Source: Echinostoma caproni (lineage: Eukaryota; Platyhelminthes; Trematoda; Plagiorchiida; Echinostomatidae). From it: a stretch of DNA of 64,000 nt. Under the pieces are notes generated by a model that worked only from the letters and a program-made list of their open reading frames with translations, was not told the origin of the DNA and made no database searches. Shown piece by piece: positions 1 to 64,000 of this stretch (the stretch's first letter is position 1; every line of letters begins with the position of its first letter). Location: positions 1 through 64,000 of the forward strand of contig UZAN01040837.1 of NCBI GenBank assembly GCA_900618425.1, in the 5' to 3' direction. The position numbers and the translations under genes are program-made.

Positions 1-224
1 CGAGAGAGAGAGACTAAGATCAACAACGGAGGTATGCTTCAAAATCAAATTCAGTCAAACCGGTTTTTTTACAGTGCCGACAATTCATTATGAAATAAGG
101 TGGAGAAGTTGCGAACAGTTTGTTGTACGTAATAACATCCATACACACCACTTTCCTCCTAATTTTGCACTCAAATCAACCTTAATAGATGTAATAACCT
201 ATGAGATGGACATCGATTGCCCGT

Positions 225-228
225 NNNN
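225..228. other. Assembly gap, 4 N
   Basis: Four unknown bases; any ORF crossing them is unreliable. Confidence 0.99.
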
Positions 229-3200
229 CGACAATTCTCGATTCTGTCAACAGAGATACGTGCACAATCCAAAGTGAGCCCAAGGAAAAGCCAAAAATGG
301 GGTACATAAAAATTGCATATTCTAACAGGGGTCCTTACACAGATATCCCGAGAATGGAACAACCCACTTAAACCTGAACCGATACCATGGGCACGGTTTT
401 GCACATAGTTTGTGGTAGTAATCCTTATTCAAAATAGTACTGTTTGGCTTCCATACCTTTTACAGTCCTGGTTTTCGGGCGGACATCGTCAGTTGCCACT
501 TTCATGCAACCTGTGATATTGACAATACATACATTTAGTAAATCCGACGATTGATCAGCTCATCTCTCTCAGCGACATGAGTCAAACTTTGTCTTCAGGA
601 AAAAAACGGTATAAGTTACCGAACTGACCACATACGGGGGAGACTTAGATTAGCTTATTTTCAATCATTTATAAGCCCCTAGCTGAATTGAGCGGGATCT
701 GGCTTGGAGAGTAATTTCTAGCGTTTTGTTCTATCTCCCTTTTTGGAGGAAGCGGTTGATTTTTGTATCAGGCTTCGGGTCAACTATGGCCAGTTTCTGC
801 GAACTGCGCCACTTGATAACAAATCAACATTGCCTGTCGGTCTAAGTTAAATTGGATTACCAGGTGCGGCCAATGAGCTGGCGAATAATTTACTTTGGTA
901 ACCTGTAATCATTGGAGCTTGAGCGAGAGCAATACACACGTACACGCGCATGTTAGTTTCTGACCCCCACCATTTGGTGATTTGTCCTTGCTTTTGATTG
1001 GTTGTTCCCGCTCGCGAATGATCAAACGATCTGACCAGATAGTTACTGAACTGAATAAACAACAATGCATTTATGACGCATTGATCTGGTTGAGATTCAA
1101 TCGATGTCCACACCACTTGGTCGATTCGGGGCATCAGAGGATTCCGATGTTATTGAGAGCACACAACGGACGATAAATGCATTAACGTGAAATTATTTAT
1201 ATGGATGTAGTGGTAATCACGAATAGTTTTCCAATTCCAGCTCCCTCTTACCCATCTTAAATGGATAGATGGACAGACAACCATTTATTCGATACCTTGG
1301 TTTAATTTTTCACCATAACCTCAAATGATGTGACCACCACAGAAACGTGTTCCTGAAGGTCAGAAGGTTTTCATTTCATGCTTTGCGTCTCCAGTCACTT
1401 TGTACCCTGTTGATCTCATATAGAATTTTCATTTTGCCCGAGTTTGTCACACTGGCTCTATGGTTCGTCTGTTACCTTTTCCGGTGCATTTATCAAGGGT
1501 CATTAATTTATTTCTAGATCCCTAAACGTTTTTCGGTACATATTTTTATGTCACGTAAAAACCTGGTACAGGATGTTGCAACTCTTTACTATAAAACTTG
1601 TGAACCGGATGGTTTTATGTACCTGTTCACACCTAATTAAACACTGACCTTAGTCAATGCCTTTGGCCCTCATCCACTTGTTCTTGCTATCAACATATAC
1701 AAGCACGCATAGAGGTATACAGGCTTTGGGTTGTTCCTTATCTGTCTGGATTTTTCACGAGGCCACAACTAGTTGCATCTGATCTGCTCAAGATGTGAAG
1801 CTAAACTGGCCACTATTTCAATGGTGTTGCCATTGATCTTCTGTCGTTGTCGTGGTTGTTGCTTATGTTACTCGTAACATGGTGCATTATATTGTTTATT
1901 TTTTGATGCCAGTGGTTATATGACAGCTGAATATTCATCTTTCAAGGTGCATTAAGCACGTACTCAACTTAACTACACCAAATACAATCAGGTTTATCTT
2001 GCTGTTTTGTCCCTATTGTATACTCAGTGACTGAGTTGGTTGAGAGTTCTTGCATATCCCGAGTACGAAACCTTTTTTCTAGCTCCATGACAATGGATTA
2101 TATTGGTTTTTCGCCCGTAGCTTCGCTATCTGATAGTTTGATAATTCGAACGGCAATGCGAATGGAAGTGGAAATACCCTTGTACTTTTTGAGACAAATG
2201 TATTGTATTAGGCAACATTTTGGTGTATTCACGAAATCGTTTCATTGCACACAAAATTTTATTAACAATGGCGGCAAAAGTTCCACGAGTACTGTCTACC
2301 GCAATTTGAGAACAAAACGCATCAGCCCTCTACCCGGCAAGATGAGGATGATAAAATTGATGGCCCACAGAACAAATATCTGTTCTGCGTGACTCGACTA
2401 ATCAGATGTGAGACAAAAAAACCAAAACTGAAAGCGATTCAGAGATGAAAATCGCCAAAATCAAATAAAAGTTATGGTTCTAGCTATCAACCAATCGGAA
2501 ATGATAATGTGCGTAAACAGACCGCTTCTGAGTCTTGGTTCGAATGAGCGAATAGAGTGATTGAGTGCTGGTGTTGATGGAATGGGGAGGGACAATTCTT
2601 CAGCAAACATAGTTTTTATCTTGAGTAAATTCACCGATTTCCTAATCTAAATTGAGATTAGTAACAGGAGCATAATCGCTGATTTGGCTTCATACTGAGA
2701 AGCAAACGTGAGAGTCGATTTCAATCTGAAGTGTAGAATATAACATAAAACCAAACTCATTTACAGTCAGCCAGATAGTCTTCTTATTAGGCTCATACCA
2801 TTTCACATTAGATTCCGGACGATGATTGATTTGGATATCACAATGAGTAGTATATGAATGACTAAATGAATGTTCCCAGAAGCACACGATTGGTTTTGCG
2901 GTCCTTGGTACAGAATTATCACAATCACTTATTCGTCTCAAATCCACTGCCGGAACTGCAAATGAGGTTTGGATTACATAATTCATATCGGGTGTTCAAG
3001 TATAAGAATAGCAGACGGAATATTACCGGATACGATTACCTGACGAGTGGTAAGGACCACAAAACCGGTTATGTGCTTCCGTGAAAGTTTGTTCAGTCAT
3101 TCACATACTACTCATTATAGCAAGTATTGCTGGCTGGAAACATCAAACTCAAATCAGCCGGAATATCATTCGCTTAAACAAGACCTTACCTCCTTCTATT

Positions 3201-4332
3201 GTCGAATTGATTCACGGGGTTGATTTGCATAGGCAACATTGCCCTTTTGACAAACCGCACGGATCCGCATTCCATCAGAGCTGGCAAAAAACCGTTGGAA
3301 TGGTTTTATTTGCACAGATCGGTTTTTCTCATTGGTGAGGAATCTGATGCATTTTAATCTATGTTCACTTTGTCAAGATCTGGAAGGGCATGTTTTTGAA
3401 ACCATTTATCGCATCAATTGTGACCGCCACTTCCTTCTGCTGGTGCAAATGAGGACAAAACTTCACTCCGGTTTCGCATCGATGACACTGTGATTTGCGG
3501 TACTCGGGTGATCCAGAGTTCTTGCTTCAGTTAAATGAACAAGTCAAACAGATTCCTTATTTAGGACAAGACACATGAGATGAGGAGCGGGACACGGGGG
3601 AACTCTGCCCGTATGACTAACTTGTACGTTTTCGCTAGCTGCCTCATTCAATGTGGTCATTTCAGTGTCTGTTGTCAAGAAGTGAAGTTTATGAACCAGT
3701 TTGGGGCAAAAGTGGGACTTTTAGACGGCTGGTGAAGAAACTTTTCACTATCGGCTACCAACCATTGTGAGCCTGATGAATAAGAGGAGAATGGAGTTTT
3801 GTGTTTTCAGGCTTCTAATCCCAGTGGAATTAACATGTCCCATTTGGGTGTATACAGCATTTCTTAATATTGTGTGACTTGGAAAAGATCAGGAGTCTCG
3901 TTGGGACTCAAACCCATACGTAGGCATCATTTGCTTCTTTGTATAACTTACAATTCCATACATGCTACCAAGTGCGTCCGTTTGCTTCTGTCCGTTGATT
4001 GTGTAACGGAACGTACAAAGTTCACACTGTGAGAGGTAATCTCTTAGCTCAACTGATGGAATGAACACAGAATGGAAGTGTCATCGGCGTACGTGCGTGG
4101 AATCAAATTGCACTGCGGTACCCAGTCTTTTCACGACAGTGTAGGTATATTTGCCCGACTACCATGCAAAACATTATCCTAATATGATAACATAATTACA
4201 TTTAAGTTTTGCGGAATACCTATTCCGAGGTAATTGTCAACGGTTGTCACTCATCTCTAGAAAGATGTTTGATCTAATCGGTCCAATAATATAACATAAT
4301 TAGGCTAGGGAAGGCAAAGTAGCTTCTGTTAA

Positions 4333-4522
4333 TTTTTTCATTTTAACTTTCTTTTATTGAATGTATACTGATATGATTTTCAGGAGGAGGAAGGCTGCCA
4401 ATCAAGCGGGTACCATGCAACATACAATGAGGAAGGTCAGGTGGTGGCAGTGGGATTCGAACACGAGTACTCCGGGGTGATAATTTGGTGAAATGACCAC
4501 CGGGCCATCACCACCTGACTTA
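4333..4522 (-). mobile_element. tRNA-like SINE, family B (minus copy)
   Basis: On the minus strand the copy starts with a GGTGGTGATGGCCCGGTGGTC head. It continues through TCACCAAATTATCACCCCGG and a B-box-like GTGTTCGAATCCCAC. It ends with the family tail TTCAATAAAAG near 4350. The copies at 20775-20970 and 60865-61050 share the same order: head, AAATTATCACCCC, B box, TTGATTGGCCGC-like block and AATAAAAGGAAGT tail. Confidence 0.75.
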
Positions 4523-4944
4523 GAAATACGATGTGTTCAAACTTATAGCCCATATAAACGTAAGCAAGCATATACGCACAAGCAAACACGTTCAGAAGCT
4601 CTAACCAAACTGGATGGTCATCGACAATCTTAGTTTAACCGGTGTATTACACTTTTAGTGTTAGTTCATCTCTTAAATCAGCAAGATTGTGTCTCACATC
4701 TATTACCTTTGAATACTGTTGTTCACGCAGTGTACTTCATCAACACTTTAACCTGGGAGAATTTTGTTCGCATCTCGCCCATACCGCACAGGAATCCCTT
4801 TCAGGATTCCAGTCCAGGAACTATTTTCATCAGCTACATATACTGTTTCCTCACAATCGTCCGTACCGTTTTACACGCGGCAAATAGAAAGAAGTGGAAC
4901 AATTTAGAGTATCAGGCTTGGATTAGCCCATTCGATCATTCATA

Positions 4945-5121
4945 GGCACGAGGCACTCTTGAAGGTCTTCGATGTGGGTTTTACTCCTTGGAAGATCGTC
5001 AATTGCCCACTCGCGGTTCGAGTCCTGATAGGGACATAAAACGCACGCACTGCGGACGAGTCTAAAACAGGATGAAACACCTGCCCAGTGCTCTTTTTCG
5101 GTTATCTCAAACATTTCCGTC
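4945..5121 (+). mobile_element. Hammerhead-ribozyme SINE (Sm-alpha-like), degenerate copy 3
   Basis: The copy has a B-box-like GCGGTTCGAGTCCTGATAGG at about 5012-5031, then the GGGACA link, then a hammerhead-like segment at 5047-5091. Stem I is perfect (GCACTG 5047-5052 with CAGTGC 5086-5091), and the GAAA at 5074-5077 is intact. The core reads CGGACGA instead of CUGACGA, so U4 is changed, and stem III is weak. The 3' tail (CAAACATTTCCGTCG) matches the two copies at 18.8-19.1 kb. Confidence 0.75.
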
Positions 5122-6554
5122 GCATCTGAAGTGGAACACTATTTAATTTTACATTGCTTTAATCAAACTTACGTCGAGTGCAAATAACGTAAATAATGGG
5201 TTCAAACTGTGCCCTATAGAACAGTTTTGTAAGACATAAAAATCAGATTGATAGATGCAAAACATAACAAAACAGAGCCAGTTTTCATGGTCATCAGTCC
5301 AACATGCTTTAGTATCAGGAGTTACATGGTAGACCAGTCCGACGAACCGAGTTGTACAAGGTTTGCCAAAACATGCGAAACGCTGGCTATATGGAATGAA
5401 ATCTAAACTGAACTATTCTCATCATGGACAGCGCGTTATCTGTAGCAACTCTCAACCTCTGAGTGCCGTGTGATTTCAGCCTATCAGTGATTTGATATCG
5501 GCGATGCACCGAAATCCCCGCTTGTGAGGAATTGCGAAATATCTTGGACTTCACTTTTCTGTTCCTGTTCTGGATGCACATACTCCGTGAACCGGTACTG
5601 AGAACATCTACACAATTCCGTTTATCTCCGCAGATGATTTATCAAGATTTTCAGATTTCGAAAGAATAAGAGTGAATATCACTCTGATAGAGAGTACACA
5701 ATAATGATTTTACCTGTGTCTAAGCGGTGGTTTGGAGAGGACAGCGTATCAGGGGTGGGAAGTCCCATCAATTCCACTTTGACCACACTGGAACACATGA
5801 ACGAACAAACGTTGCTTTTGACATTATCTGATAGAGTCATTGTTCAGAATAACGTCTGACGAGTATGGAGGACCGCCAGGACCTCCAAACAAAGGTATTT
5901 TGCCTTGCTATGGAGGTTCCATTATTGTGGAATGAATTGTGGCTCAAGTCGCGTTACTGCCGGATCACTAGTGTGTGCACATATTAGCCGAGAAAAAGTT
6001 GGGGAGGATGTAGGGAGGTTCTAACTTCAAATAAACTCTTTTCAAAACGGGTGTTTACAAATCTCGTGCCGATTTCGCTAGGTATGTGTTGAGAAAACCG
6101 TAGAGAATGCAGTATTAGGTATCTAAAGAAACGTGGAGGAACGAACAGTAATGAAGACCAACAGGAATAAAATAACAAGTTAGACGCGGTTGAACAGCAT
6201 CGTTTGTCGCAGTATGAGTTTCAGAATGGTCAAATAGCTACCCCCGAAAAGTTTCACGAATTTCAGCGAGAGTTGCAATCAGTCTGGAATTTCGTACCAG
6301 TAGTAGGCCAACTAATGGGGAGTATTTAAATTGAACTTTATAATTACTGACAAGCACTCTGCCTCATTCATCATTCCACGTAAAACGCGTCGTGCTGTCT
6401 AGGGAAAAAATGATACTGATATAGCCGTGACACATTTCTCACCTTTTTGAATATTGAAACCTTAATAAAAATGCCTTTTAATGAATGGGGCGTTTGTTGT
6501 CAAAGGGGGCTTATCGACCGGGCACAATTGTAACGCTAGGCAAGTTGAGCACGT

Positions 6555-6720
6555 CACCGCCATTTTAGATTGATTTTGAGTCGTGTGCATGTCTCGCACG
6601 GACCTATTGGTTCATGGTTGTTTTGTATTTTCCGTCTTGCAAGTTGTTTTGTTTGGAAATCCCCCTTCCACAGAGAACCTGTTGTCCGAAGTGTGTTCTA
6701 CCTGTGCATCGTGAGAGTCT
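6555..6720 (+). repeat. Dispersed repeat R1, copy 1
   Basis: The copy shares blocks with 59152-59310 and 16575-16700: GTCGTGTGCATGTCTC, then GGTTCATGGTT, then TCCACAGAGAACCT and a TACCTGTG(C/T)AT-like end. No protein or A/B-box promoter is evident. It could be a UTR piece of a LINE, since the 59 kb copy lies just upstream of a reverse-transcriptase fragment. Confidence 0.6.
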
Positions 6721-7414
6721 GTACTGAGCCGCATTTACCAGTTGGTTCCGCATCCCAAACAAGGTTTTGTTAGCGGCATTCTGACAGTGCAATTGACACC
6801 ACAAACTCGGATCGTGTGCCAAAAGTCAACCTCCTGCCCTGTATCACGAATCAGTGTTAGCGTGGGCTAAGTTCTCCAGGCTAGAACAATTACTAGCTGA
6901 TTCAATTCATGACTAGACACAAAAACTCCAAATAAATCTGATGAGCTTTTCTGCTTAATCAAATGGCATCGTTGGTTTTGCTCCCTGATATTGTTTTACT
7001 CTTTCAATTTCCGGATGTTTTTATCAATATAAATGTGCAGAAATTGTTAGTTGGGTTAGCAGAACCAAGGTTGTTCACCGAAAATGGAATTATAATTTCA
7101 ATTTCTAGAGAAAATGTGTTTCGAATGGCAGGGTAATCCGCATTGATGCACGTTCTCTTCCTCTTGTAATAAGTTAAAATTATGCGATTACTTTACCCCT
7201 ATGTTTTCTGAATTAATTTCTTTAAGTGGTTCGTGTTGTACTTTGCCGTCACTAGCTTGATTAAGCTTTTGGACTTTATTCATTTTTTTCGATGTTCGCC
7301 ACAAAACAGACTTAAAACTGCACCATATACGCTCACAATGAGCAAGGATGCCATTTTTAACCCACGAATCTTGTCGTACAAGAACAATCACCTCTAATAG
7401 CACACTGCTCTTAC

Positions 7415-7708
7415 CATACTTTCTTTATCCTGTAACATTCTTGTCAACATGACCACATCCGGACTCGCGATCGGCTGTCCCGGAACTGAGGCTCGTCCAC
7501 CGGTAGCGGTAGCCAATGCAGTGGCTGAATTTCCAATCAGTTGGAACGCACTTCCGACCAAATGTGGTGATGTCGCTCCGCCCGAGTGATAAGCACCCAA
7601 ATAGCCACTGCTTCCGGTCATCAGACGTGAAGGAGCAGGGCCACCCATGCCTGTGGCAGACCATCCCCCAGTAGTTGCCAGATTGGGGAACAACGGAATA
7701 CCCGAAAG
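7415..7708 (-). CDS. ERC: ERC exon 13 (98 codons), Gly/Ser/Ala-rich insert plus short helix
   Basis: The acceptor is TGCTTTCCAG and the donor GTAAGA at 7409-7414. The 294-nt exon is phase 0/0. The first ~80 residues are not coiled coil: LSGIPLFPNLATTGGW, then Gly/Ser/Ala/Thr/Pro-rich sequence including SRLMTGSSGYLGAYHSGGAT and ATATGGRASVPGQPIASP. The end returns to a charged helix, DVVMLTRMLQDKESM, which may be the counterpart of AISEKDANIALLEL. It looks like a disordered loop inserted in the coiled coil. The donor shows that the gene continues below 7415. Confidence 0.85.
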
Positions 7709-10700
7709 CTGGAAAGCATATGCGAAGAAAAATGGTTAAGAGTGTGATTTCATTTGTCGCTCGGCCTCAGCAATTCACATTTTTAAGGAGGTTCTAAAAT
7801 TTATTTTAGGTTCTCCCAAGTTTGTGACCCTTGAATCCCGGATGCCATCAATTATACCCACTTGTTCAATCTCTGCATTAAATGTGACCGTTTTCAGGTT
7901 AGAAAATAAGTAATCAGCATTGTCCTATTTCGCGGGGATGGTATTACTAATGGGATAATATCAGTCAATAGTACATCGGTTTTTGTAGGGTTAGAGGTTC
8001 TCTGTCATTCCGCTCAAATTCACTACAACGCAATGTGTTTGTTTCTACTTCAGGCTCCACTATCTGAACCGACGGGTTCAATTTCATATCGGATTTGGTC
8101 CTTGTGAAAATGAGACCAGTGTATTCCGGTACTTATCCTAGTAGGCGTTCGAAAGCGACTAGATAACATAATGCAAACGGGTTTGAATTGTTTCTATCAA
8201 TCTCGCGTCAACCGCGATGCAGGTTGATTGATCTACACTGAAAGATACGATTCCAAACGGCTGACTGGTTGCAAAACTGCACCCAAAATAAGCGAGAATT
8301 CCGGGCATAGTCTCTGTCTATTGGGGGATCAACTTTATGTCACCGACCACTCGGAGTGAATTAACCACTTCGTTTGGTTTTGAGCACAGCTGATTGATCA
8401 CCTAGAATCAAATCAATCATTGCTCTGTGTTTTATCCTACAGACCACTTGTAACAGGTGTTCATGTTATCACGAATGGTTGCTTGCGGGTAAGAAGACTC
8501 AAAGAACCATTGTGATTTCTGATTTCGTGATTCGTAGGAGAAAATGAACCAAATATGGAAGATACCGTAAGAGAGAATATAAATGTTTTAAAAAGATATA
8601 TATGTATGCAAGCACATCCAGATGCACTTGAACTGCAGTATCATCAAAGTTGAAATGATCAACTAGCGCCTCATATTCAGAGCCGCAACACGTATATTTC
8701 CGGGGTTACTCACAAACCATTTGTCTAAGACGGATGCAGTCGTTACTTTGACCTGCCTATGTGACAACAGACTTCCTGGTTTCCATGCTAATAGATGCAT
8801 TCCCCAGTGACACGTCGGACGGTGTTCATTGTACATGATCAAATCATCGGTTGGGCAGTTAGATCTTGCGTGCGTGGTTTGCTTAGAGATTAAGCACACA
8901 CAGTTCCAAACACATCTACCCAATTTTCGTCAACCGGTTGAATGAGGGATCACATTCAATGTTTTTGTTATTAAAAAGAGCTCGAGTTTCCTCAAACATT
9001 CCATATGAATGAATGAATGAATGTAGTGTAATGATATTACCCGATAACGAGTTGCTAATCGCAGACTGCGGTATGAATTCCACCAACTGATGGTTTAACT
9101 GTTCCCCTGCAATCTTTACCATGAGGATAACACATTTTCTACTAAAGATCACTTCTATAACACTCTCAAGTTATTTTCTTTCCTGATTACAGTGATAAGA
9201 ATTCAGGGGATAATTCCCTGTTGTTTTACTACCTTATGAGTTTAACATGCCTCCCTTTTTGTTTCACATGCTCCACTGAATACAAAAGGAATGGTTCTGA
9301 TCAGATTTGGGAAGAGGATGGCGGCTGATCAAAGCAGTGCCGTATGATACAGAGGGACAGGGAGAGTGGAGGAAGTCAGACTGCGATGGTGAGGTTCAAA
9401 CAAATGACTTCCTGGTAATGTGATTTTGACTAATAATGCAGTGAATAGTAACCTATGGATGTGAGGCATACTAATATATCGAAAGGGAAGATGGACTTTC
9501 TAAACTGATTTCAAAACAAGGCTTTTGTTTTTCAAAGCTTCACAATAGTTGGACGATCAGCAGATTGGGTTGGACTCAAACAGAAGTATCTCTGCGTACT
9601 ACATGCACTGTGCAAGATGAGTTATGCAGTCAAACTCGTTGTAAAGATCTTTTTATATCTGGTCATCAACAGACCGAGAGGGACACAAATCATTTCATGT
9701 AGGCTCTCGTTCTTACATTTACCCAATGATTATAATTATATAAAACAGGGATAGAAGTGGGCCAGTACGCTTGGTTACCAGCTGAAATAACCGTTCCTTA
9801 ATTGACTAGGTCGACCAGCTTCTCCTATTCGCAACTAGCCAAATGATAGAAAGAAATAAACTCTGGAAAGTAGCTTACTGTAAGAGGCAAAACAAGTTTC
9901 GCTCATTTTGTCGTTCCTGATTTGGTCAGTGTTATCAAAAAATAATATCTATCAGGCCCCCAAAAAAGCCATACCTCGATTTGTTTGTTGCATGCATACA
10001 TTATTAAATTCACAGGCTAAAATACCATTTCAGTTTTACCGCTTAAAAGTGTAACCAAAATTCCCCAATATAAAACCTGCCATTAAACTGAAAATGTCCA
10101 CGTATTTGGAGAAACTCCCCAAAAGTAAATTTATTCTTTTTTTAATTTATGCTTCAAAATTACACGCATGTTTACTAAAATTGGAATGTTCATATCATCG
10201 TGTCCTGTTACGGGAAATAAAATAGATTGATCGAACAGCAGTCTATGCTCATCGTCCCTCAAATAGGATCAAAATTGATAGGTAAGTTTCTCATTTCACA
10301 TATGTAATGAATTTCAAATTGAAGGAATTTTGTAATTGTAATGGATTGACGGTGAGTAAACGGTGTACCTACACATTCCCCAGTTAGTCGGGATGTAAAT
10401 TGGGTCTACTGAAATTCAAACGATCAGCATTTCACAGATCTTAGTAGGATTATAGTAGTTACATTATTTACATAAACTGGTGGACCCTGAATTATATGAT
10501 TGTTTACCATTTTTTGTTTTCGAAGGAATTAACTAAAGTAAGAATCAAGTAGCTTTTTCTTAGGAAAAATCAGCCCGCAGTCACAATAAACTAGCACTTT
10601 GTCATCTAATGTGTCGATGATCAAGTGTCCGAACCCAGATACCATACTAAGTAAAACGCCGCAAATTTCATCCTATCGAATCAGGAGGAGTTGGTATTAT

Positions 10701-10825
10701 ACGCATTACAACCGACTTTTTTCCGGTGCCAACTGCATTGAAAAGTAAACAGACGGACCTTCCTAGACAAAAGAAAACAGCGATCATATCACAAAGTAAA
10801 CAAAATCGACGAATTTCGAACTCAC
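7709..10825 (-). other. ERC intron 12 (3.1 kb)
   Basis: AT-rich intron sequence with no convincing exon. A badly decayed, minus-strand relative of SINE family B may lie at about 9309-9420 (TTGAACCTCACCATCGCAG-like on the minus strand). Confidence 0.8.
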
Positions 10826-10954
10826 TGCAGTTCGATCCTGATCGGTCAGCGTGTGTTCCCGTCCCTGAGTCAGTTTTACCATGGCAGCCACACGCAAATT
10901 AGCCTCGTGATTTGCGCGACGCAATTTCTCCAATTCCGGAAGATAATTCTGGAA
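10826..10954 (-). CDS. ERC: ERC exon 12 (43 codons)
   Basis: The acceptor GGTTTTCAG precedes TTCCAGAATTATC, and the donor is GTGAGT at 10820-10825. The 129-nt exon is phase 0/0. It encodes FQNYLPELEKLRRANHEANL, then MVKLTQGREHTLTDQDRTA. The likely counterpart is the ERC RRKHLEEVLEMKQEALLAA region, but similarity is weaker than in exons 3-10. The 140-bp intron to exon 11 is the shortest in the gene. Confidence 0.85.
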
Positions 10955-11094
10955 CTGAAAACCGTAAGGTTGTGACAATTACAATCAAGTTATTCTTTTA
11001 GACATCGTATTTCAATATAATAATCAACAAACAAAAAAACTGAGTGACCTATATGTCAGAATAAACGATACATTTCATATAACAATAAACGTAC

Positions 11095-11223
11095 ACATTC
11101 CTGTTCCAGTGTTTTCAGTTGGTTCTCGCGATCACTCAGCTCCTCCTGGACGGTGGCCATTTGCGCGGATAAATTGTTTCGCTCGCGTTGTAATTGTTCC
11201 ACATTTGTTCGCATTTCACGCAA
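11095..11223 (-). CDS. ERC: ERC exon 11 (43 codons)
   Basis: The acceptor is TTGCTCACAG and the donor GTACGT at 11089-11094. The exon is 129 nt, phase 0/0. It encodes LREMRTNVEQLQRERNNLSA, then VQEELSDRENQLKTLEQEC. The family counterpart is the ELLMAMEKVKQELESMKAKLSSTQQSLAEKETHLTNL region. An alternative donor two codon positions earlier (GAAT then GTGTAC) would break the frame and is less likely. Confidence 0.9.
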
Positions 11224-12212
11224 CTGTGAGCAAAACATGAATGTACGAAATATACAACAATTCGAACTTCACTTTGAGATAATAGGACAGAGTATTATTG
11301 ATATGCATTATTTTGCAAAGGAAATCGAGGCTAACTGCCTCACTCGTTAGTGGCAGGTAAATTAACTGGCAGATGAAAATAACCAAAGGCCATGTGACGG
11401 GGATGCTGGGAGGAAGATATGTGAAACTCATAGGGTAAATGGATTGTTATAAAAATGGAAATATTTCAGACCGAGAGCCAATTTACTTTTGCATCTCATT
11501 AGATACCATAAAATCCAGACAGATCCTTGTTTTTAATCGAGGATATATTAATCCAACGCTAGTTTTTCAAGTTGTTTACCTCAAGCAATAACATAACTAT
11601 CCACTTGGGTCGTTTTAAAATTATTCAGACAAAAATCACCTGCCATACTTATCTGAACTGATAAAACAAACTTCTCAGACGATAGGAAGAACAAACTTTC
11701 TCTTTGCTATCTGCGTCTGAGTACTAGATAAATAAAAAATTTAAATTAAATATTTTCGTAAAAGTATAAATGAACAGCTATCAAATAATATTTAGTCTTC
11801 AATCATCTGTTATGGAGCATTTGTGTATAAAATGCACAAGTCTTTGAAACATATGCCGATTCACTTTTGCATATCACTTTATTCATTTGGACGGAAAGAA
11901 CTGGTAGAAATATTTTTCGTTTTCCGGGCCCTTTCTTTTAGCTTCTGTCTGACCACAATTTCAGTCAACAAAGCTGCTATCGGAAGTGGAACGAAAAAAT
12001 TACCTAAAAATATCAATCAATTATTCAATGAATGAATGAATGAATGAATCAATCAATCAACCATTCATTCACTCAATTAATCAATCAATCAATTATTCAT
12101 TAATTCATTCAATCGATGAACGCACTGATTGATTGATATACAAATTGGTCACTAAAATATTTATCGAGTTCATCGTACATTCAGATCTTTATGTTACAAA
12201 CGAGTTACAGAC
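11224..12212 (-). other. ERC intron 10 (1.0 kb)
   Basis: AT-rich intron; the only structured sequence is the tetranucleotide tract at 12027-12138. Confidence 0.85.
12027..12138. repeat. Compound tetranucleotide repeat (AATG/AATC/CATT)
   Basis: Runs of AATG, then AATC, then CATT and again AATC/ATTC units follow each other. Because CATT is the complement of AATG, the tract can fold back on itself. Confidence 0.9.
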
Positions 12213-12344
12213 CTGTTGTTCCAAATGTCGGGTTTCATCATCTCGTCCGGAAGCGTAAATCTCACGTTCCGCGGTCAGTCGGACACTTTCTCGTAGTGCC
12301 TGTTCCAGCTCACGAATACGTGAATCTTTCTCAGACATGATACC
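12213..12344 (-). CDS. ERC: ERC exon 10 (44 codons)
   Basis: The acceptor is CACTATTCAG and the donor GTCTGT. The 132-nt exon is phase 0/0. It encodes GIMSEKDSRIRELEQALRES, then VRLTAEREIYASGRDDETRH. This matches SLRKKDDRIEELEEALRESVQITAEREMVLAQEE of ERC1; some vertebrate ERC isoforms lack this block by alternative splicing. Skipping it here would keep the frame. Confidence 0.96.
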
Positions 12345-15300
12345 CTGAATAGTGGAAAAATTATAGATTAGTCTACGGTTCAGTAGTCGTATATTAATAC
12401 ATTTTTGCACAATGAAAAAGATTATTTCGGCTGTTGAAGAACTGTCTGAAAATCTCCAGGTCAGAATTGAGTCGGAATGATTTTGTATATTTATTGATTA
12501 GGATATTCTCAAATGCGCTGTGAACAGAACCGTTATGGTTGATCATGAAAAAATCAACCGTCAAATTTTATATGCTAATGAGATTATACATACCAACGAG
12601 ATGACGAATAAATTGTAAGAAATTATTCAAACCGAATTTTCTTGATAGCTTTTAGTGAGAAAAATGACAAGTTCTATTGAAATATTAGATGAAAACAATT
12701 AATTGAAAACTCCATTTAGTTTCGACTACTCGTGGCGAGCTAAACTGTCTCAGTCTAGTGACATACTGGATCATAGTCCAGAGAATTGACCGACTAAGTT
12801 TGACTATAATCATTATTATAAAATTTGAGCGAAGCGTGTCAACCAATCAAATTTTAATCGGTAGAGTGGCCAATCAGTGCATAGACCGCCGATCATCTAT
12901 CCTTGACTTAACATCTGTAAGCGATAGAAAATGCATTGGTCGGAAAACGACTGACATTTGAAAGTGATTTGTTCAATCGAAATTCCGCTTAATGGTTTGA
13001 GATGTTCAAGGGAGTCTGAAAAGGTTGTGCTCAGTATCCGTCAAGGCTCGGCTACTATTTTCCAATTATTTATTCGTTCTTTGCGATTATGAGTGATTTG
13101 GAGTAATGCGGCTGCTTCGTCGCAGCCTTTTGTACCGATTAGGTATATTTGCGTTGATTTGTATTCGTCAAAACCCTTGAGCTTGCTTTTGCACCTGATT
13201 GGTTTTGAGCAATCACGAACCTACTGAGGCAGACATCAGATTCGTTATTCCTCATAACCGTTGCGTTGAGTCAGTGAGTGCGGAGGATGACGTGGTGATA
13301 AGTTACAGGACATTTCACGTGGCAAACAACATTGAAAAGACTGGGGAGCACAGTAAACAGTTATTTCACCTGTCTAATTTGAAAAAATACTCAGTACCCA
13401 TAGACCGCGATCTTGTGGTTACTGGTTACTGGAATCGAGGCAATTTGGTTTGGGAGTCTCAGGTAATACCACCAGACTACGGGGGCCGGCTCGAACAATT
13501 CGGTTCACGAGCACATCACTGGAGATCGCGTTTGTTCATCCATGCTTCATATAGTTAATTCAACCGAGCTTGGAACCTTAAAAATTCTTGGCGATATAAA
13601 AACAACCGTATAATGGTACTTCTCCAGGCTTTAGCTATGCCTATAACATGGTGATAATACACAACTGGATTTTTCATTTCCCGAAAAAAACGTTTTATCC
13701 CCATCAACGAGACAAACATATTAAAAAACACGCTTGTCAGCATTAAGAACAAAGCACTACATTGCTTCTCTCTTCTTCTTAAATTGACAAGACTATGAGT
13801 TTTAGTTCCGTGGAAAAGGTAGAGAAACACCAAAGTGAAGTTGGTCAATTCGACATAGCCTCATGTTTCTCATCGTTTGCCTTATTTTGGAAAAATGTAA
13901 AGATTGGTTTACGGATTTTAATATTTCGTATGCATATATAGAAAATTCAAAGAGAACGAACCATAGAACGAGTAGTAACTTCGTATATCTCCTTTACAGA
14001 GTGCTGGGATACAGCTCATACGGACCGGCACAACCGTCTATTTAACCTATCGTAGCATTATGAGTAGTATGGTGGGACATTGTATATATGCAGAGGAGAA
14101 ATAAAGTTAAAGTTGAAGGAGAAATAAAGTTATAATCAAGGATGCATACATACATACATACATGCGTATGCGCATGTGCATACATACGTATGCTCAGTAC
14201 CTGGCCGTTGGTTCCTTTACATTGCACCCTGGATAGGGTATAGTTTGTTGCACTGATTAAACAGGTTTCCATTGGCTACCACTCTCGTAACGTATGAGAA
14301 AAACCACATACTTTTTCAAGAAACGCTCCTCGTCATATCTCAAGCGAGGTTTATCATAGAACGTTTTAGACTTTAATGCATATTATTTTCTCACATTTAA
14401 ACGCCCGTGAATTGAGAAGTCAGAAAATCGAATTCTTTTAGTTACAAATTGACAATATAATTAGAAAAATTTCCCTCTGTTGAGAGGTATACTTGAATTG
14501 AATTAGAAAAGATGGATAAGTTAGATATCCCGAAAGCAGTTTTTAGCGGTCAGGTCGCGGAACCCACTGGAGGAAAATGATGAGTGCGATTTAATTGCCC
14601 AGTTGATAAACTGCGTATCTAAACGACAGGCTCAAAGGCTCAAGAACAAAGATGACATAAAGACTATTTGAAAAAATCAAATAACATCTCTGTCATGCAT
14701 ATACATTTTTTCATTGATAAATTCGCATGTGTTTTCGAACAGTTTTTGGTTCCCCTGCAACTAATGCGTCACCAGTCGTCAACGAAATCGTACATTTCTA
14801 AGGCAAATGTGAGTAGAGAGTATGACAAATATTTTGTCTGGTGTGAGTTAATACCGTATCTATTCTTGCAAAAGGGGCTCGAATTGCTAGGCATTACGAA
14901 GCATTAGGAAGTCACCACATGGCACGAGTATGATCAATAACTGAACACACATACCCATACGAATGCATTTACATATATATTGGTTCATATATAATATTTA
15001 TTCTACGAGGACCACCACTGCAGATGCAATTGTGATAGATCTAACAAATTTTCAAATTTTACTCTGTTTAGGGAATCGTAGTTAGGTGTTGTTTTACATG
15101 TCATTTGTTTCGAAATTTTCAAAGCGTTTAATTTCGTTCACAAAGAAATTAAAAAAACAAACCTCCTTGATTTTCCGGGGTGCAGTCCCGTACGGGTAAT
15201 ATTGTGGAATGAAAACAAATCACAAATGGGGACACAATGTTCGTCTGGTGGTATTGATCTCAACGTAATGAAACACTGAATATTCAAACTTAAAATCACT

Positions 15301-16143
15301 AACTTGGCGGACTCGATGTGTAAGATGCTGAATAACGCAATAAAGAGCCACGGAAAATTAGCAGATTATTGACCTCCGCGTAGTTCACCCAACGCAAATG
15401 AAGTGACGTGTTCGGTTGTAAACAAATACCATTTGCTGATAATGATATGATCTTACAATTCTTGTCTCATGGTTAACATTTTGAGTAGTAAACGAGCGAT
15501 GTTTCGGAATTAAATCCCCACATTTATTGATTGTATGCGAGGACAAATTCAGTCGCATGTCTGTCGGTATGTCTGCAAGCATGATCGTAACAAGCACTGT
15601 GAGGTTCCAGTGTTCTACATTTGGAACTTAAACTTAATCTCCAGTTTGTTTTAACTAGATCCGTATTTGTGAGTACATGTATGCATACATATACAAATGT
15701 ATATATCTACACATGAATACACGCATGCAAACAGACAGACAGACAGACAGACGAACTGAGTTTTCATTTGGCTCCGCTATTCCACTTCGATGCATGTCCC
15801 TTAATTCACTTTTCGATACAATGATTAAAATCGGTGTACAGCTTCGTAGAGAGCATAACAACAGCGATAAGTATCGCAATCGAATGAAAATATCTGTTCG
15901 TAACTTTTAAGACATTTTTGTTTGATTATCGCATACCAGAGTTAGAAGGACATTCATGAACAAGAGCAAAAGGGTTAACTGACTGAGTGGGTGATCAGAG
16001 AGGGACCCCCCAGGGAAGAGGGTATGCGTCACATACAAACAATCAGAAGTGAGTGAGTGAATGTGTGCCTGCGTGCGCGCGCGCGTTTTCAATCGCCGAG
16101 AAAATTTGCGACAATCATTACAATCACAAGGGGTCTGACTTAC
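12345..16143 (-). other. ERC intron 9 (3.8 kb)
   Basis: No supported gene. It contains a CATA tract (14145-14165), a CAGA tract (15730-15753) and a GC-alternating GCGCGCGCGC stretch near 16074-16084. A 119-codon plus-strand ORF at 13199-13558 has no family I recognise and no splice context. Confidence 0.8.
15730..15753. repeat. (CAGA)n microsatellite
   Basis: About six CAGA units in a row in the intron. Confidence 0.85.
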
Positions 16144-16279
16144 TTTCAGAATTTCCACATCCGAATGTGCATTGTCCTCGCGTTGCCTAGCCTCCTCGAG
16201 CAGTTGGGTTTGTTTCTTTCGTTCAGTCTGTTGTGAACGCTTCAAGTTAGATAGATTATTCTGAGCCTCACGCAATTCC
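16144..16279 (-). CDS. ERC: ERC exon 9 (1 nt + 45 codons)
   Basis: The acceptor is CGTGTACAG and the donor GTAAGT at 16138-16143. After the split Glu codon it encodes ELREAQNNLSNLKRSQQTE, then KKQTQLLEEARQREDNAHSD. ERC has KKVANLKHKEQVEKKKSAQMLEEARRRED at the same place. This block is among the most conserved in the family and anchors the identification. Confidence 0.96.
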
Positions 16280-17418
16280 CTGTACACGATCGGAATGGCG
16301 GGGCGGGAAGGGGGTGAACGAATTAGAGCTAAGTGGTTGAGTGGAGGAAGCACAAAAAATGTGTGGTCGAAGTTGTTTTTTGCACAGTAACTACCAATTC
16401 TTGACTAATCCGTTGGCCCCCCTAAGAGTGATAATGCGAGCAAATTTAGTGATAAGATGTTTGAACATGTGTGCACAAACTCAAGCAATGACATCTGTTT
16501 GTGAGCAATGAGTGTGATAAGTCGAATACGGCTAAAGCGGAACTGGGAAGCCATGCTTTAACGACCTTGGCAAATTGCCATTCCTTTTGAGTGTGAGTTG
16601 TGTTCATGTCTCACTGGACCTTTTGGTTTATGGTGTCTGCATTTTCCTCTATTTCAGATTGTCGGTTCGCCCTCTCCACAGAGAACAACCTGTCTGTCGA
16701 CAGTTCCAGCCCACACCTAGACTCGGCCCACTTGTGAATGTCTGGTGTATTCGTTCACGGGGGACATCCTTCCGCGCACACGAGCCAAGCATCTCACAAT
16801 ACTCCGACTAGCCTAGGGACATGTTCTGCCCTGCTTATTTACTATACCAAAACAAGCTGAGTAGGATAACAATACTTGTCAGACACTACCAACTGCAATA
16901 ATTATAACAAAATAGATCCAACTTTCCTTGACGCGGGGGGCGCCGGTTTATTGCATAGTTTATGTGCATCGACGGACCATTAAACTCATCGAAGTTTCGA
17001 TAAGGGTTCACTTGGCTTCTCAGGGAAGGTTTAGTTTCTTATAAAAACCCATTGGACACAGTACACCTTGAATAAACTTTATTCACGTAAGCCGTATGAA
17101 GTGAATGAGAACTGAAGTCGGGAAACCTGAAGCAACCGTCGTCGGATAGACGTGCTGTAACCACATATTTTCAGTAAAGTCGCCTACTTGCAATAAGCGC
17201 CCAGATTACTGATTCATTATAGTCAAACAACTTAGGGAAGCCATCTATTTATTAGCCCAAAGCCATACCAAAACAACTGTATGATCTGCAGTGCGTCGTT
17301 TCTCCAAGAGAATGACCATTCGTTAGCATTGCCATTGAGTATAAACTGTTTACTCAGAGGGATGAGGGATAAAATGACTAGGTGCAATCACAATCCGGAA
17401 CAAGTATCGATAACTCAC
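16280..17418 (-). other. ERC intron 8 (1.1 kb)
   Basis: Holds the third copy of dispersed repeat R1 at 16575-16700; nothing else is supported. Confidence 0.85.
16575..16700 (+). repeat. Dispersed repeat R1, copy 2
   Basis: Contains TTCATGTCTCACTGGACCTT, TTTGGTTTATGG and CCTCTCCACAGAGAACAACC. These match the copies at 6555-6720 and 59152-59310 in the same order and strand. The middle is diverged and shortened. Confidence 0.6.
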
Positions 17419-17600
17419 TCCTGCAATTCATGCATTTGTTTCTCCTTTTCAAACTTTTCATTATCCAGCGTTCGAAGTAGACGATCAATTTCGGATTGGA
17501 GTTTCGAAGCACTTTCCATATAGTGCGTGACTTGGGTTTCCAATTCGCTGATACGTTGACCGTATTTCAACTCGTATTCCGAAGAGATTTGTTTGTGTTG
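17419..17600 (-). CDS. ERC: ERC exon 8 (60 codons + 2 nt)
   Basis: The acceptor is GCGCATAG at 17601-17602 and the donor GTGAGT at 17413-17418. The 182-nt exon was found from splice signals; the ATG-started ORFs crossing this stretch are in other frames. It starts QHKQISSEYELKYGQRISEL and includes LQSEIDRLLRTLDNEKFEKE, matching AQTEVDRLLEILKEVENEKNDKD of ERC. It leaves GA, completed to Glu by the first G of exon 9. Confidence 0.92.
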
Positions 17601-18762
17601 CTATGCGCGAAAGCGAGCGAATCAGAGAGCGCAAGCGAGAGAACGAACGGAACGAGCGAATCCGGGAAAAGATTTTTGGCAATGCCGAACATAAGCGAGG
17701 GAGTGGCGGGGGGAGGGAAAGGAACCGAAATAATTCATCAGATGGTGCTGAGATTAGGTCATCTAACACCAGATTGTGTGCCATATACAAACGGTGTTGA
17801 GTGTCGATCAGCTAACAAGTGCTACTTACTGAAAAAATCAACAGTGGTTTAGGCAATTGAGTGCATGATAATGCGGTGTTCATTATCGGATAATGGATAA
17901 TTGCCATACACGACATAAACGTATGCCAGTGGTACGAAAAACACACGGAGAGCTCATTGGTCATCTTCATGACATGCTTATTGAACAAATCACATCATGT
18001 GGAGCCTATAATCCTGCCTCCATCTATTTCATCCACCTGCATCAGAATATGGTGATTTGTAGTGGAAACTATGGTAATTTGCATGTATTTCTATGAATTG
18101 GCCAGTTGTAATAGCCGTGGACAACTGTCTTATTCAGCAGGCAGATCACAAAGTTACTATATCCTTGGTTCAGTTTACAATAACTAGTTACTGGAACAAT
18201 GAATATCAAATGGGAAGCATCTTGCGCTCACAAACGCTTGTGCTCTTGTGCTCGCATTCGAAGTAATATAGAAGTTTAAAAAGCACATTTTAAGTGGTTG
18301 GCTGGAAGTTAAAATGTTGACACAAGCAGTACCCGGTTCATCAATAAGTAACATTTGTACAAGAACCATTCGAGTTGGCAATGTTTCCAACCCAGCCCAA
18401 AACATCTCTCGGAATTCAGCACTGGGTTGACTGAAGTCCAACCGAACTTACGACTACGGGTTGTATCGCATGATCCAAGTGAAACAATCCGATCAACTGC
18501 TCAGTTTTTCTGTCTATGCGGTCTCGGGTAGTCAACTAGCAGTTGGTTCGATGAATCAGCTCAGATGATGAGAAGGAACATGGATGAATATGATTGAAAC
18601 AACTGTTCAGTAATCTCTAGGTCTTCCGTTCAGTTCTGCTTACCACTTCCTCGATGAAATTCCTTACACCGTTTAATTATCATTGGCATCAATGATACAC
18701 CACAATACATGATTATTGCCAGTACCGTGTAAACTGAAAAATAAAAATAGAATATAAATATG

Positions 18763-18912
18763 CCATAAAAATGTTTGTGATAATAGACAAAGGGCACTTG
18801 ACAGCTGTTTCGTCCTGTTTGGGACTCGTCAGCAGTGCGTACATTTTGTGTCCCTGTCAAGACTCGAACCGCGAACTTTCGAGTTGAGACTTCAAACCCC
18901 TACCATTTACCG
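18763..18912 (-). mobile_element. Hammerhead-ribozyme SINE (Sm-alpha-like), copy 1
   Basis: On the minus strand it reads tRNA-like head, B box GGTTCGAGTC (18861-18870), link GACAGGGACAC, a hammerhead ribozyme (18794-18838), and a tail with TTATCACAAACATTTTTATGG. The layout (pol III-type promoter followed by a hammerhead) is that of the Schistosoma Sm-alpha SINE-like family. That family is transcribed and self-cleaves; activity here is inferred. Confidence 0.85.
18794..18838 (-). ncRNA. Hammerhead ribozyme, core apparently intact
   Basis: On the minus strand: stem I GCAC (18835-18838) pairs with GUGC (18794-18797). Core CUGACGA is at 18826-18832. Stem II is GUCC (18822-18825) with GGAC (18812-18815), closed by loop CAAACA. 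GAAA is at 18808-18811. A very short stem III (ACA/UGU) leads to the cleavage C at 18800. All invariant residues C3, U4, G5, A6, G8, A9, G12, A13 and A14 are present. The 1.1/2.1 pair is A-G rather than a Watson-Crick pair, which may reduce cleavage. The tiny stem III suggests it could act as a dimer. Confidence 0.85.
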
Positions 18913-18917
18913 TCGAC

Positions 18918-19071
18918 CGTGTAGCTCAGTGTTAAGGGTTTGAAGTCCCAGCCCGAAGGTTTGCGGTTTGAGTCCTGACAGGGACACAAAAAGTAGCACT
19001 GCTGAAGAGTCCTAAACAAGACGGAACAGCTGTCAAGTCCTCTTTGTCATTTATCACATACATTTCCATCG
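18918..19071 (+). mobile_element. Hammerhead-ribozyme SINE (Sm-alpha-like), copy 2
   Basis: On the plus strand: A-box-like GTAGCTCAGTG (18921-18931), B-box-like GGTTTGAGTCC, link GACAGGGACAC, hammerhead segment 18996-19040, and a tail with TTATCACATACATTTCCATCG. The core is CUGAAGA, but the GAAA element reads GGAA (A13 to G) and stem II has an A-C mismatch, so it is predicted inactive. It is head-to-head with copy 1. Confidence 0.85.
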
Positions 19072-20471
19072 TATTTAAATGCATTCAACTATTAGCTAAT
19101 TAACAATGTCCCAGGGATTGAAACCCACACCCAACATCATCGACAGTGCCTCGTGTCTGTGAAAAACCGAATGGGATAATCCAAGAATTCACCGTGTAGA
19201 GGGTAAAAATATTATTTTTTTGGTTTGCCGAACACACAAATGTACAATAAGCTTTCAGGAAGGGAGTCGTGGTCAAAACAGAGCTACTTGGTGAAACATA
19301 CAATTACGGAACGAGGGCGGCAGTAGTGACGGCGGTTTTGAACTCGGGACCGTCCGGGTGGCTATTTCGATGACCTTGACCACCGTTTCTTTTCTGTTAC
19401 CACAGACCAGTGATAAATTTAAATAATCGTTGCTGACAAAAGATGCAGCTGTGAATTTAGGATTGCTCCTGACACGATTAATCGCCACTCTTTCCAAAAG
19501 TACCATTGACACTCTCAGATTCAAAAGAAGTCACGACAAAGAATCTGTTATTCTGATGTACTAGGTGAGTATTTGTTGTGCCCAGGCACTTGATATGAAC
19601 CTGTTCGGTGGCATGGAACGAGTTGTCCCAGACATTTAGCATCTTATTATCCTTCTGATTTACAGAGATTCTCATTCTCGATTTTAGTTCTCACAGGCAA
19701 CTATATACAACACCAGACACTACTGTCTGGGTGGGGGACAAGTAGTCAAATTTTCCAACTACGGGGATTATCTTTGTACGGTGAATGTCCGGCTGGGTAT
19801 TCCCCACGCATAATTGTGATTGTACGCTTTATACTGCCATCATGAGCAGGAGTTAAAGGCAGGGAAATCAGCAGAAGTGAACACACTCGAAGCCTAAATC
19901 AGGACAACAGATTGATTCAAATTTGAACTAACTATTACCATTGAGAGTCTCACCCGTTAGAGTTGATGAACTGGACACACATCCTCTAATGCAAGTGTAA
20001 TACATGAAGCAAACGGATTTATCACTCTCGACTGTGTTACGGGTTTCCTACGACTGCTTCTAGTCCACGTTCATGTTTGTTATGCTCTGGAGGGACTCCC
20101 AAAGCCACTCCTATAGCCATCACGAGAAACACTGAGTTGTCAAGTAATGCAGAGCTAATACTATTGAATATATCTGACGGTCAATGGAAGGCTGTCCATT
20201 TCTCATCAGTATCATATGAAAATTGAACCTTGAAAATATTCTGTAGGTAACATAGCAATCACCAATGAACAGTTCACATTGTGTTGCTTGATAGATTTAA
20301 GTGTTGTGTTTGAATTGTGAAAACTTTAGTCAAATCTGCGAAATAACACAATTTGAACAATTAACCCTTCCTAAGAAGTTCACTCAGTAGATTTTGGGGA
20401 TTGTAAGGAAAACCTGTTGTGGTGTTCAGCTTACATGTTAACTAGTGGATGCGATATGCCTCTGTAAGTTT

Positions 20472-20596
20472 AATCGGTGATTCAAATGTGAAAAATCAGT
20501 GCTGTCGATGTGGCCTCTTAATTCAGCAGGTAAGGCGTGCGCTGTACAAACGTCTAGGGACTTCCTTGTGCTGGTTCGAATCCCCCCGAGGCTACC
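20472..20596 (+). mobile_element. tRNA-like SINE, family A
   Basis: The head TCGGTGATTCAAATGTG leads into GATGTGGCCTCTTAATTCAG (A-box-like) and ends with a B box GGTTCGAATCCCCCCGAGGC. The same head, A box and GAGGCTAC end occur on the minus strand at 32255-32401 and 61355-61470. Confidence 0.7.
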
Positions 20597-20774
20597 GAAC
20601 TTTACGCAATTCAAACGTGCTAAATGGTTGGTGGTGAAGTGGTTGGGAATGAAAAGTGTACGTGGATTACAAAGCAAAATAGTTTTGCTCTGTTTACTTT
20701 GAACGAAGATATTTGCTTGTATCAGCAACGACTGCAGTGTATTGTGTAGGTCACCTGTTAGGATTTCAACTCTG

Positions 20775-20970
20775 AACCACCAGGCGGTGGTGGCCCGGCG
20801 ATAACGTCACCAAATTATCACCCCGAGGATGTGTGTTCGAACCCCACCACCATCGCCTGACTTTCCTCTTTGTGTGTTGAACGGCAGCCCTCTGATTGGC
20901 CGCTACCCCCTTCCTGAAAAATTGTTGTATCTTTGTATATTCAATAAAAGGAAGTAAAGTGAAAAAGAAA
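20775..20970 (+). mobile_element. tRNA-like SINE, family B
   Basis: Head GGCGGTGGTGGCCCGGCG, then CACCAAATTATCACCCCG, B box GTGTTCGAACCCCACC, body with GGCAGCCCTCTGATTGGCCG, and tail TTCAATAAAAGGAAGTAAA. It is closely similar to 60865-61050, which makes the boundaries fairly clear. Confidence 0.8.
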
Positions 20971-21730
20971 AAAGAAAAGGCTCACGGCAGCAAATAAATT
21001 TGTGTTCAGCGCTGATAATTATATGGCTAGCGATGGTAAAATAGTTGTCGAAGTCTATTTGCTGGTCATCACACAAGACTGCTCTATCACCAAACGAATT
21101 GATAAATAGAGATTTACAATGCAATCTCTCAAATGAAACTGTTTGAGGTGCATAGCTGCGGAAACACATGTAAATCTATTTATTGTCTTGCAGTTTCACG
21201 TTATGTTAACGTTTCTTTGTTCGGGATTAGGCGTGTGATGGGTGCATGCTAAGCCAACGCTAGTCGGTTTGAATCTAAAATTCTATGCACCTTCCTTTTG
21301 TCCAATCCGCAACTGAAAGCATCTAGTGAAACTGCTTTCTTTTACACCAAAACGAAAGGGTCACGTGACTATCAGTGTAACAACTTCACTCTTGCCTAAT
21401 CCCCAGATCAGGATATGGTCGGTTTGCTAAACGTAGAAGATCAGATATCAGCATCCATCAATCGAATTGAGCCTGTCAACTTCCAGGAGTAGAAATGTCA
21501 TTTTCGTTTCACTTTTACTAAAAAATCACTGGTGAATGCTGACATAAATAGAAACGGAGTGAAACCACTGATTGTGTTGTCCAAGTTGTTTTTCGGTTTG
21601 ATTACTGCTAGCCCTAATTAATGCGAAGGTTTCTTGAGTTCACCCAATTAATGCTTGTAAACTCAACACTTAGTCCGAATTTTGCTAACATCTTAAACAG
21701 AGATAAGGGAAGATTGTAAGACTTTCTTAC

Positions 21731-21995
21731 CATCTGCTTTTCCATTTGGAGAGTGGCCATTTCGGATGCACGTTGATTTAGTTGAGCTTGTAATTGGCTC
21801 ACTTCAGCTTCGTGCTTGTATCGACCGGTACGCAGTTCCCCTAACTCCTCACGAAGCTCCAGTAGCTGTGTGGCCTTCTCATCTGCCTCACGCTGAAGAG
21901 AATCTAATCGAGCCCGTAACTCAGAAACCAGACGCTTTTGAGCATCAATCTCGTCCAAACCGGGCGATTCACCACGAGCTCGAGCCTCTTTCAAT
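21731..21995 (-). CDS. ERC: ERC exon 7 (1 nt + 88 codons)
   Basis: The acceptor TTCTCTTCTAG precedes ATTGAAAGAGG, and the donor is GTAAGA. The 265-nt exon completes a split Arg codon. It then encodes LKEARARGESPGLDEIDAQK, followed by long heptads (LDSLQREADEKATQLLELRE and LQAQLNQRASEMATLQMEKQ). It aligns with LKEQRDRDEREKQEEIDNYK...LKEKVSLLQGDLSEKEASL of ERC. An ATG at 22030 opens an ORF that reads through the acceptor. I do not treat it as a start, because the splice site restores family order. Confidence 0.93.
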
Positions 21996-22183
21996 CTAGA
22001 AGAGAAATCACCATTTTCTGTTAAGGGCATACGAAACAGTTCGAAATTCGCGGTATCATATCAAATGTAGATATCGTGTCTGGTAATTCAGCGCAAATGT
22101 TTAGGTAGGCAAGAAAAATATATATTTCACAGACCAATGTTTTTTGATGATTTGTGGATAGTTCCTATTTATTTTTTAAATTA

Positions 22184-22985
22184 ATTTTTAAGATTTTGAT
22201 TTGCATTGAACTCACGGTTACTTGTAAGTAGTCCGATGGGACGTTCTAGAGCCTTCTTGTCGCGGTTCAACCATGGATTCCATACTTGATCGGTGCACTC
22301 AGTGCCTGGCCGAACGAACGCTGATAGCAAGCATGAGAACAGTGCTCTTTTGAACTGCCCGAAAACACGTCCGACTAGTCCAACTTGCTTTAGAGCCATG
22401 GATGGTGCTCTAGCACAGTGCGTGGAACATCCTACGTCATCTTGTACCATAACTCTCAAATCCCTTTCGTTAGTTGCATGCGATAGTATTTGGTTCCCCG
22501 GAACACAGAAGAAACGAGTCTTGTGCCACATGGAAATAACTCTGCATTTGGAAACAATGAGCTCGAAGTCATTGGCGATTGTCCATCGGTGGGCTGAATC
22601 GATCGTTTGTTGAAGTGCTATATAATCCTCAGGATGTGTAACAGTTCTCCAGATCTTAGCGTCGTCCGTAAATAACAACATAATATGCCCAAGGAAATTT
22701 GACAGGACATTTATAAATGCAACGAAAGGACGAAGCTCCGGTATGGATCCTCGGGGAACCCCTCGGGCAGCGGTGATAGGCTCAGATAATGAATCACCAA
22801 CGCGAACTGGTTCTTTGTCGAAGAAACTCCTTAATCCAGTGCAGAACCAAACCTCTTGCTCCGTAGTTGTAGAGTTTTTGCAGTAGAATTTGGTGATTTA
22901 CTCGATCAAATACTTTGGAGAAGTCCAAATAAAGTATATCCAATGACTGACCTGTATCGACGGAGTCAGTCCACTCACTATTACC
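22184..22985 (-). mobile_element. CR1/jockey-like LINE reverse-transcriptase fragment
   Basis: On the minus strand it runs from SVDTGQSLDILYLDFSKVFD (motif A, catalytic Asp in LDFSKVFD) through WIKEFLRQRTSS. A frameshift near 22815 follows, then VGDSLSEPITAARGVPRGS (motif B, GVPQGS-like) and LLFTDDAKIWR (motif C, normally FADD). The remaining ~140 residues are the thumb-side part, with LERPIG near the end. It is 5' truncated and lacks the endonuclease, so it is dead. Confidence 0.85.
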
Positions 22986-24764
22986 TATGAGTTATAGCAT
23001 GGTTTGGGTTATCCAATGTGAACCCAGTATCCAAGTGGTTTTCGTGTATCGCTATCCCTATGCCTACAGACTTGTGTGGCATAGTAATAACAGGGAAGTT
23101 GATTTTCATAGTGATACAAACTGAATCTGACCGAAAATGCATAAATAACCCTCATCGAGTTGTCCTGGTCAATTGAGTCATCGTCGACGCACAGCTCAGT
23201 CGGTTCAACGGAATGTTGCTATCATTGTACCCAGTAGAACATTTTGAGCTTTGACGAAGCAATATAGATTAAACCGTTCGACTGAGGTGATCAAAAACAC
23301 TAATCACATTTTATTTACTTTGACCGTGGGTGCAAAGTGGCCTTAGCAAACGTCATGTGCTCACTTCAGTAGATAGTAGTACGGGGAAAATACTGGTGAG
23401 AATTTCCCATTGATCCTATTTCCGGTCCTGCGGTTGTCTTCTCTCACCAGGTAAGCATATCCGGTACGCATCTATTTCAGTTAAAAATACCATTCATTGT
23501 TTGACACAGATTTCCTCTCGTCCTACTGGTGGGTCACAAGTACTGTTAGGGTCATACCCCGGTTTCATCAGTTATGATGCTATCTGTGTGTCAGCGATAG
23601 CAACAAGTAATTGGGGTCGTTTTGTAAAATACAAGATGAGATTATGTGTTCGACCGTCCAGTTCATTGGACGACCTTTCTCCTCTGATTTTATCAGAAAC
23701 CGGTGTTGTTGTCATTGGATGACAATGCAAACAAAGTAGGTGGACAGTTGGATTTCTGGAGAAAATGTTGATTTATGGGAAGATTTGTTGATAATATTTC
23801 GCCCAGTTACGGTTAGTTGTGAACTAATCAGGTAAGTTCCTGTTGCTGCAAAGTATTTCCATTATCGAACCATTGTTAAATGCCGTAAGAGTTGTCTTTT
23901 TCTGTGGTAAGGGAACCTTTAGTACCGTTCGACTCTCTTGTTATTGCTTGAGGAAAACCAAGGCAAATTTTTGCTGAGAGCTCGATAGAAATATGGTCGG
24001 CAATTGTTCTGTCATGCTCTCTCTCACTCTCGTTCAAAATAATACAATTTTATTAATCGTAACAGAGTATCGGTGTGGCGAGTGTGGTGAAACGTGTGCT
24101 TAGTGTAGGCATGGGTGACCACTAAAATAACAGCTTTGCGGGTGCATGCATTTTCTTGTCGGTTGATAATTTTTCGAAGAAGTATATACAGAGTAGGAAT
24201 TAGGCGATCGGGTACGATTTGTGTCCTTTTGGCCAGTTTTGAATTGATTTATCCCTCAACGTCTTTCGAGCTCAGAGTTGATCACTTCAGCTGATGAAAG
24301 AGTAATTCGAAGTTTATCCTTGTCTGCATAATGTGCATTTTCTTTCGAGCTATGCAAAACTGCGAACTACAGCTTCATAGTACGTAGGTGAGAAAGTTTT
24401 CACGTATTCGAGATTTTCCAGGAAAACTGGATCGTTTAAGCGACCCTGTGTTGATTTCTTCAAATAGGGTTATACGTTATAAAATAATTTGATACTTGAA
24501 TGTTTTGGGTTTACGATCATATTCTCAAATCGAAATTTTGTTTCATAATTTGGTATCCTTATAGCCCAGTTTATAACCTCCAAAAAATTATATAACCTAA
24601 AGGCTTCCAGCTACGTGAAGGCAGCCTTGGTGTGTAACTTGAGCTTAGTGATTAACTCTTGTTACTTGCCCTGGGGTGCTGGTTTTCTCTTGTGCTATTG
24701 ATATCTTGAATTCAATGTTTAGTTATGCTAATCGTTTGGTTTTGTTGTTGAAATATCAAACCTT

Positions 24765-24838
24765 TGATGACAATGATGATGATGAAGAAGAAGATTATGA
24801 TGATCAGGATAATGATGATGATGGTGGTGGTGTTGATT
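24765..24838. repeat. GAT/GAA-rich trinucleotide tract
   Basis: Imperfect GATGATGAAGAAG-type repeats followed by GATGATGATGGTGGTGG. Confidence 0.85.
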
Positions 24839-25275
24839 GAGCGGTTTAACTCGCTGTCTCTGAGTTTGAAGGCTGTGAACGTAGCATTTCCACCACCCGT
24901 TTGTAGTAGGTAGTTACGCTATATGTGTACAGATGTTCTATCCAGGCATCACGTGGTTCACCACCGCGAGTCCCATAATTTATAGATTGTTTGGTTTCAG
25001 AAGCAGCAGCAGTCTTGGTGACTGTGACGAATAGTTCTTTGGTTTTTCATCATACCGGATGTGTAGAAAACTAGTTTGCATATCTTTAGGTTACCGTTCA
25101 AAGTCATTCCGATTGGTTGAGGGCAAACCTAATTTGAAAAAAATCTTCACATATATATCGGAATTCCACAAACCAAATCTATTGTTATAAAAGTGTTCCC
25201 CGTACCCATAGATTACTGCCTAAAGTGAATACTATGTGCCTTAGTGGTTCAGAACGATCAGAAAAACATGCTTAC

Positions 25276-25430
25276 CGTTCAGACAGAATTTCTCGTTCCT
25301 TCATCGATTCTTCCATAGCTGCTCGCACACCCTCAACTCCAGCTCTTTCTGTGCTGATTCGGGTCAGGCGAGCTTTTGAGGCAGCCAGCTGGGTGTCTTT
25401 GTCATTTAGCAGATCTTCCAAGTTCTCAAT
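25276..25430 (-). CDS. ERC: ERC exon 6 (51 codons + 2 nt)
   Basis: The acceptor is TTACATACAG and the donor GTAAGC at 25270-25275. The exon is 155 nt; it starts in phase 0 and leaves CG, completed to an Arg codon by the first A of exon 7. It encodes IENLEDLLNDKDTQLAASKA, then MEESMKEREILSE. This corresponds to IENLQEQLRDKEKQMSSLKE...LEEALADKERTIERL in ERC. Confidence 0.94.
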
Positions 25431-28400
25431 CTGTATGTAACAAGGGATGGATGAATGGAAGGTAGTATCACAAATGGAGAGAATAGGAGGTGCTTCATAC
25501 AACCGGGCACCGCAGTAATCCATAACATTATTGATAAACAAATCCAAGTAGCTGATTGAAATCGGAGTGATATATAATTCAAAGTGAAAATAATTTGGAA
25601 CTCAAATGGGATTTTAACCTAAGCGTGACACCCTGTTTGTGATTGTACATTACATGCCTAATACATCCTTTAGAGCACACGAGGTAGGTTGTATTCATGC
25701 ATATGATTTCACAGCCCAGATTTTTCGCGCTTTGATGGCGCATTAGCTTCAGTGAAAAATGATTCATTACCATATCCTAAATTAAACAAATCGAATGATC
25801 CCCACGTCTCTTACTTTGATGATGAAATTAAGGCTGATAGGTTTTCTAAATTACATCAAGTGTGGTGAGTGTTTCCTCTCGAGTATGAAAGCACAAATAC
25901 CAATATTAGAACTACAATTAAACAGGTACTTGACAACCTAACAATAAGTGAAATAGTGATAAGTTTAGTTAAATTAGGTTAAATTAGCTAAATTAGTTAA
26001 ATTGACTCATTGATTTATGAAAATGTCATCTCATCTAGGTTTGATGAAAGCAAGTTCACGGCATTAAGTTTCGCAAAGCTCACTGTGCTCGTCAGTATGG
26101 TCGAAAAAAGAAGCGTTTCCGGTTTCACTCAAGGGATTATGGGATGGGAAATTTCAAATCACGGGACTGGATTTGTATCGTATTTAACTGCCGATGCGAC
26201 AAAAATCATCTCGGAGTAGCTCACGGCAAAGCAATCAAGCACCTGAAGATGCATCTAAAGTCATATATCAGCTAGCTCCTGATCCATTGGAAGCTACTCG
26301 TCAGTGCCATTTAGCAACTGCAAGGTGGTGATTAGTTGCCAGTTCAGAGCAACGCTTTGTTCTCAAAAACGATCTGTCATGATGCTTCAAACGCTTCAGA
26401 TGTTGATTCATTCGCAAGATTGTTTGACCAGAACGAAATTAATTAATCTCGCCCTTAACCTACACCTTAGATTTCTCTTTCCTGTTCCTATTCATCCAAC
26501 ACTTGGTTTTGTCCAGAAATCACGCAGTCTGCCGACCCTATCTATCAGCCAAATCACACACATGTAACCTGAAAAATTATGCTGTTACGAAATCCAATTT
26601 TACAAATTTCAATCTTCAGAAACTGAGATTACCGAAAAATACTCGTTTCCTAGTTCGCGTTTTTTCCTATGTTTGAATAGGAAGCTTCATTGAAGACATA
26701 GAAACCTGTGCAAGAAAAATGATGCTGACAAAAGTTTCTGTTACTCAGATCATGTCTACAAATACCCATCACAGCATTTAAAACAAATAGAATTTGGGAA
26801 AACAAATTGTTTTCAATAATTCCTTCTCAAACCGCCTACAGATGACATAGGTAACAGTAGAAAACAGATCACACAGTTAGACAAATCATCAATTATGGGT
26901 AAGAGTTTGTCATGGTCAGTTGTCATTTGTCATTTGATTGGTTTACCTAAGTTAAGGTCTCAGGGTGATTGGACAGCGGACACTCGGGCTTGATCGATCA
27001 CGGGTCATGGAAGTTGGAGTGACTGGATCTAGTGCTTTTGGGCGCAGAGTTCAGGGGTCAAATTTCTTATCCCGATTGCTTTGGCTGTTGCTAGAAAGCG
27101 CAGTTGAACACCCTTGTACCCGTGTGGGGAACACGATAAATAATTTTGAAGGCGACTTCCAGATTTATTTGATGTCCGGCGTCGACTAAGTGGGCTAGGA
27201 TGGAGCTGTTTATTGATCCGGTTTGTCCTAGTCTTAACTCAGATCATGCATAGAGCATATCATTCGTGTTTATCGTGCAGCGAAATACAGTGAAGCGAAC
27301 TTCACTGATCGCTTCCAAACTCTCAATGCATACTAGGTTATTGGTAAAATTTACGGTGGAAAGGGATTGGACCTATTTTGAGGGGGGGGGGAGGGTGAGG
27401 GTGAACCTCTGTAGTCAACTAACGGAGCACACTATCTAACTCTGCATACTGACCTGATAAGAAACGACAAAAAGAACGCCACTGCTGTCGGTTCGCTACC
27501 ATATTCTTCAATGTCTCCAACCGACAGGTTATGGAGTCTTTTGAACCCCAACCTGACACCTATTCTAACTATTGGCTCTGTGCATTTCTTCATACCATTG
27601 TTCTTTTGGTTACATTTTCAGGTACTATAATGGTTTGACGACTCACCAATCACATTGTCTCTTGAAAGGTTGATGGACTTCCATGCATAGACGGCTTTGG
27701 TACAATTCCTTAAATACCAACCTCGGAGGTGGAATGAGTTCTAAGTATTGGTAAAGGTAACTGTTATTACGTGAACTGTGTCACGTAAAAAGTAATCAAA
27801 CATTGAGNNNNNNNNNNNNNNNNNNNNNNNNNNNNNNNNNNNNNNNNNNNNNNNNNNNNNNNNNNNNNNNNNNNNNNNNNNNNNNNNNNNNNNNNNNNNN
27901 NNNNNNNNNNNNNNNNNNNNNNNNNNNNNNNNNNNNNNNNNNNNNNNNNNNNNNNNNNNNNNNNNNNNNNNNNNNNNNNNNNNNNNNNNNNNNNNNNNNN
28001 NNNNNNNNNNNNNNNNNNNNNNNNNNNNNNNNNNNNNNNNNNNNNNNNNNNNNNNNNNNNNNNNNNNNNNNNNNNNNNNNNNNNNNNNNNNNNNNNNNNN
28101 NNNNNNNNNNNNNNNNNNNNNNNNNNNNNNNNNNNNNNNNNNNNNNNNNNNNNNNNNNNNNNNNNNNNNNNNNNNNNNNNNNNNNNNNNNNNNNNNNNNN
28201 NNNNNNNNNNNNNNNNNNNNNNNNNNNNNNNNNNNNNNNNNNNNNNNNNNNNNNNNNNNNNNNNNNNNNNNNNNNNNNNNNNNNNNNNNNNNNNNNNNNN
28301 NNNNNNNNNNNNNNNNNNNNNNNNNNNNNNNNNNNNNNNNNNNNNNNNNNNNNNNNNNNNNNNNNNNNNNNNNNNNNNNNNNNNNNNNNNNNNNNNNNNN

Positions 28401-29006
28401 NNNNNNNNNNNNNNNNNGATAGATTTGCACACTGCTCATAAAGCCTTCCGATATATTTGAAATTCCCCCACCGACAACTCTGGTATAATAGCTGTTATTT
28501 TTACCTCATCATTATGTTGCTGTTAACCTGGAGAACCATCGAATGCTCGTCGATCATTGCAGAATGGGATCTCAATAGAGGCACTGCCTGTTTCGACTAA
28601 GGTCTCACATAGGTTTTCTAAGTTATGCTGTTTTGACCTGATCGAGAGATAGATTCATCTGAACCTTCAGCTCCAGATTATGCATTATTTATTCATCATA
28701 TTTAAATATTTGCAATGCTGTTTCAACTTCATATGGTCTTCGGTGCCGACACAATGCCAACAAAAGAGTGGATTAGAAGTTCTATTTGAAAGCATCAGTC
28801 TAGAGAAGCTAGCTCCGAAAACGATGAATGTTGAATATGCTTTTGACCATAGAAAGTGACATTTATCCTCTGTGGACAGTTTTATCATCCCAGGGATTGT
28901 ATTTAACCAAGTAATTTACTCTAAGGTGTACCTCCAGTTGCACCGGTTTGGAATAATCTCAGACTAGGAAATGAATGTTATGGGAATGTTATGTTTGCTT
29001 GCTCAC
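25431..29006 (-). other. ERC intron 5 (3.6 kb)
   Basis: No supported gene; includes a G-rich run (27382-27403) and a 610-base gap. Confidence 0.8.
27808..28417. other. Assembly gap, 610 N
   Basis: Unknown bases; the long ORFs drawn through it are artefacts. Confidence 0.99.
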
Positions 29007-29174
29007 TTTTCGTTGAAGTAGGGATATCTTGCGTTCTTTGATGTCCAATTGATCCTTTAATTCGGCCATTTCCGTTTCAAGTTGACGTTTTGCGCTCTGG
29101 GCATTCGAAAGTGCTTTAGTTTTTTTCTCCAACTGTGTCTCCTTCTCCTTCAGACGTTTGCGAAAATCTTCCGT
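29007..29174 (-). CDS. ERC: ERC exon 5 (56 codons)
   Basis: The acceptor is TTCGATTAG and the donor GTGAGC at 29001-29006. The 168-nt exon is phase 0/0 and was found from splice sites rather than from an ATG. It encodes TEDFRKRLKEKETQLEKK, then ELKDQLDIKERKISLLQRK. The ERC counterpart is RLRLEEKETMLNKKTKQ...LKDMLDVKERKVNVLQKK, a near residue-for-residue heptad match. Confidence 0.95.
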
Positions 29175-31763
29175 CTAATCGAAAAATAACATCGGAGCGA
29201 TCACGATGAATGGGTGGGGGTGAGAAGGATGAACAATTTGGTTAACATAAATTACATCAGTTGAGAAGAAAATTGCAGAAACCGTCATTGGATCAATATT
29301 TCTAGCACGACAATGGAAAGATTAACAACGCATAGTGAGTGATTGATCAATTTTAAAATGCAAAATGTTGGCATCTTGTGTAAAAACATTCGATGTTTAT
29401 TCTGAAATTAAATGCATCTCATGTAAACTTTTCTCCAAGTGTGTTGGTGCTATCGCGTTTCTTATAGTCGGAAACTTCGCGGCGTAAGATAAGGCAAACT
29501 TTTCCGCTCCGTTTCAAATTCAGCTGTTCAGATGTGCAGTTCTGTTTGACAGACTCGAGTTGATAGTCGGACTGTGTGCATCAGAGAGAGAATGAAGGAG
29601 GGGGTTGTAGCAGTTCAGTCTGCGGAAAATTAGTATTTTTGTCTGGTTTGTAAATCAATTTGAACACTCACAAATAGTTCCCAAAATAAACCCAATACAC
29701 CCAGGAATGTCAGTTCGAATGAGTGCAGCATGTGAATTCGAAATGTGACATTGGCATTAAGAACAAAAGCGACTGTACAGTACAGAAGTATCAGTTTTGT
29801 TAATTAACTGCAGATTGGGACAAACTAACGGGGAGAATTTGTGAGGTGCTACTCCACTCAAAACAACTTCAACTTGGATCTGAATGCAACCACGGCAGCC
29901 GCGGTGGAGTCCGGCTGTGCTGTTTTGCTCATGACTCATAGAAGTTTGTCTCATTGCGGTAGTACACTCGGGGCTGCCGAAAACGTAACGGAACCGCACC
30001 ATTCTAGAAGTTAGGTAGCGTTTTAGGGAGCAGAATTTCCGGTGGGTCTTAAGGGGCCGTTGATCCCGGCAAAGCAGTGAGCGCTTTTCCAGTGAGTTAT
30101 AAGAATTGGATGTTGGCAAAAATTGAATCCTTCTGGACAATGTCAAATAAGAAACATAAAAAAGAAGTTAGATGTGTATTCCGAAATCCATATAGAAACA
30201 ACTTTGGCATAAAACCAACAGTCTCCTTTCTCTCCCCGAGATACATTGACGGGATGAGTTCCGAACTTAGGAAACATTATACACTATGCTGATAGTCCAC
30301 ATCGCATGATTACAGTGACAACTTTCTAGATTATCCGAGCAGTTATTCGGTTTGTTCACTAGAGGCTGTTGATCAAACTCCGTTTTCGGGGTTCTTTATT
30401 GTGCCCAGCGGTAAATCATAATGATTACCAATGCCATTCTGGAAAGAGAATTGATAACAGTAACATGTGCGAAAATCTGGTGTCTGGTCTTGCTCCGCTT
30501 TTCTACGTGTAAGATTTTATAACTTCTCAAGGTCTATATCCGATTAGATCTATCCATTTAGTGAACGAGAAATTGTATAAAGAAAATTACATTGTAATAA
30601 TAATACCTACGTAAGTTTACCGATATGCACGGTTAATGAAAACAATTTAAACTGAACTGTTTAATACTTTTAACAAGGATTTCGAAATCGAACTAAAAAT
30701 TTCTACCGCGGGCAATTTCTGATTGAAAGTGTTTATTATCGGAATATTTGGTTATAAGTGAAAACTTTTCACGTAAAATCAAAAAATGTCACCATCTGTT
30801 GCATTTGATCTCTTTATACTTAAATGCAGATATGTATAATCCACAAATCAACCTAATCACTTCCAAGCGATCCTCGTCAGATATGGTTAACAGTAATCTT
30901 CAAGTCCATAATATTTTTCAAATAATCACGACAAAAAGCATACTGAAACAAGAACTGTTACAGACAAATCCCACTCTCATCAAAAACCCGTACACGCAAT
31001 TGGAATATGCAAACACGAACTATCAGAATCTGTGAACAAAGTTTACCTATAACGAAATATCAACCACAGTCGACAAAGCTGCAATTTGTATGAAACCTGT
31101 TCTCTTTTGCGTCAAGAATCAGAGGCTGTAATTTCAAAAACCCGATCGTTTCCAAAGAATAACGGCATCGTTCATTTGAATCGATGTCATTTATTTAGTA
31201 ACAGTGGTTTAAAGAAATGCAAAGGTTAAGGATTTGGTTCACGTGACCCACATCGGTCTTGATTGAATGCAGTCGACTGTAATCCATAATCAGTAATCCG
31301 TAGAGAGGCTCACAGCCCTTTCTGTCTGTCTCTCAGAGAAAACATTGTGAAATAAAGACGATATGCCAACAGCAAAAAACATAACTGCTTCAATTAAAAA
31401 ACTATGGTCATTCTATTATCTAGAACTATCTAATTTGATGTTCCGAACAGCCCAGGAATAATTGGCTTGAGTAAAGTTATTCAACAATCACTCTTGGTAT
31501 TACACATTTGAGTGAATTGTCCGAATTAAATTCGCCAGGCCATAGTTTCAGTGTGCGTTTAATTCAGCATTCCTTACTTCCGTCCTTTATTTACTGGCTA
31601 AGTACTTGGTGGGAATAAAGAGGACCTGATTTTGATGGGGATTTCGACGGGAGTTAATAGATGGTGTACTCTGTCTTCTTTTCATGGTTGTTTGGGTAGA
31701 AAGAAGTGACCGAAAATCGTTGAACACTACATCTGAAATTGCATGAATTAGTGGTTCTGGTTA

Positions 31764-31842
31764 GCTCCCTGTATGAGCTAGTTGGCACGGTGCCACCACA
31801 CAGGCCTTCGGTTAGAGGTTCGAAGCCTGGACAGTACGGTGG
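31764..31842 (+). repeat. Possible tRNA-derived repeat
   Basis: Has TGAGCTAGTTGGCACGGTGC, which resembles an A box, and AGAGGTTCGAAGCCTGGAC, which resembles a B box. No second copy is clear in the window. Confidence 0.35.
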
Positions 31843-32254
31843 GTATGCACTACTGATAAGCTCTGACAGTATGAATGAGCTGGGGGTTGTGAGTGGAGAA
31901 GGAATCCGAATGGGGGGTCAATTCAGATCATCAAGGTTTATTCAACATCACTGCTCACAAGCTACTATCCGTATTGTCACAATTTAAAACAATAAGAATA
32001 GTAGATTTTTTGAATATATTGAAAATTTATCTAAATGGTTCCTATCTGATAAAGTTCCGTTCTTGTATACAAAATCAGGTGTTATTCTTAATGCCACCAG
32101 TGATACAGATACTAATACAAGAGTGTCTGGGGCCTCTTATCAATCGAATGGGCTAATCCAAGCTACCGTAAAAAGCACTACTGAGATGTTTATATTATCC
32201 TTCAACACGAATAAGTTATGATTATCGTTATAATTTACTAATAAATTTTATGAA

Positions 32255-32401
32255 GTTGAAATTGTTCAAATTCCAGTAGCCTCGGTGGGATTCGGACCCG
32301 CGCATGGACGCCGCCTACGCTTTTATACAGCGCATGATCTACCAGTGAGCTACGAGGCCACACCGATGGCACTAATCTTATCACATTCGAATCACCCATC
32401 G
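32255..32401 (-). mobile_element. tRNA-like SINE, family A
   Basis: On the minus strand: head GGGTGATTCGAATGTGATAA, A-box-like CGTAGCTCACTGGTAGATC, anticodon-side GCGCTGTATAAAAGCG, B box GGGTCCGAATCCCACCGAGG. The end runs into CTACTGGAATTTGAAC. The A/B-box spacing is tRNA-like, but the middle does not fold as a clean tRNA. Confidence 0.75.
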
Positions 32402-34157
32402 AATCCGTCCGAGATTACTTAACTTTTCCCAATTTGAATATAGGATTCCAATCTACTAAAAAATAATTTGAGCAATGGCTTTGCTGCTTGATACATACTT
32501 TTTGCGATTTACACAATTTAACCCTATATTTTTCCACCAGCCATCCGTCCGATTTCATTTTTGCACCCACCGTCAGTTAATCAAATTTTTCGATTTTAAA
32601 CTAAAACCTCGATTCTGTTAAACTCCAGAAGGGGAATGTATCCATGAGTCCCACCTTAGATTTAAACACGCATAAAAAAAGTTATTATTAACGCTGTGTT
32701 TGTCAGCTCATAGGACAGCTAAGTGACATCATAGACTCAAGTTTTGTTTCAGTTGTCATCCTCATAAATAGACATTTAGTGATTGGTCCGACAGCAACAG
32801 GGGAACTCAGTATGCTATATATTAACTCTAACAGGAAGCTTCGCAACAAATCAGATATGCCTTGCAAGCCCACGCTGAATTGCCTGGCTAAATTTTGATT
32901 CACACATATCCTACAGCTATTGAAAAGATAAAATCTGGAACTGGTCTGTCAAAAATATTCAGCAGTATTTATTACATGCTGCTATCCCCAAGTAATCGTG
33001 AGTTTCCAAACCCTCTGATGTGATTTCGGTGAAGCCTTACTCCAGCCAGAAGTGTTGAGTGTTCTAGTTCACGAACAACCAGGCACCTCACTGCTAGTAC
33101 ATCAAGCTTGCCCTTATTGTACGTGCTGCGTACATGTTATACAGGTATTGACCAAACTCGTGCAACATCCTGATTTTCATCGCATTTGTTCCTCTCAATG
33201 CTTTGTTTTTCCAGCCTCATTCACGAGATTGAATATAATATTGCCCCACATCAGACGCAACATATCTGATGTAATATCCACTTATGTCTTTGCTTCTGTA
33301 TATATGATCTTGAGGATGCTTCATCACTGGCCAGGTACTAGAAGCCACCCTACTCCATCCTACTCCATCCATCGGCCCTTGACCGTTCAACGCAGGTCAC
33401 CTTATCGGTTCGTATTGCCAGCAGCATATGGCCGATCGTTCCAAGTAAAATCGTTGACTCGGAAAACCAGTTACTCAGATACATGCGTATTCTCCGTTGT
33501 TGCTGACCCAAGATGGTGTCATCGTTATCCTGGCCCGTTGTGTTCCCTCTGTGTTGATGTGTTCATTATGAGATAGTTACCGGGAGGAGTCATGATGAGG
33601 AGATTATACTATCAATACAGATCAACACTAATTTACTTTTCACCTCACATATTTGACAAAATACTGTGCGAAAAAGGAAGTAACACTACCCGAGTTGGTT
33701 TAGAACAGCCTGATTCAAAAAACATGAAAACTTTGATCCTTTGTCGTTTGCGAAATAACATAGTTTGTCCAAGAAGACCAGAACCACATCCAAAACAATC
33801 AATAGTGTATCCACCTTTCAACTCCCCCACCCTCATCCATCCCAGGCAGCGCTCATTCATAAATTTACCCCAACTGAAGCTGTAGACCCTCACTTTTCAC
33901 CACCAAAACTATGTACACAGAAGCGGCTAATCCACACCCATCTTTTAGTCCTACTTTCAAGTTAGTCATCATCATCACCATCGGCACCATTCTAACTACA
34001 ATCGATTTCACCCAAACACAGACACACCAGTACCCCCACCCCCCTTTGGTCCCAAATGTCCTCTTCACATCCAGTCTTCTTATCATCGGTTCAGACATGA
34101 AACAAGGCAAGAAACAGTCAGAATATTTTCGCCTTCGAATCCGTGCTCTCAAAGATA

Positions 34158-34210
<53 letters not shown>
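34158..34210. repeat. (TAG)17 microsatellite
   Basis: About 17 uninterrupted TAG/AGT units. The long Val or Tyr runs in ORFs across it are produced by the repeat. Confidence 0.97.
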
Positions 34211-34629
34211 AGAGTATTTGACCAAATGCGTGGTTTTGTGAGCAAAAGATGGGTGAATAGACAGCTCCGATTGCATTCGACTATGATGTGCAGAGTGGAT
34301 AAGTCTGCTAAACCGGATAATTATGGACCAAGTGAGTAGTACACTCAATGCATGTCACCTCAATTTTTGTTGAAACGTTTGTATTCTAGTTGACATTTAA
34401 ACATCAAGTTATACTATCCGAGTTTCGAAAAGCACAATCAGCATCATATTGATTCATAAAACGTTTTCGTTCAGAGTTGTTAAAAACAGTTGGGAAATGC
34501 CTCATTATTATTATTATTAGTTATTACCATACCTTTCATCAGTGATAAGCAGAATATATATCATTAATTCGACGCAAAAAAGAGGTGATAGCTAAAGTTT
34601 TTGATCTGTTCAGATCTAACCAAACTTAC

Positions 34630-34797
34630 ATCGGCAGTGAGCATCGAAATTTTATGCTCTCTCGTTTTCACCTGTTCTTTCAACACATTGATGTGATGTG
34701 TCTGGTCCTGGTGTTGTTTGTCCGTCATCTCCAGACGCGATTGCAACGTGTAGATTTCACAATCTCGTTTGGAAATTTCACCATTGAGCATTTCGAT
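34630..34797 (-). CDS. ERC: ERC exon 4 (56 codons)
   Basis: The acceptor is TTCACGCAG and the donor GTAAGT at 34624-34629. The exon is 168 nt, phase 0/0. It encodes IEMLNGEISKRDCEIYTLQ, then INVLKEQVKTREHKISMLTAD near its end. This matches QLKQELSKKESELLALQTKLE and HIEVLKESLTAKEQRAAILQ of ERC. The length equals that of exon 5 (both 56 codons). Confidence 0.95.
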
Positions 34798-36074
34798 CTG
34801 CGTGAAAATGTAACAAGATGAGGATAGTCGCAAGCTTTCTAATAGGCACACACATTCGCAAAAAGGATTTTTGCCCTTATGGGGACTGTGAACCCAATCG
34901 CATCTGTGCTGAAAACATCGCTGGTCAGTTTAATGTCGTCTCGTATGGAACGCCAGTTTATATATACACATGGTCCTGTACGGTAGAGCACATAACGGAA
35001 CAATGCGCACGAGTTGTTCTTTGTGAGATTGTAGTAAGATCAGATAAATTACTGATTGACTAATGGATTTCTCTCTCGCTCTCTCTTCATTTACTCATTC
35101 AATCTCGCTGTCTATCTGTCTACCTATGCATCTACTTCCCATTTTTGATCATCGGTCATGGTCATGGACGGATCATTTTCATTCTCACGTTCACTGAGCC
35201 AATCACGTGAATGCATTGTAAGCCAATGGAAGCATAGAGAATAATCTCTGCTCCAGTTTATTTAGTTCAGAAATTGAATGAAGATCCACACAATAGCGAT
35301 CCTTGCCAAATGGTCTCATTTAAACGTGAAGCCCAAAGACTCAAAGAATATCTTGCCGTGGATAAAGAGTATTTATTCCGAACCTAATCTTCCACATTAA
35401 TGTTCTTAATTTTCTTAGGTCATTATTTGAATACACATATCTTCGGTTATCAACGCGAAGTAGACAGTAGTAGTTCAGAAGGCACAGCTCAAAATAAGAC
35501 AACATGAAACGGAAAACAGTGTGAAGTAATTGTAAGGTGGTTTTAGTGCACGAAGTTCATAGTGTTGGACACTGAGAGGAAGATATCTGGTGACTGTTGT
35601 GATATCGCACAAGCTGGATCAACCCGGCTTGAAAAAGACCTTTTTCCCCAATCTTCATCATTGATGCACGAATGTAGCGCGGAAAATCATTAATTGCTTT
35701 TGGAACGCTAAATGAGCGTTCGGGAGAAACCCAATTGTTCCATTGTGGATATACCACATGTGGATCAGGCGCACGGTAAGCATTCATTCCTCCTTTGTCC
35801 CATTGTTTGGATAAATGATCTTGATAACTTCAACCCTTATACGATATTTCCAACTTGTTTCATTCATACGTTTCAGGTCAAACAGACAAAGCTATGTCCA
35901 TCCAACTTATGAACAGAGCTATGTGTGAGCACTCAATTAACCAAAGAAATAGAAAACTTTCTGTTCTGATTATCCGTATCAAATTATTATGAGTCACAGG
36001 TTAATCGCAATTAGTTGAGAGTGAAACCAATTGATGTAGTATGGGTTATCACAACTGGACTGTTTCAGACCAAC
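34798..36074 (-). other. ERC intron 3 (1.3 kb)
   Basis: Ordinary intron; only a short CTCTCT-rich stretch near 35070-35090 stands out. Confidence 0.85.
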
Positions 36075-36245
36075 CTTGGATTTGAGCAGTCGTTCGTTAC
36101 TGCGGAATGCCTGTAGTGTCTTGTCCAGATCATCAATTCCGCTGCTCGTGGACGTATTTGGAGTTATCAATCCATCATCGCGGAGTCGAGCAATTTCATC
36201 CTCTAACAGACGAATCTCGTTTTCTAGAGTCATTATTTTTGATTC
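36075..36245 (-). CDS. ERC: ERC exon 3 (57 codons)
   Basis: The acceptor TTTGTTTAG follows a T-rich tract, and the donor is GTTGGT, a weaker but valid GT donor. The 171-nt exon is phase 0 on both sides. It encodes ESKIMTLENEIRLLEDEIAR, then a turn GLITPNTSTSSG, then LDKTLQAFRSNERLLKSK. The family counterpart is KIASLERNIRDLEDEIQMLK-NGLLN...VYKSHSKFMKTK, so both the helix, the GL break and the second helix are retained. This is one of the strongest matches to ERC. Confidence 0.93.
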
Positions 36246-39200
36246 CTAAACAAAAAAAATTAAATGTTGCACGGAACAGAGATCACAATGTGTTATTGCA
36301 TCTTGAGAGACTTTCAATCGGTATCTTGGTTGCACCAGTGAAGCACACAAAGTATATGAAAGGCTATGTGTAACGTTTTTAATTACTGAAGTTTAGATTT
36401 CAGGTAAGACCACCCATTTTTCACATCTATTTTCCGTGCGTTTCGGCCTCCCTTTATCCACAGATTGTTGAAATTTCGAGCATTTGTCTCATAGTACACT
36501 AACTGAATTCCAAAAAGAAATTGTTTTCATTTTAATTGAACTGTGACTATTGACCATAACTTCCCAAAATGCTATCGGGATCAGTTCACTGATTCCGTGA
36601 TGACTATTCTCTAATATCAACTTCATTAAGGCTCAATGAAGACAACTCTAAAGTTTAATTGCTCCCCTACTTTTGATTTGATCTCGGATTGGCTGCGCAT
36701 TTTAAACACATTAGGTTGAGAAAGGTACCTCGGTTGATGTTCGCATGTAGCGCACAGTTAGGTGAGCAAACGAACGCGATTTGGAACTATGAATGTGAGA
36801 AAATTGTGTTTGGTAATGAGATAAATGTTCCAGTAGGACCGTCCGAATGGCTTAGCTTTAGCTGATTTACGATAAGATTGATAAATGCACAACATGTGAA
36901 GTTTCAAAGTGGATTTAGTTATGGTCTGTGGAGCCACTGGTGAGACAGAAAGAAGTTCAATATGTTTTGCAGATGTTGGAATCTTGCATCGGGACACTCC
37001 ATAGTCATTTCATTCACACGTTCTGCTGGGACAGAGTCAGATAGTTCCGATTTTAACAGGACAATGCTTCCATTCACACCCCTGACACACACCCGATAAC
37101 TCGGTTCATTCCGTCTACTGGACTTGTCATCCCATGGGCCTGATTTAAATGAAAGTGATCGAGGAACCATTGCAATCTTTTGGCAAAACGAACACGTCTT
37201 TTCATACAAAAGATGAACTGAAAAAGCTACTGTTAAAAATTGAACGAAATTAGAATTGGGATTGGGAAACAATGTACCTAGATGTTGTTTGTTTCTGTTC
37301 ACAAATCAACATGAATTGTATTTCCTGAAATGCGGTTATTTTGACTATCCATTTGGACCACCCAAAAGCGTTGCTTTCGAATGCTATCTGCTCTGATCAG
37401 AGTTCATAATCAAATTAGGTTAATTTATTTCGTGAATCCAGTGAGCAAGTGTGACATGTGTTCCGAACCGGATTACTGAAATGCACAGAGAATACATAAG
37501 AAAAACGAGTCGCTCGGCAGAATATCAAAGTGCCAACCGGCTAGCAGAATTTGAGAATATCTGATGTTTCCAGAGTTCTTTTGAAGCATATCCAACATCC
37601 ATGGAGAATTCGTTTTTTTTTTGTTTTCGAACATCACTGTGCAAGTCAATCGATGAACTCATTTCCCATGCCCCTCTCGAGTGCCGCTGTGTCATTCAGA
37701 GACTGATGCGCAGTCCAACTTGGTTTAGATTTGTTCTATGGAGAAAATTTCCTTGTCAGGTGATGCGAAATAAAATTTCAGCCGAACGATTGTTTTCAGA
37801 ATTCATAATCATGTCCATTATTGTTAAGTGAGATTAAAAAGTCGGGATTGGGAGGATAACGTTAGCATGTGTGGAATGAATCATTGTGCAGTTGAGTATA
37901 CGAGTTAGACAAAACATTGTCGGTTTCATGCCATCGGGATTTTCACTGATGTTACGTTGTTAGTGAGACCTAGTTCCGAGGATCGGCGTAATTGTGTGAA
38001 TGTGTGTGTGTGTGCAGAGCAAAGTAGAGCACAGGAGTGGGTTCGTGAACCCAGGGCAGATGAAGAGCTTGGATTAAACGCATATGGGCCAGTGGCTACC
38101 AAATGAGCGGCAATCACACTTCAGTTGGATCCGGAACCACCTTCGCTCAGCTAGCGTGTATGGTACTTTTTCATGCGCATGGATAACAGCAGTGTCATAG
38201 CTGGTATTAGTCGATCACACACGGGCTCTGAACATAATGATATTAACAGAGCTAATCACTTGATTGATCTTATGACTGTCATATCGGTTAAGCAAGTCTT
38301 ATACAGTATATTGTTTGGTTTGATGCGCAATCCATTTACTGAGAATTTACCATTGTTGTAATTTCTTTAGTCAACAATTTATCACGTTTGATCCCCAAAG
38401 AGGCATTTATCAAACTTCCTTGGAAATTTTAGGCATAAATTACTATTGGTCTAGTCGTCTAAAAAATTGTGAAAACAGTCTCACAGAGCTCATCGCAGAT
38501 CGAACACAGAATGTATGCTTGTTTTCAGTGATCCGTTATAAAGTCAGCCCACCTTTTTTACACCACTAGTTAAAAGAAACTTTTACGAAGAGACTTTCCG
38601 AATTGCACATCATTCGGGATTAATCTAGCCTTGAAATCGGATCTGGAATTCGTAATGATAGCATAATTGTGTTAGTCCGTCCGATATAAGGGGACAAACC
38701 TGATGACCCAGACAATTCGGTGTTTTATCACGAGAGCCAGTAGGCTCGGACATAAAACTTGGAGTATTGAGTTATTCAATATCCGAGTAATACTTGAACC
38801 GGGAGGTAGCGGAAAAGTCTTTCATCAAAACTTTTCAGTGTGATATTTTGGCGACAATTCGATGGAAAACTCGTTTTTTTGAAGACTGCATATAGCGTTC
38901 ACACCAAGAGTAAATATCAACTTTTAAGAAGAAAGTATTTCTAAATTATTCGAAACCAGATGATTTTCCATCAAATGGATTTTTGAAAAGATACAATCAT
39001 TGATTGGATTCAAACCCATGCATGAAAATTGCCTACATTCATGCCAATGACGATCTGTCCGCGACATTGGCGATTCTGGATTCGTCTGAAACATGTGTAG
39101 TGCAGTGTGGTCTGGCGTAGGCCGACTGGCAAATGTTGTTGTCGGACTGTCGTCGTGGTCCGAGATTAACTATTTTCAAAGTTTAGATGAGGCTCAGATT

Positions 39201-40028
39201 GGAGAGGTGTTTGTGCAGTTTCCGTAGGGGATATTCTACAACACAACAACGGCTCCAGAGGTGGACCGAAAAGGAGTTCAGTAAAGATGAAAACAGTTTC
39301 TGTTGTGAAGTCCATTTTGCCGATCGAGTGGTAAAATCACTGTGTGATTGTACAGATTCGTACTTATGTATTATCAGAAATTATTCTGCGTTCAACAGGA
39401 CAATAAGATTATTAATTGCTAATCTATGAGCAACTGAAGTTACACCCTTTTCTGCTCACCTAGGAAATGATTGTGTAGGGTGAAGTAAACCATTTCCGCT
39501 TTGTATCAGATCAGCAACTCGAAGCAAGCGTATAAGCGAAAGGGATCAATATGGGAAATGAATCAGTTTGCATCATCAATTTTGCCCATATTTTAACCGC
39601 TAATGAGACTAAAACACAAAGAGTATTTTTATGATTTTTAAATCTCTTTTTTGCGTATTTGTCCACTTCTTCACCTGAGTGAAAAAATAGCATTCGATCA
39701 GAGTAGAGTACTGGGAAGACTAGATTCAACAATGTTTCAATGTTTCACTCCTTATAAAATCAAACCATACACATAGTATGAATGATGCGTTCTCAATTAC
39801 AAACCAACCAAACAATCAACCAATGAACTAACTAACCAACCAACTAAACAAACACTCAGTCAAAAATTCAACCAACAACAACACTAACATCGGTTACCAT
39901 GGTAATTATTTTTATTCAAAAGTCACAGGATCACTGCACAACCTTTTTATTCTCCCTCATTTATCCATTTCGAAATTAGGCTAGATATACCTGTTAATGA
40001 TTTTAATCCCGTCCCTATTTAACTTCAA

Positions 40029-40165
40029 CAGCGGGTGGTAGTGGCCCCATTATCACCGCCCAACATTCCTCATCGTCTATTGTATGGCAGCCCTTTAATT
40101 GGTCGCTTCTCCTTCCTGAAGATTCTATCAATACGTATGTAGTAAAGGGAAGTAAAAATGATGAT
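40029..40165 (+). mobile_element. SINE family B, internally deleted copy
   Basis: The head GGGTGGTAGTGGCCCCATTA jumps directly to the body block (GGCAGCCCTTTAATTGGTCG) and the tail (GTAAAGGGAAGTAAA). The B-box segment present in the other copies is missing. Confidence 0.65.
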
Positions 40166-41157
40166 AAAGAAAGGATAACTCATTTATGCATGAAAGATAT
40201 TTCAGATTCGGGGCATGAAGAGAGTATAAACACATTCCATCTGCGAAATTCCGGCTTTTGTACAGCTAGGCCATGCGGTCTTAGCGGACTGTTGTCGATT
40301 ACACTGATGGGCTTACAGTCTTGGTCGCGGTTACAAGAGAGATGATGAAAATGCCAATTTGAAGTTATCAAATTTATTTAATAACAAAACAATTGACGGG
40401 TACTTAACGCGTTTTGGCTAACGTCTGTTCAGGGGTGTATGAATAAACTATTAATGTTGGTATGTATCGGAAAGAGGGACTAATTTTTCATATATATATA
40501 TACATAAATTTCTTCTACAGATTATCTTCTTGAAGAACTCAACAAAATAGACTAATTAACTAGCGACTGCATCAGCAGAAAACAATTGGCAAAATCGCGG
40601 ATGGGAATGTTGCTTATTGATTTCAGAAAGACTATTTTATTCAACTTGTACGTTCTTGGAGCCATTCAAAAGAGTAATTTTGCCCATTCTTGTGACACAG
40701 ATTACATAATCGAACTTCAGAATGCGGAGTGATTAGAACACTACAGTATCTGTATATATGTGGCTAACCAAACGCGCACATACGTGAATGTGAACATACA
40801 TGCCTATAAATACATATCGTATGTAGATACGAAAATATTTATTTATGCACTTTATATTACATCAGCAAAACCTTCAATTGATTGAGACTCACTGTACCAC
40901 TTGCCTGTGGCGGAATTTGACCTGATTCCAGTGGGATATAGGAAGTCTCTCATTACTGGTCCTGATCTTTGTACTTGCGATATTATGTAAATGGCTTCCG
41001 ATCCCGGCCACTTGGCCACTTGGGACCGAACAGTTTTATCAGGGGATAAGCTAATTTATGACACCATAAAGGATTACATTACGATTTTGCAGTCTCCTCA
41101 GTTGTGCTGATTTTCTCTTGAGTATCCGGTTCTGAACAGAAATCACGTGTTTCATAA

Positions 41158-41235
41158 ATACAATAATAACAACAACGACAGCAGCAGCATCAACAACAGA
41201 AACAACAACAACACAATCGTCATACACGACATCAT
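41158..41235. repeat. CAA/CAG-rich trinucleotide tract
   Basis: Imperfect AACAACAACGACAGCAGCAG-type repeats. Confidence 0.85.
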
Positions 41236-41841
41236 CAACATCAGCAAAAGTAAAATTCGTATTATTATCTCTATTAATACTGCCAATTTACCGAAAAAAT
41301 CTGTCCCTGATTTTCTACGGTGATATTTAGGGACAAAGGACACATTTACCTGTTCCTGTGATTCAACACACACAGGCATTTGTCCGAACAAATCCGTGTA
41401 TTTATCCCGCATGGTTAGACACAGGAACGATAAGGTCATTCACTACAGCAGTTGTTTCACACCTAGCTGAAACAAATCACAATATTATTGTAACAGAGGC
41501 ATTTCACCCTCCGGTATAGGGTTTGCGGTCGACTATCAAGGCAGATTCTCTGTCGTGTGCTTGCTGCAGTGGAAGCGGCAGGAATTTGTCCGCACCGTGA
41601 CTTTCTGTGAGCCAAAAATCAATTTGTGCAGGTGCTGAAGCTCCAATGACCCCCTTCATACACACATATATATACAGGTCTAATCGAAACTGAAGCAACG
41701 TTTAACTGACACTCATGCAGACTAGAAACTACGTGGATCGGAGTAGACAAGATATAAATTAAAGTATTAATATAGTGATAAATATAATGAAGCTCAATTT
41801 GATCACAAAGAAACTTTTTTAGTGCATCACAATTGGCCAGT

Positions 41842-41866
41842 ACTATATATATATATATATATATAT
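41842..41866. repeat. (AT)n microsatellite
   Basis: About 12 AT units in a row. Confidence 0.9.
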
Positions 41867-42411
41867 GCATAGTGATGTATTGGCATGATGAATAATCACT
41901 GAAAATGAGCTTCATTGAAATGTACTCCGTGGAATTGTTTAGACAATACACGAAACCCTTCACAAAAGCGCAAATATATTGATTCTAAATGTAACTTATG
42001 TGCTCAGGTTTTTCGCATCCTCACAACTAAAGGCTTTTCTAATCTATCACTGATGGGGAACTTGCAAACCTATAGCTGACGTTGGTGGTGTTTGAAGTAA
42101 AGTTCATCCGCAGAACCGTTCCTCCTCCAAGAAGCTAAAAGGCCTACTCTCCTCGTGTTTCACCGTTTGGTGAAACGATGTATTTATTGTGTACGACAGA
42201 CCACAGTTTTGCAAACAATCATTATTAAAGCCCACCTGAAGTCCAGAAGATCAAGTTTCTCGGATCTTGTCAGATACATTTACCATGGAAATGAAAAAAA
42301 CAATTGTGACGTTCTTCCGGTTGCTTTCAGGCGGGCAATGTCTTATTCTCTCTGTTGGCGAGTAGGTAAGTCAACAAGTGAGACGAAACACACAAGTTAG
42401 GCCCGACTCAC

Positions 42412-42519
42412 CTTGGTGTCGACAATCGACTGAAGTGTCTGTGTTTGTCTTGTATCTTGTCTCAGTGTGTCATTCTCCTGTTTCAGTTGTCTGTGGTCTT
42501 GCAGAAGTAGGTTAAATTC
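42412..42519 (-). CDS. ERC: ERC exon 2 (36 codons), small coiled-coil exon
   Basis: This 108-nt exon is not visible as an ATG-to-stop ORF. The acceptor is CGGTTGCAG at 42520 and the donor is GTGAGT at 42406-42411. It starts EFNLLLQDHRQLKQENDTL and ends TLQSIVDTK, matching ENIHLREELHRR...ALQTVIEMKD of ERC. It joins exon 1 (SRLKE) and exon 3 (ESKIMTLE) in phase 0, reproducing the family order QTVIEMKD-TKIASLE. It is flanked by introns of about 9.0 kb and 6.2 kb. Confidence 0.88.
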
Positions 42520-43227
42520 CTGCAACCGCGGAAAGGGTAAAAAGGAAACAAGTGGTACAACGAAATAAGTACACGTTCAACTATAAACTATAAGAAGTAA
42601 AGTTAACAAAACTCAATATGTTTTGTGTATGTACATCTGTAATCAATTTGGTGAAACTCTCTAGAAGTGAGACTGTAGTCAAGTGCATGGTATCAATAAT
42701 TGTAAAGTAATGCTTGAACGAATTGACCAAAACCACTGAAGCCATGTTCACAGTTGTTTTACAGAACGGATAAACAGTTCATTGTTTTGCGCAAAATATT
42801 CGCTTTTTCGAATCAAAACGAAGCGCTGAAAACAAGTTTCTTCGCAATAAGACCATTCGAATTTAAGAATACGACTGTATAACCAAACAAAAAATTTTCA
42901 CCTGCTTATTTCGGTTGAACTTCCGACATACCGCAGTACATTATCAAATTTAAGTTGTTTTGTGCTTATAGGCCACTCTGAAGTCTGACCATCGTGAAAT
43001 CCTCAAGTTGCTTCGGTCTGTCTTTCATATCCACCCTAAGGTATTTAACCAACCCGAGATGATGATCAAGAACCAAGGGTTGATCGTATGTCCACAGTTT
43101 GTGGTCCGCCTATGTTCAAACCACACTGCCATCATTCAATTTTTGCACATTGAACTTCCGTCTACCTGGAAAGTTGAAAAATTTCTTTATCGAGATAAAT
43201 GTGAAGAGAGAAAACAACAAGGCTAGG

Positions 43228-43490
43228 TTGCATAATTTATGCCAAGGCAGATTCCACTACATCCCAACTGGTAAAATATGACAGAAGAGTACAGTTTTAT
43301 CATCAAACAGTATGTCAGGTTACACAAGAATACGACAGAGACGAATCCTCACACTTTTACCACTGTCAAGACAGTGACAGTGTGACTGACAGTTCTTCTT
43401 ACACACACAAGCCAGGTTGCCATTTCCTGATTGCAACCGACTCGGTAAATCTAGACAGCCGGGGGTTGGTGTTATCATAAATGATCTTAA
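43228..43490. repeat. Inverted terminal repeat, left arm (263 bp)
   Basis: Starts TTGCATAATTTATGCCAAGG and ends ATAAATGATCTTAA. Compared with the reverse complement of the right arm I see three substitutions and no length change. Confidence 0.95.
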
Positions 43491-43689
43491 GTTGGCTTGT
43501 CGGTCCGGACCATGGTTCGTCATCACCAAATGTCGACCGATAGATGACCCGGGCTGTTTGTGTGTTCGGTGTCCTTGGGTAAGGGTGGGGGTTTGCACTG
43601 GTCTACTGTGACTGAGTGTTAGTGGTGGGTGATGCCCGTATGGGGGTTTGAGGGGTCAAATTAGAGAATGACCTTTGATCATATGATTT

Positions 43690-43920
43690 GGTCAATCGGC
43701 GTCTAATCCAACAGGAGATGTGCTCCTGGACCCGTGTTGGCAACTGCCTAACTGTTCCGTCAGTGCAAGATTCTCCGCATCCACATTCAAATTGGTAAAT
43801 GACGTGTGATTTGGTGGGGTAGTTATGTACAGGATGATTGGGTTGGCAACATTATAAGTGCGTTTTACCACATTTTTCAATCGGTCGTGGAAAATCAGGC
43901 TGATATTGTCGCCTTTGAAG
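43690..43920 (-). pseudogene. Penelope GIY-YIG endonuclease remnant
   Basis: One frame gives ISLIFHDRLKNVVKRTYNVA at its upstream end. Another gives QFECGCGESCTDGTVRQLPT and RVQEHISCWIRRR. The spacing matches the Penelope CxCG-xxYIGRTxRxLxxRxxEH block, but the YIGRT position reads CTDGT, so the GIY-YIG Tyr is lost. Confidence 0.75.
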
Positions 43921-44059
43921 GGAAGGCCAACGTAGACCTTCTTCTTAGGGACGTCGTATTCTGCTGGTTGTTGCTCTGGTGCTCGACTGAACTTCTCAGT
44001 AAAACTGCTGGAGTAGCCGTTCTCGACAAGAATTTATTGGCGTTTATTGGCGTCTAGCT

Positions 44060-44308
44060 CCGCTTGTAGGCTATCCTCGGCGCAAATACGGCGTGCTCGA
44101 TGGAATAATTTTTTTCTACGCCACGCTTGTATTTGAGTGGAGCGAAACTACGAAACTTTAGATATTGACCCGTCCATGTACTCTGGCGGTATACGGTCCT
44201 GAGAATCATTTCGTCTTGCCTCCTTGTCATTTGAATGTCTAAGAATGCGAGGCGATCGTTTTGTTCTTCTTCCAGTGAGCAATGTATATTCTTATGTAAA
44301 CTATTCAT
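44060..44308 (-). pseudogene. Penelope RT/connector segment
   Basis: Encodes MNSLHKNIHCSLEEE, then LAFLDIQMTRRQDEMILRTV and STWTGQYLKFRSFAPLKYKR. This is the segment between RT motif C and the endonuclease in Penelope-like proteins. It ends at a stop near 44054 and continues in another frame. Confidence 0.8.
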
Positions 44309-44330
44309 GATTCGAAGGCAGGAAGTTACT

Positions 44331-44820
44331 TATTGTTGGTCTTGACCTATGAAGAGCATATCATCAACTTATCTTCTAAATAATGTAAACTGGTTTGTGA
44401 TATGTCCCGCCTCGCTTTCCAACTTCGTGACGAATAATTCCGCCTAAATGGGCCCCAAGGGGCTTCCCATCGCCACTTCGTCTATTTGCCGATAAGCTTT
44501 GCCTTGGAAACTGCAACTGATGTCTGAAACACATTAGAGCAGGAGACGTTCCAGCTCCGACAGCGGTAGGCCTACTTTAGACTATGCTGCTCGATATACT
44601 GTAAAGTGTATTCCATTGTCTCACGCAGTGGCACATTAGTAAATAATGGTCCAATATCAATAGAAAGCAAGAATTTATTTTTCATGTTCAAGTGGCGTAT
44701 TAGTTCAACTAGTTCAAAACTGTCCTTAACGTTGTATTTAGATATACGATTCGGAACTGGTTTCAACAACTGTGTCAACCATTTTGCCAGCCTGTGTTGT
44801 GGAGAACTGATCAATTATAA
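44331..44820 (-). pseudogene. Penelope reverse transcriptase, broken
   Basis: The first frame (44572-44814) encodes SSPQHRLAKWLTQLLKPVPN and motif A in LLSIDIGPLFTNVPLRET. After frame changes, VDDMLFIGQDQ (RT motif C) is read at about 44333-44368. The codon before VDD, normally Tyr, is a stop (TAA at 44369-44371), and a further stop follows downstream. The N-terminal part of the RT is missing. Confidence 0.85.
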
Positions 44821-44873
44821 TATCCGGTACCGATATTCCAAATCAGTGAGCCAATTCTTTGTTTTCTTCCGAT

Positions 44874-45136
44874 TTAAGATCATTTATGATAACACCAACC
44901 CCCGGCTGTCTAGATTTACCGAGTCAGTTGCAATCAGGAAATGGCAACCTGGCTTGTGTGTGTAAGAAGAACTGTCAGTCACACTGTCACTGTCTTAACA
45001 GTGGTAAAAGTGTGAGGATTCGTCTCTGTCGTATTCTTGTGTAACCTGACATACTGTTTGATGATAAAACTGTACTCTTCTGTCATATTTTACCAGTTGG
45101 GATGTAGTGGAATCTGCCTTGGCATAAATCATGCAA
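44874..45136. repeat. Inverted terminal repeat, right arm (263 bp)
   Basis: Exact-length inverse of 43228-43490, with differences near the CAT(A/G)ATTT start, in CTGT(C/T)AAGAC and in CAAC(C/T)GACTC. Confidence 0.95.
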
Positions 45137-48100
45137 ACTAGCTTCGTTTAGAAAGTTTTAACGCTTAGAAGTTAGTAAGTTTCATGATGCTACACTTGTA
45201 CCCAAACATCGGAATCGAATTTATATATATATATATTCAAACAGTGTCACTGTTTGAAAACAACTTGTCATTTCACTTGACTTTATGAATAAATATATGA
45301 ATAAATTTCTAATAGCGTTCTTCACAGTATAAATAAGTAGTCGGGTACGGTTGAGATTCTACACGAATTCGATCAATGGTTGCACTGATAACTTATTCCA
45401 TTAGCATTTAATTTTAGCTTATGACGTCAGAAACTCTGCGTCTCTTTTCCAATTTAATATATCCTGTTTCTACGTTGATGAAATCTTATGAAGCAACGGT
45501 ATCGTCCAATTGAAGGTGGAACTATCGAACATTGAGAAATACGGAACAGTCTCACGTCCATAAAGAGATGTTTGTTTTAGAGGTAAATTCGTTCGATGTG
45601 AAAAATAGGGCGGAACCACACTGGTTTCCAGTCATCATTGCATTCTGCCTGCTGGACAAACCCGTTGCTTCAAAAGCTGGGCGTTGTGCTCCACAAGATA
45701 CCGTCCTCATTGTAATGGGACATTTTAAGTTGCTAAAGTGATAAATTAAATAGAAATTGGCATATTCATCAGTGAAAAATAGATACAGTTCTACTTAATC
45801 AAAAAAGAACAAACTAAAGATTTTCAAAGTTTGGATGGCAAAATGAGTTGCGGGACAAGCAAACGCTTTCAGTGATTCTTAATCATGCTGTGCAAACCGT
45901 AAAGTGGATCATAGTTTGATCTGGCGACAGTTATTTGCCGGGTGTAATTTCGTCAGTCTAAGACTGTGATAAGACGGATGAGGATAGATATGGTTATGCA
46001 TGGATATTGATGGATAGGCAGTTGGGTTGTCATTTCATGTGATTTTTTTCCTCTTGAGTCAAGTGATACCCTTAGCGTATTACCAAAGCGACCCAAGCGG
46101 CTAAACCGGTCTCTTTTGGGTATGAGGTTTATGGTCTAACAACTGAATGACACCGTCCATGGTTAGAGGAAAAATTCCAAGCATGCGGGTAAGATAGGAC
46201 GGAGAGAAAATAAGCCGCTTGATTAAAATGGACCGATGCGTTACGGACACGACTGATGACTTTTAGAAATGTTGGCTCCCATCTTCTTCCGTCGATCGGG
46301 TGGTATGTGAAAATCAATTCAATGAGCAGAAACCTATCATGTTTTTTTAGTAATGAAAGGACCACTTTAAATTTCTGACCCGATTCCCCCTTCCAAGGAA
46401 TATTCGGAACATATATCCCATGGTTTATGGGCTATGCAACTTCAACCATTTCCCGATTCCGATTACTCACCGATTTGTTCCCAGCAATCTTCTTCTTACG
46501 GTTTTTGCTCAAGACCGCTGACACCTATAGATTCTCCTATAGCGGTTACTATAATTGAATCTCAATCAGTGGACACAGTTTGGATCAACAAGCGGCAACA
46601 CAATCCCAAATTCTACTGCGTTGCAACTGGAACTGATTTGGGGTAAGACTGAAGGAATTTTAGAGTCTTTTCTGTTGGTGATGATGATCACTGTTAGTAG
46701 TGAAACGTCCACATTGTGGTGCAACCTTTCGTGAATAAAACATTCATCCTATGCACTCTGTGCGATTCCCTTGACCAATGATGTTCCTATATTTATTTCA
46801 ATCTCCAGATTGCAGTAACGTATACTTCCTGACAACTTTTCAAACAAACTCTTTAGAACTTTTGATCAAGGATAAGATTTGCATTGATCTGTTTCGGTGC
46901 TTTAACTTGGCACTTTTTCTGCACAAAACGATAAATTTCCACCTAGTGAGTTACTTGCATCAGTGACATTGCAAATGAGCCATTCTTTCACAAGGACTGG
47001 GTTTTGAACTTTGATATTCGATTTTGGTGTTCAAACTGGATCCCTCCTCTCAAACGTCCGGTGTTTTCATGCAAACTGCATGCTTTTATTTTCTCTCTAT
47101 CCCCTCTATGAAGAGCAATAACTGCAATAGAATTTGACAGAGTATTGAAGATAGGTTCTCGTAGTACGGGTGAACTTTTTGTCTGTTGGTTGAGTTTGTT
47201 CCAAGACGCTTCATCTCCAGCTGAGGTGAGATCTTCAGTGCATGTGAAGAGTTCAACTTGGCTGGTGATGAAACTTTTGCAAGTCAGTTGCTCAGCCTGG
47301 TTAACAAGCGAAGATCAAAGAGAATTTCCTGGAAACATTCAGACGGTTTCGTCTCCGTTATGTCTCGTTGAGTGTGTTTCTCCGGTTGTCTATTGTCCAG
47401 TCAATTATTCCGATAATATCCGTCAAGAATCACCAGAAATCCTCTATAATATCACTTTTACGAGAGTAACAATCCGAAATAAATTATATCAGAATTATTT
47501 CAAGGTTTCCATAAGAAGCGTCTGTCTGGAAACCTCTCCTGTTTGTTTAAACGTGATTGATATCAGGCTCACCTCTAATAGATGGTTACAAATCGAAAAA
47601 GTGACTGAGAGGGGCCTTCGCCAGTAGTTTTCTTCATTATATGTTATAAGCCGTGAAAACTCTTTGTCCTATTAGGATACAGAAAGCAGTTGGGTTGGAT
47701 AAACTTGCATAAACCCGATTCCGAAACCAAATTACATACACATACTGATATTGACCGTTAACTTTCAATTTCACAGCAAGCCGATGAAAAACTCGCTCTA
47801 CTGGTCCAAAGCTGGTTGTCTAAGTTGCACGTTGCTGAACAATATGTCTTTTCTTTTTTTCTCTTCACTTGTTTCTCTCGGTTGATTTGGTTATTTTCAG
47901 TTCCGGGACTTTGTAGTCCGGGTCAAGGTCAACAGTGTGATCAGCTAAAATGAGTTCCCCATGTCCCAGTTATCATCATACTTATTCTGGGGTTGGTCAA
48001 AGATTAACTCTTAGATGACAATTTAGCATGCGACTTTTGCGCGTTTGATGCAAACTATCCTTTTTGTAGTTCTCATCAAGTGACAATCCACTCTGTTTAT

Positions 48101-48898
48101 TGACATTCATCGCACTATGAGTCGAGAACAGTTCGAATCCCAAACTAGCTATCTAATGCAGCCAATGTTGATTAATTTCACGTCCAACTGGCATGATCCA
48201 GTCACTTCAGTTACTGGAGATCCATTTAATTATAAAGTGGTCTCGGGGTTCATACATAACCCGTCGAAACCAAATTACACAAACAACTTTAATCTTTCCA
48301 TTCTTCATCCGCTCCTATGAATCAGCACGAAGTGGTCATACTTTTCTTAGAATATTTGAAGTGGTGTTCAAAATTCCATCATTGTGGCTGTTACTTATCG
48401 CGGTCAGTTGTATCCATTACTCAGGTCTTGTTTTTTGTGTAACTTAGTGGCAATTGGGCTGTTTTGTTCTCGTCGGAAGTAAATTTTACTGACCACTTTA
48501 TTTGGGCGGGGAAGAACTTGATACAAAATTTATCTCTCATCATTCGAACTCGATTGATTGTTTCTTAAAGTTCAAGCCAGGTTCAAAGTCTTCATAACCT
48601 GATTTTTTATTTCAAAGCATTCAGTTGGACACATTTCCGGTTAATACTGTCCTGTGGTTCTAGAGATAAAACACAGCACATTGTCCTCAAACATTGCAAT
48701 TTTGTCAATAACCGGTTTCCTAGCATCCAGTCCACCATGGGTTCAAATCGTTTTATAGCGAATCCATCTTCAGCTGTTTGCACGCAATCGTGCCATTTTC
48801 GTCACCCCGCCCGTTTTTTCCCATTCACAAACTCAAATTCAGATCGCAGTTTTGCTTCGTTTTATCCCGATTTGCATTCATGTGAAAGGGTGGTGGTG

Positions 48899-49832
48899 NN
48901 NNNNNNNNNNNNNNNNNNNNNNNNNNNNNNNNNNNNNNNNNNNNNNNNNNNNNNNNNNNNNNNNNNNNNNNNNNNNNNNNNNNNNNNNNNNNNNNNNNNN
49001 NNNNNNNNNNNNNNNNNNNNNNNNNNNNNNNNNNNNNNNNNNNNNNNNNNNNNNNNNNNNNNNNNNNNNNNNNNNNNNNNNNNNNNNNNNNNNNNNNNNN
49101 NNNNNNNNNNNNNNNNNNNNNNNNNNNNNNNNNNNNNNNNNNNNNNNNNNNNNNNNNNNNNNNNNNNNNNNNNNNNNNNNNNNNNNNNNNNNNNNNNNNN
49201 NNNNNNNNNNNNNNNNNNNNNNNNNNNNNNNNNNNNNNNNNNNNNNNNNNNNNNNNNNNNNNNNNNNNNNNNNNNNNNNNNNNNNNNNNNNNNNNNNNNN
49301 NNNNNNNNNNNNNNNNNNNNNNNNNNNNNNNNNNNNNNNNNNNNNNNNNNNNNNNNNNNNNNNNNNNNNNNNNNNNNNNNNNNNNNNNNNNNNNNNNNNN
49401 NNNNNNNNNNNNNNNNNNNNNNNNNNNNNNNNNNNNNNNNNNNNNNNNNNNNNNNNNNNNNNNNNNNNNNNNNNNNNNNNNNNNNNNNNNNNNNNNNNNN
49501 NNNNNNNNNNNNNNNNNNNNNNNNNNNNNNNNNNNNNNNNNNNNNNNNNNNNNNNNNNNNNNNNNNNNNNNNNNNNNNNNNNNNNNNNNNNNNNNNNNNN
49601 NNNNNNNNNNNNNNNNNNNNNNNNNNNNNNNNNNNNNNNNNNNNNNNNNNNNNNNNNNNNNNNNNNNNNNNNNNNNNNNNNNNNNNNNNNNNNNNNNNNN
49701 NNNNNNNNNNNNNNNNNNNNNNNNNNNNNNNNNNNNNNNNNNNNNNNNNNNNNNNNNNNNNNNNNNNNNNNNNNNNNNNNNNNNNNNNNNNNNNNNNNNN
49801 NNNNNNNNNNNNNNNNNNNNNNNNNNNNNNNN
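48899..49832. other. Assembly gap, 934 N
   Basis: Unknown bases inside intron 1; ORFs of 337-403 codons across it are artefacts. Confidence 0.99.
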
Positions 49833-50044
49833 CCCGTTCTATCCTGTCCCGTTGTATCTGCCTAATTCATTTGCCCGCTTTTATGTGCATCCTCGTCTAT
49901 CTAGCTCCCCTGCAAAGCTCTCGTTTTTTTCTCCTAATTTTATGCTGAACAGTAAGTTCAAGGAAAATGAGACTGCTTATTTGTCGACCTTTATGCCGAC
50001 CTCTTCCATATCGATTTGAGTGTGTCCATTACCATCTCGACCGG

Positions 50045-50155
50045 ATGGGTGAGTGAGTGAGTGAGCAGATGTACAGTCGATTGGCTGAAATGAATGAGTG
50101 AACAAATGAATGAATGAACAGATACAGACAGACAGACAAATGAGTCGTTGGACAG
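50045..50155. repeat. GTGA/ATGA/CAGA tetranucleotide cluster
   Basis: GTGAGTGAGTGAGTGAG, then AATGAATGAATGAACAG, then ACAGACAGACAGAC within about 110 bp. Confidence 0.85.
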
Positions 50156-51543
50156 ACAGGCGAGGTACATTGGTCTGAACGCGGTGAAAAAATGTACGCA
50201 CACCACGGGGTGTGCTAAACACAAACTCCTTTCTCATTTACTGATCTGCTAGCAGACCTGGGAACAACCCGAAGCTCCGTTCGAGTTGAAGTTCATCATA
50301 GCATCAAAGGTTGGAGGAATCCAAAAGACAGCACAAGGTAGAATGTGGATGCCGTTAAAATAAAATCCTTCATGAACGACCTACGACTGCGTCGTGTACA
50401 TTACACTCACAAATCAGCCCATGCGTCGCCCTTTTATTTTCTGTAGCCATGGTAATGATGTACTATCCAAGGGATTTAAGTTAACTAAGAACAATTTTAC
50501 CGTCTTCCAGTATTTATCATTAGATAGTCTTCCCGTTAGGGAGATAACTTATGTGCAAATATGGACAGCTTTGGGGTCAGAATAAATTTCAACTCAAAAC
50601 CTCCGATGGCTTCATTGAAACTTTTAAGTGCAGAGAATAGATATCAGATTCCTTTTAAAAAAATAAGCAGAAATGAAGTTTATGCTCGTATTTTCGCAGC
50701 TAACGTGATCTTGTTTTGAGTCACTTTCAATTTCTTTGATTTCAGACTATCTAGTTGATGCCAACTGAATGCTTTTATTTGTGAAACAGTTTGTGTATTC
50801 ATCGATAAGGAGCGTTGAATAACTGTTTTGTCCTTGGTCCCCATGGTTTTACGGTTCAAAGCCCGGCAGGAACCAAAAAATGGCTCTCACCTCTCACCAG
50901 TACAAACAGAGACTGAACCGCTCTCTGGTAGTCTTTGTTGGCCATTGTAAAATTCGTTTCCAAATAAAGTTTACTAGCAAACCAGCGAACTTTGGGAGAG
51001 TAAATCCCAAACAAACCCAGAAGAATAAAGATTCCCACAAGAAATGCTATCGTATACAGAGAGTAGCAGAAACGCGAACAGAAAAATAAGAAAGTCCTAT
51101 TGAGTTATTTTGGCTTTGTTCGGTCTCATTACCTAAGCGATGAAAAATTCACAGAAAGTACCTCTTCCCCAAAACAAAATAACATTTCCCCGAACGGTCA
51201 GTTTCGAAAGCAGTCCTTATTTTGGAACAAGTGTTTAATTAATCTAATAATTATGTAAGTAGGAAGCAAAAGCATTTGTGATTAATTCGATTGCAGAGTT
51301 CTAGTACTGTTCTCACACTGTGATTGTTCTCGTTTTGCAACGAGAAACCCAAGATATTTTTGATGCTATCCTTTTGCGTCTTTCTACTGATTGTTTGACC
51401 GATTTGCTTGCTGATACCGGCTTTTTCGATTGGAAATAACAACTAACGATCAGAGTGACTTGACGAGATAGATACCAGTAAACGGACACACGCATACATG
51501 CACGCAAAAATTGCATCTATCATTCGGGATCAAATTTACTCAC

Positions 51544-52050
51544 CTCTTTTAGACGCGAGAACTCATAGTTTCGATCGATCAGCTGACGTTCTGCTTCGCT
51601 TCCACGCGTGCATGCCTCATTCAACTGATGGCGCAGACGAGCGATCTCCGCGCGATCAGCCTCAATTCGTTCCAGTCGAATGTTTGTTGCCCCGCTTGCA
51701 TCCACCGCCGACGCAGTCGCTGCCCCGGTCACGGCTGTTCCAACTGCCTCCGAAGTTGGCACATTAGTTGTTGTGGCCGCTTTGCCGACTTTGACCGCCT
51801 CAATCAAACGTCGTAAACTTTCCTCCGTAGCCGTCAGACTGGCTTTGACGTTTGCTGTACGTCGGTCCGCTTCTTCGACCGCTTTTTTTAACTGTTTGTT
51901 TTCCAGAGTCAATTCGTCCACTTGACGTTTAGCCAAATCCAACTCACTCAGATGTTCCGTGCCGTGTTCGGCGGAGAAACGCCCACGAATGCGTATGTCT
52001 CGTTCTCGGCGCAAATCTGCTTCCATATTATGCAAAGTCTCGAGCATAGT
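51544..52050 (-). CDS. ERC: ERC exon 1 of those visible (169 codons)
   Basis: The acceptor AG lies at 52051-52052 after a pyrimidine-rich stretch, and the donor GTGAGT at 51538-51543. The exon is 507 nt, phase 0 at both ends. It encodes a charged coiled coil in which ATEESLRRLIEAV matches ARDESIKKLLEML of ERC. An Ala/Thr/Val-rich linker of about 33 residues follows (AATTTNVPTSEAVG onward), and then a second heptad stretch (IRLERIEADRAEIARLRHQL) ends in SRLKE. An in-frame ATG (MNRQTM) lies 12 nt upstream of the acceptor, at 52060-52062, so an alternative first exon starting there is possible. I favour an internal exon because the only nearby AG gives a phase-0 exon and the family has several hundred residues upstream. 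Confidence 0.9.
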
Positions 52051-54157
52051 CTGACGATTCATGGGAGGTAAAGTCGATGGGCCGCAGAATGAAAGTGAGA
52101 TTTTATTTTGTGCGTGATCAAGTGAAATCTCAGCTCAGTTATGGATCAAAACGTTGGGCAATGAGCACGTTATTTTGCGATCAATTCCAAAGGTTTCACA
52201 AGTGTTTATCTTGTGTGTCTGCGATTATTCGAACATTAGGCTGAGGGTTATGCTAACGACTGTGTTTTGGAACTTCAGTCATGGTTGTTTTCCGAAGAAA
52301 CGAAAACAACTCGGCCATAATAGTTCTTCTGGGATGAGAAACAGATAAACACTCATTAGAATAGAATTTGATGTGCACGTATTCTCTTTAAACCCTCAAT
52401 AGCTGAAAGAAATTTTGGTGCTTTAGCTGATTGCAAAGCATTTAATCTGGATACTTTATAATCTCACATATTAAATGTGCGTAACTCAGATACTACTGAG
52501 GTATGTTATACTCTATTTTTCGTCACACTGTGACTTTTCCATTACACAAAATTTGGATACCATTTCACTAATATAGAAGAGCAAGCGACACAGTTTTCGA
52601 AGTTTACCAAGCTCATATACGTGTTACTTATATCACCGATTATTTGATATCAGAACCCGCAAAATAAGTCTTCTGTAGGCCATATCTCCAGGAAATAAGA
52701 TACGACTGACCGGATCCAAACGAACTGATTTACGTACATGGCCTGCGGATCAACCCTTAGATAGCCGGAAGCTACAGCTGGGAACTCCGCGCACTAATAA
52801 ACAACTAGAACAGTTAGTATTTGTCATTCAAAGCCGAGAGCATAATCAATCAAAACTGCATTAGGATCTCCAACCACCTTGACTGAAAACCAACCTTTAG
52901 GAAGTGCGCACTCAATGGTGACCGCACACATTTGACAACGATTACGAGAGTCTCTTCCCCCCCCCGCCTTCTCCCTCATTAGAGGATGAGTTTATGTTGA
53001 AGCTTCTCAGTACACAGACAATACGACATCCGTATTGTTGCTTATACTGGAACATCGGTAGTTCGTATGGAATAATTTCCATGAAGACATATCCTGTTTT
53101 ACGTAACCTGGGTACAAAGTGGATAGGCCATACACAAAACAATGAGAACGCACTAGCGGACCGTGCTCACAAAACCCCAGCTGAATTATTAGCACAGAAT
53201 AGTTTTACATTGTAGTCCAAAACAGAAAACATAAGCCGATGCGAATGAGATCGGTTATCATTACTTTGGGCTGTTAACGATCTTTTTACGAGCACAGATC
53301 GTCATCTGATGCTCACTTCCGGTTTAATCTGTTGGGGATCGGCTAACCCAGTTGATCATAAAAACACTGGGAAATTCAAACTTATTCCCAATTCACGGGG
53401 CCGTTAATAACAAAACAGCGTGCGGATTGATGGAAAAATTTATTATTTTGCTTGATTATGTCAATAATTTGAGCACGGAAGTTACCATCAGAGTAGATTT
53501 TTAGTGAAATATACTCCTTTGATCAGTACATATATGAACTGGGTTGGTAGACGATGGTGAGTATGATTTCATAATTCGATTTCAAATTATGCAACCGAGT
53601 TTGGAATAGAACGGAATTGTGTGGAATACATTGAAACAACGCTTTTCTTACCTATGGTAGGTCTCATTCTTCCAAACTGCAAGCTCTAGATATAGGATTT
53701 GTTAAATAAAACTTGAGATTCAACTTTTGAAGTCACGCATTCAAATCCCATCACTGTCATCAAATTTCCTCACTCCTCTTGGTTCCTTGGCACTCCTTTG
53801 ATAAACTACTCGTGTTCCCTGAAGACCGAATATCCAATTGTCATTGGCATAGATCCCTTTTTTAAAAGCCCGCATCCCGCTCTATTGGTTTATGTGAACA
53901 TAAAATGTGAATTTTAACAGCCCAGACTCGTGCGACTGCCCACACTCAGCTCATGTTATACAGACGTGTAAAGCTCCACCTCCTCATTCGCCCGAGAACC
54001 GAATCGATCTTGGCCGAAAGGCGGACAAGCATTGTCCTTATTCGACTGAAAAGGTTTGCGACTAGTTTACTCACGCTGTACAGAACAGTTCGAGCAAACA
54101 TTGGGACACTTCAGCTGAGTTTAGGTTGGTTATAAAAACAATTTGTGTAGTTGTCAT

Positions 54158-54194
54158 TGTCATTATTATTGTTGCTATTATTATTATTATTATT
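54158..54194. repeat. (ATT)n-type microsatellite
   Basis: ATTATTATTGTTGCTATTATTATTATTATTATT-type imperfect run in AT-rich sequence. Confidence 0.8.
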
Positions 54195-55900
54195 GATTCA
54201 TTAACCACCTTGCTAGTTATCTTGGTGTGAGCATTTGATGACACACTGTTGCACAATTACGTGTGAAAGTATTCTACTTTATAGCTCAACAATGAACTAT
54301 TAGACCTCAATCCATTTATTTACAGGGGAGACATTTATCAAGCTGTAGGGATCGCCAACGTGTCACCCCATATGTTCAAATTTTACCGCCACCGTAAAAC
54401 ATTCCCAGATATCATTCTACTACCATATGGCTACTCTTTGAATGACCGCTTTTCGTTCGTGAAAATTTTGTTCGTGAAATCATGTATTTAATACAGTAAG
54501 TAAAACAATTGAAAATTGAAGATTTTTCTCAAATGTTACAAATCTTTCTTCACAAATTAATAATAAGAAGAAGAAGTAAAATGAAAACGCCGAGTTTGAA
54601 TGGAAAAATGTCAGCTGATGATTCAGTTGAAGCGCTTCTTTTTGGTGAGATGCATTTTTACTAATGAGGTTCTCGAACGGTGCGGCGTTTTTGAACTGTC
54701 ACCATTCAAGATTTGTCCGGGTGTACTCTCTTCACATGCGAGAAATAGCATATGCTTGTTTAAGACCACGAAGCTGTTTCACGGAAGACAAATTTTATTT
54801 CCATGTGGTTTTGAACCTTTCAGGTAGATCCAGTTGTGAACAACATGGAGAAACTGTTTCCTGGATAACTACTATTCGGGTGCCCTGAATTTGCAGTTGT
54901 TGGTATGCATCATGTCATTGCGATTTAAAAAGCAGCTTTTGGAACTTCTAACATACATATCAAATATTCAAGTGAACACTTGATTCGGCTCATCTTAACA
55001 CGGGTCACACCGGTATTGTCAACATCATAATAACAGAGTTTAGAGAGACAGTAAGACTGTATGGGATATTTATAGTTCAATCACAATAATGTAAACTGAA
55101 GTGAAATACCAATTTTGAGCCATAGTGAAAGCTTCTGACAAATATTGGGCTTATTCGTTCACAGTCAGGGTACTTTTCAGCACCAGTCTAAACTTTACCT
55201 GTGGTATATCGGTATATATGATATATTTGGAAAACCGTATTGAACCACCACATGTAAACATGTTTTGTTGTTTAAACCAACCAAGAGGTTAACCACCAGA
55301 TTCAAATATAATTCCGCCAACTCCAGCGTATAGTTGACTAAGTTTAATAATAGTTCCCCAAACGGAGTCTATTCGGTCATTTTGATTAAGAGGAGAAGAG
55401 CGACTCATTTGTACAAATTCAATCCAAATATTACGGCTCCGGCGTTAAAACTATCCTCGTTAGATTACTTTACTTCAAAACCACGTGCTCAAGTGCCCAT
55501 CAAATGAAGACTGAGTGTTTGATACTTCTTCTTCACAGTTGTTTTAGCACTTCTATCCCGTGGAGAAAAATCGCTTTACGTGTTAGTTCACATTTGTTCC
55601 GGTGGGAATGATGTGAACATACATACACAAACACACACAAACACGGAGTATCTGTCTGAAAATTCGTTGGAAAGCACCACAACCAAATGTTTGCCTCGTT
55701 CATTGTCGACGAATGCAACCAGTCACAAATCTGCTAAACTGACTCACTATTATTTCTCCCACAAATTTAAAATTAACTTTTTCCATTGTCAAAATTAGCT
55801 CGGGCTGCTAAGGGATTATAACCGTCTTAAGCTACAATTTATTCGACAAGACGGGCATGAGATCGTCCAAATTAGTTTGGGGTCACATGTGAATCGATTT

Positions 55901-55901
55901 N
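55901..55901. other. Single-N assembly join
   Basis: One N flanked on both sides by the same nonamer AATCGATTT. Confidence 0.95.
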
Positions 55902-56129
55902 AATCGATTTACTTTATTGATCCACCCTCTTTCTCAATCCTCAGTTTCTCCAAGTTTTGAGAAAAAGCTGACCTTGTACGGATTTATTGACCCAGAGCAG
56001 ACAATTCCAAAGTACAGTTTCTTCTACATTACCGGAAGAAAATACGTTCTTTAAATGAAAAATTTCCGACTCTATTGCTCATATATTACTCGTCTGGTAT
56101 AGTCTTATCTTGATTTAAACAGCTGTGCG

Positions 56130-56411
56130 TAATTTGTTTTATTACATACATTGGTGTGATGAACAACAGACGGGGTAAACCCCATAGTCACGAGGACCTG
56201 CTGTTCAGTGGTGGAAAACAATAACCCAAGACCCGGGGCTTGGAGTGGCGATCCACCCAAGGCCCCGCTAGGTTAGGCGTGGCACTGAACCGGAAGACAG
56301 CAAAGCTGCTTACCACCAAAGTTCAATGGTGGCGGGGCTTGAACCTCGGACTATATGGTCAAAAGCACGCCAGTGACAGTGACCGAAGCCACTGTGCCAC
56401 CACCACTCGAA
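56130..56411 (-). mobile_element. tRNA-like SINE, family C
   Basis: On the minus strand: head GAGTGGTGGTGGCACAGTGG (A-box-like), B box CCGAGGTTCAAGCCCCGCC. A body of about 170 bp then follows with GGTTCAGTGCCACGCCTAAC and CCAAGCCCCGGGTCTTGGG, down to AATGTATGTAATAAAAC. A/B-box order and spacing fit a pol III promoter. Only one copy was seen here, so the boundaries are estimates. Confidence 0.65.
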
Positions 56412-56661
56412 ATAGTTCTACTGAACCTAAATATGCCCTCAAGTTCGCAATAGTAATATGTTAAGGTATGATTGGCGAAAACTGTTATTAAACTGGATTG
56501 CTGAGAGATGGATTGGTACTCACTCGACAGTTCTGTTGTGTACCCATTGATGAGTTACAGTTTATCATCATTATTCCCTTTTTTCTTCTACTGGAGGTAA
56601 ACACTATTGATTAGTGGTGGTGTGGTGTTGGATAAACATTCGTCAAGCTTCATCATTGTAC

Positions 56662-56690
56662 ATATGCACACACACACACACACGCACGCG
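56662..56690. repeat. (CA)n microsatellite
   Basis: CACACACACACACACACA followed by CGCACGCG. Confidence 0.9.
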
Positions 56691-59151
56691 AACACAGAAA
56701 CAGTCTAGTTTATCCCGTCAACCATTCATTTGAGAAGCACAAAACTTTAATTCTACTCTAAGTAGAGCTCATATCAGTAATGCGCGTACCGACCGTCCCG
56801 TTCGGAATTTGAACTCCTTGCATCGAAGGTGTGCATGCCATCACGGTGCAAACCAACTCATATCTGAGAGAATTGGAGTTTAACAAACAAGTGAGTCATA
56901 ATTTCACCGTCAGAGCTAGTCAGTACGTTGTGGACATAACTAGTGAGAGCTACTTAAGAACAAACTTATAGTTTGCAACATGCTGAAAAAATTAAACACA
57001 ATGTTTGGATTGAGGAGGTCATCAGTGAATTAAGGGGATGGAACTGGATGTTGCAGATCTAGAAATGGTAATGAATATCTGAAACAACGAAGCGAGTTAT
57101 AATAAAGGAATTTATGTTGGGTGCTGCCCGCAAACCATGGTCGGATCCACAACTACATTAACCGCTTATTGAACTACTTACATGAAGGTTTAAAAAGTCA
57201 GCAGTGAGGATATGGAGACCAGCCATCGATTATCTGACTTTATTATACAAACCAGTGTTGTGACTTTGTTTCTTTACAATCTGTCATTTTGTCAACCTCA
57301 TTTTGATCATAGATTTTACTTACGTGTTGAACTGTTTGCGTTGTGGCAGTTACGTTGTCCAAACGGAAGCGTTGCATTCGGGAGACAAAGTCACTACAAT
57401 ATGATTGTATTTGCCACACATCTATATTCAGTTCACACTTGGGTCGATTCTTGTCCCACTTAGATAGACGTGCCTGCTCTATATTTTTTTCGCATAAACT
57501 GAAGGTGTCTAACTGGTAAACCTCATCCTAAATGGATGATGGACTTGAGTTACACTACTGAGTGACGTGAACTCGAGAGGTCACCGAACCGTCGGATTCA
57601 ATTAAAACTGAGGTATGGGAAAATTCGAATTTGGATATTGTATTTCTAAGATATTATTCAATTTGGGAGTGTCTTTCCCGAAAACTGTGTAAAACAGGAC
57701 TGCTCTGTTTTGACGCTCAAACCAGTAAGTACAGTGATGATAATTCGGTTGTCTTACATTAAAGGATTGAATATTTTAGTGAGCCGTAAACAAAAAAAAC
57801 TGAATGCTCATGATCTTAGAGGGATGTGGTGAAATTTTTAGCTGCATTGGCGGCTCGAAGATGAGAAATCTCATGCCTAGCTCACCACTAGCATGGAATT
57901 TGAACAAACTGTTATTCATTTCTATGGAAATTTATTCGCTAAATAGTTGTGTTTTGTAGTTCTATGAAGATGGGAATTCTTGATGTACAACCGGAGCAAA
58001 GTAAGCCACAGTTTCTGGATTGGAAAGGATCATGCCGTGTTTTCGATGTTGCCCAGTTTCATCCGCCTTGTAGTTGATATCAGATAAATTCGTAGGTTTG
58101 AATCCCAGCGAGGCTTCTGAAATTTTCACAATCACCTTACAAAAATCAAATCTGCCAAACATCCATTTGCACACTTTATATTTCGTTTCATCAAACAACA
58201 CAAGGAGACATACGTGGGCAGAATTGATATTAGCCATCAATTTCGCATGCTCTCATTTAGCTGTAAACACACATTCATATGATCATATAAAGCGAAGAAC
58301 CATAAGAATTGAAATGAGTCATCTGAACAAGGTGGTGAACCAGTGAGTTGCTTGATTTGTGTTTGGTTAGGGGTTGAGGTCAAGTAAGATGACAATTTGA
58401 TATGGTCCGAACGATGTGGTGAACGATACTCGAGGGAGGGGGAGGGAAGGTCATGTCAGGCTATGGTATGGTGGTATCAAGTGTGATATCATCATTACAA
58501 CAGCAACAACAGTTTCGTCAAAATTGTTTTTTGAACTCATAATTGCGGTTTCAAGGGATGAATAATTATATCCCACTTCAAATCAAATACATTACTTTTC
58601 CCCTTGACAGTGGTATTATTTTGTGCAAGAATTTTGGTGCATAACAGTCACTGAACTAAAAAAACTGTTTTACGCATCCCCATACTCACTGAGAATTCAC
58701 CTTACGGGTGCATCAAACCTTTTACGAATTCACTCAAATCCATTGACCTCAATCGATACAGATGGTTTTCATTTTGTTTGGCTTGAAACCATTCTACTCA
58801 ACCAAGGCATGTAGTGGTTTTCAATCGACAAATTGAACCACAGATCCATATGATTATGAAGTTTGGTTCCTCCCTTGTATTTTTGTGGTGGTTGGTGACT
58901 GAAAATGAACCCAGTACGGAGAACCGCTAAAGGAATAAAAGCATGTTGTCTACTCGAACACCGGAAACTTAATTTAGCAGCTCCAGGTTTTATATACACA
59001 ACAAGCGCAATTCATGTTTGATTTTTTGTTGTTTTTGCGTGACTCGATTATTTTTAAATACTACGGTTATTTCCTGATCATATCACAAAAATGTTGCCTG
59101 AGACTGATCATTCCATCTTCATCTTTAATGACACTGTAGTGAAGACACGGG

Positions 59152-59310
59152 CGCAGCCATTTTGATTTAATTGTGGGTCGTGTGCATGTCTCACTGGACC
59201 TTTTGGTTCATGGTTCCTTTTTGTATTTTACGTGTCTTGCAGGTAGTGTGAAAGCCCCCTCCACGGAGAACCTACTGTGAGAAATGTGTCTTACCTGTGT
59301 ATTGAGATCG
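59152..59310 (+). repeat. Dispersed repeat R1, copy 3
   Basis: Contains GTCGTGTGCATGTCTCACTG, TTTTGGTTCATGGTT, CCTCCACGGAGAACCTACTG and TCTTACCTGTGTATTGAG. It is the copy lying nearest a reverse-transcriptase fragment (starts about 140 bp downstream). Confidence 0.65.
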
Positions 59311-59452
59311 TCGGTGAGTGGCCAGGGATTGTGAGGTCTTTTGTGAAGACGCTAATTGTATAAGAACTCGACTGCGTTGCCCGGAATCAATCCGTCAGTG
59401 TATTTCGAGTGGATTCAGAACTGGGATCGGTCCTGCATACTAAAACACACAG

Positions 59453-60340
59453 TTGTCTTCTATTAGCTTTGATGCTGATATTTTTCGGGGTGGTTTTTTG
59501 TTCCTTTTCTTTTTTCCAATGTACATATATGATCTGTTTATTCCCAGTGACTTTATTGCTTGCAAATATACTGATGACATTGTGATTGGTTGCCCATCCC
59601 CTATTTTAGACAGTTTTCATCCTCTCCAGGACAGCCTTAATGAACTTCACGATTGGTCTGTGCTCCGATCCCTTGTACTTAACATCATTAGATGCATTAA
59701 CGATCCATTTAGTCTTAAAACCGGCCCTCGTCATCTTACACTGTTAAGTAATCTCCCTGATCTTATAGTTAATAACCAAAACATCCCCAAATCTATTTCT
59801 GTTAAATACCTTGATGCTTCTCACTCATAACCGTTCATGATCTGTTCATGTCATCAGCGTTTTTACAAGAGTTCGAAACTATCTATTTATGCACACAAGC
59901 TCCGGAGGCTGACCGTCTCATATAACCTTATTCTTAAACTCGTGTTGACCTACATCATTCCGCACTGGTTAAACGGCTCCCCAATATTTATCCTTGGTCT
60001 GAAAGAAAAAGACTTCACTTTGATTTCTAGGCCTTACTTCAGTTGAGTTTATAGAGTTGTTTTGGTTGAGTTTTTTATTTCCAACAATTTTGACGCTTGT
60101 GATACCCTTATTGACATGGCAACATGTGATCAAGGACATTCTTTGCACCGAGAAATCGTGAAAGCCCAGTCAAATCCCCGAACTCACTCCAAACATCAAC
60201 TCCCTCCTGTGCGTACGTCCACATATACAGAAACAGTCTATGTTTATACCTTTCTCGAATATTGGTTAATTGGAAGACAATTGTCACCCACCTCAGAGAA
60301 AGACCTACGCATTGATTTTCTCTCATTCACTACAGTATAG
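59453..60340 (+). mobile_element. Non-LTR (LINE) reverse-transcriptase C-terminal fragment
   Basis: One frame is kept for almost 890 bp, interrupted by stops at 59828-59830 and 60044-60046. It encodes ACKYTDDIVIGCPSP (motif C, normally YADD), DSLNELHDWSVLRSLVLN, a LTLLSNLPDLIVNNQNIPKS stretch and a conserved-looking end with DQGHSLHREIVKAQSNPRTH. It differs from the CR1-like fragment at 22 kb. The 5' part and endonuclease are absent. Confidence 0.85.
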
Positions 60341-60386
60341 AATTCCTTATATTATTCTTTTTTGTTGAGCTCACTTTGTTTTATTT

Positions 60387-60596
60387 TTGTGAGAAAACAC
60401 AAAGTAGCGAACAAGCTCGTTTGCGGTGATTCTTCTACAGGCTAATACATCACAATTTATATCAAACGGTTTGGAAGGGGTGGAGAGATCAAGATCTCTC
60501 CACCCCTTCCAAACCGTTTGATATAAATTGTGATGTATTAGCCTGTAGAAGAATCACCGCAAACGAGCTTGTTCGCTACTTTGTGTTTTCTCACAA
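60387..60596. repeat. Perfect palindrome, 104-bp arms with 2-base spacer
   Basis: The left arm 60387-60490 and right arm 60493-60596 are exact reverse complements (from TTGTGAGAAAACAC to TGGAGAGATC, spacer AA). I compared them base by base and saw no mismatch. It starts about 45 bp after the LINE fragment ends. Confidence 0.97.
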
Positions 60597-60864
60597 TGAG
60601 TATTGATGGTATATTCAGACAATTTGTTTTATTTATCCACTGTACAAGTTCGTAAATTGCTGAAAATTTACCCCCTGGGTGCATAAATCGTTTCTTGACT
60701 TTACTTGAAATAGCTGAGGTGTTTTGGAAGATACTGTGGTAACATTCTCATCGAGTGATTAAAAGTAACTTGATATAGGGTGCCCCAATGCGCATACGTG
60801 TTGCGCGGCATGAACCATAAGACCGCAAATGGGTTCCTGGGAAATTTCGCCCGGTCATTCACCT

Positions 60865-61050
60865 ACCGGGCAGTGGTGGCTCGGTAGTAGCGTCACCAAA
60901 TTATCACCCCGGGTATGTGTGTTAGAATCCCACCACCACCGTCTGACTTTCCCCATTGTGTGTTGAACGGCAGCCCTTTGATTGGCCGCTTCCCTCTTCA
61001 TACAAATTGAACCATTGCTTATTCATTTAAAGGAAGTGAAAAAAAGATTA
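60865..61050 (+). mobile_element. tRNA-like SINE, family B
   Basis: Head CAGTGGTGGCTCGGTAGTAG, then GTCACCAAATTATCACCCCG, a B box with one change (GTGTTAGAATCCCACC), body GGCAGCCCTTTGATTGGCCG, and tail TTTAAAGGAAGTGAAAAA. Very similar to 20775-20970. Confidence 0.8.
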
Positions 61051-61354
61051 AAAAAATCATCATGCCATCAAAAACCCGGTGAAGTTTGGAGTTTCATGAA
61101 GTGTGAAACATTTAAACATCGACAATTTACCATACAGTTATCGCGGTCTTTGCTTGGAAGTAATCCACATGATGTAAGCCAACGTGATGTAGCAAAATTC
61201 CGTCAATGGTACAATTATGAGAAAGAAGAGTGCATATGCATTAGAACTTATCAAAACCGATTATATGCTTCCAGGAAAACTTTATCCAGTGATTTAGACA
61301 TTAACACATTAGCATCACGAATTTAGACATTACTTATAACCTTTTAGCTGTGAG

Positions 61355-61470
61355 AAGATCAGTAGCCTCCGTGGGATTCGAACCCACGCATGAATGGTTT
61401 TGTATAGCACAAGCTCCATCAGCTGAGCTACGAGACCGGACCGGTGGCACTGGTCTTTTAACATCTGGAT
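61355..61470 (-). mobile_element. tRNA-like SINE, family A
   Basis: On the minus strand: CCAGTGCCACCGGTCCGG head, CTCGTAGCTCAGCTGATGG (near-perfect A box), then GTGGGTTCGAATCCCACGG (perfect B box) and AGGCTACTG. This is the best-preserved promoter of the family. The first three bases of the tRNA-like part do not close a standard acceptor stem with the end, so I call it SINE rather than tRNA gene. Confidence 0.75.
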
Positions 61471-62718
61471 TAGCCACAAAAACTAGAGAGGCATGTGAAA
61501 TTCACCAATTAGCATGTAAGCTGACAGTCAGTAGGATTTCCTTAAAATCCACTGTTCAATATGAGCATGGGAAACAAACACGGATTGTGTATCCTGTCTC
61601 ACCCTAGTCCCAAATGATTTCGATCAGGATCTATCTTCACAATTGTCACTCACTCCACGTGTACTCAATAAAGATGTTAAAGCATAAAAAATCTGAAAGA
61701 TAGTTAATGATCATGAAATTCGAAATTATTTGTACGTGAACCGGAATATTATAGCCGGTTCAAATAAAATTCATTAAATCAGACAACTGTGTGATTTAAA
61801 ACATGATCTTTTTTTTGGCTTAGGAGTGCTAAAAGAGTTCTTATTTATTTCCCTACGGTTCATTATAAGGAAAAAGTTTCCATCAGAAGATGAAATGGTC
61901 CTATAATAGTAAACAGGAAATACGAGTTATGCTCAATTATCACCTTTGATCAAAAACAAAAATGCCTTCTTTTTCCAACCCCTGAAGTAAATGGGCGAAA
62001 TTGTGCATATAAATCTTCATCTTTTGTTGACACAAACAACCGCAATCTGGAAGGTCGGTCAGCTAGGAGCAATTGATTCTCACAGAAGCATTTTATCCTT
62101 GACCTCGTTTGCGGACAGAATGCTGATCCAACACAATCGGATATCACATGATCACGTGGTCTGATTGAAGGGGCTGAAATGTGAGTGATTTGCATAGTTT
62201 TCTCATCGTTTCCATCAATTCTGAGTACCACAATCAAGATGAAGGTACCAGTAGCATCCAACTGTCACTGCCCATAATACGGTCCCAAATGGGTAATTTC
62301 TTTGGGGGGTTATTTGGCATAAATTTGAAAATCTCTGGCAATTAAACGGCGAACAGTTTTTCTGGTGGATTTCGTCCATAAATCAAATGGAGTGAGCAGA
62401 TTATTAGTTGTAGCACTCCGTTAGATCATGGAAAAGAAGATCGTAAATATAACTCTGCAACCGAGTCTATATTGTAAGAAGTACACCATTTTGTAAGATT
62501 TTTCAGAGATATTTTATGCGATTGAATTGTGAAAATGTCAGTGATCTTGGTTGGATTCAAAATCCTTTATAGATATTTGCCCTCCTACACCCACCCTAAG
62601 CCACAAAGTTAATCTGACACCTGATATTTCTACAGGAGTTCACCTAACTCATCTAGACCGACACATAGAGACAATGGTTAGCATATGAGATGCCTGTTCT
62701 GACAGGTCAAATAGGTCT

Positions 62719-62796
62719 TTGTGACCTCGTGGCTCAAGAGGTGTACGTGGAAAAACATGGACGGCATCCTGGATTCGAATCTCATTGAGGCTAGTG
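62719..62796 (+). mobile_element. tRNA-like SINE, family A, decayed
   Basis: TTTGTGACCTCGTGGCTCAA (A-box-like) and TGGATTCGAATCTCATTGAG (B-box-like), followed by GCTAGTG. Same layout as the other family A copies, with more changes. Confidence 0.55.
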
Positions 62797-64000
62797 ATCT
62801 TTCTGTGATTAAACCACTTGATCAGAGATTAACAATACAAATACATCTTAGATCCATTTTTGGAAACATTCTTACTCAGTCCAACCAGGAATGAGACTGT
62901 TGTCAATAAAATATTGTTACTAATATGGTCTGGTACCCCAAACGAATTTTTCTAAATCTCACGGAGATTAAAAGTGAGTTGAGAGTTTAGGTAAACAAAA
63001 TAAAAACCACCTGAAAGTAGCGTTTTTACTTGTTTCCATTCCTGGATCTGGGACATCTGTTTCTATCTATTTGAACACTGTCCTAATTTTCTAATTTTGC
63101 TTTTAAACAATGTAACATTTTTAAAATGCTTGTTATTCATTCCGATCAAATTCCTTGATCCAGTGTGATACTGAAAATCTGAAATATTTTTCAATTATCG
63201 AATGCCGCAATGCGCTGGTGTATGTGTGCTTGTTTGTGATGTCACAATCGTGTGATTGTAATTGTGAATGAGTGCTCTTTCCTTTTTTTCGGTTCAACCT
63301 TGACAGCAGTGTGGATTGCATGTGCCATGCTAGACTTCCTCGGAAAGAAACATTACGCACGCCTAGTTGGAAAAATGTCTAATAAATCTCTTGAAACTTA
63401 AATGCAATCACACTATATTTGCGTAACACGCAAAAGTCACCTATATCCATGTGAAGTTATCCAGACGGAAAATGTATCTGTAGCGCTGAATACGCAGAAA
63501 AGCTGTTACAGAAGATTCCGCCACTTTTTATAGTCCACGATTGGGGAAGCAGGTCACCATCGAAAGATTCGGCTCTTGTCTGAGTAGGGAGATTATAATG
63601 TTGTGCAACAGTAAGCCACCTAGATTTTGGAGAACTTTGAATGTGTTCTAACCCAAATCTGGGCCTTGATGATTAGTTAGGAAAATGGAAATCGATAAAT
63701 GCTCGAAAAATAGCAGTCAGTTATTGCTCATTATCTATACATTTATATAAAGTTGTTTGATTCATTTCAAAGTCCAGGATACGATCTTTTAAACCCGAGT
63801 TGACGTCACTTTGCAAGTCCCGATTGCCTTACCGTAAAATTGACATCATAACGTAAGTCTTTTTCAATTTCACTGCACGGTTGATTTATATTAAACTAGT
63901 AAAAGTCATATTCGTAAGGACTATTATACGATCGGGGTTGGGATATGTTCACTCAGAATACAACTTGTTGCGTATGCGCTTGAAGCTAACATTATTAAAC

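Follow-up and report, generated by a model that had tools for sequence, protein, structure and literature searches.

An ELKS/CAST intron carrying an array of short repeats

The window, by which we mean the whole 64,000-nucleotide stretch of DNA that was analysed, carries on its minus strand a gene of the ELKS/CAST (ERC) type, and one intron of this gene encloses the repeat array considered here (Table 1). Seven single minus-strand open frames match the Pfam Cast family PF10174 (E ≤0.01 or ≤0.001, depending on the search), three of which reach its curated cut-off of 29.1 bits with scores of 33.4, 39.1, and 39.3, and the joined 707-residue reading matches the same family with 180.7 bits and E 5.9e-53. 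The best of 99 database matches to the joined reading is ERC protein 2 of Echinostoma caproni, with 89% identity, followed by Paragonimus westermani with 69%, which bears out the original prediction of a fluke host and points to E. caproni itself or a very close relative. In a tblastn search with the E. caproni protein (P0005), 19 minus-strand blocks scored above 28 bits in a list that leaves out weaker rows and plus-strand rows; 13 of them are colinear, five at an identity of at least 98% and seven at 96% or more, while the lower-identity blocks seem to run beyond the exon ends. The blocks stop at about 21722 and resume at 17600, and together with the Pfam family and the splice sites this gap supports the earlier placement of the motif in the intron of a neuronal-type gene. 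The ribozyme of copy A is on the sense strand of ELKS, 1.2 kb ahead of the acceptor.

Table 1. Features of the intronic array and of related copies in the window
Feature	Position	Strand	Basis
ELKS/CAST (ERC) intron enclosing the array, 4.1 kb, GTAAGA donor, AG acceptor	17601..21730	minus	tblastn blocks and splice sites; ends counted by hand
Target-site-type repeat ACCGTGTA, left of A	18724..18731	plus	exact 8-mer
Copy A, SINE-like, 184 bp, made up of a B-box head, the hammerhead, and a T-rich tail; 5' end 18915	18732..18915	minus	ends from ACCGTGTA at 18724 and 18916
Hammerhead of copy A, type I	18794..18838	minus	RF00163 score and core letters
B-box-like Pol III element of copy A, GGTTCGAGTCT, 1 mismatch	18860..18870	minus	box scan
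Target-site-type repeat ACCGTGTA(G), between A and B	18916..18924	plus	8-9 bp
Copy B, more decayed, head to head with A	18924 to ~19074	plus	inverted-repeat arms and blastn, 83.6% to A
B box of copy B, 1 mismatch	18965-18975	plus	box scan
Hammerhead of copy B, decayed	18996..19040	plus	RF00163, 35.1 bits, and core letters
Repeat E, adjoining the 3' side of B	19098..19190	minus	blastn, 77% over 88 bp to 4917-5004; alignment
Target-site-type repeat ACCGTGTA(G), right of E	19191..19199	plus	8-9 bp
Copy C, longer form (226 bp): E-type head and hammerhead module	4902..5127	plus	exact 11-bp flanking repeat GAAGTGGAACA
Hammerhead of copy C, decayed	5047-5091	plus	RF00163, 27 bits, under the cut-off of 34, permissive search
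Relic D, same module, hammerhead core gone	50848..50950	plus	model R1, 18.9 bits, E 6.9e-5; blastn

The hammerhead of copy A and its sister copies

The original prediction described a hammerhead at 18794-18838 with its core elements intact, and named an Rfam covariance search as its check, a score under the threshold being held to count against it. The type I hammerhead model RF00163 matches the minus strand at 18838-18794 with 53.5 bits and E 3.9e-11, against a gathering score of 34, and the motif is as described, with a complete core. Stem I pairs GCACUG (18838-18833) with AAGUGC (18799-18794) through five pairs, with a G.A mismatch at its base, adjoining the cleavage site, that is common to copies A and B; the CUGACGA box occupies 18832-18826, stem II is formed by GUCC (18825-18822) and GGAC (18815-18812) around the loop CAAACA, and GAA lies at 18811-18809. 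In the customary numbering of the hammerhead core, the conserved residues C3 U4 G5 A6, G8 A9, G12 A13 A14, A15.1-U16.1, and C17 are all present, and C17 sits at 18800, where a cleavable C had been placed, so that the predicted cut falls after 18800. By its sequence the copy A motif is a genuine type I hammerhead. Forcing the hammerhead fold in A gives an outer stem, GGACA/UGUCU, set off by an internal loop of 10/4 nt, an arrangement that may or may not provide a tertiary contact between stem I and loop II.

Stem III is ACAGCUGU (18808-18801), best read as two pairs and an AGCU loop. Its shortness had been taken earlier to suggest that cleavage may need a dimeric transcript, a step that we do not follow, since published hammerheads with a short stem III cleave and the stem does not by itself require a dimer (PMC7229834, PMC8490949). 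PMC7229834 compares a stem III of two pairs and a tetraloop with those of invertebrate hammerheads and reports efficient cleavage by the hammerheads of most invertebrate retrozymes, and PMC8490949 gives cotranscriptional cleavage in vitro for three of five candidates in its S. mansoni W-element set.

A second hammerhead, missed in the original prediction, lies on the opposite strand at 18996-19040 and scores 35.1 bits, barely over the cut-off of 34. Its A13 is replaced by G and one stem II pair is gone, and judging by these changes it is probably inactive. It belongs to a copy, B, that forms an inverted repeat with A: the first pair of arms joins 18760-18838 with 18996-19074 (79 nt, 84% complementary) and the second joins 18840-18905 with 18930-18995 (66 nt, 85% complementary), so that the homology spans 18760-18905 of copy A. 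In the third copy, C, U4 has become G and U16.1 has become C. By blastn, A and C are 81.7% identical and B and C 78.0%, compared with 83.6% for A and B. A sequence model built from the three copies, R1, found four matches at E up to 1 when the 64-kb window, which carries 1,549 N, was searched, namely the three source copies and the relic D.

Over 114 ungapped columns the private changes number four in A, seven in B, and 16 in C, and there are five columns at which every copy has a different letter. None of the private changes of A falls inside its 45-nt hammerhead, where one column is different in each copy. Copy A is thus probably the youngest, given that it has the fewest private changes and none within its hammerhead. 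The E-type repeat makes up the 5' part of copy C (77% over 88 bp) and recurs as a fragment at 32118-32163, and heads of two types, the E-type among them, thus seem to exist in the family. The copy count, the head types, and the order of insertion are drawn from one 64-kb window, with three clear copies and one relic.

Insertion marks, promoter boxes, and the origin of the array

The array is bordered by the repeat ACCGTGTA, which occurs three times in the window when both strands are scanned, each time at an array border. Markov trials with stretches of 40, 20, and 40 nt at the borders, which were run after the repeats had been seen and in which the repeats themselves had helped to set the borders, gave an 8-mer shared by two borders in 0.7% of cases and by all three in 1 of 100,000. 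Fifty-one 8-mers in the window recur at least three times within 480 bp, among which ACCGTGTA and GGTGCATT are the only ones to contain all four letters and to occur exactly three times. An exact 11-bp repeat, GAAGTGGAACA, stands on either side of copy C, at 4891 and 5128. With these flanking repeats, copies A, B, and C look like retroposon insertions, and copy A can be read as a 184-bp insertion (18732-18915) beside B; the empty site expected without the array is ACCGTGTAG.

In the case of B, its left flank (18690-18730) and 3' flank (19060-19150) share no word of six or more letters that could serve as a flanking repeat for B alone, and there is no target repeat between B and E. For the B/E junction we considered a 3' transduction, or an insertion of B into an E-headed element; twin priming does not fit, because both 5' ends face outward. 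The A/B pair as a whole might instead have arisen by one fold-back (inverted) duplication of a single element rather than by two insertions. Indeed, over the 114 columns A and B differ at 16 positions, A and C at 25, and B and C at 28, so that the closest pair is A and B, and the missing flanking repeat of B would also fit a duplication. Even so, target-type repeats are present at all three borders, the 5' ends of A and B are 4 nt apart as inferred by reading the alignment, and the sequence shared by the two runs out at 18760 and 19074, before the end of A, and we regard the fold-back origin as quite improbable.

A B box upstream of the hammerhead, also part of the original prediction, is present in all three copies, with one mismatch in A (18870-18860, minus strand), one in B, and none in C, and these account for three of the 13 B-box matches found in the window, where 2.48 are expected. 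The best A box in copy A has two mismatches and is equalled by 995 of 1000 shuffles; those of B and C have one mismatch each, with 514 and 361 of 1000 shuffles as good. The boxes of repeat E are weak as well (A box with one mismatch, 399 of 1000 shuffles as good; B box with two). A reading of the A/B alignment in which the A box of copy A had been broken by a deletion was dropped, because once the target repeat is counted as flank the two copies can be lined up by eye with no gap at that point, and the A-box match is uninformative. A search with Rfam found no tRNA match in the heads of A, B, or C up to E 1. The tail of copy A holds three runs of five T, which could act as a Pol III terminator. 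As sequences, then, the copies are SINE-like elements with a B box, so that within the earlier label of a tRNA-like SINE the dispersed short retroposon with a B box stands, whereas for the tRNA likeness the B box is the one sign. Since the A box is no better than chance and no Rfam tRNA match was found, we infer rather than observe both a tRNA-like head and Pol III transcription of copy A.

The window is rich in tRNA-type repeats besides the hammerhead element. Further B-box-like matches lie at 3904, 20573, 32288, 39006, 58095, 61374, 62771, and other positions, and a second tRNA-type repeat family is related to ARAGORN calls at 32276-32359 and 61362-61437. Two open frames, at 22181-22897 (minus) and 59444-59830 (plus), look by eye like decayed pieces of reverse transcriptase, the first of which has no Pfam match at E 0.01. 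A perfect TAG repeat of 17.7 copies occupies 34158-34210. At 60387-60596 there is a perfect palindrome with two 104-nt arms, 100% complementary and 2 nt apart, that gives sub-threshold matches to MIR6462 (50.3 and 49 bits, against a cut-off of 96), and whose origin is a very recent inverted duplication or else an artefact of assembly or library.

Probable masking of the ribozyme in host RNA and comparison with known systems

Copy B, which had been overlooked, would alter what ribozyme A can do in the host transcript. In ELKS-sense RNA the order is E, then antisense B, then A, and the 341-nt A/B stretch folds with -202.4 kcal/mol (z -21.6, none of 100 shuffles as good). Forcing the A hammerhead costs 58.3 kcal/mol in ELKS-sense RNA, both in the 476-nt array and in an 801-nt intron piece, compared with 8.1 kcal/mol in its own 184-nt RNA and 8.1 in the intron piece without B; for the decayed B hammerhead the cost is 13.0 kcal/mol alone and 66.4 in the plus-strand array. 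In none of ten folds of growing transcripts does any base of the hammerhead pair locally, and once the hammerhead has been made in full 41 of its 45 bases are taken up by antisense B, all of these masking figures being minimum-energy calculations and not kinetics.

The hammerhead core is not scored by nearest-neighbour rules, whose energies favour a non-hammerhead shape by the same 8.1 kcal/mol in A and by 5.0 kcal/mol for the Rfam consensus, this being the price of forcing the hammerhead on the consensus itself. For the 66 nt around the A hammerhead, only 1 of 200 shuffles folds as well (z -2.84), but the shape adopted is not that of a hammerhead. The 171-nt segment 18930-18760, which comprises most of A and a bit of the head of B, folds less stably than its shuffles, 179 of 200 doing as well (z +1.18). 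From the difference between about 58 and about 8 kcal/mol, we take the ribozyme to belong to the element and to be probably masked in the host pre-mRNA, and it is likely, by these calculations, that it is able to cut in the RNA of the element and is masked in that of the host.

Taken together, the feature is most probably the ribozyme of copy A in a hammerhead-bearing, SINE-like retroposon family of an echinostome fluke, one that would cut in element RNA and be masked in the ELKS pre-mRNA. The element RNA of A would be made from its own Pol III-type promoter or from another promoter, would fold the hammerhead, and would cut after 18800. In the ELKS pre-mRNA, antisense B would be made first and would pair with A on its emergence, so that the ribozyme would be masked and the intron spliced as usual; masked in this manner, the ribozyme would serve the element or be a by-product of it, and would not have a function in the host gene. 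A more far-reaching form of this reading, which we put forward only as doubtful, is that of a promoter-dependent ribozyme, active from the element's own start and silenced in an RNA duplex of about 150 bp within the ELKS intron; head-to-head insertion beside an older copy would then be one way for a genome to tolerate self-cutting elements in introns. If this were true, an excess of inverted neighbours would be expected among intronic sense copies with intact cores.

Alternatively, the copies might be non-LTR retrozymes, whose hammerheads process tandem transcripts into small circular RNAs that are the mobile form. A type I hammerhead in a unit of 184-226 bp fits the RNAs of about 170-400 nt described in PMC7229834, which counts the platyhelminths among the phyla with retrozyme-like repeats that carry type I hammerheads, and stem III, ACAGCUGU, is self-complementary, with a duplex energy of -11.1 kcal/mol. 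A tandem-repeat scan, however, found no tandem array at the copy loci, a separate repeat search gave no direct-repeat family in 18500-19500, A and B are inverted and C is single, and retrozymes are thus an unlikely explanation here. That the motif arose by chance, or is decayed and was inactive recently as well as now, could draw on the G.A mismatch at the base of stem I in A and B and on the competing fold, but is very improbable with an E of 3.9e-11 and with the motif recurring in the same place in B and C. Least probable of all is a domesticated ribozyme that cuts the ELKS intron and so regulates splicing or transcript level, as suggested for amniote intronic and SmPoMuc hammerheads: the intact core, the gene-sense orientation 1.2 kb ahead of the acceptor, and the amniote (PMC6155905) and SmPoMuc (PMC2576457) precedents, the latter keeping G12 only in group 2, speak for it, but copy A belongs to a dispersed repeat as its best-preserved and likely youngest copy, and by calculation is masked by B in host-sense RNA.

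Under the preferred reading of an element ribozyme masked in the host, the copies belong to an already known kind, that of hammerhead-bearing short retroposons, and are mainly a new example of it. They document a hammerhead-bearing, SINE-like family with its ends and flanking repeats in an echinostome, beyond the blood flukes; the Fasciolopsis buski genome paper (PMC6191129) speaks of a lack of widespread SINEs in flukes. The novelty is limited because PMC7229834 already mentions, at the level of platyhelminths generally, retrozyme-like type I hammerhead repeats. The inverted A/B pair is a naturally occurring case on which silencing of self-cutting RNAs in introns by antisense neighbours can be tested; apart from this and the record of the family, the array is an ordinary mobile-element insertion. 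Among literature titles we found none on hammerheads in Echinostoma, Fasciola hepatica, or Clonorchis, which is no proof of absence in print, and titles on E. caproni SINEs or on inverted SINEs in introns likewise included none on hammerheads in these flukes; in the passages of PMC2576457 cited here, the sole mention of Echinostoma concerns an unrelated matter. The pattern CTGANGAGTCCCAAANAGGACGAAAC has no match in public viral contigs, and a slightly looser form gave two stretches in public genome contigs, both bacterial. One of the two, at 828-888 (plus) of a Cohnella mopanensis contig (L002) and found via the stem II pattern, is a type I hammerhead over the Rfam cut-off with 37.7 bits; neither has any bearing on the fluke element.

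The closest relatives in architecture are Sm-alpha of S. mansoni and Sj-alpha of S. japonicum, SINE-like elements with type I hammerheads (PMC8490949, PMC2770079), the two schistosome genomes containing >38,000 and >5,000 hammerhead matches by the counts given in PMC2770079. Like these, the family described here is a short, dispersed digenean element in which a Pol III-type B box precedes a type I hammerhead (PMC8490949, PMC2770079, PMC2576457), and it shares with the Sm-alpha type the dispersed copies with target-site duplications, of 11 bp in C and 8-9 bp in the array. In contrast, copies A and C are shorter (184 and 226 bp) than the 335-bp representative W36.2_W001 of PMC8490949, the host is an echinostome, and there are two head types, one of them E, the comparison being one of architecture. 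The Sm-alpha-like SINEs are traced in PMC2770079 to tRNA-Gln, whereas the heads here have no Rfam tRNA match, and since this tRNA homology of the head was not found we do not file the family as a member of Sm-alpha, only as one that works like it. Short type I hammerhead units of similar size are also known from the metazoan non-LTR retrozymes of PMC7229834, reported from platyhelminths as well as other phyla, though these are described there as tandem direct repeats, of which there are none at the copy loci. The W elements of S. mansoni have type I hammerheads with a very short stem III as well, but they are satellite-like, and the account of them in PMC8490949 does not mention an inverted partner. 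Finally, the sequenced SmPoMuc mucin genes of S. mansoni (PMC2576457) have, in the intron from exon 9 to exon 10, a hammerhead accompanied by A and B boxes, and thus resemble the present case in placing a hammerhead and Pol III boxes in an intron of a protein-coding gene, whereas here it is another gene, a single locus, and an inverted partner that is able to pair with the ribozyme.
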